A stretch of DNA of 41,393 nucleotides. It comes from Nitrospirota bacterium (lineage in GTDB: Bacteria > Nitrospirota > Nitrospiria > SBBL01 > JAADHI01). Positions 1 through 41,393 of the stretch are shown here, in pieces. The notes beneath the pieces were generated by a model. The model searched no databases. It was not told where the DNA came from and saw only the letters and a program-made list of their open reading frames with translations. Positions within the stretch are counted from its first letter, which is position 1; each line of letters begins with the position of its first letter. The DNA is taken from NCBI GenBank assembly GCA_029261165.1, contig JAJDBV010000056.1, positions 1-41,393 of the forward strand, in the 5' to 3' direction. The position numbers were made by a program, and so were the translations under genes.

Positions 1-2
1 AT

Positions 3-713
3 CGCCAGGCCATCTTTGAACTCCTGAAACTGGACCACTGCATTGACCTGATCATCCCACGCGGTGGGGAGGGCTTGATCCGGACCGTGACTGAACATGC
101 CAGGATGCCGGTGATGAAACATGATAAAGGGATCTGCCATATTTACGTCGATGACGGTGCCGAGATTCAGATGGCGGAGGAGATCTGCTTCAACGCAAAA
201 GTACAACGGCCGGCCACCTGCAACGCGATGGAAACACTCCTGATCCACGAAAAAGTCGCGCCGCTCCTGCTTCCCAGCCTGGCCAAGCGACTCCGGGAGG
301 CCGGGGTTACACTTCGAGGCTGCCCCAGAACAAGTGGGATACTCGAGAGTGAGGGAATAAAGATCGCGGCGGCAGATGAAGAAGACTGGAAGACGGAATA
401 TCTCGATCTCATCCTTTCGGTCAAGGTCGTCGATTCCTTTGAGGCGGCGACCAAACATATTTCAAAATATGGCTCGGAACACTCTGAGGCAATCATCACC
501 CACGATTATGCCCGCGCAAACCGGTTTTTAAATGAAGTGGATGCCTCAGCGGTCTTTATCAATGCCTCCACCCGGTTCAATGACGGCTATCAACTGGGAC
601 TCGGCGCAGAGATGGGCATTTCAACCAGCCGCATCCATGCGCGGGGACCGATGGGCTTAGAGGCCCTCACCTGTGAGAAGTTCATCGTCCTCGGAGACGG
701 CCAAACCAGATAA
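3..713 (+). CDS. proA: Gamma-glutamyl phosphate reductase, 5'-truncated by the window edge
   Basis: The open frame runs in from the left edge, so only the C-terminal ~237 residues are visible. ProA reduces gamma-glutamyl phosphate to glutamate-5-semialdehyde with NADPH in proline synthesis; it is cytosolic. The family's [12 protein letters not shown] stretch is visible, followed by [12 protein letters not shown], which holds the catalytic cysteine of this aldehyde-dehydrogenase-like fold, and a normal C-terminus ([13 protein letters not shown]). The first ATG in this frame (position 75) is internal and not the real start. The proA-nadD-rsfS order seen here is common in bacteria. The stop codon lies inside the left arm of the fold-back repeat at 709-850. 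Confidence 0.96.
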
Positions 714-850
714 CGAATCAGCATACCCGTCTAAGGCCTCATGGCGGCGTTGCTGCGGTGCTCGAATCCTCACGTAGGAAGACTACGCTCCGGTTCTGCG
801 CTCCTCTTGCCTTGTCCTGAAGCCTTATCCAGGCATGCTGAACCGTTATC
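709..850. repeat. Fold-back repeat, family 1, copy 1
   Basis: An imperfect palindrome of about 142 bp. The left arm (709-741, starting at the proA stop codon) pairs with the right arm (818-850); both read roughly GATAACGnnTCAGCATrCC from the outside in. The exact centre (773-787) is a perfect small hairpin, CGTAG-GAAGA-CTACG. The part between arm and apex (GGCGGCGTTGCTG, TCCGGTTCTGCGCTCCT) is shared with the copy at 32458-32639 and partly with 10390-10698. No protein is encoded. It could act as a 3'-end structure or terminator for proA. The fold was found by eye. Confidence 0.8.
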
Positions 851-865
851 AAATTATAATATAAA

Positions 866-900
866 GGCGGGTGCGGTTGCGCCTCTGCACCCGGCCCGCC
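866..900 (+). promoter_or_regulatory. GC-rich hairpin just upstream of nadD
   Basis: GGCGGGTGC (866-874) can pair with GCACCC-GGCCCGCC (887-900), leaving a ~12-nt loop, and is followed by CTCTTTAACG and then the nadD ATG at 911. No Shine-Dalgarno sequence is visible between hairpin and ATG. An AT-rich TATAAT-like stretch (about 855-863) precedes it. It may attenuate or gate nadD expression; this is inference. Confidence 0.4.
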
Positions 901-910
901 CTCTTTAACG

Positions 911-1585
911 ATGCGAATCGGCCTCTTTAGCGGCACCTTTAATCCAATACATAATGGACACCTCCAGATTGCCGGGGAGGTTCATCAACAACTTCGTCTC
1001 GACACCGTTCTGTTTATCCCTTCGGGGATACCCCCCCATAAGTCGGAAAAAAAAATGCCTCCTGCAAAAGACCGGATGGAGATGGTCTCTCTCGCTTTAT
1101 CCGGCCTTCCTCATTTTAAACTGTCTAAAGTGGAGGTCAATCGACCGGGTCTTTCCTATTCGATTGATACGGTGGAGACATTGAAAGATCTCTACCCGAA
1201 GGATCAGTTATTCTTCATCCTTGGGATGGATGCCTTTCTTGATATCGCAAGCTGGCGGGAGGCAGACCGGCTGTTGACACTTTGTGATTTTGTCCTGATC
1301 TCTCGTCCCGGCAGCCCTTTTTCCAGATTGCCGGATATCGCGGCCCTCCGATCAGCCGATCCCGCCCCATTTTCCGAACTTGACAAAGGGACACGGCGTT
1401 CTTATACCTTTCCAGTCAATAAAGAACCGGCCCTTCATTTTATTCATGTCCAGCCAAACCCGATCTCCGCCAGCGATATCAGAAATCGGTTTTCTGCCGG
1501 GGAGGAAACAAGAAACCTCTTGCCTGAACCGGTGGAGTCCTATATAATCAAGAAACAAATCTATGTAGAGGACAACGATTTCTAA
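911..1585 (+). CDS. nadD: Nicotinate-nucleotide adenylyltransferase
   Basis: Transfers AMP from ATP to nicotinic acid mononucleotide, giving deamido-NAD in NAD synthesis. The nucleotidyltransferase motif GTFNPIHNGH (residues 8-17) contains the HxGH signature, and ISASDIRNR near residue 190 corresponds to the family's ISSTxIR ATP-binding motif. At 224 residues it has normal length. The ATG at 911 gives the expected N-terminus MRIGLFSGTF, although no clear ribosome-binding site precedes it. It is followed by, and possibly overlaps, rsfS. The nadB gene of the same pathway is at the right end of the window. Confidence 0.96.
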   Translation: MRIGLFSGTFNPIHNGHLQIAGEVHQQLRLDTVLFIPSGIPPHKSEKKMPPAKDRMEMVSLALSGLPHFKLSKVEVNRPGLSYSIDTVETLKDLYPKDQLFFILGMDAFLDIASWREADRLLTLCDFVLISRPGSPFSRLPDIAALRSADPAPFSELDKGTRRSYTFPVNKEPALHFIHVQPNPISASDIRNRFSAGEETRNLLPEPVESYIIKKQIYVEDNDF

Positions 1586-1655
1586 GGATATCCTGAAACA
1601 TCCGCCAGAAAAACCGCTGCGGGATGCAGAGAGCAAGGCCCTTCTGATCGCAGAA

Positions 1656-2006
1656 GTGGTCCGATCGAAGCACGCCGAAGAGATTGTTGTTTTCCATGTC
1701 AGTGATCTCACCTCGCTTGCCGATTATTTTATTATCTGTTCTACAGAATCAGATCCCCAGATCCGTGCGGTTGCTGATGCGGTTCAGGACACCCTTTCAA
1801 AGAAAGGGATACGGCCCATTGGGGTTGAAGGTCGCGATTCCGGTCGTTGGGTTCTTATCGATTATGACGATGTGATCCTCCATGTCTTTAAGAACGAGGC
1901 GCGCGCGTTCTACAACCTGGACGGCCTTTGGGGCGACGCACCTCAGGTTCCGCTTCCTGAATCAATCGACGAAAACAATCTGAGCAGTGAAAAAATAGGG
2001 GGGTGA
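1656..2006 (+). CDS. rsfS: Ribosomal silencing factor RsfS (Iojap/YbeB family)
   Basis: RsfS binds ribosomal protein uL14 and blocks joining of the subunits under starvation. Visible family features are VVFHVSDLTSLADYFIICS, the GRDSGRWVLIDYDDVILHVF core and the C-terminal YNLDGLWGDAP. The start is uncertain. GTG 1656 is the first conventional start codon, but the frame is open upstream and encodes ESKALLIAEVVRSKHAEEIV, which resembles the conserved family N-terminus, so the true start is probably upstream. The only candidates back to the TAG at 1566 are non-standard: ATT 1578 (after AGAGGA) or CTG 1593 (after AAGGA), both overlapping or abutting the nadD stop. A GTG start would delete a conserved helix. 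Confidence 0.92.
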   Translation: MVRSKHAEEIVVFHVSDLTSLADYFIICSTESDPQIRAVADAVQDTLSKKGIRPIGVEGRDSGRWVLIDYDDVILHVFKNEARAFYNLDGLWGDAPQVPLPESIDENNLSSEKIGG

Positions 2007-2019
2007 GACGGCCTAAACG

Positions 2020-3393
2020 ATGCATTTTTTCGTCCTGCTTTTCTTCATTTTAATGGGTCTGGTCGGATATCTTGCCACCTTAAATCCCGGAAGGGTCACC
2101 TTCTTTCTCACCCGTGAATTCTCCCTTGAAATCTCGATCACGGCACTGATCCTCTTCTCTACCGCCTTAGGCGGTTTCCTGGTAATCTTTACCGCAGGGA
2201 TAAACCAGATAAAAGACCTCTACACGAACTGGCAGGAAACCCGGCGGGAAAAGAAAGACGCCCAGGTTAAACTGTACTATGCAGATGCGGTAAATGCCTT
2301 CATTGCAAAGCGATATCGTGATGCCGCTTCCCTGTTTCAGAAGATATTGGCCCTCAACCCCACCCACGAAGGGAGCCTCCTCCGGCTGGGAAAAATCCAC
2401 CGGATTGAAAACAACTATAACGATGCAATTCGTCTTCATCGAAAAGCACGAGGCCTTGATGACAAGAAGGTGGAGGTCCTGCTTGCGCTTTCACGCGACC
2501 TGGAAGAGGCAGAACGATTTGAAGAGGCGATGCAATACCTGAGAGAAATTCTTCAGTCAGATGAAACCAATCTGACGGCGCTGATACGATTGCGGGATCT
2601 CACCATTCGTCTCCAGCAATGGGAAGAGGCCTATCCCCTTCAAGAAAAAATTACCAAGCTCTCTGAATCCGGAGAAATGCGTGAGAAAGAACAAGTCGTT
2701 TTATTAGGGATCAAGTATGAAATCGGTCGCATGCTTCTTCAGCGAGGCCAATCCGGAAACGCCAGAAGACGGTTCAAAGAGGCGATCAAGCTTGACAAGA
2801 GCTTCCTGCCTGCATACATCGGCCTGGTCGGAACACACCTCAAGGACGGAAAGGTTGAACTGGCCGCGGCCTTGATGGAAAAATCTTACGAATTGACGAA
2901 TGATCTCATTCTTCTGCTCCGTCTAGAAGATTTTTATCTCGAAATGGGCGAGCCTGAAAAAATCCTCAGGCTCTATCGAAAGGCCATTAACAACAACTCC
3001 CAGAATACGGTTCTGAGGTTTTATCTTGGACGGCTTTATTACAGGCTCGAAATGGTTGATGACGCCTTTGAAACATTACTGGAGATCGAAAGCCATGTTG
3101 ACTCTTTTCCCGATCTGCATAAGATTCTGGGGAATCTTTATCAAAGACGGGGTGATCTCTCTTTTGCCATCGATGCCTTCAAAAAGGCCTTGAACTTACA
3201 AAAGCGGGTGTTGGTCCCATACTACTGTCCTGCCTGTGATAATCATACCTTTGAGTGGGCAGGCCGATGCAACCGCTGCGGTCTCTGGAACAGCTATAAG
3301 GCAGAACCGATCCTGGTCGAGAAAACAGATAAAAAGGCACTTGTCTCCTCTCCCTATGTTACCCCCCAGACCCAACAGAGAGAGGTCATGTAA
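2020..3393 (+). CDS. LapA-LapB fusion: membrane-anchored TPR protein with rubredoxin-type zinc ribbon
   Basis: In E. coli LapA and LapB are separate, adjacent proteins; LapB recruits FtsH to control LpxC and so lipopolysaccharide synthesis. Here one 457-residue chain carries both. Two N-terminal membrane segments (about residues 1-65, with GLVGYLATLNPG and LGGFLVIFTAG) followed by a basic stretch match the LapA (DUF1049) domain. A long TPR array fills ~75-395. At the end CPAC (403-406) and CNRC (417-420) form the rubredoxin-like metal site of LapB. The start is ATG 2020, 13 nt after the rsfS stop, with GGGGGGTGAG upstream. Its stop overlaps the gpmI start (TAATG), implying coupled translation. 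The role in lipopolysaccharide control is inferred by homology. Confidence 0.88.
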   Translation: MHFFVLLFFILMGLVGYLATLNPGRVTFFLTREFSLEISITALILFSTALGGFLVIFTAGINQIKDLYTNWQETRREKKDAQVKLYYADAVNAFIAKRYRDAASLFQKILALNPTHEGSLLRLGKIHRIENNYNDAIRLHRKARGLDDKKVEVLLALSRDLEEAERFEEAMQYLREILQSDETNLTALIRLRDLTIRLQQWEEAYPLQEKITKLSESGEMREKEQVVLLGIKYEIGRMLLQRGQSGNARRRFKEAIKLDKSFLPAYIGLVGTHLKDGKVELAAALMEKSYELTNDLILLLRLEDFYLEMGEPEKILRLYRKAINNNSQNTVLRFYLGRLYYRLEMVDDAFETLLEIESHVDSFPDLHKILGNLYQRRGDLSFAIDAFKKALNLQKRVLVPYYCPACDNHTFEWAGRCNRCGLWNSYKAEPILVEKTDKKALVSSPYVTPQTQQREVM

Positions 3394-4958
3394 TGCCTCC
3401 AAGACCGAAGCCCGTCCTCCTCCTCATCCTGGACGGATGGGGAATTAATCCCCGTTCCGATGGCAATGCCATCGCCCTGGCAGAACCCAAATTTTATCAA
3501 TCCCTCATGGAGAATTTTCCCGCGACACAGCTCGACGCATCCGGTACGGCAGTCGGCCTTCCTGAGGGTCAGATGGGAAACTCAGAGGTGGGGCACATGA
3601 ATATCGGCGCCGGGCGCGTTGTTTATCAGGATTTGACCCAAATTAACAGGGCAATCTCAGACGGTTCTTTCTCAGAAAATACAGCCTTGCGTACGGCTAT
3701 TGTGACTGCAGCCCGGGAAAAAAGCACGCTTCATCTGATGGGGCTCCTCTCAGATGGCGGGGTACACAGCCATATGGAACATCTCTTTTCTCTCCTGGGC
3801 ATGGCGCGTGCTGAAGGAATCCGCCGGCTTCGCATCCATCCCTTTTTGGACGGACGCGACACTCCACCGAAAAGCGCCGTCGGATATATCGATCTGCTGG
3901 AAAAGGAGTTGGACAAGCTTAAACCAAAAGGAGCCGACTGGAGAATTGCAACGGTCACCGGCCGTTATTATGCGATGGACCGTGACCAGCGCTGGGACAG
4001 GGTGACAAAGGCCTATGAGGCCATTGTTTCCGGAAAAGGACTTCAGGCGGATTCTGCCATTGGATCAATAAAAAAGAGTTACAAGATGGGAATCTCGGAT
4101 GAGTTCGTGGCGCCGGTTGTCGTTTGCGATGACAGCGGACCGATCGGACAGGTTCAAGATCGAGACAGCCTTATATTTTTCAACTTCAGGGCGGACCGCG
4201 CCCGCCAGCTGACACGCGCCATGACTGAAAAAGGATTCGACGCCTTTCCCCGCTTGGGTTTCCCGAGCCTGTCTTCTTTCGTCTCTCTGACCTCTTACGG
4301 GGAAACCTTTACACATCCGGTTGGTTTTCAGTCGCCTCCACTTGATCAGATATTAGGAGAAGTGTTGAGCGAACGCGGCCTCCGTCAGTTGCGAATTGCC
4401 GAGACAGAAAAATACGCCCATGTGACCTATTTTTTCAACGGTGGACGAGAAACCCCATTCGAGGGAGAAGAGCGGATACTCATCCCTTCTCCAAAAGATG
4501 TGGCAACCTATGATCAAAAACCGCAAATGAGTGCGTTCGAGCTTAGAGATCAGGTGATTGGCCAGATCAAGCAAGAAAAATTCGATTTTATCGTGCTTAA
4601 TTTTGCCAATCCCGACATGGTGGGACATTCCGGGAAGTTAGAAGCAGCCATTCAGGCGGTAAAGGTCATCGATCAATGCCTTGACGAGATTGTCGAGACC
4701 GTGTTGGCCGCCGGCGGGTCGATTCTGATTACCGCAGATCATGGTAATCTGGAGCAGATGGTCGATTACGAAACAGGCGCGCCGCACACGGCGCATACCA
4801 CCCTCCCGGTCCCCTTAATCCTCGTCTCTCACGAGCAGGTCACACTTCGGCCTGGCATCCACGCCAACATTGCTCCGACGATTCTTGATCTGATGCAGAT
4901 CGCCAAGCCGCCCCAGATGGACTGCAACTCTCTTATGGTCAGATCAGAGGATTCGTAA
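3393..4958 (+). CDS. gpmI: 2,3-bisphosphoglycerate-independent phosphoglycerate mutase
   Basis: Interconverts 3- and 2-phosphoglycerate in glycolysis/gluconeogenesis using two Mn ions and a phosphoserine intermediate. LLILDGWG (10-17) supplies a metal-binding Asp and GNSEVGHMNIGAG (62-74) the nucleophile Ser64. FLDGRDTPP and ITADHGNLEQM are the substrate and second metal motifs. The 521 residues are close to the family norm (~510-515). The start overlaps the preceding stop by one base. Confidence 0.97.
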   Translation: MPPRPKPVLLLILDGWGINPRSDGNAIALAEPKFYQSLMENFPATQLDASGTAVGLPEGQMGNSEVGHMNIGAGRVVYQDLTQINRAISDGSFSENTALRTAIVTAAREKSTLHLMGLLSDGGVHSHMEHLFSLLGMARAEGIRRLRIHPFLDGRDTPPKSAVGYIDLLEKELDKLKPKGADWRIATVTGRYYAMDRDQRWDRVTKAYEAIVSGKGLQADSAIGSIKKSYKMGISDEFVAPVVVCDDSGPIGQVQDRDSLIFFNFRADRARQLTRAMTEKGFDAFPRLGFPSLSSFVSLTSYGETFTHPVGFQSPPLDQILGEVLSERGLRQLRIAETEKYAHVTYFFNGGRETPFEGEERILIPSPKDVATYDQKPQMSAFELRDQVIGQIKQEKFDFIVLNFANPDMVGHSGKLEAAIQAVKVIDQCLDEIVETVLAAGGSILITADHGNLEQMVDYETGAPHTAHTTLPVPLILVSHEQVTLRPGIHANIAPTILDLMQIAKPPQMDCNSLMVRSEDS

Positions 4959-4969
4959 CAAAGCTCTGA

Positions 4970-5419
4970 CTAGGACCACCAGGGGGACATCTTCTGCCGC
5001 GACTTTAAGTAGCCCTGCAGGATGTCACGCCGGGATAGAATCCCGACAAGCACGCCATTCTTGTCGACGACCGGGACCCGAATGAGGTGTTTCTCATTCA
5101 GGAGTGCAATGACATCGGCTGAAGCGGCAAACTCCAGGACAGAAATCGGGGTCTTTGTCATGACCTCTTCCGCCGTAATCTCCTCCAGTTCTTTCCCGTT
5201 CAAAATGGTTTCGAGAAGATCAAATTCACTGACGATCCCGATGAGTTTTTTTCCTTTATCAACAATCGGAACACTGCCAAACCCACCCATCGTGATGGCA
5301 GTCGCCAGCTTGTCTCCTGTCGCACTTCCTGAATAATAGTAGACGTCTGCCTGCATAAAGTGGGCGGCCAGCATCTTCGCAAAATCTTCTCCGCCCACCA
5401 TGTAATCGATCTGTCTCAT
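4970..5419 (-). CDS. Protein with paired CBS domains
   Basis: About 149 residues consisting of little more than two CBS motifs. The first spans roughly residues 20-70 (FGSVPIVDKGKKLIGIVSEFDLL) and the second ~80-140 (LIRVPVVDKNGVLVGILSRRDIL). Such Bateman modules bind adenosine nucleotides and regulate partners, but no partner domain is present here. I chose ATG 5419 (MRQIDYMVGG), preceded by GGGAGA at good spacing; the frame extends to 5470 with poorly conserved sequence. It converges on gpmI with an 11-bp gap. The target is unknown. Confidence 0.88.
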   Translation of the reverse strand: MRQIDYMVGGEDFAKMLAAHFMQADVYYYSGSATGDKLATAITMGGFGSVPIVDKGKKLIGIVSEFDLLETILNGKELEEITAEEVMTKTPISVLEFAASADVIALLNEKHLIRVPVVDKNGVLVGILSRRDILQGYLKSRQKMSPWWS

Positions 5420-5502
5420 CCATCTGTCTCCCGGAATACAGACGCTTATTCTAACAGGTGGTCTTTGCAATGGGAAGGGAAGTCCTGATTCAGGAGGTGT
5501 GC

Positions 5503-7092
5503 CTAGAAGTTTTTGTTGTTTAGAACATGGAGCCTTTGCGGTGTTGTCGGTGATTCTGGTTCAATATAGATCAAGTCCGCATTTTGGAAACCGACCGTCG
5601 AGGGAAAGCCGGAAAAAGCGCCGAAAATTAGAGAACGGGGAGATGAAGATACAGGTTCAGATCGCCATTCCCCGATGAATTGACCGCTTCCATCCCCGAA
5701 GAAAATGTGGATCACGTTTGCACCCATGTCGGTCACAGCAACATCGATATTTCCGCCTATATTAAGATCGCCGGTGGCCATTTTCCCCGGGAGGAAAGTG
5801 AGGGGAATCATGCCAGCATCTGTGAACCCCCCGGTGCCATTCCCGAGAAAGACGGATAACTGATTCGGCATTGTATGGGCCGCAATCAGATCGCTTATCC
5901 CGTCTCCGTTAAAATCGTCAGAGATCAAGGACGCTATGGGTGCGGGAAATGGAATTATTATGCGTGGTCCTGAAAAATCACCGGTCTGGTCACCTCTGAG
6001 AATAATGAGATCAGAATCATCTTCTCGGACGATCGCTATTTCTTTCAGTCCATCGCCGTTAAAGTCTCCTGCGAATAACTGTTTCAGTGCTCCTCCGACC
6101 CCGAGGTTAACGGTTTGTGCATGGACAAAGGAAACAGAGTCATGGGGTTCCGGGTTTCGATCTTGAAGAAAGATGATGATGCTCCCTTCAAGGGTTCCTA
6201 TAGCAAGATCTGAAACAGGGGTAAAGAGATTGGCTTGAGGAGGATTATGGAACCGTCCGCTGGCCAATAATTGAGGTGTTTCTGTTGTACTAATCGGGAG
6301 CTTTTTAACGATACTGGGCACATATAAGCAGGGAAATTTGAGTTCGGTTTTATTCCCGGAGATAAAGACGATTTCATTACCCGCTGGATTCTGACTCAAA
6401 CCAGCAACGTCAGCAAGAAAAGGATCAGGGTCAAGATCATTAACAAAATCACCAACAACCAGAGAAACGGGCTTTGAGACGAGCACAGTCTTCCCGCAAA
6501 AAGTTAGCACCCCACTAGGATCAAATGGGTCAACAATATTGATTGTAACTGTTCCGGCATCAAAATTTCTGGAGACCATATCAATATTAGCGTCATCATT
6601 AAAGTCAATCGTTTGACTCGGGGATACGGCTAAGCCTCCGACAATGATTTCGTCCTCATCAAGAGGCAATGTTTGCCCCCGGCTTTCTACAAATTGTGTT
6701 AGTTGAATTATGGCATCTTCAAATGCGCCCGGGTTTTCGACGCTGGTAGCCTTAATAATAGACGTTTCATTAGTGAAGTTGAAATCAGGAGGGGCAATAT
6801 ATTTCACTTTGTTATTGTCTGCAGGGTCGGGCTGAATGGAGCCTCTTCCCATATCACGTTTCCAGGTCACCCCTGGATTCAGAGTTCCCGAGACTTCAGC
6901 TTTAAATGTAACTTCTCCTCCAATTGGAAGTAGGAAAAACCCGGATTGGCCGGTCGGTCCCCCTCCCTTCGGCATTATCGTGACAATCACGGGATCACTC
7001 GATCCTTTTGATCCGCACCCGGGGAAAAACACCCCCCCGAACAAAAAAAAGAGGATGGCAAGCGAGTATCTTTTCTGCGTCGGTCTTTTCAA
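5503..7092 (-). CDS. Lipoprotein with FG-GAP/VCBS repeats
   Basis: A signal peptide with lipobox FFPGC (Cys about residue 26) predicts a lipid-anchored envelope protein. Next comes a Big-2-like Ig segment (about residues 35-130, PIGGEVTFKAEVSG...VTWK), then a beta-propeller region with Ca-binding FG-GAP loops: DFNGDGLKEIAIV, DFNGDGISDLIAAH and a degenerate DLNIGGNIDVAVT. Such proteins bind ligands or act in surface assembly; no catalytic domain is visible. It has its own promoter at 7152-7180, divergent from the suhB-like gene. Substrate and location on the inner or outer face cannot be told. Confidence 0.8.
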   Translation of the reverse strand: MKRPTQKRYSLAILFFLFGGVFFPGCGSKGSSDPVIVTIMPKGGGPTGQSGFFLLPIGGEVTFKAEVSGTLNPGVTWKRDMGRGSIQPDPADNNKVKYIAPPDFNFTNETSIIKATSVENPGAFEDAIIQLTQFVESRGQTLPLDEDEIIVGGLAVSPSQTIDFNDDANIDMVSRNFDAGTVTINIVDPFDPSGVLTFCGKTVLVSKPVSLVVGDFVNDLDPDPFLADVAGLSQNPAGNEIVFISGNKTELKFPCLYVPSIVKKLPISTTETPQLLASGRFHNPPQANLFTPVSDLAIGTLEGSIIIFLQDRNPEPHDSVSFVHAQTVNLGVGGALKQLFAGDFNGDGLKEIAIVREDDSDLIILRGDQTGDFSGPRIIIPFPAPIASLISDDFNGDGISDLIAAHTMPNQLSVFLGNGTGGFTDAGMIPLTFLPGKMATGDLNIGGNIDVAVTDMGANVIHIFFGDGSGQFIGEWRSEPVSSSPRSLIFGAFSGFPSTVGFQNADLIYIEPESPTTPQRLHVLNNKNF

Positions 7093-7151
7093 TCGTTCTT
7101 CTCAGTTGTTCATAAAAAGCCGAACCCATCGGATAAAATCAGAAAGACTCT

Positions 7152-7180
7152 ATTATATTCTGCTTTAACCCCGGCATCAA
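7152..7180 (-). promoter_or_regulatory. Sigma-70-type promoter for the FG-GAP lipoprotein
   Basis: On the minus strand TTGATG (7175-7180) and TATAAT (7152-7157) are separated by exactly 17 nt. The ATG lies about 60 nt downstream. Confidence 0.65.
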
Positions 7181-7216
7181 GTTCAGCACAGGTTTTCAGC
7201 TTATCATAAAAAGTGT

Positions 7217-7222
7217 TATATT
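7217..7222 (+). promoter_or_regulatory. Candidate -10 box of a leaderless suhB-like mRNA
   Basis: TATATT ends seven bases before the ATG at 7229, so transcription would start at or next to the start codon. No ribosome-binding site precedes the ATG. The -35 (about 7194-7199) is weak, so the promoter is tentative. Confidence 0.4.
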
Positions 7223-7228
7223 CTTGGA

Positions 7229-8017
7229 ATGATTGATTTAGAGCCATTTCATAAGATTGCCGTTCTGGCGGCGAAGCGGGGTGGAAGGATTCTGAAGGAG
7301 GGGCTTCGGCAGGAGATTACGGTTTCCTACAAAGGCGCACTCGACATTGTGACCAATATCGACACCCGATCCGAAAAGGCCATCGTGGCACTCATCAGTA
7401 GGCATTTTCCAGACCACCGGATCATGGCAGAGGAGGGGTCCGGACGAAAAGGCCGGTCTCCGTATCAATGGATCATTGATCCTTTAGACGGCACGACCAA
7501 TTTCTCCCACCGCTTTCCCTTTTTTTGTGTTTCAATCGCCCTGGAGGTGAAGGGCCGCGTCCGCCTGGGCGTCATTTATGATCCCGTCCGTCGGGAACTC
7601 TTTACTGCAGAGAAGGGAAAAGGGGCCTTTTTGAATGGAAGCCCCATTCAAACCTCTTCAGTTAAAGAGCTCTATAAGAGTCTTCTGGTCACCGGATTTT
7701 CCTATGATATTCAGACGGACCCTAAGAATACATTCGATCATTTTATTAATTTTACCCTTAATGCCCAAGCTGTCAGGAGAACCGGATCGGCCGCCCTGGA
7801 CCTCTGCTATGTCGCCGCCGGACGTTTTGACGGGTTCTGGGAGACGAAACTTCGCCCCTGGGATACTGCGGCAGGATCGCTTATCCTGTGTGAAGCCGGA
7901 GGAAGAATCACCGACTTCTCAGGGAAACCTTACTCCATTTACGGCGACGAAATCCTGGGAACCAACCGGAAGATTCACAAGGAGATGGTCCAGATCCTGA
8001 ACAAAAAGAATACATAA
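7229..8017 (+). CDS. suhB: Inositol-1-monophosphatase family protein (SuhB-like)
   Basis: Mg-dependent phosphatase of the IMPase/FBPase/CysQ superfamily. The metal-binding motif is intact: E69 in AEEGSG, then WIIDPLDGTTNF (81-92) with D84 and D87, and the C-terminal RPWDTAAGSLILCEAGG with the third Asp. The length of 262 residues is standard. Substrates vary widely in this family (inositol phosphate, PAP, NADP), so the symbol is by family resemblance. The gene appears leaderless and converges on the site-2 protease gene with a 28-bp gap. Confidence 0.9.
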   Translation: MIDLEPFHKIAVLAAKRGGRILKEGLRQEITVSYKGALDIVTNIDTRSEKAIVALISRHFPDHRIMAEEGSGRKGRSPYQWIIDPLDGTTNFSHRFPFFCVSIALEVKGRVRLGVIYDPVRRELFTAEKGKGAFLNGSPIQTSSVKELYKSLLVTGFSYDIQTDPKNTFDHFINFTLNAQAVRRTGSAALDLCYVAAGRFDGFWETKLRPWDTAAGSLILCEAGGRITDFSGKPYSIYGDEILGTNRKIHKEMVQILNKKNT

Positions 8018-8045
8018 TAGGAAGATGAGTCCAGGCCTTGCTCTT

Positions 8046-9074
8046 TTAGGAACCCACCATGAATGGGGTTGGCATAAAGGTAATGATGAAGAGGACGAGG
8101 GAACCCCATCCGACCAGTTGATGTTTAAAATCGAGGGGGGCAGCTTCATCCATTGTGGGAGGGTGGCGCACACCGAGTACGGCAGTCAGAACGGCCCAGA
8201 CCAGCCAACCTGTCCAACCTGTCGTCCCAAGGATGACAAGCACGAAGACCATCCCAATAGAAACAAAGCGTTGTTTTTGTCCAAGCAGGGCATAGGCAAT
8301 ATGACCCCCGTCCAATTGACCGATCGGGAGAAGGTTCAGCGAGGTCACAAAAAATCCGATCCATCCGGCAAAGGCGACAGAGTTCAGGGCAATATCAAAT
8401 CCGGCCGGAGGGTTTTTACCGAGGATGGACGCGATGGCCGTGAAAATAAGTGGATCTCCCAGACGGAAAAGGGATCGTCCCGCCTCCATCTCTACAATCT
8501 TGGAAGATTGAAGCCCGATAACCACCGCAAGAACCGACACGACAAACCCCGCAATCGGACCGGCCGCACCGATATCTAACAGGGCGGTTTTCTTCACGAT
8601 GGGAGATTTCATCCGGATGAAGGCCCCAAAGGTTCCGATGCCGAATATAAAGTTACCGGGCCAGGGGCCGGGAATAAAATAGGGCGGCGTCGTCTTCACC
8701 CCGTAGATTTTTGATGTGATGTAATGGCCCATTTCATGGACAAAAAGGATAGACATCAGCGCGAGTGAAAAGGGAACCCCTTTAAACAGGTCCACCGGAT
8801 TTTGAAGAGGGAGCCCACCCTCCATGCGAGAGCCCGCAACCAGCGTCGTGAAAACGGTCAGGAAAAACAGGATGGCCGGAATGATGAAATCGACCTTGTC
8901 GTCTTCTATACTTTTCTGCGCACTCCCCTCAATGTTTGCAAGAGAAACGCTCTCCTCATAGGCTTTAGAGAAGCCGTTTCCCGTCGGATCAGGACCGAGC
9001 ACCCTCCCTTCTTCTTCGTATCGCTCCGGAGTCAGGGGTACTTCGGGGATTGTCTCTTCTCCCTCAGGATTCAT
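8046..9074 (-). CDS. Site-2 protease (M50 family) intramembrane metalloprotease
   Basis: A multi-pass membrane metalloprotease. HEMGH (113-117) is the zinc-binding motif and NLLPIGQLDGGH (247-258) supplies the third ligand Asp255. After a hydrophilic N-terminal ~60 residues there are about six to seven membrane helices, and the loop PYFIPGPWPGNFIFGIGTFG between motifs is typical of the bacterial/plastid EGY-like branch. No PDZ domain is present, unlike RseP. It starts three bases after the stop of the small Sm-like gene, implying coupled translation. The substrate is unknown. Confidence 0.92.
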   Translation of the reverse strand: MNPEGEETIPEVPLTPERYEEEGRVLGPDPTGNGFSKAYEESVSLANIEGSAQKSIEDDKVDFIIPAILFFLTVFTTLVAGSRMEGGLPLQNPVDLFKGVPFSLALMSILFVHEMGHYITSKIYGVKTTPPYFIPGPWPGNFIFGIGTFGAFIRMKSPIVKKTALLDIGAAGPIAGFVVSVLAVVIGLQSSKIVEMEAGRSLFRLGDPLIFTAIASILGKNPPAGFDIALNSVAFAGWIGFFVTSLNLLPIGQLDGGHIAYALLGQKQRFVSIGMVFVLVILGTTGWTGWLVWAVLTAVLGVRHPPTMDEAAPLDFKHQLVGWGSLVLFIITFMPTPFMVGS

Positions 9075-9077
9075 CGT

Positions 9078-9257
9078 CTAGAACCCTCCCCCTGCTTCCT
9101 TTAAATCTGTAATATTCTCCATCGGCAGGGTCATCAAGTTACTCTCGGTTTGAAGGTGAATCTCATCCTCACCGGCCCCGACAAGCTTCCCTTTGTAAAC
9201 AATCCCATTGTAGACCACCGTTACGTTCCTGCCTTGAAGTGAATGTAAATAATCCAA
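9078..9257 (-). CDS. 59-residue Sm-like (Hfq/LSm-type) small protein
   Basis: A short reading frame from TTG 9257, with GGAGGGG nine bases upstream, to TAG at 9078-9080. The product starts (M)DYLHSLQGRNVTVVYNG and continues YKGKLVGAGEDEIHLQT, ending ITDLKEAGGGF. The pattern of a short helix, then a strand GRNVTVVYNG, a G-rich turn KGKLVGAGEDEIHLQ and a final strand with ENITDL resembles the five-stranded Sm/LSm or SH3-like barrel. Assignment rests on pattern alone. Its stop lies three bases before the site-2 protease start and both share the promoter at 9335-9363, so it is likely a co-expressed partner. RNA binding is inferred, not shown. Confidence 0.65.
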   Translation of the reverse strand: MDYLHSLQGRNVTVVYNGIVYKGKLVGAGEDEIHLQTESNLMTLPMENITDLKEAGGGF

Positions 9258-9334
9258 GGGAGCTTTCCCCTCCGTTTTTTTGAACGCAACGCGACTGTGG
9301 AATTTTCACACACACGAACACGCTCCCATAAACA

Positions 9335-9363
9335 AGTATAGTCGCCTTTTTATCCTGTAGCAA
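9335..9363 (-). promoter_or_regulatory. Sigma-70-type promoter of the Sm-like/S2P pair
   Basis: On the minus strand TTGCTA (9358-9363) and TATACT (9335-9340) are 17 nt apart, giving a ~70-nt leader before the TTG start at 9257. Confidence 0.6.
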
Positions 9364-9420
9364 GATGAATGCGGGAAATGGGCCGGGTGAAAGGGGATTA
9401 ATCTAAGCGAGAGCGATGTT

Positions 9421-9747
9421 TCAAGATGCTTTCCCGGATGCGTTAGAAAGCGCTTCTTCATTAATTCTCCTGGCCGAACGGTCTGCATCATAAACAGCCC
9501 AGACCCGAAAGGATGCAAACACAATAACACGAGCAACCAGACCGTAGGAAAAGGGAACCCTCCCGCGAAGGATATCCCACCAGTTTTCAGGAAGAAGGAT
9601 AGGTTCCATGATAGAGTTTGCAACAAAGAGCACAGCCCCTTTTTTCCATTCTCCGTTATAGAATTGTCCCAGGCCAGGCAAAAATCCGGAAAGGATGAAG
9701 GCCAACTCGTTATATTTAGGTTTTTTGGAATCTAAATCGAATTTCAT
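9421..9747 (-). CDS. Small membrane protein with TM2-like glycine-rich helix
   Basis: About 108 residues from ATG 9747 (MKFDLDSKKPKYNELAF). Two or three hydrophobic segments are visible. The first, FILSGFLPGLGQFYNGEWKKG, has the PGxGQFYNG pattern of TM2-type and related small membrane proteins; another is around LVARVIVFASFRVWAVYDADR. The DAD after the last helix is also TM2-like. The frame extends to 9828, but the extra residues look unlike a protein start. No clear ribosome-binding site was seen. Function unknown. Confidence 0.7.
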   Translation of the reverse strand: MKFDLDSKKPKYNELAFILSGFLPGLGQFYNGEWKKGAVLFVANSIMEPILLPENWWDILRGRVPFSYGLVARVIVFASFRVWAVYDADRSARRINEEALSNASGKAS

Positions 9748-9873
9748 CAGGTTTGGACGGGCGCATACGATAATTGAAAAGAAGCTGTGATCATATAAGA
9801 AACCCCTCCCTTTGTCAAAATTATCCATTATGACTATGAGGCCAGAAGGAGTGGATCTAAGCAGACCACTGTC

Positions 9874-9902
9874 TTGACACCCCTATGTCAAAATGCTAGA
9901 GT
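9874..9902 (+). promoter_or_regulatory. Promoter of the SmbP-like gene, with overlapping palindrome
   Basis: TTGACA (9874-9879) and TAGAGT (9897-9902) are 17 nt apart. The -35 is the left half of an inverted repeat TTGACA-N6-TGTCAA (9874-9891), a possible repressor site. AAGGAG precedes the ATG at 9956. Confidence 0.65.
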
Positions 9903-9955
9903 CCCGCTTAAATGGAGACCGACCTTTAAACAATCCTAAAGAATAAGGAGAAAGA

Positions 9956-10390
9956 ATGCGCATTCACTTCTATCTTTCCTTTGTCGTACTCGCCTTTCTC
10001 GTCCTACCCGGAAATGTCTTCGCAGGCTCTTCGATGCATGTCAAAATCGCGAAAGAACATTGTAACGCAATGATTGCATCCGGGGAAGACGCCCTTGATC
10101 ATGGGCAGCAGGGACATGCAGGCGCAGGCGTGAAACACCTGAAGAAGATGATCCACGAGGCCGAGGAATGTGTAAATCATGGACAGGGGGGAATCAATGC
10201 CTCCGATGCCAGCAAGGCAACCAAGATGCATGGCCCTGAAGCGATGGAACATGTAAAAGAAGCCATCGCGCATGCCCGCACAGCGCTGAAACACGGAATG
10301 AAAGACCACGTCGATATCATGATCGATCACACAAAAGATGCGTTGGCTCATGCCTTTGAAGGGAACAAGCACGCCGCGGAAATGAACTAG
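9956..10390 (+). CDS. SmbP-like small His-rich periplasmic metal-binding protein
   Basis: A cleavable signal peptide (residues ~1-23, ending VFAG) exports a ~121-residue helical protein with 15 histidines and two cysteines. Heptad-like helical units such as HVKEAIAHARTALKHGM and HLKKMIHEAEECVNHG recur, with His at spacings suited to divalent metal binding. This is the pattern of SmbP, the small metal-binding periplasmic protein first found in Nitrosomonas. It binds Cu and other metals in that family; the metal here is unknown. The gene stands alone between its own promoter and a fold-back repeat that begins at its stop codon. Confidence 0.75.
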   Translation: MRIHFYLSFVVLAFLVLPGNVFAGSSMHVKIAKEHCNAMIASGEDALDHGQQGHAGAGVKHLKKMIHEAEECVNHGQGGINASDASKATKMHGPEAMEHVKEAIAHARTALKHGMKDHVDIMIDHTKDALAHAFEGNKHAAEMN

Positions 10391-10698
10391 GGAAGGGTCC
10401 AGCTCACCCGTCTTTCACTCCATGGCTGCGTTGCTGTGGTGCTCGGATCCTCACGTATCAGGAGTCTGCCGGAGAAATAGGATCGTCGCGAGGTGAATGG
10501 AAAATAGAGACCAGTTTCCTTGATTATTTGAGGCGAATAGCCCCGCTATTTAACGAAAATGATCTGGGGAATGGGCCTATTTGCCATCATCGCAGTAGAT
10601 TCTTTATTTCTCCGGCAGGCTCCTAAACCCTACGCTCCGGGTCCTGTGCGTCACGCGCCTTGCCCTGAAGTAAAATCCAGGCAATCTGAACCCTTCCC
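10390..10698. repeat. Fold-back repeat, family 1, copy 2, split by another repeat
   Basis: Outer arms 10390-10422 and 10665-10698 pair imperfectly; from outside both read GGGAAGGGTyCAG, and the left arm starts on the last base of the SmbP-like stop codon. The interior shares TGGCTGCGTTGCTGTGGTGCTC, TCCTCACGTA and CTACGCTCCGG with copy 1 (739-793). The apex is interrupted by the 165-bp element at 10460-10624. It lies between convergent genes and may help terminate both. Confidence 0.75.
10460..10624. mobile_element. MITE-like fold-back element, family 2, copy C, nested in family 1 copy 2
   Basis: Twenty-base terminal inverted repeats AGGAGTCTGCCGGAGAAATA (10460-10479) and TATTTCTCCGGCAGGCTCCT (10605-10624) differ at one position. 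The halves remain roughly complementary throughout (for example the AAATAG stretches), and the exact centre is AATAGC-CCC-GCTATT (10536-10550). The same kind of apex occurs in copies A and B (17734-17990, 27048-27206). No transposase is encoded. It interrupts the apex of a family-1 repeat. No clear direct target duplication is seen. Confidence 0.72.
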
Positions 10699-10739
10699 CC
10701 CTGAGCCATTACTTGAAGATCCCTCTCCATTAAGTCTAT

Positions 10740-12713
10740 TTAAGCTTGGGAAAGTGCTTCGTCCTCCAGGGAGAGGGTTTCCCATTCCGTTGTCTTTTCC
10801 TTGATTTCACCTTTCAGTCGGTTGTGCCTTGACATGATTTCGTGGAAGCGTTTTTTGTCCTGATAAATCTCTGCATCTGACAGGAGGGTGACACATTCTT
10901 CATATTCTTTGGTTTTGATGCCGAGTGTCTCTTCAAGTCTCTCGATCTTTTTCTGTAAGGTCTTGCGTGTCTTGTAGGATCGGTTACGCTGTTCAGCCTC
11001 CTGCCGTCGCCGGTCTTTCCCTTCCTGACGATCCCCACTCTCTTTTATCTCTTTTGATCCATTTATTCGATTCGGCCTATTTTCAACAGTAATATCGAAC
11101 TCCGATGTTGTCGTCTTTTCCTTTTTAAAAAGATAATAATTGTAGTCTCCAGGATAGAAGGTCACCTGTCCCTGATCCACCTCGATAATACTGTCGGCCA
11201 CCTGACGGATAAGATGACGGTCATGGGTAATGAAACAGAGCGTACCGGTATATCCAACCAATGCCTTTTCGAGGACATCTCTTGAGGGAATATCGAGATG
11301 GTTTGTCGGTTCATCGAGCAGGATGAAGTTTGACGGGCGGATCAGCATCTTCGCCAGAGCAAGCCGGCTCTTCTCCCCCCCACTCAAAATGGAAACCTTT
11401 TTGAAGACATCGTCTCCCGTGAAGAGGAAAGCTCCGAGGATGCCACGGAGAAAAGAGGGTGCCCCTTCCGGTGCTGCGGATTGAATCTCCTCTAGGATAG
11501 TCCGGACCGGATTGAGGGTCTCAAGTTGATGCTGGCTATAGTAAGAGTCGGTGATTCTTTCACCCAGGAAGCGCTTCCCCTGATCGATAGGAAGAATCCC
11601 GGCCAGGATCTTAATCAGAGTCGATTTTCCTGCACCGTTCGGTCCGACCAGGGCGGTCTTACTCCCGCGCCGCAATACGAGATTGAGATCTTTATAGATG
11701 CGCGTGGCCCCATACGATTGACCAACATCCTCCAGAGTGATCACCGCTTCCCCGCCACGCTCCGGCTGGGGGAAATTAAATCGGACCTGCTTCGTCACCA
11801 GAACCGGTTCAAGCCGCTCCATCTTATCCAATTGTTTCAGGCGGCTCTGAGCCTGGCGGGCCTTTGTTGCCTTGTATCGAAAACGGTCCACAAACTTTTG
11901 CGTCTGCGCGATCTTCTTCTGTTGATTCTTATAGGTCGCTTCCTGAATCGCCAGAGATTCCGCCTTGGCCTCCAGGTAACGGTCGTAATTCCCTGTGTAT
12001 GTCAGTAGTTTTCCCTGCGCGATTTCAATGACTCGATTGGTTAAACCGTTAATGAAAGACCGGTCGTGAGAGATCAATAAGATCGAACCAGGGTAGTTTC
12101 GGAGGAAACCTTCGAGCCAGATCACGGACGCGAGATCAAGGTGGTTGGTCGGTTCATCCAGGAGAAGAATATCAGGCTGTGAGAGAAGGATCTTTGCGAG
12201 AGCGACCCGCATCAATTGCCCGCCGCTGAGTCGGTCGGTTTTCTCTCCAAACCGCGCTTCCTGAAAGCCTAAACCCGAGAGGACCTGCTTTGCCCGAGGT
12301 TCAAGCTGGTAACCCCCCTTTGCTTCAAAATGAGACTGAAGTTCAGCATAACGGAAACCGAGAAATCCCTTTTTATTTAGATCGCTCTCCTCATGGATCT
12401 CTCGATCAAGCGCTTTCATCTCGGCTTCAATCACATGAAGGACCTCACAGCCGGAGAGGACCTCTTCAATGATACTGCGGCCTCTCAATTGAATCACCTC
12501 CTGACGAAGGTATCCGACCACGGTTTCTTTTGAGATTACGATTTCCCCTTCGTCGGGCGATATATGGCCGCCGATCATCTCGAGAAGGGTCGTCTTGCCT
12601 GTGCCGTTCGTCCCGATTAGCGCAATCCGATCCCCTTCTGAAATCTGGAGCGTCGCCCCTGAGAACAACGCCCGGGTTCCAAATCGTTTTGCAATATTAA
12701 GTAGAGAAATCAT
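10740..12713 (-). CDS. ABC-F family ATPase (Uup/EttA-like translation factor)
   Basis: A soluble twin-ATPase of 657 residues with no membrane domain. The first domain has Walker [10 protein letters not shown] (about 34-42), LSGGQ and [11 protein letters not shown]. After the ABC-F linker rich in basic residues (about 240-320, [18 protein letters not shown]) the second has [14 protein letters not shown] and [11 protein letters not shown] charged coiled coil (~545-650) ends the protein, as in Uup. ABC-F proteins act on the ribosome's E site or, for Uup, in ribosome and replication-linked processes. Its start overlaps the stop of the upstream gene (ATGA), so the two are co-translated. Confidence 0.93.
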
Positions 12714-13774
12714 GGTTTAAGAGATGCGTTGAATTTAGATGCCAGGAGCGGATCCCACATTGCGCCGGTTGCCGACATCACCCCGTCGACACCCAGAGCC
12801 AGATAGTCTCGGATATGTTCCGGCGTCATCACTCCGCCGACGCCGACTATTTCAAAGTCGTATTGTTTTTTCCGTTTCAATGCGACGATCCTAGCCGCCT
12901 GCGCCATGGCGCATTGACGAATCGCCGCACCGCAGACCCCGGCACGAAGACGGCCCTTCCCCGGAAGGGCCTGTCCTCCATTCGGGCCGACCACCTCAAA
13001 GGAAAGCGTATTCACACCCGCAATGGCCTCGACAAAAGGGGCATTTGCCGAGACGACCTCTTCCAGACGCTTGGGGTCGGGAATATACCCGATCTTGATC
13101 ATCAGCGGGATGTCACCGATCGCACGTTTTACTGCCCTGGAAACGGCAGATGAATGATTCGGATCGGTATAGAGACTGCCTTCCCCGGTGACCACATTCG
13201 GACAGGAAAGGTTGATCTCAATAATCGGGGCACCCGCCTCAACCGCAAGGGTCGCCCCTTTGACATAGTCGGCTTCAAGCCCTTTTTCTCCCGGCGTGCC
13301 AACCACGCTGACAATCAAAAGCTGTCCGGCACTTAAACCATCTTTCGCCTTTTGAATGTCGGCCTGCCAAACCTCTGGCGCACGGGAGGGCATCCCGAAG
13401 GAATTGGTAATACTGATCCGGCTCCCCTCCGAAGGCGCTTCCATGGTCGCAATGAGTTGCTTCGAGAAGTCCTCTTCCCGGATTTGGCCCTCTATTCCAA
13501 GAAACATGCAGTTGGGGTTCGGATGGCTCGGAGTCTCACAGGTCCGCACCGTCTTGTAAACAAGAAGGTCGAAACCCAAAGCCGCATAGGCGAGGATCCA
13601 GCGCGCGTTTAGAAGAGGACCCGCCGGTATCCCGAGACGGGAATTGACTTCAAATCCAAGAAAGCGCTCCTTCCGGGTGATCTGGCGCGCCGGAACCTTT
13701 TCTTTGACAAAAGGCCCCTCCCGGTAGTTGTCCTCATAGGAACGATCAACATCATATGTGGGCGTCGGTTTCAT
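12710..13774 (-). CDS. Dihydroorotate dehydrogenase-like flavoprotein
   Basis: An FMN-dependent TIM-barrel protein of 354 residues. The motif [14 protein letters not shown] carries Cys where class 1 dihydroorotate dehydrogenases have their catalytic base (class 2 has Ser). The N-terminal [15 protein letters not shown] and C-terminal [29 protein letters not shown] (phosphate/FMN binding) fit the family. The N-terminal ~35 residues and several loops are unusual, so true pyrimidine synthesis activity is likely but not certain; an oxidoreductase of PreA type is an alternative. It is followed by the ABC-F gene with a 4-bp overlap. Its mRNA probably starts near or reads through the terminator at 13797-13830. 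Confidence 0.82.
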
Positions 13775-13796
13775 TGCGTGCTTAGCGTCCTCTCAT

Positions 13797-13830
13797 AAAA
13801 AATAAGCCCAGACAACGATCCGCCTGGGCT
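13797..13830 (-). terminator. Intrinsic terminator after tusA
   Basis: On the minus strand AGCCCAG (13824-13830) pairs with CTGGGCT (13805-13811), followed by TATTTTTTAT. It lies beyond the tusA stop and ends the reductase-tusA transcript. The stretch 13831-13972 between it and tusA holds no recognisable gene. Confidence 0.75.
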
Positions 13831-13972
13831 GCATGTTGATTCCCGGATTAGAGTCTATATCGTAACCCCACCCTTTTTTTCGTATATCATTTTGCCGCCT
13901 TAAGTGTTCGTAACAAGCGAACAAATGAGAGCGTTGAGGTGGAGGGGGCAACGCAAGCCCCCTCCAATAAAA

Positions 13973-14215
13973 CTAAACTTTCTCGATGACCAGGCGGAAG
14001 TGCCCATCCGGGATCTCAGCCAACTCAAGGACCTTGTGTCCTTCGGCCTGAACGCTCCGGGGAACATTGCGTTCCGGTTCTCCTTCATCGATCACCACTT
14101 CAAGCACCTGGCCCGCTTCCATCTCTTCTAATTGCAGCTTTGTCTTTACAAAATTCATCGGGCAAAGCACTCCCGAAAGATCCAGGCGAACATCAACCTC
14201 TTTTCCCGCTTCCAT
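13973..14215 (-). CDS. tusA: TusA-family sulfur carrier protein
   Basis: An 80-residue cytosolic protein. The diagnostic CPMNFVKTKL has Cys18-Pro19, the persulfide-carrying site, after VRLDLSGVL. TusA proteins hand sulfane sulfur between enzymes (tRNA thiolation, molybdopterin, sulfur oxidation or assimilation). The gene is 28 bp downstream of the sulfite/nitrite reductase on the same strand, which points to assimilatory sulfur flow rather than tRNA modification alone. The symbol is given by family, not by proven orthology. Confidence 0.9.
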   Translation of the reverse strand: MEAGKEVDVRLDLSGVLCPMNFVKTKLQLEEMEAGQVLEVVIDEGEPERNVPRSVQAEGHKVLELAEIPDGHFRLVIEKV

Positions 14216-14243
14216 AGCATCTCCATTCTTTTCTACTTCAGAG

Positions 14244-16394
14244 TTACGTCTTCGCTGGCTCTTTCTTGCGCAACTTCATGCTGGCATCCATTCGATCGTA
14301 AGCCGCCTGGCACTCTGCGATCAAGGCCGCGGCCCTTTCGATATGGGTCGAAACCGATGTTGACGCCATATCAAAATCAGTCCAGACCCCAAGGTCTGCG
14401 GTGAAGTACTCGAAGCCTTCGGAAAGAATGCCCTGTTCCACCAGCTTGTGCTGGAACTCCTTTAGGATTTCATCCTCATGGGGCGAATCAATACCATAGG
14501 TATACAGGAGCGCTCTGCACTCGAAGAGGATGGCCTCCCGCATTAGCTTGACCGCTTCGGAATACTCACTGTTTTTCACGGCCAGGGCGGCCTTCTCGAT
14601 GGTTTCTCTCCCCATTCTCAAGGCGTATTCAATCATATCGATGACGGTCCCGGAACATTCACCCGGACCGAGATCATCGAGTGTAAAGGCCTTTTCTTCC
14701 TTCCAATCCAGATAGGCATCGGGGGCGGCCTCCTGGGTCGGAAGGCTTGTAAAGCGTTCGAGTTGCTCGCAAAACTGTTTCCGGCCAAACCGCTCGACAA
14801 AGTCGTTGAAATTCTCTTTTTCCTGATGTTTCTCACGATAAATCCGGACCATCTCCAAGACCATCGAAGGTATATTCTTTGCCGGTATCTTTAAGTTTGA
14901 GCTTCCGATGACCGACGCCTCCGCGTCCACTTTCCCCCCAAGGTGAAGCTGGTAATGCGGGACGAGTGTTCCATTGACCTTTTTTGCGACGCCGTGAAAC
15001 CCGATCCCGGCGATATGGTGATGGCCGCAGGAATTGGGGCAGCCGGAGATACGAACCCGAAGGCCCTCAAGGTCTTCATACTCCGGCAGATCTTTTGAGA
15101 AAGATTCCACAAGGGCGCCGCCCAGTCCCATCGAGGAGGTCAGGGCCAATTGACAGGTCTCGGCCCCCGGACAGGCGATGACATCCACCACGCGTTCCGC
15201 ACCGGCCTCCGCCAGGCCGATCTCACAAAGCGCACCATAGAGATCGGGAAGGTCTTTCCGATGGATGCTATGGAGAAGCATGTTCTGCTGATGTGTGGTT
15301 CGAAGACCATCAGGGGAATAGCGGTCAACCACATCGGCCAAACCGCGAAACTGAGCAACAGTAATGTCGCCCAGGGTCAGCTTGATCTGGACGGCACACC
15401 GCTCTTCCGGGCGCGGCACCACATTCGTCCGCATCCACCGTGCATATTCAGAGTCGGCAGTCTGGGCACCGTTTCCGTTCTGGACCATGGACAGGGGTTG
15501 GCTGGGCGTCTTTTGAAGCGGCCGCGGCAGGGCCGGGTACTCCCTTCCCTCTTTCTTTAATGCGGCCAATTCCTCTGAAACTTTTTCTTTAAAAAGGTCC
15601 ATCCCCCACTTTTCCAGAATAAATTTCATCCGGGCCTTGCTTTTTCTCCGCCGGTCGCCATGCTTGTCAAAAATTCTCAAGATGGCCTCGCAGGTCACAA
15701 GCACCTCGTCGATGGGAAGAAATTCCGTATAAAGCATCGCCAGCTTGGGGTGCGACCCCAAGCCTCCCCCGACCAAAACCTTAAAACCGTAAACCGTTTC
15801 TCCAGCAACCTCCCGGCTCTCGGCGATAAACCCGATATCGTGAATAGCGGCCAGGCCGCATTCACTCTGGCAACCGGAAAAGGAGATCTTAAATTTTCGA
15901 GGCATGTCCTGGGTGATCGGATTCCGAAGAAGATGGTAGGCCACCTTTTCGCCGTAGGGGGTGACATCAAACAGTTCTGTGGGGCAGGTCCCGGCATGTT
16001 GACAAGCGGTGACATTTCGGACCGTGTTGCCGCAAGCCTCACGGGTCGTCAGTCCCGCCTCGGCCAATTGGGTCATGATGGTCGTGACATGGTCGAGATC
16101 GACATAATGAAACTGGATATCCTGGCGGGTGGTGACATGACCAATGCCCTTTGTATATTTCTCAGAGATGTCGGCCAGGCAACGGAGTTTTTGGGCATTC
16201 AGAAGTCCGGAAGGAATCTTAACGCGAACCATCTGCAACCCTGCCTGCCGTTGACCATAGATGCCGTATTGAAGTCGGAAACGCTTGAATTTCTCTTCCG
16301 GGATCTCCTTATTTTTGAAGCGGGCCACCTGGACACCGAAGTTCTCGATTTCCTTAGTGACCTCCTCCGTCACAACAACTTGCGTTTGTTCCAT
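14244..16394 (-). CDS. Siroheme [4Fe-4S] sulfite/nitrite reductase with two complete cofactor motifs
   Basis: Ferredoxin-type reductases of this fold carry out six-electron reduction of sulfite to sulfide or nitrite to ammonia. The two homologous halves are visible. The N-half has the TTRQDIQFHY (88-97) and MPRKFKI (164-170) substrate-side residues, and also C131-x5-C137-x37-C175-x3-C179. The C-half has C408-x5-C414-x37-C452-x3-C456 (ACPGAETC, GCPNSCG). The spacing is identical in both; normally only the C-half keeps a full set. A ~140-residue helical C-terminal extension (from ~570) is of unknown role. Adjacent tusA favours sulfite as substrate, but nitrite cannot be excluded. Confidence 0.9.
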   Translation of the reverse strand: MEQTQVVVTEEVTKEIENFGVQVARFKNKEIPEEKFKRFRLQYGIYGQRQAGLQMVRVKIPSGLLNAQKLRCLADISEKYTKGIGHVTTRQDIQFHYVDLDHVTTIMTQLAEAGLTTREACGNTVRNVTACQHAGTCPTELFDVTPYGEKVAYHLLRNPITQDMPRKFKISFSGCQSECGLAAIHDIGFIAESREVAGETVYGFKVLVGGGLGSHPKLAMLYTEFLPIDEVLVTCEAILRIFDKHGDRRRKSKARMKFILEKWGMDLFKEKVSEELAALKKEGREYPALPRPLQKTPSQPLSMVQNGNGAQTADSEYARWMRTNVVPRPEERCAVQIKLTLGDITVAQFRGLADVVDRYSPDGLRTTHQQNMLLHSIHRKDLPDLYGALCEIGLAEAGAERVVDVIACPGAETCQLALTSSMGLGGALVESFSKDLPEYEDLEGLRVRISGCPNSCGHHHIAGIGFHGVAKKVNGTLVPHYQLHLGGKVDAEASVIGSSNLKIPAKNIPSMVLEMVRIYREKHQEKENFNDFVERFGRKQFCEQLERFTSLPTQEAAPDAYLDWKEEKAFTLDDLGPGECSGTVIDMIEYALRMGRETIEKAALAVKNSEYSEAVKLMREAILFECRALLYTYGIDSPHEDEILKEFQHKLVEQGILSEGFEYFTADLGVWTDFDMASTSVSTHIERAAALIAECQAAYDRMDASMKLRKKEPAKT

Positions 16395-16567
16395 CAGATC
16401 TATACCCTCAGTATTATCTCTAAATAGCCTCTAATTAAGTACGAGGATACACCATCCTAAGAGATGGAATCAAGGATTTCCCGCTTCCCCCAAGAGCAAT
16501 CTGTACCCTCTGATTGACCCTGGACGTACCGGCTTGTTATGCTGATATTCGGTGGGGGAGTATCACT

Positions 16568-17749
16568 ATGAACTTTTGGTCCGGGATTTCAACGGAACCC
16601 GAATCGCTTATTGCTGTGGAAAAACTCGCATCGGATGCAATGCAGGCGATCGGCTTGCCCCCGGACCTGTGTGTCTTTTTTATCTCCTCTCACCATCGCA
16701 AAGCAGCCTCTGAAATTGCCAGCCATCTCAAACAGACCTTAAACGCCGGAGTTTTGCTCGGCTGTACCGGCGAAGGAATCATTGGTTCCACTCAAGAGGT
16801 CGAACAAGGACCAGCCATTTCACTTTGGACCGCAAACCTGCCCGGTGTCACCCTCCTCCCTTTCCACCTCACCTTTCAAGAAGATACCCAGGGCGTGCAA
16901 TTGAAGGGATGGCCCGAAGAACGCCCCCCTCGTGAAGACCACCCATTTTTTATTATACTGGCTGAACCCTTCTCAACCCCTGCAGCCGCCCTTCTCTCCT
17001 TCCTTCAGGGCAAATTCCCTTTCGCGCCAACACTCGGCGGAATGGCAGGCGGCGCCCGAAATCCCGGGGAGAATCTCCTTTTCCTGAACGACCAGATCAT
17101 AAAAGAAGGCTGTGTCGGCATTATGGCCCATGGTGCCATCCGGCTGGAAACTGTCGTTTCCCAGGGATGCCGACCCGTCGGAGATCGTTTTCTTGTCACA
17201 TCTGCTGAACGAAACATTATCCACGAGTTAGGAGGTCGGCCTGCTCTTCAATCCGTCAAGGAAACCTATGGAAATTTGAGTGAACAGGAAAAACGCCTGG
17301 CACAAGAAGGCCTTCATGTTGGTGTCGCGGTTGACGAGCAGCTTAGCCACTTTGGGCGAGGCGACTTCATCATCCGCAGCCTGATCGGAATTGATCAGGA
17401 CAGCGGCAGCCTCAGTTGTGGAGACCTCATCAAGGAGGGGCAAACCGTCCAGTTGCAGGTCCGGGATGGGGAAAGCGCCCGGGAAGATCTCCGCCTGCTG
17501 CTGGAGACCCGAAAAAATGAACTGGGCGAGGCAAGGGCCGAAGCCGCACTGCTCTTTTCCTGCAATGGCCGAGGGCAAAGTTTTTTTGGCAGCCCACATC
17601 ACGATATAGGCGCCATCCGGGAACGCCTCGGAGATATCCCTGTTGCGGGCTTTTTCGCGCAAGGAGAAATCGGCCCGATTGGTCGGAGAAATTTTCTGCA
17701 CGGATTTACTGCAAGTATTGTCCTTTTCTGTGAAGGAGGCTCTGATTAA
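16568..17749 (+). CDS. FIST-domain protein
   Basis: About 394 residues covering a FIST N domain (to ~200) and a FIST C domain (~215-375). Typical features are GCTGEGIIGS, the central PTLGGMAGGA and the C-terminal VAGFFAQGEIGPIGRRNFLHGFTASIVLF. FIST is a proposed small-ligand (perhaps amino-acid) sensing domain that is usually fused to kinases or other output domains; here it stands alone. I chose ATG 16568 (MNFWSG), preceded by GGTGGGGGAG; the frame is open from 16514. The last codons (GGSD, stop) lie in the left arm of a fold-back repeat. Confidence 0.87.
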   Translation: MNFWSGISTEPESLIAVEKLASDAMQAIGLPPDLCVFFISSHHRKAASEIASHLKQTLNAGVLLGCTGEGIIGSTQEVEQGPAISLWTANLPGVTLLPFHLTFQEDTQGVQLKGWPEERPPREDHPFFIILAEPFSTPAAALLSFLQGKFPFAPTLGGMAGGARNPGENLLFLNDQIIKEGCVGIMAHGAIRLETVVSQGCRPVGDRFLVTSAERNIIHELGGRPALQSVKETYGNLSEQEKRLAQEGLHVGVAVDEQLSHFGRGDFIIRSLIGIDQDSGSLSCGDLIKEGQTVQLQVRDGESAREDLRLLLETRKNELGEARAEAALLFSCNGRGQSFFGSPHHDIGAIRERLGDIPVAGFFAQGEIGPIGRRNFLHGFTASIVLFCEGGSD

Positions 17750-17990
17750 GTCTGGGATGCATACGCGTCGCGTTAGCATAAAAATGATTATGTTCAACTC
17801 GTATCGAAGAATCCCTCCAGCTTGCTGGAAGGTTCTTCCATTTTTCAGGAGATAAAATGTTTCGATTCAAGGCGCAAATCGCAGAGGATGGTTCTCGCGA
17901 AGCCATAGCCCGCTATTGTTAAGATTTACAACGCAGAAGCGGGGCATTTTTGCCCTGAAAAATTATTTCATGACTTATTCAGAGCCTCCT
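17734..17990. repeat. Fold-back repeat, family 2, copy A
   Basis: The arms AGGAGGCTCTGATTAAGTC (17734-17752) and its complement GACTTATTCAGAGCCTCCT (17972-17990) differ at one base. The left arm contains the last codons and stop of the FIST gene. The core (about 17842-17960: TTTTTCAG, AATGTTTCGATTCAAGGCGC, AACGCAGAAGCGGGGCATTTT) is shared with 27076-27172, with apex ATAGC-CC-GCTAT (17905-17916). The left half holds ~90 bp absent from copy B, including a strong hairpin at 17806-17838 (CCAGC-TT-GCTGG at the tip). No protein is encoded. Confidence 0.75.
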
Positions 17991-18024
17991 AAAACAACCA
18001 CCCCTCAGATATGAGCTTGATAGA

Positions 18025-18879
18025 ATGTCGCGCATAAAACCGCGGAAGCTACTGATCCTCGGATATGGGGCCCTTGGCTCTGCTTTCTTCCGCCTCTACA
18101 ACACCCGCTATGAGATCCAGGGCGTCAAGCGCACTCCCCTCTCGAACGATCCCTGCCCGCTTGTCCTGACGCCGATCCAAAGCAAAGCGCTCCGTCCCCT
18201 TGTGAAATGGGCCGATGTGATTATTTTTTGTCCGTCTTCCGGGAGGGGAAACCTCGCGTGTTATCGGGAAACCTACCTCGAAAACATGGTCTTTCTCCTT
18301 GAGCAGATGGGCCGACAGGACGCTCCTCTTCCTTCCCTTATCCTTATTGGCTCTACGGGCGTTTACCCACGATTTCAGGACAAGACCTGGAGAGAAAATG
18401 ATCCAATTCCTATGGAAACAGACCGGCAGGAGATCCTTCTCCGCACAGAACGGACCCTTATCGCCAGTGCAGTCCCCTACACAATTTTACGTTCCGGCGG
18501 GCTGTACAGCAACACACGGGGATACTTCTATCGATACATTCGGGAGGGAAAGATTCGTACATCAGAGATGTCGGATCAATGGGTCTTGTCCGTGCATCAG
18601 AATGATCTCTGCGGCGTTATCCACCGGGTAATCGCGCGAGGACCTGAGGGAGAGATCTATAATGTGGTGGACGATACAAATATCAGAAGACGAGAACTCG
18701 CCCAGTGGATCTCTCAGGAAAAGGGGGTTTCGATTGTGCCTGATGGCCCCGCACCTCCAACACCGGACCGGCGTGCCTCTAATCAAAAATTGAAGAAGGT
18801 CTTGGGAGTCACCTTTCAGTATGGATCGATCATCCAGTTTTTAAAGGATCATTTTATTAAAAACAACCGGGTCCCTTAA
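18025..18879 (+). CDS. NAD(P)-binding SDR/epimerase-like enzyme (YeeZ-like)
   Basis: An extended-SDR-type Rossmann protein of 284 residues. LLILGYGALGSAF (9-21) is the dinucleotide-binding loop. ADVIIFCPSSGRGN, LIGSTGVYP and YTILRSGGLYS follow the layout of the YeeZ/YbjT-like branch of sugar-nucleotide epimerase relatives. The classical YxxxK catalytic pair is not evident, so a reductase or binding role is possible. Substrate unknown. The 3' end overlaps the convergent minus-strand gene by 23 bp. Confidence 0.8.
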   Translation: MSRIKPRKLLILGYGALGSAFFRLYNTRYEIQGVKRTPLSNDPCPLVLTPIQSKALRPLVKWADVIIFCPSSGRGNLACYRETYLENMVFLLEQMGRQDAPLPSLILIGSTGVYPRFQDKTWRENDPIPMETDRQEILLRTERTLIASAVPYTILRSGGLYSNTRGYFYRYIREGKIRTSEMSDQWVLSVHQNDLCGVIHRVIARGPEGEIYNVVDDTNIRRRELAQWISQEKGVSIVPDGPAPPTPDRRASNQKLKKVLGVTFQYGSIIQFLKDHFIKNNRVP

Positions 18880-19195
18880 CTTCCTTTTCAACCGTGTCAG
18901 GTGAGAGCAGACTCACCGCAAACGTGCCGGGGTCCGCCTTGTGTCGATCGAGAAAACCCTGAAGCTCCTTCAAAAGATCTTCGCGGGAGGAGAGTCCGTA
19001 TCCATGTATGGCCAAGGGGCCGATGAGCTTCAGATAATACTGATTCCGTGCATCATGTTGGGTAGAGCAGGCACTCGGTTCCTGCGCCATTGCCAACCAC
19101 TCCCCACAGACCTGGGCGAACTCGGCAACCAGCGGTTCGTCCGCAAGTGTCTTTGGGATCTTCGGAAACCGTGCCATCAATTCTGAGACAGTCAT
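18857..19195 (-). CDS. Hypothetical protein
   Basis: A 112-residue soluble protein starting MTVSELMARFPKIPK at ATG 19195, with an excellent AAGGAGGA six bases upstream (the frame extends to 19213). No membrane segment, signal or known motif is visible; it is mostly helical with a C-terminal GPGCF. It diverges from the DUF169 gene and overlaps the SDR gene end. I do not recognise it. Confidence 0.7.
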   Translation of the reverse strand: MTVSELMARFPKIPKTLADEPLVAEFAQVCGEWLAMAQEPSACSTQHDARNQYYLKLIGPLAIHGYGLSSREDLLKELQGFLDRHKADPGTFAVSLLSPDTVEKEVKGPGCF

Positions 19196-19336
19196 GCGCG
19201 TCCTCCTTCTCAATGCTCAGGGTAACAAAGTTCGTATATCTTTCGCAACATGCTATGATGCGGGACAGAAAGGGAAAAAAGGGCTTTGGAGGTCCAAGGC
19301 TTGTTTTATAATTTATTGACAACATTGGAGGTCAAC

Positions 19337-20092
19337 ATGAATAAAAATGAAGTTGTCGCACGTCAATTGAAAGGGGCTTTGGACTTTCCTTTGACGCCGG
19401 TTGCGCTGTCCTTTTGTGAAGACCTTCCTGAAGATATCCCGGAATTTGAAGGATCCGTTCCGGCCGGTTGCTCCTTCTGGGAGGAAGCAGCAAGGGGAAT
19501 TTTTGTGACTTCAACCAAAGATCACAAACTATGTGCCATTGGCATACATACCCATAACCTGGTTCAACCCTCTGAATCATATCAGGGAGAGCTTCGGGAA
19601 GTACTACAGGCAATGAGCGGCTTGGATTACGTCCGAGAAGAGGAAATCGCCCAAATTCCGGTTTTGGATCGTGAAGTGAAGCACCTTGTCTACGGGCCTC
19701 TCGCCGAGCTTCCGATGGGTCCCGATATCGTGTTGCTTTTTGCTCAAGCGCAACAGGGGCTGATCATCAGCGAAGCCGTTCAACGGGTCGATAAAAACAG
19801 CGCGCCTGCAATGGGACGTCCTGCATGTGCCGTCATTCCCCAAGTGATGAATAATGGTAAAGCAGCCGTGAGTCTGGGTTGCTGCGGAGCCAGAACGTAT
19901 TTGGATGCGCTCTCAGATGATGTGGCGTTATGGGCGCTTCCTGGCGGGAAGATTGAACAGTACTGTGAACAGATTGTTATTCTGGCCAAAGCAAACAAGA
20001 CGCTCACCCTCTTTCACCAGAAGAGAAAAAGAGATGTTGCCTTGGGTGAGAGGCCAAGCGTTCAGGAATCTCTAGCGCGGGTCTTTAAGTGA
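19337..20092 (+). CDS. DUF169-family protein
   Basis: A 251-residue cytosolic protein from ATG 19337, preceded by TTGGAGG. It matches the DUF169 pattern: LTPVALSFCEDLPE at the start, VPAGCSFWEEAARG with Cys, HKLCAIGIHTHNL, GRPACAVIPQVMNNGKAAVSLGCCGARTY and a C-terminal ALPGGKIE. The conserved cysteines suggest a metal or cofactor site, but no activity is established for the family. Its end overlaps the convergent gene by 8 bp, with no terminator visible. Confidence 0.82.
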   Translation: MNKNEVVARQLKGALDFPLTPVALSFCEDLPEDIPEFEGSVPAGCSFWEEAARGIFVTSTKDHKLCAIGIHTHNLVQPSESYQGELREVLQAMSGLDYVREEEIAQIPVLDREVKHLVYGPLAELPMGPDIVLLFAQAQQGLIISEAVQRVDKNSAPAMGRPACAVIPQVMNNGKAAVSLGCCGARTYLDALSDDVALWALPGGKIEQYCEQIVILAKANKTLTLFHQKRKRDVALGERPSVQESLARVFK

Positions 20093-20543
20093 AGTCCTGG
20101 GGAGAGGATTTTGATTGAACTTTCTTAATAAAACGGCTCAGCTCCGCTTCTAACTCGGGTATCTGCGCATAATTGTTTTGGATGGCGCCCATGATATTTT
20201 CCAAACGGGCCAGCCGCTGCAGCTCCTTGTCGGAGTCAATGAGTTGATCAAGCGTTTCGTAGGCTTCCCTGTGGTGGGGCTCCAAAAAGGGCCTTGCCTT
20301 GAGGAGGGATTTGATCTGGGTCGCGGGTTTTAGCTCAGCGCTTGAAACGAGAATAAATGTTGCGTCACTGAAGATGACCACCTCGGCCTTTTCTTTTTCC
20401 AGAAGAACAATCTCTTCTATTTTTTTCCCAACAGCGGCGTGCCAACCTTTTAAGCTCCCCGGAAATGACTTCGCGAAAGAGACTTTCCGTGCATTCATTC
20501 TCCACTTCTTTTCCACGGTAGGAGTTTTTTTTGCGGGAGACAT
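20085..20543 (-). CDS. Hypothetical protein
   Basis: About 152 residues from ATG 20543 (MSPAKKTPTVEKKW), with GAAGGGA upstream. The N-terminus is very basic. A middle section (KIEEIVLLEKEKAEVVIFSDATFILVSSAEL) looks like an alpha/beta fold, and the C-terminal half is helical with charged heptads. No known family recognised. The frame runs upstream to 20627 but those residues look non-coding. Confidence 0.65.
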   Translation of the reverse strand: MSPAKKTPTVEKKWRMNARKVSFAKSFPGSLKGWHAAVGKKIEEIVLLEKEKAEVVIFSDATFILVSSAELKPATQIKSLLKARPFLEPHHREAYETLDQLIDSDKELQRLARLENIMGAIQNNYAQIPELEAELSRFIKKVQSKSSPQDFT

Positions 20544-20680
20544 GTAGAACCATTCCCTTCTTCTGCTTAAAAAATGAGAGAATAACTGAAAGATGCTTTT
20601 CCTGATAAGGACCATTATTGGGTTCACATTGTCAACATTAAATTTTGATTAAACCCACCCGTTCGGGTATTTTGAAGAAC

Positions 20681-21463
20681 ATGAAGCAGGCTGACCCGAA
20701 TAAAACCAACGCCCCCCTGGAATCAGATCGGTCCAATCTTTTTCTCAACGGCAAGCGTTTTTTTCACCGCAGAGATTATCCCTCAGCCTTACGCTGTTTT
20801 GAGGCCGACCTCAAAGGCTTGGAACAAAGCAGTCCCCTGGACTACCGTATAGATCTCCTAATCAACCTCGGGAATATTTATGCACAACTTGGCATGCCAG
20901 ACCGTTCTCAGGAATACTATCAGGAGGTCTTGTCGCTGCAACAGGAGAAGAGCGATCCGCATGCCATCGGACTCACCCTTGTGAATCTTGGAAATCTTGC
21001 ACGGGAAGGCGGGGACAGAACGCGTGCAGAGGCCTACTACCTTGAGGCTGCAGATCATCTAAAAAAAGCGAAGGATACGCATTCTCTGGCAATCCTCTAT
21101 AGTAATTTTGGTCTGCTCGCTCAAGATAGAGGCGCTCTCGACGAAGGCATTACCTATTTAAAAAAAGCAATTGATCTTCATAAGAAAACCGGATTTGAAG
21201 AAGGACTCGCCACAAGCTGGGCGCAACTCGGCCGTCTTTTCACGAAAAACGGGAATGACCGTGATGCCGAAACCTGTTTGAACTACTCGGCAACCCATTT
21301 TAGAAGCCTGGGAGATCCCTATGGAGAATCTGAAGCACTACGCGGTCTTGCGCAGATCTATGAACTCCGCCAAGAACCGGAACTTGTGCTTCGCTGCCGG
21401 AACCGGATTCAGGAGATCCATAGAAGATTCGACCTGCCTTCTCCCGAATCCGACCCGCCTTGA
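20681..21463 (+). CDS. TPR-repeat protein
   Basis: About 260 residues, almost all tetratricopeptide repeats of the Kinesin-light-chain/TPR_12 style. Repeats with LxNLGNIYAQLG, TLVNLGNLAREGG, LYSNFGLLAQDRG and SWAQLGRLFTKNG occur about every 40 residues. No signal peptide or enzyme domain, so a scaffold role is likely. I chose ATG 20681 (MKQADPN); its ribosome-binding site is weak, and TTG 20645 is an alternative. It converges on the Slp gene across 21 bp. Confidence 0.78.
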   Translation: MKQADPNKTNAPLESDRSNLFLNGKRFFHRRDYPSALRCFEADLKGLEQSSPLDYRIDLLINLGNIYAQLGMPDRSQEYYQEVLSLQQEKSDPHAIGLTLVNLGNLAREGGDRTRAEAYYLEAADHLKKAKDTHSLAILYSNFGLLAQDRGALDEGITYLKKAIDLHKKTGFEEGLATSWAQLGRLFTKNGNDRDAETCLNYSATHFRSLGDPYGESEALRGLAQIYELRQEPELVLRCRNRIQEIHRRFDLPSPESDPP

Positions 21464-21484
21464 AAGTGAATAATTTCGTTGCCC

Positions 21485-22081
21485 TTAAAAGTGTCGATGG
21501 GGGGCAAAGGGCCGAAATCCATAGGGGTGGGGATAATAATAGGGTGGGTAAGGCCCGTAGGGGTAAAGGTAAGGATAACCATAGGGAATGCCCGCATATC
21601 GCTCACCAGGCAAGGGCCGTTTCCTCCAGAGGTGTATATAGGAGGCGACGAGATAGGGATACGCGTAAATCATCTCCCCGACAGGAAGCCTCCGTTCCTC
21701 CGTGATTTCGCCGAAGACGGTGACCTCCCGTCCTTCCCTGTAGATGGCCGGATCGAGAAATGCGTCAATACGGATAACCAGAAAACGGCCTCCGCTCTCG
21801 TCCGTCCGTAGGGGCCGGTCTCTGTGATCGAGGGGCTTTTGAAGGACTTCCAGGACGGTCCCTCCTTCGTTGACCGTCGTCTTGAAGATCGTCCCTCCCC
21901 AAAGGACAGTTTTTCCGATCGAAAAACCAGGGTTGCGGATGACCTCCCGAAACGTCACGCCGGGTGTAATCTGCACCTTGAGATCCTCCGGAATGGCACG
22001 CGTTCCGTAGGCACAACCGACCACTGCCCAAACCGACATTAGGGCAAGACAGCCCCAACTCCGCCACATTTTAGGAACCAT
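21485..22081 (-). CDS. Slp-family outer-membrane lipoprotein
   Basis: The signal ends in lipobox VVGC (Cys about residue 23), so the protein is lipid-anchored. The conserved Slp core follows: VTFREVIRNPGFSIGKTVLWGGTI, GTVLEVLQKPLD, GRFLVIRIDAFLDPAIYREGREVTVFGEI. The C-terminus is an unusual ~45-residue tail rich in Tyr and Pro, in PYGYP-like repeats, probably exposed. Slp proteins are induced in starvation or stationary phase in enterics; function unknown. ATG 22081 has GGAGG upstream. Confidence 0.88.
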   Translation of the reverse strand: MVPKMWRSWGCLALMSVWAVVGCAYGTRAIPEDLKVQITPGVTFREVIRNPGFSIGKTVLWGGTIFKTTVNEGGTVLEVLQKPLDHRDRPLRTDESGGRFLVIRIDAFLDPAIYREGREVTVFGEITEERRLPVGEMIYAYPYLVASYIHLWRKRPLPGERYAGIPYGYPYLYPYGPYPPYYYPHPYGFRPFAPHRHF

Positions 22082-22178
22082 TTCGATTCCTCCCTCTCCC
22101 TATCATTAAAGGTACATCCTCTGCGATTTATCTGTCAAGGGAGAAGCCAACACGGGTCCCCCCCTCTTTTTGGGGGAT

Positions 22179-22299
22179 TGATCTTTCTCAAGCGAACTGA
22201 TAGGTTTAACATTGCTTTTTTGAGAGAAAAGCAAAAACAACGAACAGAACCACTTCTTCATGGAGACCCCCCAAGTAACTTTGGGGGGTCTTTCTGTCT
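22179..22299 (+). ncRNA. Candidate small RNA ending at an orphan terminator
   Basis: TTGATC (22179-22184) and TAGGTT (22201-22206, 16-nt spacer) could form a promoter. Downstream lie a perfect hairpin TTGCTTTT-N7-AAAAGCAA (22212-22234) and a strong terminator, GACCCCCCAA-N6-TTGGGGGGTC (22265-22290) then TTTCTGTCT. No plus-strand gene exists upstream that this terminator could serve, and no frame of useful length is present. A second C/G hairpin (CCCCC, about 22160, with GGGGG, about 22173) lies just before it. This is a prediction from structure only. Confidence 0.4.
22265..22299 (+). terminator. Strong intrinsic terminator without an obvious gene
   Basis: A perfect 10-bp stem, GACCCCCCAA/TTGGGGGGTC, with a 6-nt loop, followed on the plus strand by TTTCTGTCT. 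The nearest plus-strand coding region upstream ends at 21463. Confidence 0.8.
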
Positions 22300-22622
22300 A
22301 TACTATCCCGAATCGTTTTGAAATTTGTGTTCTATTCCATGCCCCGACCCTTCTGGCCTAGGATGAACCTTCCTGCCTCTCTTTTTCTTACCATTCCCGC
22401 TAGGGAGCAAGACTCTTAACCAGACAAATTCAAATGAAATGCAAACCTAACTTATGAAATGGTACCCCTTTTAGGGGGGGCAGGTCAGCTCGGAGCTTCC
22501 TGCTGCGGAGTGTAGATTAAGATGACGGAACTCGGATTGAGGGAATCGGAAAAGGATGGTGGTTAAACGAAAGTGCTGATTAAGATGATTTCTGAAAAAT
22601 ACAGCACATTTTTTCTGAGATG
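22300..22622. other. Non-coding interval with several hairpins
   Basis: No credible reading frame. It contains CCCC-TTTTA-GGGG (22465-22477), a stem-loop GCAGG...CCTGC (22480-22503) with inner GCT/AGC, the direct repeat GATTAAGATGA (about 22512 and 22577), and GTGCTG...CAGCAC (22573-22607) followed by ATTTTTT. Confidence 0.5.
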
Positions 22623-22654
22623 AAAAAAACCGGGAGAGGCACTCCCTCTCCCGG
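22623..22654 (-). terminator. Terminator of the small repeat-bearing secreted protein
   Basis: A perfect 10-bp stem CCGGGAGAGG/CCTCTCCCGG with a 5-nt loop (22630-22654), followed on the minus strand by TTTTTTT. It lies 30 bp after the stop of the gene at 22685. Confidence 0.85.
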
Positions 22655-22684
22655 TTACGTAAGTTTTAAACTGAGCTCAACTAC

Positions 22685-22987
22685 TCAACTAGTAGAGGCG
22701 AAGCAATGCGTCACCCCATCAGCCTGCAATACCGCATCCGAAGGGATAACCTCACCTGGTGCGAAAATATCGCAATCGAGCTCATCAGCAGCATCGGGAG
22801 CATCGGGAGCATCAGGAGCATCAGGAGCATCAGGAGCATCATCTGCATTCCGCTGCGCGTCTGTCTCGCCCGGCCTATTTGCTCTTCGCTCAGCCCAGAC
22901 GCTGTCTACGCTAAAGGAAGGAAGTGAAATTGAGAGAAAGGAAAAAACAACAGCTGACAGAACCAGGGCATTCAAAAACTTCTTCAT
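22685..22987 (-). CDS. Small secreted protein with Asp-Ala-Pro repeats
   Basis: A 100-residue protein from ATG 22987, with GGAG upstream. A signal peptide (MKKFLNALVL..., cleavage near VWA) exports a short acidic protein with a run of DAP triplets (DAPDAPDAPDAPDAPDAADE) and two later cysteines (DCDIF..., THCFAS). The run is encoded by tandem 9-bp units at 22791-22835. I recognise no family. The gene has its own terminator, so it is probably real. Confidence 0.6.
   Translation of the reverse strand: MKKFLNALVLSAVVFSFLSISLPSFSVDSVWAERRANRPGETDAQRNADDAPDAPDAPDAPDAPDAADELDCDIFAPGEVIPSDAVLQADGVTHCFASTS
22791..22844. repeat. Tandem 9-bp repeat inside the secreted-protein gene
   Basis: Five units of GCATCRGGA in a row (two GCATCGGGA, three GCATCAGGA) and a partial sixth. 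A 9-bp unit keeps the frame, so slippage would change the number of Asp-Ala-Pro triplets without breaking the gene. Confidence 0.85.
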
Positions 22988-23052
22988 TACAGTCTCCATT
23001 ACAGAAAGGTTAATAGTTGAGTGAGAGGGTTCTGGCTTCTCCCCATTCCCCA

Positions 23053-23091
23053 CCTCGACCTATGACGCTGTCGAGGCCCCTCTCGTAGGGG
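23053..23091 (-). promoter_or_regulatory. Tandem hairpins upstream of the secreted-protein gene
   Basis: CCTCGAC-N10-GTCGAGG (23053-23076) is directly followed by CCCCT-CTCGT-AGGGG (23077-23091). They lie 66 bp upstream of the minus-strand start at 22987, probably in its leader or promoter. Confidence 0.45.
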
Positions 23092-23677
23092 AAGGTGGTC
23101 GGTAACACGCAAAACCATAAAGCACATTCCGTGCCATGTCTGTAACTCATTGATTTAACACAAATATGATCCTTTAAAATTTTTCTACAGACAGCTTTTC
23201 ATCACCCTCTTGGGTCGCCCCATGGGAAAACCTGACGAATTTCTTATTAAAAACTTCATTATTACAAGCTGTTATCAAGTTTGACTGTTATTGGGCGGCT
23301 AAAGTTTCCATGAATCTTGAAAGTACTCCCTTTTTCTTCCCTAACTGCGATAAGTGGGACTCCCCTCTCAAGCACGGCCGACCTTAGTCTTTTGCGAAGA
23401 CACCGTCCATAGCCCTTGAGCCTGAACACAGAATAACAGCCTAAAATGAGAACCATGTGAGAAGTTCATTAAAATTAGATTAGAAAATCTCTAAACCGCC
23501 TCCACCCGCCTTTTGCCTAGATGAATCTGTCAATGGATCTCGGTCGCCCGGTAATACCACATACCCAAACAGGATGTTTAAAAATGCATACCTATACATT
23601 CGAAAATATTTAATCGGGAATAGCAGGATTTTTAAAATCAAGTACTTATAGATTCTCATCTATGCGGAAATGGCGGC
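23092..23677. other. AT-rich interval without a supported gene
   Basis: Nearly 600 bp with no convincing frame. A minus-strand 64-residue frame (23262-23456) has an atypical, basic composition and no ribosome-binding site, so I leave it out. No tRNA or known RNA motif was seen. Confidence 0.5.
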
Positions 23678-23718
23678 TTGACGCTTACCGCTCCAATCCA
23701 CTATGCTATGCTATAGTG
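23678..23718 (+). promoter_or_regulatory. Promoter and palindromic operator of the efflux operon
   Basis: TTGACG (23678-23683) and TATGCT (23702-23707) are 18 nt apart. An inverted repeat CACTAT-N8-ATAGTG (23699-23718) covers the -10 region and would suit a repressor. The ~110-nt leader contains CCAGT/ACTGG (23757-23779) and ATACTA/TAGTAT (23784-23798) stem-loops. Confidence 0.5.
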
Positions 23719-23832
23719 TTGATGTTAGGGTCTTACAGGAGTGATGTACCAGGTGACCAGTGGAGTTATACCCGACTGGGCTAATACTAAGGTAGTATCA
23801 TTAACCCGTAAGAGTACGGAGGGTACGAAAGG

Positions 23833-25029
23833 ATGTCTTCTTTGAAAAAAATACTTTTTGTTGTTCCCTTGTTTGTCGTTGCAATTGCCGGGGTAAATTT
23901 TTTGGGAATAGATGGAATTGGTCTCAACCTCTGGGGGGTCAATGGAAAGAGAGGCGATTCCGAAAGGGATGCCCCAAGGTATAAAGAAGTCCAGATTGAA
24001 CGGGGAACTTTTGAAGAGGTGGTTACGGCCGATGGGACCGTGATACCGATCAACCGGATCGAGTTAAAATCAAAGGCTGGCGGCCGGATCATAAAACTGC
24101 CCGTGGAGGTCGGCGATTTTGTCCGTAAGGGAGATCTCATCGCGAAGCTCGATCAGCGCGATGAGAAATCAGCGGTCGCACAGGCACAGGCAGACCTCGA
24201 TATCGCCAGGGCGGAACTGAAGCAGGCGAAACGCATGTTCGCCCGTCGGAACACCCTCTATGAGAAAAAAGTCATTTCAGAAGAAGAACGGGACGAGACT
24301 GGACTGAAGTTGGCAGTGTCTAAGGGGAAGGTCATTCGGGCCTCGACCGCCTTCGATGCCGCAAAGGAAACACTGGCCGAATCGACTGTTCGTGCCCCCA
24401 TTGCGGGGATTATCCTGCAAAAATATGTGGAAGAAGGACAGATTATTGCCTCCGGTGTCAGCGGTGCGGACGGCGGAAACCCGATTGTCGATATCGCCTC
24501 CATGCTTTCTGTCTACATCGAAGCCGGGATTAACGAAATTGACATTGGGAAGATGCAAATAGGACAGTCCGCCACGATCGTCGCGGAAGCCTATCCTCAG
24601 ATCAATTTTCTGGGGGAAGTTGTTCGTATCGCGCCGGAAGCAGACCCTGATGAGAAGAGCGTGACCCGGTTTAACATCGTCGTAAAGGTGGAAAATGTGG
24701 ACCGCAAATTAAAATCCGGGATGAATGCCGAAATAGAACTGACTCTTTTCAAGAAAGACAACATTCTCCTCGCCCCGATTACTGCGCTAAAAAAAATCCA
24801 GGGCGCAGGGTCGAACAAACGCGAGGTCCGTTTAAAACAGGGCGATTCCTTCATCTCCCACGATGTATCGGTCGGTCTCTCTGATTTTAAGGAGGCTGAA
24901 ATTCTTTCCGGACTTTCGGAAGGTGATATCCTCGGCATCCCGATCACATCCAGATTAAACGCCGCCAATAAGCGGCTTGAAGAAAGAATCAAAAGGAGTC
25001 GGAGCTTTGGTGTGAAAAAGAAGAACTGA
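23833..25029 (+). CDS. MacA/HlyD-type periplasmic adaptor of an ABC efflux system
   Basis: A 398-residue membrane-fusion protein with one N-terminal membrane segment (residues ~5-27). The lipoyl-like half-motifs GGRIIKLPVEVGDFVRKGDLIAKLD and APIAGIILQKYVEEGQIIASG flank a coiled-coil hairpin (~105-180, rich in Ala/Glu/Arg). Beta-barrel and membrane-proximal domains follow. It bridges the inner-membrane pump and an outer-membrane channel; no TolC-like gene is in the window. It leads an operon with the permease (25083) and ATPase genes. ATG 23833 follows GGAGGGTACGAAAGG. Confidence 0.9.
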   Translation: MSSLKKILFVVPLFVVAIAGVNFLGIDGIGLNLWGVNGKRGDSERDAPRYKEVQIERGTFEEVVTADGTVIPINRIELKSKAGGRIIKLPVEVGDFVRKGDLIAKLDQRDEKSAVAQAQADLDIARAELKQAKRMFARRNTLYEKKVISEEERDETGLKLAVSKGKVIRASTAFDAAKETLAESTVRAPIAGIILQKYVEEGQIIASGVSGADGGNPIVDIASMLSVYIEAGINEIDIGKMQIGQSATIVAEAYPQINFLGEVVRIAPEADPDEKSVTRFNIVVKVENVDRKLKSGMNAEIELTLFKKDNILLAPITALKKIQGAGSNKREVRLKQGDSFISHDVSVGLSDFKEAEILSGLSEGDILGIPITSRLNAANKRLEERIKRSRSFGVKKKN

Positions 25030-25082
25030 TCGGAGTCATTTTTTTCGTAGTGTCATAAAATAATTGTATAGGTTTAATACAG

Positions 25083-26282
25083 ATGGTCCTGTTTGAGAAT
25101 ATTTTTTTGGCCTTTCGCACCCTTAAGGCAAACCCCCTTAGATCTATCCTGATCCTTACAGGAATGGCCGTTGGCATTGCAGCGGTCCTCCATGTGGTTG
25201 CACTCGGGGAAGTCACCCAGAGGAAAATCAATAAACGCTTGGCGAGCTTGGGCTCCAATGTCTTACAGATTCGTCCGAACTTTTCCAGGAGAAGAGGGGT
25301 TCGCACAGAGACAAGTGTCGTTAGCTTGAAGTGGGAAGAAGCAAAAGAGCTTGTCGATCATTCGGAAGTTATCACCGCAACCGTTCCCCTTTATTCGGGA
25401 TCAAAGGGAGTGCAATTCAGAGATAAAAATTGGAATACACGTGTTGTTGGGACGACACCGGAATACGAATTTGTTAATAATGAGCATCTTGTCGAGGGAC
25501 GCTTTTTTAATCAGGATGAACTCAATCGGCGATCACGCGTTTGCGTGTTGGGGGCCACCGTCCATGAAAAATTGTTTGGGGACCGGTCTCCTATCGGTGA
25601 AACCATCTTTATCACAGGAAAGCGCTATCTGGTCGTCGGCACATTGAAGGCCAAAGGAGAAAGCTGGAGAAGTCCCGACGACCAGGTATTCATCCCCCTG
25701 ACGACGGCCCAACAGCGCCTGTTTGGCATAAAACATGTCGCGAGCATTCTCGCGCAGATTCGTTCGGCCGACGACTACGATGAGGCCCTTTTTGAGATTG
25801 AAACGACCCTTCGGCGGAATCACCGGATCCATCCCGAGGATGGAAATGATTTCAGGGTCAGGCGGCAGGATTTCTTTCTTGCGACGATTAAGGATGCTAA
25901 TAAGGAACTGGGTCAGTTTATCATGGTGATTGCCCTTGTTTCACTCGTTGTCGGCGGGATCGGGATTGCCAATGTCATGCTGATCTCCGTAACGGAGCGC
26001 ATTCGCGAAATTGGGATACGGCGTGCGATCGGGGCAAAAAAGATTCACATTCTCACGCAATTTATGACAGAGTCCATCATTCTGGGCCTCCTCGGGGGGG
26101 TATTGGGGATTATTGGCGGTATCGCCTTCAACCAATACAGGATCGGAGAGGGGATGATCTTGCCAATGGAATGGATTGCTTATAGCTTTATGATCTGTGC
26201 TGGTATCGGCACGATCGCGGGAATCTATCCGGCGCTTCGGGCCGCCAACAGGAATGTCATTGACTCTCTGCGATATGAGTAG
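25083..26282 (+). CDS. MacB/FtsX-type ABC transporter permease
   Basis: A 399-residue protein with the MacB_PCD/FtsX layout: an N-terminal helix (LRSILILTGMAVGIAAVL), a ~200-residue periplasmic domain (including GVQFRDKNWNTRVVGTTPEYE and EGRFFNQDE) and three C-terminal helices beginning LVVGGIGIANVMLISVTERIREIGIRRAIGA, the family hallmark. Unlike MacB the ATPase is a separate gene, immediately downstream. These pumps export peptides, macrolides or lipoproteins by mechanotransmission; the substrate is unknown. Confidence 0.92.
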   Translation: MVLFENIFLAFRTLKANPLRSILILTGMAVGIAAVLHVVALGEVTQRKINKRLASLGSNVLQIRPNFSRRRGVRTETSVVSLKWEEAKELVDHSEVITATVPLYSGSKGVQFRDKNWNTRVVGTTPEYEFVNNEHLVEGRFFNQDELNRRSRVCVLGATVHEKLFGDRSPIGETIFITGKRYLVVGTLKAKGESWRSPDDQVFIPLTTAQQRLFGIKHVASILAQIRSADDYDEALFEIETTLRRNHRIHPEDGNDFRVRRQDFFLATIKDANKELGQFIMVIALVSLVVGGIGIANVMLISVTERIREIGIRRAIGAKKIHILTQFMTESIILGLLGGVLGIIGGIAFNQYRIGEGMILPMEWIAYSFMICAGIGTIAGIYPALRAANRNVIDSLRYE

Positions 26283-26327
26283 AGAGGTCGGTTCAGGAGG
26301 CACAAGAAAATAGACACGCTCATTGCG

Positions 26328-27062
26328 ATGCAAGATGTTGTAAAGTCCTATAAGATGGGTTCGGGAGAGGTCCCTGTCTTACGTGATGTGAAGCTGTCCA
26401 TTAAGACCAATGAATATGTCGCGGTGATGGGGCCGTCAGGCTCCGGAAAATCGACATTGATGAATATTCTCGGATGCCTGGACACCCCTTCCTCGGGGAG
26501 ATATTATTTTGGAAGCCAGGATGTAAAAGGCCTAAGTGACAACCAATTGTCGGAGATTCGCAACAAACATATCGGCTTTGTATTTCAATCCTTCAATCTC
26601 CTCCCCCGTGTAACCGCACTCCAAAATGTCGAGTTGCCCCTGATATACCTCGGTGCTGCCCCCTCGGCAAGGAAGAAGATGGCAAGAGAGGTTCTAGAAA
26701 GAGTCGGCCTCGGTGACCGAATGACACACAGACCGAGTGAGTTATCGGGTGGGCAAAAACAACGTGTTGCGATCGCGAGGGCCTTGGTCACAAAACCCTC
26801 CCTCATTCTCGCCGACGAACCGACAGGAAATCTTGACAGCAAAACCGGCACTGAAATCATGGGCTTGTTCAACAAACTTCACGAACAAGGAAACACCATT
26901 ATATTGGTGACACACGAAGAATATATCGCAGAATACGCGAAGAGGATTATTCGACTTCGTGACGGCCTTATTGACCGCGCTGCCCTATCAAAAAAAGGCG
27001 CTTGGATACAGTTTCTTTCTAAGATGGAATCAGAAACCTCACCCGAAGAAACTTCTGATTAA
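26328..27062 (+). CDS. ABC transporter ATPase (MacB/LolD-type)
   Basis: The ATPase of the efflux operon. [10 protein letters not shown] (Walker A), [15 protein letters not shown] (signature), [16 protein letters not shown] (Walker B) and THE (switch His) are all present. The N-terminus is in doubt: ATG 26328 lies 27 nt after the only good Shine-Dalgarno sequence (AGGAGG, 26295-26300), while an in-frame ATA at 26310 lies 9 nt after it and would add IDTLIA, giving the usual LolD-type N-terminus. The last residues (ETSD) are encoded inside the left arm of a fold-back repeat. Confidence 0.92.
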
Positions 27063-27206
27063 GTCTGGATTGAGTTTTTCAGAAGGAAAAATGTTTCGAT
27101 TCAAGGCGCAAATCGTAGAGAATAGCCTGCTATTTTCAAGATTTGTAACGTAGAAGCGGGACATTTTTACCCTGCAAAAACAATCCATGACTTATTCAGA
27201 AGTTTC
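27048..27206. repeat. Fold-back repeat, family 2, copy B
   Basis: Arms 27048-27072 (GAAACTTCTGATTAAGTC, then TGGATTG) and 27181-27206 are complementary with one mismatch and one inserted base. The inner parts also pair (TTTTTCAG...AAAAATGT with ACATTTTT...CTGCAAAAA). The exact centre (27121-27134) is AATAGC-CT-GCTATT. The left arm carries the last four codons and stop of the ATPase gene. The core is shared with 17842-17960. No protein is encoded. Confidence 0.78.
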
Positions 27207-27334
27207 CTAATACGTTCTCGAATCCCGCTCGCTATGCATGGCCAATATGCTGCCGCCTTAAGAGAGTGATTTCTATTCTCATTTAGACCTTAACGGCATA
27301 TTGATATCCATTGTCAAAATCAATATTAAGCAAT

Positions 27335-27408
27335 AAAATCAATAGGATAGGGAATTCTCCTATTGATTTTTACTTGACCGCCCTGTATAATTCCTCTCAT
27401 AGGAGAAT
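27335..27408 (+). promoter_or_regulatory. Promoter of the ferritin-like gene with nested palindromes
   Basis: TTGATT (27363-27368) and TATAAT (27386-27391) are 17 nt apart. A perfect 13-bp inverted repeat (27335-27347 with 27358-27370, loop TAGGGAATTC) covers the -35. Its inner sequence ATTCTCCTAT (27354-27363) recurs inverted as ATAGGAGAAT downstream of the -10 (27399-27408), so matching sites sit on both sides of the promoter. The 128 bp before it (27207-27334) hold no gene, but a further inverted repeat ATATTGAT/ATCAATAT (27299-27326). Confidence 0.6.
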
Positions 27409-27456
27409 CTGCTGGATACGGGTTTCTATACACTCAAAAAAGAGGAGGAGTTTCTC

Positions 27457-27918
27457 ATGGATTCACAAGAGATGATCAAACTTTTAAACAGCGCCATCAG
27501 TCTGGAATATGGCGCTGCCATCCAATATTCTCAAAATAGTGTCCTCCTGCAGGGGACCTATCGGGAAGTTCATTCCGGTTTCTTTGGAGACATGAGTAAC
27601 GACAGCTTTAGCCATGCCCGGAAACTGGGGAAATATGTTGTCGGGTTAGGCGGGATTCCAACCGTGGAACCGGCACCAATCAAACAGACAACTGACCTGA
27701 CTGAAATGCTGGAATTTGGCCTTGAAATAGAAACAGCCGCCCTCGCGACCTATACCAGGGGCGTCGAAATGGCTGAAGACGATATCCCTTTCCGGGTATT
27801 GCTGGAAGACATGTCCCTTGAGGAATACAACCACCAGTTGGAACTCAAGAAAATTTTAGGCAAACTTTCTCTGCAAGTCCCTGATGCAATCAAGGAAGTC
27901 CGACTCAAACAGGCCTAA
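27457..27918 (+). CDS. Ferritin-like di-iron-fold protein (bacterioferritin-type)
   Basis: A 153-residue four-helix protein. Helix A has E17 (LEYGAAIQY), helix C EIETAALATYTR (E92) and helix D EEYNHQLEL (E123, H126), as in ferritin-like di-iron sites. Helix B is DSFSHARKL: H53 is present but the Glu expected three residues earlier is Ser50 (an Asp sits at 49), so the metal site may be incomplete. It may store iron, protect against peroxide or have another role. The start has GAGGAGG upstream; palindromes at the promoter suggest repression. Confidence 0.85.
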   Translation: MDSQEMIKLLNSAISLEYGAAIQYSQNSVLLQGTYREVHSGFFGDMSNDSFSHARKLGKYVVGLGGIPTVEPAPIKQTTDLTEMLEFGLEIETAALATYTRGVEMAEDDIPFRVLLEDMSLEEYNHQLELKKILGKLSLQVPDAIKEVRLKQA

Positions 27919-27956
27919 GTTTGCTTTCCTGTTTCAGTCATCTTTTGTAAGTGTTT

Positions 27957-28020
27957 AAATGCCCTTTCCTCTAGCAGTCTGCGCCCTCCGCAGCGGTGAG
28001 GGAAGGGCATTTCTTTTAGG
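27957..28020 (+). terminator. Terminator after the ferritin-like gene
   Basis: Arms AAATGCCCTTTCCTC (27957-27971) and GAGGGAAGGGCATTT (27998-28012) pair with one mismatch, with a small CTGCG/CGCAG hairpin in the loop, followed by CTTTT. The gene ends 38 bp upstream. Confidence 0.8.
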
Positions 28021-28138
28021 CTGGATTTTCACACCGGACTCTGCTGTTCCTTCGTCGTATCACAATTTCTCTTACGCTAAAGGGACCGTGATTGAAGTTG
28101 AGGGAGTGGGACTGGAACAGGGATCTTTATTGGAGTCT

Positions 28139-28729
28139 CTACGAGAGCGCCTTCTTGATGAGGGAAAGATCTTCAGGCAGAAGGTTTAACTGAAGCGCAG
28201 CTTCGTGACCACGAGCCGACATTTTCTTCCAGGTCTTTTGTACAATCGTGACCATCTTATTCTCATCATGCTTCTTTGAGAAGTCAGAGAAGTAGCTTTC
28301 CAGAAAAACCAGGCAGATTACATCCTCCAGAAGCTGCATTTCAGGATCATTCTTGAGATGTTTTTTGAGCAGAAGGCCCTGAACACGCAAGACCGTTTCG
28401 TCCTCGTATTCCAGTTTATGGAGGATCTCACCCGCCTTTTCCGCGTGAAAGCGGTTCAGGGTTGTACGCCAAAGCTGGTAGCCAAGGCGGTCCATGGGGT
28501 AGTTGCTTCGGGGGATTTGCCAACGCGCAATGTGTTGTGATCTTGCAGCCAGCTGGAGCGCTTCGGAAGCATCGGGGGCAAGTTTCTCAAGACAGGCCGT
28601 CATGCGTTTTGCGTAGAGTAACTCTTTTGGAAAGGTTTTTCCCTGGAAGGACTCCCGGTTGGGATCTTCACGATTGATGGTATCAAACTGCGCGACGGCC
28701 TTGCGAAATCGATTTGAGTCAAGCGTCAT
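28139..28729 (-). CDS. DUF4202-family protein
   Basis: A 196-residue cytosolic helical protein. FDTINREDPN near the N-terminus, FPKELLYAKRMTACLEKLAPDASEALQLAARSQHIARWQIPRSNYPMDRLGYQLWR and LEDVICLVFLESYF match the DUF4202 pattern. The spaced His and Asp residues (QHIARW, ED) suggest an HD-like metal site, but that is inference. No activity is known to me. It is separated from hflC by 22 bp on the same strand. Confidence 0.85.
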   Translation of the reverse strand: MTLDSNRFRKAVAQFDTINREDPNRESFQGKTFPKELLYAKRMTACLEKLAPDASEALQLAARSQHIARWQIPRSNYPMDRLGYQLWRTTLNRFHAEKAGEILHKLEYEDETVLRVQGLLLKKHLKNDPEMQLLEDVICLVFLESYFSDFSKKHDENKMVTIVQKTWKKMSARGHEAALQLNLLPEDLSLIKKALS

Positions 28730-28751
28730 CGCTGATCTCGGAACCCAGGCC

Positions 28752-29618
28752 CTATTTTACACCTTCAAGATGCTTGAAGAATTCCGAGTCGGGGCTGAGA
28801 ACAATCTTTGACTTACCATCCTTGAATACCTTTTTATAGGCATCCATCGACCGGATGAATTCAAAGAACTTCACATCCTGACCATAGGCCTCCGCGTAAA
28901 TCCGAAAGGCCTCGGCATCTCCCTTCCCCATCAGCTCCTGCTGGGTCTTATAAGCCTCTGCAAGGAGAATTTCTTTCTCTTTCTCAGCTTCAGAGCGAAC
29001 CTTCTGAGCCTCTTCAGCCCCTTCAGAGCGATACCGCTTCGCCACTCTTCCCCGTTCAGCCTGCATTCGTGTAAAAACCGCCTTTTCGTTCTGCTCCGGT
29101 AGATCAGCCCGCTTGATCCGGACATCCTTAATCTCAATCCCGTACACCAGGGCCTTTTCATTGGCCCGTTGGGTGACTGTTGCCATAATCTCCGAGCGGG
29201 TTTGAGAAATAATCTCTGAGAGATCATGCTGACCCAGATCGACCCGCAGTTCTGAATAAATAATGTCATCGAGACGGGAACGCGCCGAGCGCTGTGTCCG
29301 GAAGGCCTCATAGAATTTAAGGGGATCGACAATCCGCCACTTGGCAAAGTTGTCGATCACCAAGGTCTTCTTATCCTTGGTCACGACATCCTGCGGATCC
29401 GAGTCATAGTCGAGGAGGCGCTTGTCAAATTTGATCACGTCCTGGATAAAAGGGATCTTGAACTTCAAGCCCGGTTCGGTAATGGTTCGGACCGGCTTTC
29501 CCAGCTGAACAACGATCGCCGTCTGGACAATATCGACCACAAAGAAAGGGGAGGCTCCGATCATCAGCAGGATAAAGAAGGCAAGAACGGCAATCCCGAT
29601 AAGGTCTTTCTTTTTCAT
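28752..29618 (-). CDS. hflC: Modulator of FtsH protease HflC
   Basis: An SPFH (band 7) membrane protein of 288 residues with one N-terminal membrane helix (IAVLAFFILLMIGASPFFVVDIV), the band-7 domain (~30-200, VVQLGKPVRTITEPGLKFKIPFIQ) and a C-terminal Ala/Glu-rich coiled coil. HflC and HflK form a large periplasmic cage that encloses and restrains the FtsH protease. Its ATG overlaps the hflK stop (ATGA). FtsH itself is not in the window. Confidence 0.95.
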   Translation of the reverse strand: MKKKDLIGIAVLAFFILLMIGASPFFVVDIVQTAIVVQLGKPVRTITEPGLKFKIPFIQDVIKFDKRLLDYDSDPQDVVTKDKKTLVIDNFAKWRIVDPLKFYEAFRTQRSARSRLDDIIYSELRVDLGQHDLSEIISQTRSEIMATVTQRANEKALVYGIEIKDVRIKRADLPEQNEKAVFTRMQAERGRVAKRYRSEGAEEAQKVRSEAEKEKEILLAEAYKTQQELMGKGDAEAFRIYAEAYGQDVKFFEFIRSMDAYKKVFKDGKSKIVLSPDSEFFKHLEGVK

Positions 29619-30631
29619 CGCCTTCCTCCTCCAATTCCTTCCTTACCGAGTGGGAGCAAGGGAAGCATTTTTCCACCCAGGCTGTCGTCGACGATGATCT
29701 TCTCTATCTCGGATAGGACCTCTTCCATCGTTTCAATATAAATCCGCTTCCGAATGATCGTCTTCGCCTGACGGTATTCCCTTAGGGTCTGTAAAAAGCG
29801 ATCTGCCTCTCCTTCAGCCCGTCGAACCCGCGCCTCGGAATAGGCACGTGCCTCATTAATTACCTGCGCGGCCTCCCCTTTGGCTTTTGGAATGATGTCA
29901 TTCCGATAACCATGGGACTCATTGATCAATTTTTCCTTGTCCTCCCTGGCACTTGCCACATCTTTGAACGCGGCCTCGACCGCTTCGGGCGGATCAACAT
30001 CCTGCAACTGGACAGCAGTGATCTGGACACCTGCTTCATACTCGTCCAGGATTCGTTGAAGGAGATCGTGGGTCTCTTGCTGGATCTTGGCTTTACCGAC
30101 CGTCAGTGCATCATCGATCAGGCTCTGGCCGATGATCTGCCGGACGGAGGCCTCGGCCACCTTTTTAATCGTGGCCCCGATATCGGCAACGTTAAAGAGG
30201 AAGTTTTGTGCATCCATGATCCTAAACTGCACAATCAATTCGACCGCGACAATGTTCTCGTCGCCGGTTACCATCAATGCTTCCCTCGGGACCGTCTGCG
30301 CACCCCCGCGCGTGGTGCGAAAGCCGATCTCAATACGATGGAGTTTCGTAATTTTGGGAAGGAGGACGGTTTCTATAAAAGGAACTTTGAGATGAGGGCC
30401 GGGCTCGGCGGTCCGGACCACCTCCCCAAAGCGGAGGACGACCCCCTGTTCATCTGGTGCTACAATATAAAAACCCTTCCACAAGAAGAAAACAACAAGG
30501 AGTATTCCGAGGATCGGCTTCAATCCCTTAAACTTGATCGGCCCGCCGGCCCCCAGCTTCTGGAGGTCCTTCATCAATTTCGCGAAGGGATCTTCACCTC
30601 CCCCTTCAGGCCTTCTCGGCTCCCACGCCAT
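29615..30631 (-). CDS. hflK: Modulator of FtsH protease HflK
   Basis: A 338-residue SPFH protein and partner of HflC. A Gly/Pro-rich cytosolic N-terminus (MAWEPRRPEGGGEDPFAKLM) precedes the membrane helix (~50-70) and band-7 domain (VAPDEQGVVLRFGEVVRTAEPGPHLKVPFIETV). The coiled coil EAFKDVASAREDKEKLINE... with FLQTLREYRQAKTIIRKRIYIETMEEVL is typical of HflK. It leads the hflK-hflC pair from the promoter at 30655-30684, divergent from hemL. Confidence 0.95.
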   Translation of the reverse strand: MAWEPRRPEGGGEDPFAKLMKDLQKLGAGGPIKFKGLKPILGILLVVFFLWKGFYIVAPDEQGVVLRFGEVVRTAEPGPHLKVPFIETVLLPKITKLHRIEIGFRTTRGGAQTVPREALMVTGDENIVAVELIVQFRIMDAQNFLFNVADIGATIKKVAEASVRQIIGQSLIDDALTVGKAKIQQETHDLLQRILDEYEAGVQITAVQLQDVDPPEAVEAAFKDVASAREDKEKLINESHGYRNDIIPKAKGEAAQVINEARAYSEARVRRAEGEADRFLQTLREYRQAKTIIRKRIYIETMEEVLSEIEKIIVDDSLGGKMLPLLPLGKEGIGGGRR

Positions 30632-30654
30632 CGTGTTTCCCTCAAATCAATAAT

Positions 30655-30684
30655 ATAATACCGTTCAGGTCACAGTAACATCAA
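30655..30684 (-). promoter_or_regulatory. Promoter of hflK-hflC
   Basis: On the minus strand TTGATG (30679-30684) and TATTAT (30655-30660) are 18 nt apart, about 25 bp before the hflK ATG. Confidence 0.55.
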
Positions 30685-30745
30685 CCGCCCTTGCCGTCAA
30701 GCCAACTAAAAAAACAAGGCGCGGAAGGATTTCTCAAAGTGCAGC

Positions 30746-30774
30746 TTGACTTGTTTCGCGCCGTTCCATAAAAT
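30746..30774 (+). promoter_or_regulatory. Promoter of hemL, implying a leaderless mRNA
   Basis: TTGACT (30746-30751) and TAAAAT (30769-30774) are 17 nt apart. The -10 ends 8 bp before the hemL ATG at 30783, so the transcript should begin at or within a few bases of the start codon. There is no Shine-Dalgarno sequence. Confidence 0.6.
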
Positions 30775-30782
30775 GACTCTCT

Positions 30783-32066
30783 ATGAAACGAGAAAAATCA
30801 GAAGCGCTATTTGAAGAGGCACAGAAACACATCCCCGGCGGAGTGAATTCACCCGTTCGCGCGTTCAAGTCGGTCGGGGGAAATCCTCTCTTTATAAAGC
30901 GGGCAAAGGGGAGCAAGGTCGTCGATGTCGATGGGAATCGTTTTATCGACTACGTCCTTTCCTGGGGGCCGATGATTGTCGGCCACGCCCATCCGAAGGT
31001 GGTTGAAGCCGTTCAGAAAGCTGCGGCCCTTGGAACCAGTTTCGGCGCGCCGACAAAACTGGAAGTGACCCTCGCCAAACGGGTTCAGGAAAACTTTCCC
31101 CTGATGGAAAGTGTCCGCTTCGTTAATTCCGGGACGGAGGCGACCATGAGCGCCATTCGACTCGCCAGAGGATTTACAGGTCGAAACAAAATTGTGAAGT
31201 TTGAAGGTTGCTATCACGGCCATGCCGACTCTCTCCTGGTCAAGGCCGGGTCCGGCGCCACAACCCTTGGGATTCCTGATTCTCCCGGTGTCCCGCCTGA
31301 TCTCGCGCGAGACACGATCACGGTCCCGTTCAATAATTTAAGTGCCCTTCGCAAAACCTTCGAGGACGTCGGTAACCAGATTGCCTGCCTGATTGTGGAA
31401 CCGGTTCCTGGAAATATGGGGACAATTATTCCGGAAAATGGTTATCTTCCAGGCCTTCGGGAATTGACCCGTCCCTTTGGTATTGTTCTGATCTTTGATG
31501 AGGTCATGAGCGGTTTTCGCGTCGCGCACGGCGGCGCGCAGGAACGCTACGGCATCCGTCCGGATCTCACCTGCCTTGGAAAGATCATCGGTGGAGGGCT
31601 CCCGGTCGGGGCTTATGGTGGGAAAAAGGAGATCATGGACCAGATCGCGCCGCTTGGACCGGTTTACCAGGCGGGGACCCTCTCAGGAAACCCCCTTGCG
31701 ATGGCCGCCGGAATCGCAACATTGCGTCTGCTTCGGCAGTCCGGCTTTTATGAGAAATTAGAAGCGCGTTCCGCTCTCCTTGAAGAAGGCATCGCCGATG
31801 CCGCGCGCAAGGCAAAGATTCCCCTTCAGATCAACCGGGTGGGCTCACAGATGACCTTTTTCTTTACCGACAAAAAGGTCAAAGATTACGAAGGAGCCCT
31901 GAGGACAGACCGAGACCGCTTTGGAAAGTTTTTTCTAGGCCTGCTGAAAGAAGGGGTCTACCTTGCGCCCTCTCCGTTCGAGGCGCTCTTTCTCTCAATC
32001 GCCCATTCTCCTTCAGATATCAGCAAGACCATCAGCGCCGCCTACAAGGTGTTCAAAAAACTCTAG
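30783..32066 (+). CDS. hemL: Glutamate-1-semialdehyde 2,1-aminomutase
   Basis: A PLP enzyme that makes 5-aminolevulinate in the C5 tetrapyrrole pathway; a cytosolic homodimer. The N-terminus [23 protein letters not shown] is highly conserved and fixes the start. [35 protein letters not shown] (D239) and [18 protein letters not shown] (PLP lysine K267) are intact. 427 residues is standard. The downstream AtpI-like gene starts directly after its stop (TAGATG). Confidence 0.97.
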
Positions 32067-32465
32067 ATGGTTCAGGACGATGCAAAACCATCAGAAATCG
32101 ACCCTGAGAAGTTTCTGGCAAAGAGCAATGCCGCCCTCTATCGGATCGAGAAATACAGCCTCGTGGTCCTGGCCGCCTGCGGCGTGGCAACCCTTTTTGT
32201 CTTTGGAAATTTTGGAGCCTCACTCATCATCGGCGGACTTCTGGGTATGTTCAACTTTAGAAGCCTGCATCGGAAGTTTCAACAGCAGATCCTTGATCCG
32301 CTCTCCAAAAAGAAACAACAATTTCTATACAGCCTGAAACTCTTCCTGATCGTCGGCCTCTTCTTTTGGCTCATTCAGTGGGAATCGGCAAGCGTTCCGG
32401 GAATCATCACCGGATTCTTCATGATCACCAGTGCCGTCTTCCTCGAATCGATGCGAAAACAATAA
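32067..32465 (+). CDS. AtpI-like small membrane protein (ATP synthase subunit I family)
   Basis: A 132-residue protein with about four membrane helices (LVVLAACGVATLFVFG, ASLIIGGLLGMFNFRSLH, LYSLKLFLIVGLFFWLIQ, VPGIITGFFMITSAVFLES). The layout and the G/N/F-rich second helix resemble the I subunit that precedes ATP synthase operons and assists c-ring assembly. No atp genes are visible here. It is co-transcribed with hemL (adjacent stop and start). Its last codon and stop lie in the left arm of the fold-back repeat at 32458. Confidence 0.7.
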   Translation: MVQDDAKPSEIDPEKFLAKSNAALYRIEKYSLVVLAACGVATLFVFGNFGASLIIGGLLGMFNFRSLHRKFQQQILDPLSKKKQQFLYSLKLFLIVGLFFWLIQWESASVPGIITGFFMITSAVFLESMRKQ

Positions 32466-32639
32466 TCCTTCAGCACACCCCTCTTTGTCTTCGCGAGACC
32501 CATCCCTCCAAGGCGGCGTTGCTGTGGTACCCGATTCTTCACGTATAAGCAGTTCGTTCCGGTTCTGCGCTCCTCGCGGCTTGGCCTGAAGGATGGGTCT
32601 CGCGAAGACAAAATATGGGCATGCTGAAGGGTTATTGTT
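32458..32639. repeat. Fold-back repeat, family 1, copy 3
   Basis: A ~182-bp near-palindrome filling the gap between two convergent genes. A perfect 22-bp inverted repeat (32484-32505 with 32591-32612, core GTCTTCGCGAGAC) is flanked by outer arms (about 32458-32480 and 32616-32639, AACAATAA / TTATTGTT). The centre is a weakened apex hairpin CGTAT-AAGCA-GTTCG (32542-32556). The interior shares GGCGGCGTTGCTG and TCCGGTTCTGCGCTCCT with copy 1. The 22-bp arms are not found in the other copies. Confidence 0.85.
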
Positions 32640-32647
32640 CCACTCCA

Positions 32648-33424
32648 CTATTCCTTTTTCTTCGGATTCGAAAAGGATGAGATCAGATCGATCGGGACCG
32701 GGAAGACGATGGTTGAACTATTCTCTGTGGCAATTTCGGTGAGCGTTTGAAGGAACCGGAGTTGGAGTGTTGCCGGTTCGGTCGCGATAATACCTGCTGC
32801 GTCGGCCAGTTTTTGAGAGGCCTCAAATTCTCCCTGGGCATGAATGACTTTGGCCCGCCGTTCACGCTCCGCTTCCGCCTGTTTGGCAATGGCCCGGAGC
32901 ATCTCCTGAGGCAGGTCGACATTTTTCACCTCAACCGCACTGACCTTGATCCCCCAGGGTTCAGTCTGCTGATCAATAATCCTCTGAAGCTCGACATTGA
33001 TTTCTTCCCGCTTCGCAAGGAGATCGTCTAACTGGCTTTGGCCAAGGACGCTCCGCAAGGTTGTCTGCGAGATCATCGAGGTCGCATAGAGAAAGTTTTC
33101 CACATTCAGGACCGCCTTCTGTTCCTCGACAACGCGAAAATAAAGGACGGCATTGACCTTCACCGTCACATTATCCCGAGTAATAATATCCTGTGCCGGG
33201 ACATCCATCGTGACGGTCCGAAGGCTGACACGTTCCATCTTGTCAATAAACGGAATCAGGATGATCAGGCCGGGACCGTTCCCCCCATAGAAAGCCCCCT
33301 TCGGCAGGACCCGCCCCAAACGAAAGACCACCGCCCGCTCATACTCTTTTAAAATGCGGATGCCATTGACGAGGATAAAGAATACGAGAAATAAGGCTAC
33401 CACAACTGGAAAAGTCAGGGACAT
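32648..33424 (-). CDS. Slipin (stomatin-like SPFH protein)
   Basis: A 258-residue SPFH protein with an N-terminal membrane helix ([19 protein letters not shown]) and a band-7 domain with slipin-type motifs: [67 protein letters not shown]. The coil ends in [10 protein letters not shown]. Slipins of this type pair with NfeD proteins, whose protease domain can cut the slipin C-terminus. The gene follows nfeD by 9 bp. Confidence 0.93.
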
Positions 33425-33433
33425 CGCATCCTC

Positions 33434-34717
33434 CTATGATGTTTTCAGCTTCTTTACTTTCAGCTTTAACCCAACCACTTCGATCACTTTCGCTTCTTCT
33501 CCCGACCGTATGGTCTCCTCGCTCTCAGCCTGCCAGATTTCTCCCTGAAGTCGAAACGGTCCTCCGGGAGAAAGATCGGCCTGCGCCACCCCAACCGCAC
33601 CCACAAGCTGTGCCACCCCGGTGGCGGGTCGGGCACGCTGAGACTGCCAGGCCGCGCGTAGAATCACAATAAAAAAGAGCGCTGTGACGGAAGTGGTCGT
33701 GAGGATGACCGGAAGTGAGATCCGAAGTGACGGAATATCAGAATCGATCAACATCAACGACCCGAACAGAAGGGCTGTCACCGCTCCCATGGCAAGAATG
33801 CCGAAACTCTGAACCATCAACTCCGCAATAAAGAGGACGACCGCCAAAAGGATCAAGAGAAGCCCGGCATAATTAATCGGCAATGTTTGAAAGGCAAAAA
33901 ATGCGAGAATTAAACAGATGGCACCGACCATGCCCGGAAAGATCGCACCCGGACTGTAAAGTTCAGCAATCAGCCCGGTCGTTCCGAGAAGCATCAGGAT
34001 GTAGGCCACATTCGGATCGGAGATTGCCTTGAGAATCCGAATGCGCAAACTGATCGGGTTCTTAACGATCTTTGCATCCGCAGTCGCGAAGACATGCTTC
34101 CCCTTCAGGGTCAGCACAGTTCTGCCGTCAATCTTCTTGATCAAATCCGGAAGATCTTCTGCAATCAGGTCGACGACATTGTTCTCGAGCGCCTCCGTCT
34201 CTGTGATCGAGACCGAATTCCGGACCGCATCCTCGGCCCATGCCCCGTTTCGCCCCTGACGCTCGGCCAGGGAACGGATATAGGCCGCGGCGTCATTCTC
34301 CAGCTTTTTCTTCACCTCTTCATCAATCTCCTGACCCCCCATTGCCACGGGATGGGCCGCACCGATATTGGTCCCAGGGGCCATTGCTGAAAGGTGCGCG
34401 GCAAAGGTGATGAAGACCCCCGCGGAAGCAGCACGACCCCCGCTGGGTGCCACATAGATGATAATCGGAACCTCTGAGGAAATCATCGCCTTGACGATAT
34501 CGCGCATGGACAAATCAAGCCCTCCCGGCGTGTCGAGCTGGATAATCAGGGCCTCGACCTCTGACTGTTCCGCTTTCTGAATGGCATCGACGATCAGTTC
34601 GGATGAAACGGGATTAATGATTCCTTCGTAGGTAACAACATGAATCGTCTTCGCCTCGGAGACGACAGGGAAGAGGGTCAGCATCATAAAAAAGGCAGAC
34701 CAAACAAAGGGATACAT
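33434..34717 (-). CDS. NfeD-type membrane serine protease
   Basis: The long NfeD form: a signal/membrane segment, a ClpP-like serine protease domain, four membrane helices (~225-350) and a C-terminal OB-fold NfeD domain (about 370-425, GAVGVAQADLSPGGPFRLQGEIW). In the protease domain GGRAASAGVF supplies Ser98 and Lys138 lies before LENDAAAYIRSL, matching the Ser-Lys dyad (97/138) of the archaeal homologue PH1510. It works with the slipin in the same operon in membrane quality control. ATG 34717 is used here; a TTG two codons upstream, closer to AAGGGA, is an alternative. Confidence 0.93.
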   Translation of the reverse strand: MYPFVWSAFFMMLTLFPVVSEAKTIHVVTYEGIINPVSSELIVDAIQKAEQSEVEALIIQLDTPGGLDLSMRDIVKAMISSEVPIIIYVAPSGGRAASAGVFITFAAHLSAMAPGTNIGAAHPVAMGGQEIDEEVKKKLENDAAAYIRSLAERQGRNGAWAEDAVRNSVSITETEALENNVVDLIAEDLPDLIKKIDGRTVLTLKGKHVFATADAKIVKNPISLRIRILKAISDPNVAYILMLLGTTGLIAELYSPGAIFPGMVGAICLILAFFAFQTLPINYAGLLLILLAVVLFIAELMVQSFGILAMGAVTALLFGSLMLIDSDIPSLRISLPVILTTTSVTALFFIVILRAAWQSQRARPATGVAQLVGAVGVAQADLSPGGPFRLQGEIWQAESEETIRSGEEAKVIEVVGLKLKVKKLKTS

Positions 34718-34792
34718 AAACAATCTTATCCCTTATTGCATAGAGGAGTCAAGGAAAGGAGGGGGAGACCTCACTCCGAAAATACGGAATGA

Positions 34793-34912
34793 GAAACCGC
34801 CGATTCGCCTAGAAAACTGCGCGATCGACCGACAAGAGACTCACCGTACAAGGAGTACGACTCGATCGCCCTTCTGGCCTCTGGCCTTGTCTTCCAGATG
34901 ACTTGGCGGTTC
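34793..34912. repeat. Fold-back repeat, family 1, copy 4 (divergent)
   Basis: A 120-bp near-palindrome between rplI and the nfeD gene. The arms GAAACCGCC (34793-34801) and GGCGGTTC (34905-34912) lead inward to further partial pairing. The exact centre is a perfect hairpin CGTAC-AAGGA-GTACG (34845-34859). Compared with copy 1 (CGTAG/CTACG) the fifth stem pair has changed on both sides. The interior CTGGCCTTGTC and CTCACCGTA resemble the family but are diverged. The rest of 34718-34991 holds a CTCACTCCG/CGGAATGAG hairpin (34770-34793) and no gene. Confidence 0.6.
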
Positions 34913-34991
34913 AATCAAAGATCCACGACATGGATCCTGGGAGGATATTTAGTGCGACTTTAAATCAGGGAGAGGGCTGTCTCGCCGCACC

Positions 34992-35522
34992 TTACTCTGA
35001 AGCCTCATCCACGGCTTCGGCTTCAGGATCATTTGCAATCTCAGGCTCAGTCTTGGGGATAGGATCTGCCACATCCTCATCCATACCAACAACTTCGACT
35101 TTGACGAGTGCTGTGACGTCAGTACGAATTTTGATCTTGACTTCGAAAGTTCCGAGTTCCTTAATCGGCTTTTCGAGGAGGATCTTCCGTTTGTCCACTT
35201 CAACCCCTCCAGCGGTCACCGCCTCACCGATGTCTTTCGATGTCACCGATCCGAAAAGCTTCCCTTCTTCACCCACCTTGACCGGGATGCGGATCGAGAT
35301 GGCTTCGACTTTTTTGGCAATCTCTTCAGCCGAGGATCGTTCTTTCTTGATTTGATCGGCGACGACGCGTTTTTCATGCTCGAATAATTTCACATTATGG
35401 GTCGTCGCCTTGGATGCCTTCTTTTGGGGAAGGAGGAAATTCCTCGCATATCCGTCTGCAACATCAACCAGATCTCCCATCTGACCCAGTTGCACAACAT
35501 CTTCTTTCAAAATAAGCTTCAT
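34992..35522 (-). CDS. rplI: Large-subunit ribosomal protein bL9
   Basis: Binds 23S rRNA and spans the L1 stalk base. The N-terminal MKLILKEDVVQLGQMGDLVDVADGYARNFLLPQKKA is diagnostic, followed by the long helix and the C-terminal GKLFGSVTSKDIGEAV domain. ATG 35522 has GAGGAG upstream; upstream in-frame sequence is not conserved. At 176 residues it is longer than the usual ~150 because of an acidic tail after ~148 (DEDVADPIPK...). It is not next to rpsF/rpsR, as is usual, but has its own promoter. Confidence 0.96.
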   Translation of the reverse strand: MKLILKEDVVQLGQMGDLVDVADGYARNFLLPQKKASKATTHNVKLFEHEKRVVADQIKKERSSAEEIAKKVEAISIRIPVKVGEEGKLFGSVTSKDIGEAVTAGGVEVDKRKILLEKPIKELGTFEVKIKIRTDVTALVKVEVVGMDEDVADPIPKTEPEIANDPEAEAVDEASE

Positions 35523-35591
35523 ATTCGTACTCCTCTTTAACCATATTCGCCCCAACCCTTTCCGGCTGAACGGGAGGAAGGCGTGGGGAGG

Positions 35592-35621
35592 ATTCTATTA
35601 ATATTCATGCCGTGTTGTCAA
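35592..35621 (-). promoter_or_regulatory. Promoter of rplI
   Basis: On the minus strand TTGACA (35616-35621) and TAGAAT (35592-35597) are 18 nt apart, with an AT-rich stretch just upstream. The leader is ~65 nt. Confidence 0.65.
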
Positions 35622-35641
35622 TATTTTAATACAACTCACGT

Positions 35642-38221
35642 TTACCGAAAGACGATCTTTCCCTCTTTCACTTCAACCAAGATTTTGTCTCCGTTTTTAA
35701 AAGTCCCTTCCAGAAGTCTCATAGAGAGAGGATTTAAGATGTCCCGTTGGATCACCCGATTCAGCGGCCGTGCCCCAAAAATCTTGTCGACGCCCTCACG
35801 CGCCAAATAGGTTTTTGCTTCCGGAGAAAGCGACAGGGTGATCTGTTTTTGATCCAGCCGTCCTTTCAGTCGTGCCATCTGTATATCGATAATCTTTTCC
35901 AGTTGCAGCCTCTCCAGGGGATGAAAAATGACGATGTCGTCAATCCGGTTCAGGAATTCCGGCTTGAAGTTGTTTCGTAAGGCCTCGAGAACCTGCCGTC
36001 GGATCCCAACCTCATCTCCATTGAGATCCTGAATCTCCTGGCTCCCAACATTAGATGTCATCATCAGGACGGCATTCTTGAAATCGACCGTCCGCCCTTT
36101 TCCATCGGTCAGTCTTCCCTCATCCAATACCTGCAGGAGAACGCCAAAGACATCCGGATGGGCCTTTTCGATCTCATCAAAGAGGACAACAGCGTAAGGC
36201 CGCTTTCGGATCGCCTCTGTCAACTGACCACCTTCCTCGTGTCCGACATAACCGGGGGGTGCGCCGATCAGGCGCGCGACAGCGTGTTTCTCCATATATT
36301 CCGACATATCGATCCGGATCATCGCCTGTTCATTGTCGAAGAGGAATTCGGCAAGCGCGCGTGCCAGCTCGGTTTTGCCGACGCCGGTTGGTCCCAGGAA
36401 AATAAAGGATCCGAGCGGTCGGTTCGGATCTGAGATACCGGCCTTGGCCCGTCGTATGGCATTGGAGACCGCCGTAATGGCCTCGTCCTGTCCAACAACA
36501 CGTTGACGGAGGCGCGCTTCCATATGAATCAGCTTCTGAACCTCTCCCTCCACCATGCGTGAGAGCGGAATTCCGGTCCATTTGGAGATAATTTCGGCAA
36601 TATCTTCTTCGTCGACCTCCTCCTTCAACATCTTCTGATCGGCTTGTAATCCCTGGAGCTGCTTATTTTCCTCCGCTAATTGCGACGCAAGCTGGGGGCC
36701 TTTTCCATAACGCAGTTCGGCCGCTTTTCCAAGGTCTCCCGCCCGCTCCGCCTGCCCGGCATTCTGGCGACACAGATCGATCTCCTCCTTGAGTGCCCTG
36801 ATTTTCTGAATGCGTCCCTTTTCCTTTTTCCATTGTCTTGATAGACAGTCCGCGTCTCTCTTTAGTTCAGTCCTTTCCCTTTCGATTTTCTCCAGCCTCT
36901 CTCTGGACAAATCATCTTTTTCTTTCCGGACCGCTTCCCGTTCAACCTCAAGTTGACGGATCTTCCGGGTAAGTTCGTCAAGTTCAGAGGGCATCGAGTC
37001 GATCTCCATGCGCAGGCGCGAAGCCGCTTCGTCGATCAGGTCAATGGCCTTGTCGGGAAGAAAACGGTCGGCGATATAGCGCTGAGACAGGGACGCGGCA
37101 GAAACCAATGCGGCATCCTGGATGCGCACCCCGTGGTGCACTTCATAGCGCTCCTTTAATCCACGGAGGATAGAAATCGTCTGATCCACTGTAGGCTCCT
37201 CAACCAGAATCGGTTGAAATCGCCTTTCAAGCGCAGCGTCTTTTTCGATATGTTTCCGGTACTCATCCGTTGTTGTCGCCCCAATGGCGCGAAGTTCTCC
37301 CCGGGCCAGGGCCGGTTTCAGCATATTTGAGGCATCGATCGCCCCTTCGGCGGCCCCGGTGCCGATCAGCATATGAAGTTCATCAATAAAGAGGATCACT
37401 GCGCCTTCGGCGTTGACGACCTCCTTGATCACTGCCTTGAGACGCTCTTCAAATTCTCCACGAAATCTGGCTCCCGCGATTAAGGCTCCCATATCAAGCG
37501 AAAGAATCCGTTTATCTTTCAGACCATCCGGGACGTCCCCTGAGACAATCCGTTGTGCCAGGCCTTCAGCAATCGCTGTCTTTCCGACGCCCGGTTCTCC
37601 AATGAGGACAGGATTGTTTTTTGTACGCCGTGAGAGGACCTGGATGATGCGCCGGATTTCGTCATCTCGTCCGATAACTGGGTCAAGTTTTCCCCGATAG
37701 GCCAGGTCGCACAGGTCTCTGGAGTAGCGCTCCAATGCCTGGTATTTCTCTTCCGGGTTGGGGTCGGTCACACGATGGGACCCCCTGATCTCAACAAGGG
37801 CAGAAAGAACCTTTTCGCGCTCCACACCGCTTTTCTGAAAAATGGCTTGCACCGATCCTTTCGGGTCGAGTGTGCCGAGGAAAAGATGCTCGGTACTGAT
37901 ATATTCGTCCTTGAGCTGCGCCGCCTCCTTTTCCGCCCGCTCAAACAGGGCAGAAATATTCATTGCCATATGGAGCGACCCAACACTTCCAGGACCCTGA
38001 ACCTGGGGAACCTTCTCAAGACGATGGAGCAGTTTCTCCCGGATCGCCTCCATGGAGACACCCATCTTCTTGAGGAGGGACGGGACGACCCCGCCATTTT
38101 GTTCCAGCAACGCTAAAACAAGGTGTACTTCGTCAATTTGTTGATGGTGAGATAATTCGGCCTTCTTTTGGGCCGCTTGAAAGGCCTCCTGGGCCTTCAA
38201 TGTTAAGCGATCCAGACGCAT
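35642..38221 (-). CDS. clpB: ClpB protein disaggregase
   Basis: A hexameric AAA+ chaperone that, with DnaK, resolubilises aggregated proteins. The 859 residues contain a Clp N domain (1-~145), first AAA domain with GEPGVGKTA and [10 protein letters not shown], the long coiled-coil middle domain (~400-530) that marks ClpB, and a second AAA domain with [19 protein letters not shown] and [12 protein letters not shown]. No CIRCE element precedes it. The promoter at 38266-38294 looks sigma-70-like. Confidence 0.97.
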
Positions 38222-38265
38222 CTGGCTCTCCTTTGTTGATCATTCGATACAGTCTACTCATAAAG

Positions 38266-38294
38266 AATATAAGTCGCGCTCTGCTCAGATTCAA
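38266..38294 (-). promoter_or_regulatory. Promoter of clpB
   Basis: On the minus strand TTGAAT (38289-38294) and TATATT (38266-38271) are 17 nt apart. CTTGAAT also resembles a sigma-32 -35, but the -10 lacks the CCCAT pattern. AAAGGAGAG precedes the ATG. Confidence 0.55.
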
Positions 38295-38354
38295 GTCTCA
38301 GAGCAAATCCAAAGTCCCTGCAAAACTGCGAGTCGATTTCAAAGTCTGGGAAAA

Positions 38355-38383
38355 TTGACAGAATCGTAAGTCGCTGGTAGATT
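38355..38383 (+). promoter_or_regulatory. Promoter of the lytic transglycosylase gene
   Basis: TTGACA (38355-38360) and TAGATT (38378-38383) are 17 nt apart; AGGAGGG lies just before the ATG at 38421. Confidence 0.65.
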
Positions 38384-38420
38384 TTATAAACACAAGAATA
38401 GTAACACTTCAGGAGGGAAA

Positions 38421-39014
38421 ATGCCCATTTCACGTCAGCTCGCATTCTTGTTTCTCGTTCTCCTGCCTATCGAGGCATTCTCGATGGAGATCTATCAATA
38501 TACTGATGCCTCCGGGATAACCCATTTTACCAATGTGCCGACAAATTCCAGATACCAAAAAAGAAAATGGCAGATCTATTCATCCCAGACACCCTCCAAG
38601 AAACAGCGGAGAGCGAAATATGACCCGTTTATCGACTTTGAGGCCAGGTCGCAGGGGATCGAACCCGCCTTGATCAAGGCAATGATCCGCGTGGAGTCCG
38701 ATTTTGACCCTGAGGCCGTTTCCTCGGCAGGAGCCCAAGGCTTGATGCAGGTCATGCCGGCCACAGCCCAGGACCTCCAATTGGAAGATCCCTTTGATCC
38801 GGAAGACAATATCAGAGGCGGGACACGTTATCTTCGTTACCTACTTGATCGATTCGAAAGTGATGTCACGCTGGCACTGGCGGCCTACCACGCGGGGCCG
38901 GGAAATGTCGCACGGTATGGGGCCGTCCCGCCAATTACGCAAACCGTCCGTTATGTCAAGGATGTGCTTCGATTTTACAAATTTTATCGGGGGGAGGGAC
39001 GCATCGCCCCCTGA
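38421..39014 (+). CDS. Lytic transglycosylase (SLT domain) with DUF4124 segment
   Basis: An exported murein-cleaving enzyme of 197 residues. After a signal peptide (~1-21, ending AFS) a DUF4124-like segment (MEIYQYTDASGITHFTNVP) precedes the SLT domain, with IKAMIRVESDFDPEAVSSAGAQGLMQVMP (catalytic E92) and ALAAYHAGPGNVARYG. It forms 1,6-anhydro-muropeptides during wall turnover. The 3' end overlaps the convergent nadB gene by 31 bp, with no terminator. Confidence 0.93.
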   Translation: MPISRQLAFLFLVLLPIEAFSMEIYQYTDASGITHFTNVPTNSRYQKRKWQIYSSQTPSKKQRRAKYDPFIDFEARSQGIEPALIKAMIRVESDFDPEAVSSAGAQGLMQVMPATAQDLQLEDPFDPEDNIRGGTRYLRYLLDRFESDVTLALAAYHAGPGNVARYGAVPPITQTVRYVKDVLRFYKFYRGEGRIAP

Positions 39015-40699
39015 GCAGCGGTTTCCTCAATTGGGAAGTTCTTTGCCAGCGATGCCTTTGTGATTTTGGAGAGGAGACCGCGCGCGCTTTCTGGAGCAAT
39101 TGAAGTGTCCGCCGTGACGCAGAGGTCATCTTCAAGAAAATGGGCGCCAATGCTCTCATTTCTTCTGAGTGCTGATTCGATCATAGCCGCAGCGGTCCAG
39201 AGCATATTCTTTGTCTCACAGGCAAGCCGCGAAAGTGCTGGATTTGAGAGAACCCACCGCCATCGTCCCCACTTTTCTACTGCTCTTTTTAACGAGCACT
39301 GGCTACGGATGATCCCCACCTCTTTCCACATCATCTCCCGCAACTCTTTTTGGACCAACAAATATTCCACTTTAGCGACGGAGGCAATCTCCGCCTCGGA
39401 AAAGACTGTCTCTGCAACGTCTGGCCCTGATAGACCTGACGAATCGGGCGGTTCCAGGAGCGTTGGCCTGACATGCCCGACGGCCTTCCCGACACGCGCA
39501 CCGAAAACAAGACCCTCCAACAAGGAATTGCTCGCAAGCCGATTGGCCCCATGAACCCCCGTACAGGCAACTTCGCCGACCGCGTATAGCCCTGGGATGC
39601 TCGTCTCTCCATTCAAGTTAGTCAATACGCCTCCCATCAGATAGTGGGCGCTGGGTGCAACCGGGATGGGTTCACTCGTTATATCAATCCCGTAGCGGAG
39701 ACAGGTCGCATCAATTTTTGGGAAACGTTCTCTCAAAAAAGTGGGTTCAAGATGGGTGATGTCGAGAAAAACATACTGATTAAGCTCACGACGCATTTCG
39801 TTTAAAATGGCACGCGTCACGACATCACGCGGCGCGAGTTCGGCATCGGGATGGTATGCACCCATAAACCGTTTCCCTTCTGTATTCCGAAGGACGGCGC
39901 CTTCACCCCGCATGGCTTCGGAGAGGAGAAAAGAAGGGGCTGCCGGTAGCGAAAGTGCTGTGGGGTGAAACTGGAAAAATTCCATATCCGTCACCTCGGC
40001 ACCTGAAGCAAGGGCAAGGCTGATGCCGTCCCCCGTGGCAACCAGGGGATTGGTTGTTTTTTGATAAACCTGACCCACACCGCCGGTCGCAAGAATCACA
40101 GCTTGCGCCAGAAAAAGAAGCCGCTGTCCTGTACGTTCATCGAGAACCCATGCCCCTTGGCAGAAGGGGTTTTCTCCTCCTCCCCCTTCTTTCTTCGAGG
40201 ATAACAAAAGGTCCATGGCAAAGTGGCCATTCCGGATAGAGATATTTTTTTCCTTCTCTATGGCGCGATGGAGCGTTCGGACAATTTCATTCCCGGTCGC
40301 ATCGCCTCTTGCCCGGAGGATTCGGTTTTGTCGATGCGCCCCCTCACGCGTCAGCGCAAAACCTTTCTCCGTTCTGTCAAACTCCGCCCCCCAGGCAATC
40401 AGCTCACGGACGCGCTGAGGCCCTTCTTCCACCAGGATCCGAACGGCATCTTCCTGGCAAAGCCCTCTGCCGGCTTCGACCGTATCCTGGTAGTGCGATT
40501 GTATGCCCGCGCCGTCATCACTCAATGCCGCGGCAACCCCGCCCTGGGCAAAATCGGAACTCGATTCTCCCTTGATCCCTTTGTTCAGAATGATAACCTT
40601 TCCGTACTTTCCCGCTTCTATGGCAGCGCGAAGGCCTGCAATGCCGCCGCCAATAATCAGAAAATCTGTTTTGATAGGAATGGTCTTTTTAGGCGGCAT
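38984..40699 (-). CDS. nadB: L-aspartate oxidase
   Basis: An FAD enzyme that oxidises L-aspartate to iminoaspartate, the first step of NAD synthesis. LIIGGGIAGLRAAIEAG binds FAD; SSSDFAQGGVAAAL, HRQNRILRARGDATGNEIVRTL, EFFQFHPTAL and GVHGANRLASNSLLEGLVFGARVG are the family's signatures. It is ~571 residues. ATG 40699 (MPPKKT) has GAGGAA upstream; the frame extends to 40723. It follows the lipoprotein gene closely and probably shares its promoter. NadD of the same pathway is at the left end of the window. Confidence 0.96.
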   Translation of the reverse strand: MPPKKTIPIKTDFLIIGGGIAGLRAAIEAGKYGKVIILNKGIKGESSSDFAQGGVAAALSDDGAGIQSHYQDTVEAGRGLCQEDAVRILVEEGPQRVRELIAWGAEFDRTEKGFALTREGAHRQNRILRARGDATGNEIVRTLHRAIEKEKNISIRNGHFAMDLLLSSKKEGGGGENPFCQGAWVLDERTGQRLLFLAQAVILATGGVGQVYQKTTNPLVATGDGISLALASGAEVTDMEFFQFHPTALSLPAAPSFLLSEAMRGEGAVLRNTEGKRFMGAYHPDAELAPRDVVTRAILNEMRRELNQYVFLDITHLEPTFLRERFPKIDATCLRYGIDITSEPIPVAPSAHYLMGGVLTNLNGETSIPGLYAVGEVACTGVHGANRLASNSLLEGLVFGARVGKAVGHVRPTLLEPPDSSGLSGPDVAETVFSEAEIASVAKVEYLLVQKELREMMWKEVGIIRSQCSLKRAVEKWGRWRWVLSNPALSRLACETKNMLWTAAAMIESALRRNESIGAHFLEDDLCVTADTSIAPESARGLLSKITKASLAKNFPIEETAAQGAMRPSPR

Positions 40700-40709
40700 A
40701 CGTGATTCC

Positions 40710-41198
40710 TCAGAATACCCCAAAAGGAGGATTTCCCTTGATCTCTAAAAGCCGCAGCATTGGTTTTGAGGTCCAACGAAAGACGGCATGCCCTCTTTTT
40801 CTAAGCGCTGGCTCACCAGACACAGAGGTCCAACTTCCCTTCCATCGAACAACGGTCACGAGGGATTCCTGTTCAATCCGAATCTGTTCAATCGTCACCT
40901 GAATATCGGCCCCGGAAAAGGCTTCGAAATCTCGATTGACCTGATTTTTGAACAGTGTCAGAGGATGGAATGAGGGGTCAAACCTTGAAAAAAAAGCCTC
41001 TTTATCTTTTTGCTCATAGGCCTCCGTCACCTCAAGAAGCGCCTTCCGGAGGTCTGTTGTCTGAGATAACACCGGAGAAGGCTTTTTAGCGTCGGTTGCG
41101 CAGCCCGTGAAGAGAAAAAAAACAAAGATGATGAGGAGCGATCCCACTGCTCGAGGAAGGCCATTAAGTGAGAATTCCCCTTTTTCACAACTTGTCAT
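40710..41198 (-). CDS. Lipoprotein of unknown function
   Basis: A 162-residue protein from ATG 41198 with GAGAGGG upstream. The signal ends in lipobox FTGC (Cys33), so it is lipid-anchored. The mature part (DLRKALLEVTEAYEQKDKEAFFSRFDPSF... RWKGSWTSVSG) resembles an NTF2-like or DUF4440-like fold by eye; not certain. It is transcribed with nadB from the promoter at 41235-41263, with no evident functional link. Confidence 0.75.
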   Translation of the reverse strand: MTSCEKGEFSLNGLPRAVGSLLIIFVFFLFTGCATDAKKPSPVLSQTTDLRKALLEVTEAYEQKDKEAFFSRFDPSFHPLTLFKNQVNRDFEAFSGADIQVTIEQIRIEQESLVTVVRWKGSWTSVSGEPALRKRGHAVFRWTSKPMLRLLEIKGNPPFGVF

Positions 41199-41234
41199 CA
41201 GTCTGATTCCCTCTCTAGTAACGAATAAGGAAGA

Positions 41235-41263
41235 ATTATAGTGTAAAGAAAGGGGAAGGGCAA
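41235..41263 (-). promoter_or_regulatory. Promoter of the lipoprotein-nadB operon
   Basis: On the minus strand TTGCCC (41258-41263) and TATAAT (41235-41240) are 17 nt apart. Confidence 0.6.
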
Positions 41264-41380
41264 GTAGGACATATACCCCGAATTGACTCAAATAAAATGT
41301 TACCGAAGCGGCCTCAGAGGAGGGATCGTTGACTCATAATAAATGTTACCCAAAGATTTCGATAAAAGGAGGGTACTATT

Positions 41381-41393
41381 GTGAGTCCACGAT
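41381..41393 (+). CDS. Possible start of a transposase or other gene, cut by the window edge
   Basis: GTG 41381 follows AAAAGGAGGG at seven-base spacing and reads VSPR (MSPR) to the edge. Upstream, ATAAAATGTTACC (about 41292) and ATAAATGTTACCC (about 41339) form an imperfect direct repeat, a pattern seen at ends of some insertion sequences. With four codons visible the identity is a guess. Confidence 0.25.

Follow-up and report, generated by a model that had tools for sequence, protein, structure and literature searches.

What is a second, complete set of cofactor ligands doing in a single-chain sulfite or nitrite reductase? To our knowledge, the loss of one of the two cofactor sites is already complete in all known enzymes of this single-chain kind. 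Models of sulfite reductase evolution start from duplication and fusion, followed by the loss of one cofactor site (Jespersen et al., PMC10229431), and in the characterised single-chain assimilatory enzymes it is the N-half site that is lost (PMC10229431). The stretch of Nitrospirota DNA analysed here (the window; 41,393 nucleotides, contig JAJDBV010000056.1) encodes a two-half reductase in which both sets are present, followed by a gene for a TusA-type protein (Table 1). It is proposed that the window protein is a ferredoxin-type single-chain assimilatory sulfite reductase whose N-half cofactor cysteines were never lost, an assignment that we consider, jointly with the mechanism set out below, to be moderately probable.

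Table 1. Features of the reductase-tusA locus (window positions; residue numbers refer to the reductase).
Feature	Position	Strand	Remark
Predicted assimilatory sulfite reductase gene	14244..16394	-	716 aa; two NIR_SIR_ferr/NIR_SIR halves and C-terminal HEPN domain
N-half basic residues R57, R90, R126, K167, K169 (aa 57-169)	15888..16226	-	invariant in 52 sequences
N-half cysteine set C131-x5-C137-x37-C175-x3-C179 (aa 131-179)	15858..16004	-	invariant in Nitrospirota
C-half cysteine set C408-x5-C414-x37-C452-x3-C456 (aa 408-456)	15027..15173	-	equivalent to SiRHP C434, C440, C479, C483; invariant in 52 sequences
HEPN-fold domain (aa 572-708)	14271..14681	-	no R-x4-6-H RNase motif
tusA gene, 80 aa, CPMN motif	13973..14215	-	fused to the reductase in most relatives
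Terminator-like hairpin and T-run downstream of tusA	13805..13830	-	consensus match
Dihydroorotate-dehydrogenase-like (DHOD-like) gene	12710..13774	-	often adjoins reductase-tusA within the order; no clear equivalog

The two halves of the reductase comprise two NIR_SIR_ferr and two NIR_SIR units, all above the curated Pfam cut-off, which places the protein in the NIR_SIR superfamily, and the halves are recognisably homologous when aligned with one another (hhalign probability 99.6, E 2.7e-24). The AlphaFold2 model of the whole chain has a pLDDT of 89, its lowest-confidence core segment being the loop of residues 121-130 before C131 (pLDDT about 55), and when the model was compared with solved structures, residues 14-542 matched NirA 1zj8 with a Z score of 35.8 and SiRHP was matched too. 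Among the NCBIfam equivalogs, the cut-offs of NirA, CysI and Sir are not reached (best 267.9 bits against a cut-off of 523). The protein also falls outside DsrAB, as it scores under the dsrA and dsrB cut-offs of NCBIfam and there are no separate DsrA and DsrB subunits. As expected of an aSir, it is a fused two-half chain with N-half basic residues equivalent to SiRHP R83, R153, K215 and K217. The N-half cluster motif, which known aSirs have lost (PMC10229431), is kept, and the window reductase is therefore a variant rather than a typical aSir.

The original prediction described two complete cysteine sets, equally spaced and offset throughout by 277 residues, a description that holds at all eight positions of the window protein. 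Because the halves are homologous, equal spacing is expected if both sites were retained, and the constant offset points to an internal duplication after which neither ligand set was lost. The C-half has the C-x5-C-xn-C-x3-C ligands for its cofactor; the N-half is without the Pro-Asn of the C-P-N-x-C motif, which is present in the C-half and in DsrA. The four N-half cysteines do not vary across 29 non-redundant Nitrospirota rows from a homologue sample of GTDB genomes, in which pairs share 50% identity on average and 39% at the least, and in all complete Nitrospirota homologues that were examined, including pairs with as little as 39% identity, the full set of eight is invariant. The pattern CCCC/CCCC occurs in 45 of the 46 aligned Nitrospirota rows, a count that includes a few duplicate records, and the remaining row is a contig-cut fragment; in the class of the window genome and in further Nitrospirota families (42-68% identity), each complete protein examined carries CCCC twice, once per half. 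The non-ligand cysteines 72, 235, 333, 390 and 542 vary freely among the 29 rows, while C121 and C580 are also invariant. With about 27% of the N-half columns invariant, the chance that four named ones are all invariant is about 0.005, and by this comparison the conservation of the N-half cysteines is beyond chance. The two-set state is thus real in this protein and is not special to it, being common to all Nitrospirota homologues examined and to some Chloroflexota.

Outside the Nitrospirota, the N-half site shows varying degrees of decay. In the alignment of E. coli CysI its four positions are occupied by N-L-P-D, which together with published work (PMC10229431) bears out the earlier claim that this site is degenerate in known single-chain enzymes. 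In the sample from other phyla, the C-half ligands are mostly preserved and the N-half set differs, with graded decay: SDST or SDNT in Bacteroidota, SGTD or SSTD in Nitrospinota, and in Chloroflexota the full range from CCCC (seven rows, of which one is a duplicate) through CDCC, CCCM and SCCD to DCSR or DASR. Far-out Bathyarchaeota rows have an altered C-half as well (CGCC). Short two-half reductases in which N-half cysteines are partly retained (CDCC, CECC and CDCQ) occur both in Bathyarchaeota (L017 and L020, with the C-half set changed to CGCC) and in Planctomycetota (L018 and L019). The direction of change was considered on a tree from which the eight ligand columns had been excluded; this careful tree also omits L016-L020, L026, L114 and E. 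coli CysI owing to their long branches. A minimum of three changes separates the intact and degenerate states on this tree, in which some inner nodes are weak, and this equals three losses from an intact ancestor, namely in Bacteroidota, in the L112/L113 lineage, and in Nitrospinota with most Chloroflexota. One ligand is lost in L088 (CDCC), either in addition to or in place of one of these three losses. A single origin of the intact state, with all intact rows as one clade, was rejected (p 1.4e-22). Change counts alone give no direction; retention of the ancestral two-site state rather than re-invention is the favoured reading, since repeated regain of four correctly spaced cysteines is implausible.

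Retention of both ligand sets does not make the two halves alike. In the architecture of SiRHP, basic residues of the N-half face the siroheme of the C-half. The invariant R57, R90, R126, K167 and K169 map onto SiRHP R83, R117, R153, K215 and K217 in the alignment, whereas their C-half counterparts are not conserved basic residues: position 336 is mostly Q, E or Y in the family, 369 mostly Q, N or E, 403 mostly T, V or E, 444 mostly G or D, and 446 mostly R, H or K, and the window protein itself has Q336, Q369, V403 and G444. The sole conserved residue among the C-half counterparts is R365, the counterpart of H86 (SiRHP R113), a position at which 50 of 52 rows have R or K. A similar one-sidedness is found in DsrAB, as DsrA keeps the KFKFK motif and the Arg before the first cysteines and DsrB is without both. 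Alignment with SiRHP and DsrAB, which had been suggested from the start, thus gave C-half ligands and N-half basic residues that match SiRHP and an asymmetry that is DsrAB-like. Because the conserved basic residues lie only in the N-half, where they would serve the C-half cofactor, and because the DsrAB pattern is alike, the C-half site is predicted to be catalytic; the second site, if occupied, would probably play no catalytic part and would resemble the siroheme of DsrA in DsrAB, a centre that has been termed structural (PMC10229431). Two catalytic sites in one chain are unlikely on this distribution of residues. Of the ancestral symmetric state suggested by the original prediction, retention agrees with the distribution and the tree, but equivalence of the two halves as working sites finds no support in the C-half residues.

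Conserved cysteines alone are no proof of siroheme binding, the low-confidence loop before C131 and the missing Pro-Asn of the N-half count against it, and the N-half cofactor site is a predicted one. Its cysteines could instead bind a [4Fe-4S] cluster without siroheme, acting as an electron-entry or relay centre. Such a cluster would account for their conservation, and the C-half positions expected to surround a second siroheme (336, 369, 403, 444 and 446) are variable or uncharged; however, the Arg or Lys kept at R365 speaks for a siroheme, as does the fact that the four-cysteine pattern in known relatives accompanies siroheme or sirohydrochlorin (PMC10229431), and we regard a bare cluster as rather unlikely. 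Less credit is due to an N-half that is free of cofactor, with its cysteines retained to form disulfides, to bind another metal or to sense redox state. That the cysteines are dispensable in several lineages would suit such a role, but exact ligand spacing held over 29 diverse Nitrospirota proteins, and decay that usually reaches several of the four cysteines once it has begun, render it improbable. A true two-site enzyme with both halves catalytic could invoke the completeness of both cysteine sets and is highly improbable, as the Arg/Lys counterparts that an N-half cofactor would need are missing and variable in the family.

The choice between sulfite and nitrite as substrate draws on genome context. 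The operons of relatives are arranged as Rrf2-SiR/TusA-CysH-TrpD-like-CysD-CysN or as AprA-AprB-SiR/TusA-Sat, and CysH, CysD and CysN also adjoin homologues in Bacteroidota, Actinomycetes and Myxococcales, the family labels being partly read from sequence. Within their CysH-CysD-CysN operon, Nitrospiria also have a conserved gene for a TrpD-like phosphoribosyltransferase (L071-L076). The link to sulfate-assimilation genes seen in relatives takes the form of the same genome and another contig in the case of the window: Rrf2-AprA-AprB-Sat is located on contig C54, not next to the reductase, a separation that counts against the assignment, with AprA, Sat and Rrf2 passing NCBIfam cut-offs and the AprB match below its cut-off. 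DsrAB was not found in this genome, where the only matches were the reductase and NirB-type proteins, far below cut-off, and no CysH was recognisable; two weak PAPS_reductase matches (33-36 bits) were rejected as CysH, the proteins being DndC-like and TtcA-like by sequence. The nitrite reductases of the genome are encoded on contig C22. Two assimilatory nitrite reductases stand there side by side. In one, of 1078 aa (L026; 9192-12428, - strand), a NirB-type FAD/BFD reductase is fused to a complete NirA-like two-half reductase with C-A-C-A at its N-half sites, and the gene adjoins that of a NarK-type transporter; the other is an adjoining NirB-NirD fusion of 1006 aa (L026; 5794-8814, + strand). 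Based on the operons of relatives, the genome's own AprAB and Sat, the lack of DsrAB and the location of nitrite reductases elsewhere, the window enzyme is most likely a sulfite reductase of sulfate assimilation, with its activity predicted. A nitrite reductase of the NirA type would fit the closest solved structure and the best NCBIfam matches, which are NirA-type though far below cut-off, but it is scarcely credible given the sulfate-assimilation operons in Nitrospirota relatives and three other groups, the tusA fusion in relatives, and the dedicated nitrite reductases of the genome. Both sulfite and nitrite may be turned over in vitro by the window enzyme.

In the family of the window genome tusA is a separate gene, which starts 28 bp past the reductase stop codon; its product scores 78 bits against Pfam TusA and has the conserved N-terminal Cys-Pro. 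In most Nitrospirota relatives the TusA domain is fused C-terminal to the HEPN domain, and all copies examined, whether fused or adjacent, retain the TusA cysteine. One sulfite reductase-HEPN chain of 895 aa carries two tandem TusA domains (L045). Fusion in relatives and adjacency in the window suggest a direct partnership of reductase and TusA, and by analogy with DsrAB and DsrC we propose that TusA accepts sulfur from the reductase; as a counterpoint, it could be a separate sulfur-trafficking protein that needs co-expression only. The hairpin downstream of tusA could close the reductase-tusA unit, although five such hairpins in the region against 3.6 expected from shuffles is a slight excess. 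Divergent from the reductase gene lies that of a FIST-domain protein with a distant resemblance to NosP (16514-17749, + strand), and a DUF169 protein is encoded near the locus (19286-20092, + strand).

The 140-residue helical extension that had been called unusual is real and has a HEPN fold, but it is shared with relatives, and the linked tusA gene had been overlooked. Modelled alone, this domain reaches a pLDDT of 91; residues 572-708 match the HEPN structure 2hsb (AF_0298) with a Z score of 14.6 over 115 residues at 2.6 A and a HEPN profile at E 4.7e-7, the Pfam HEPN score of 20.0 bits lying just under the cut-off of 22. A role as an RNase toxin was rejected, the catalytic motif being absent. 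A survey of the HEPN superfamily is without mention of sulfite or nitrite reductases (PMC3710099).

Based on these features, a possible mechanism is proposed. The C-half cysteines would bind the working siroheme-[4Fe-4S], and the N-half Arg/Lys pocket, judging from its conserved residues, would hold sulfite against this cofactor. The N-half cysteines would most likely bind a second, non-catalytic siroheme-[4Fe-4S], which would stabilise the fold or relay electrons, as the DsrA site does in DsrAB. Sulfite would be supplied by Sat and AprAB, whose genes lie elsewhere in the genome. From the reductase, the product or an intermediate form of sulfur may then pass to TusA, the carrier whose gene follows directly downstream and which in most relatives forms the C-terminal domain of the same chain, with the HEPN domain probably acting as a non-catalytic docking module between reductase and TusA. 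As a whole, this explanation seems moderately probable. A bolder extension, which we offer tentatively and find rather doubtful, is that the Nitrospirota and Chloroflexota enzymes are post-fusion, pre-loss single chains with two siroheme-[4Fe-4S] centres, and that in Nitrospirota persulfide is channelled via the HEPN linker to the fused TusA, an arrangement that would mirror, on the assimilatory side, the transfer from DsrAB to DsrC.

Both sites appear to have survived in the Nitrospirota, whose members include oxidisers of nitrite and of manganese, and Chloroflexota homologues show stages of decay. The Nitrospirota enzyme looks like the intermediate predicted by the evolution models, and a count of sirohemes per chain would put "fusion before loss" to the test. 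Conservation of the HEPN and TusA parts suggests that in assimilation sulfur is passed on directly, a step undescribed in the literature searched; that literature, which included PMC10229431, PMC3448663 and PMC3710099 and left most subscription papers outside, held no single-chain two-set enzyme, HEPN-reductase or reductase-TusA fusion.

Among known systems, M. tuberculosis NirA (1zj8), plant Sir/NiR and E. coli CysI/SiRHP share with the window protein the two-half chain, the fold, the C-half ligands and the N-half basic residues, but have lost the N-half cysteines and possess neither a HEPN nor a TusA part. The TusA family has the same Pfam domain and conserved Cys, with CPxN in the window against the usual CPxP, and in most relatives TusA is fused to the reductase. 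HEPN domains such as AF_0298 (2hsb) have the same fold as residues 572-708, from which the R-x4-6-H RNase motif is missing. Group I Fsr of methanogens is a symmetric homodimer that keeps the cofactor in each half and reduces sulfite to sulfide; in contrast to the window protein, each of its chains has a single reductase module, to which an F420H2 oxidase is fused. DsrAB resembles the window protein in retaining both cysteine sets, in taking the K-x-K and Arg pattern from one half only, and in working with a small sulfur-carrier protein, DsrC, as is proposed here for TusA. DsrAB is, however, made of two subunits with an inserted ferredoxin domain and is far in sequence, whereas the window protein is without the ferredoxin insert and is linked to assimilation genes.
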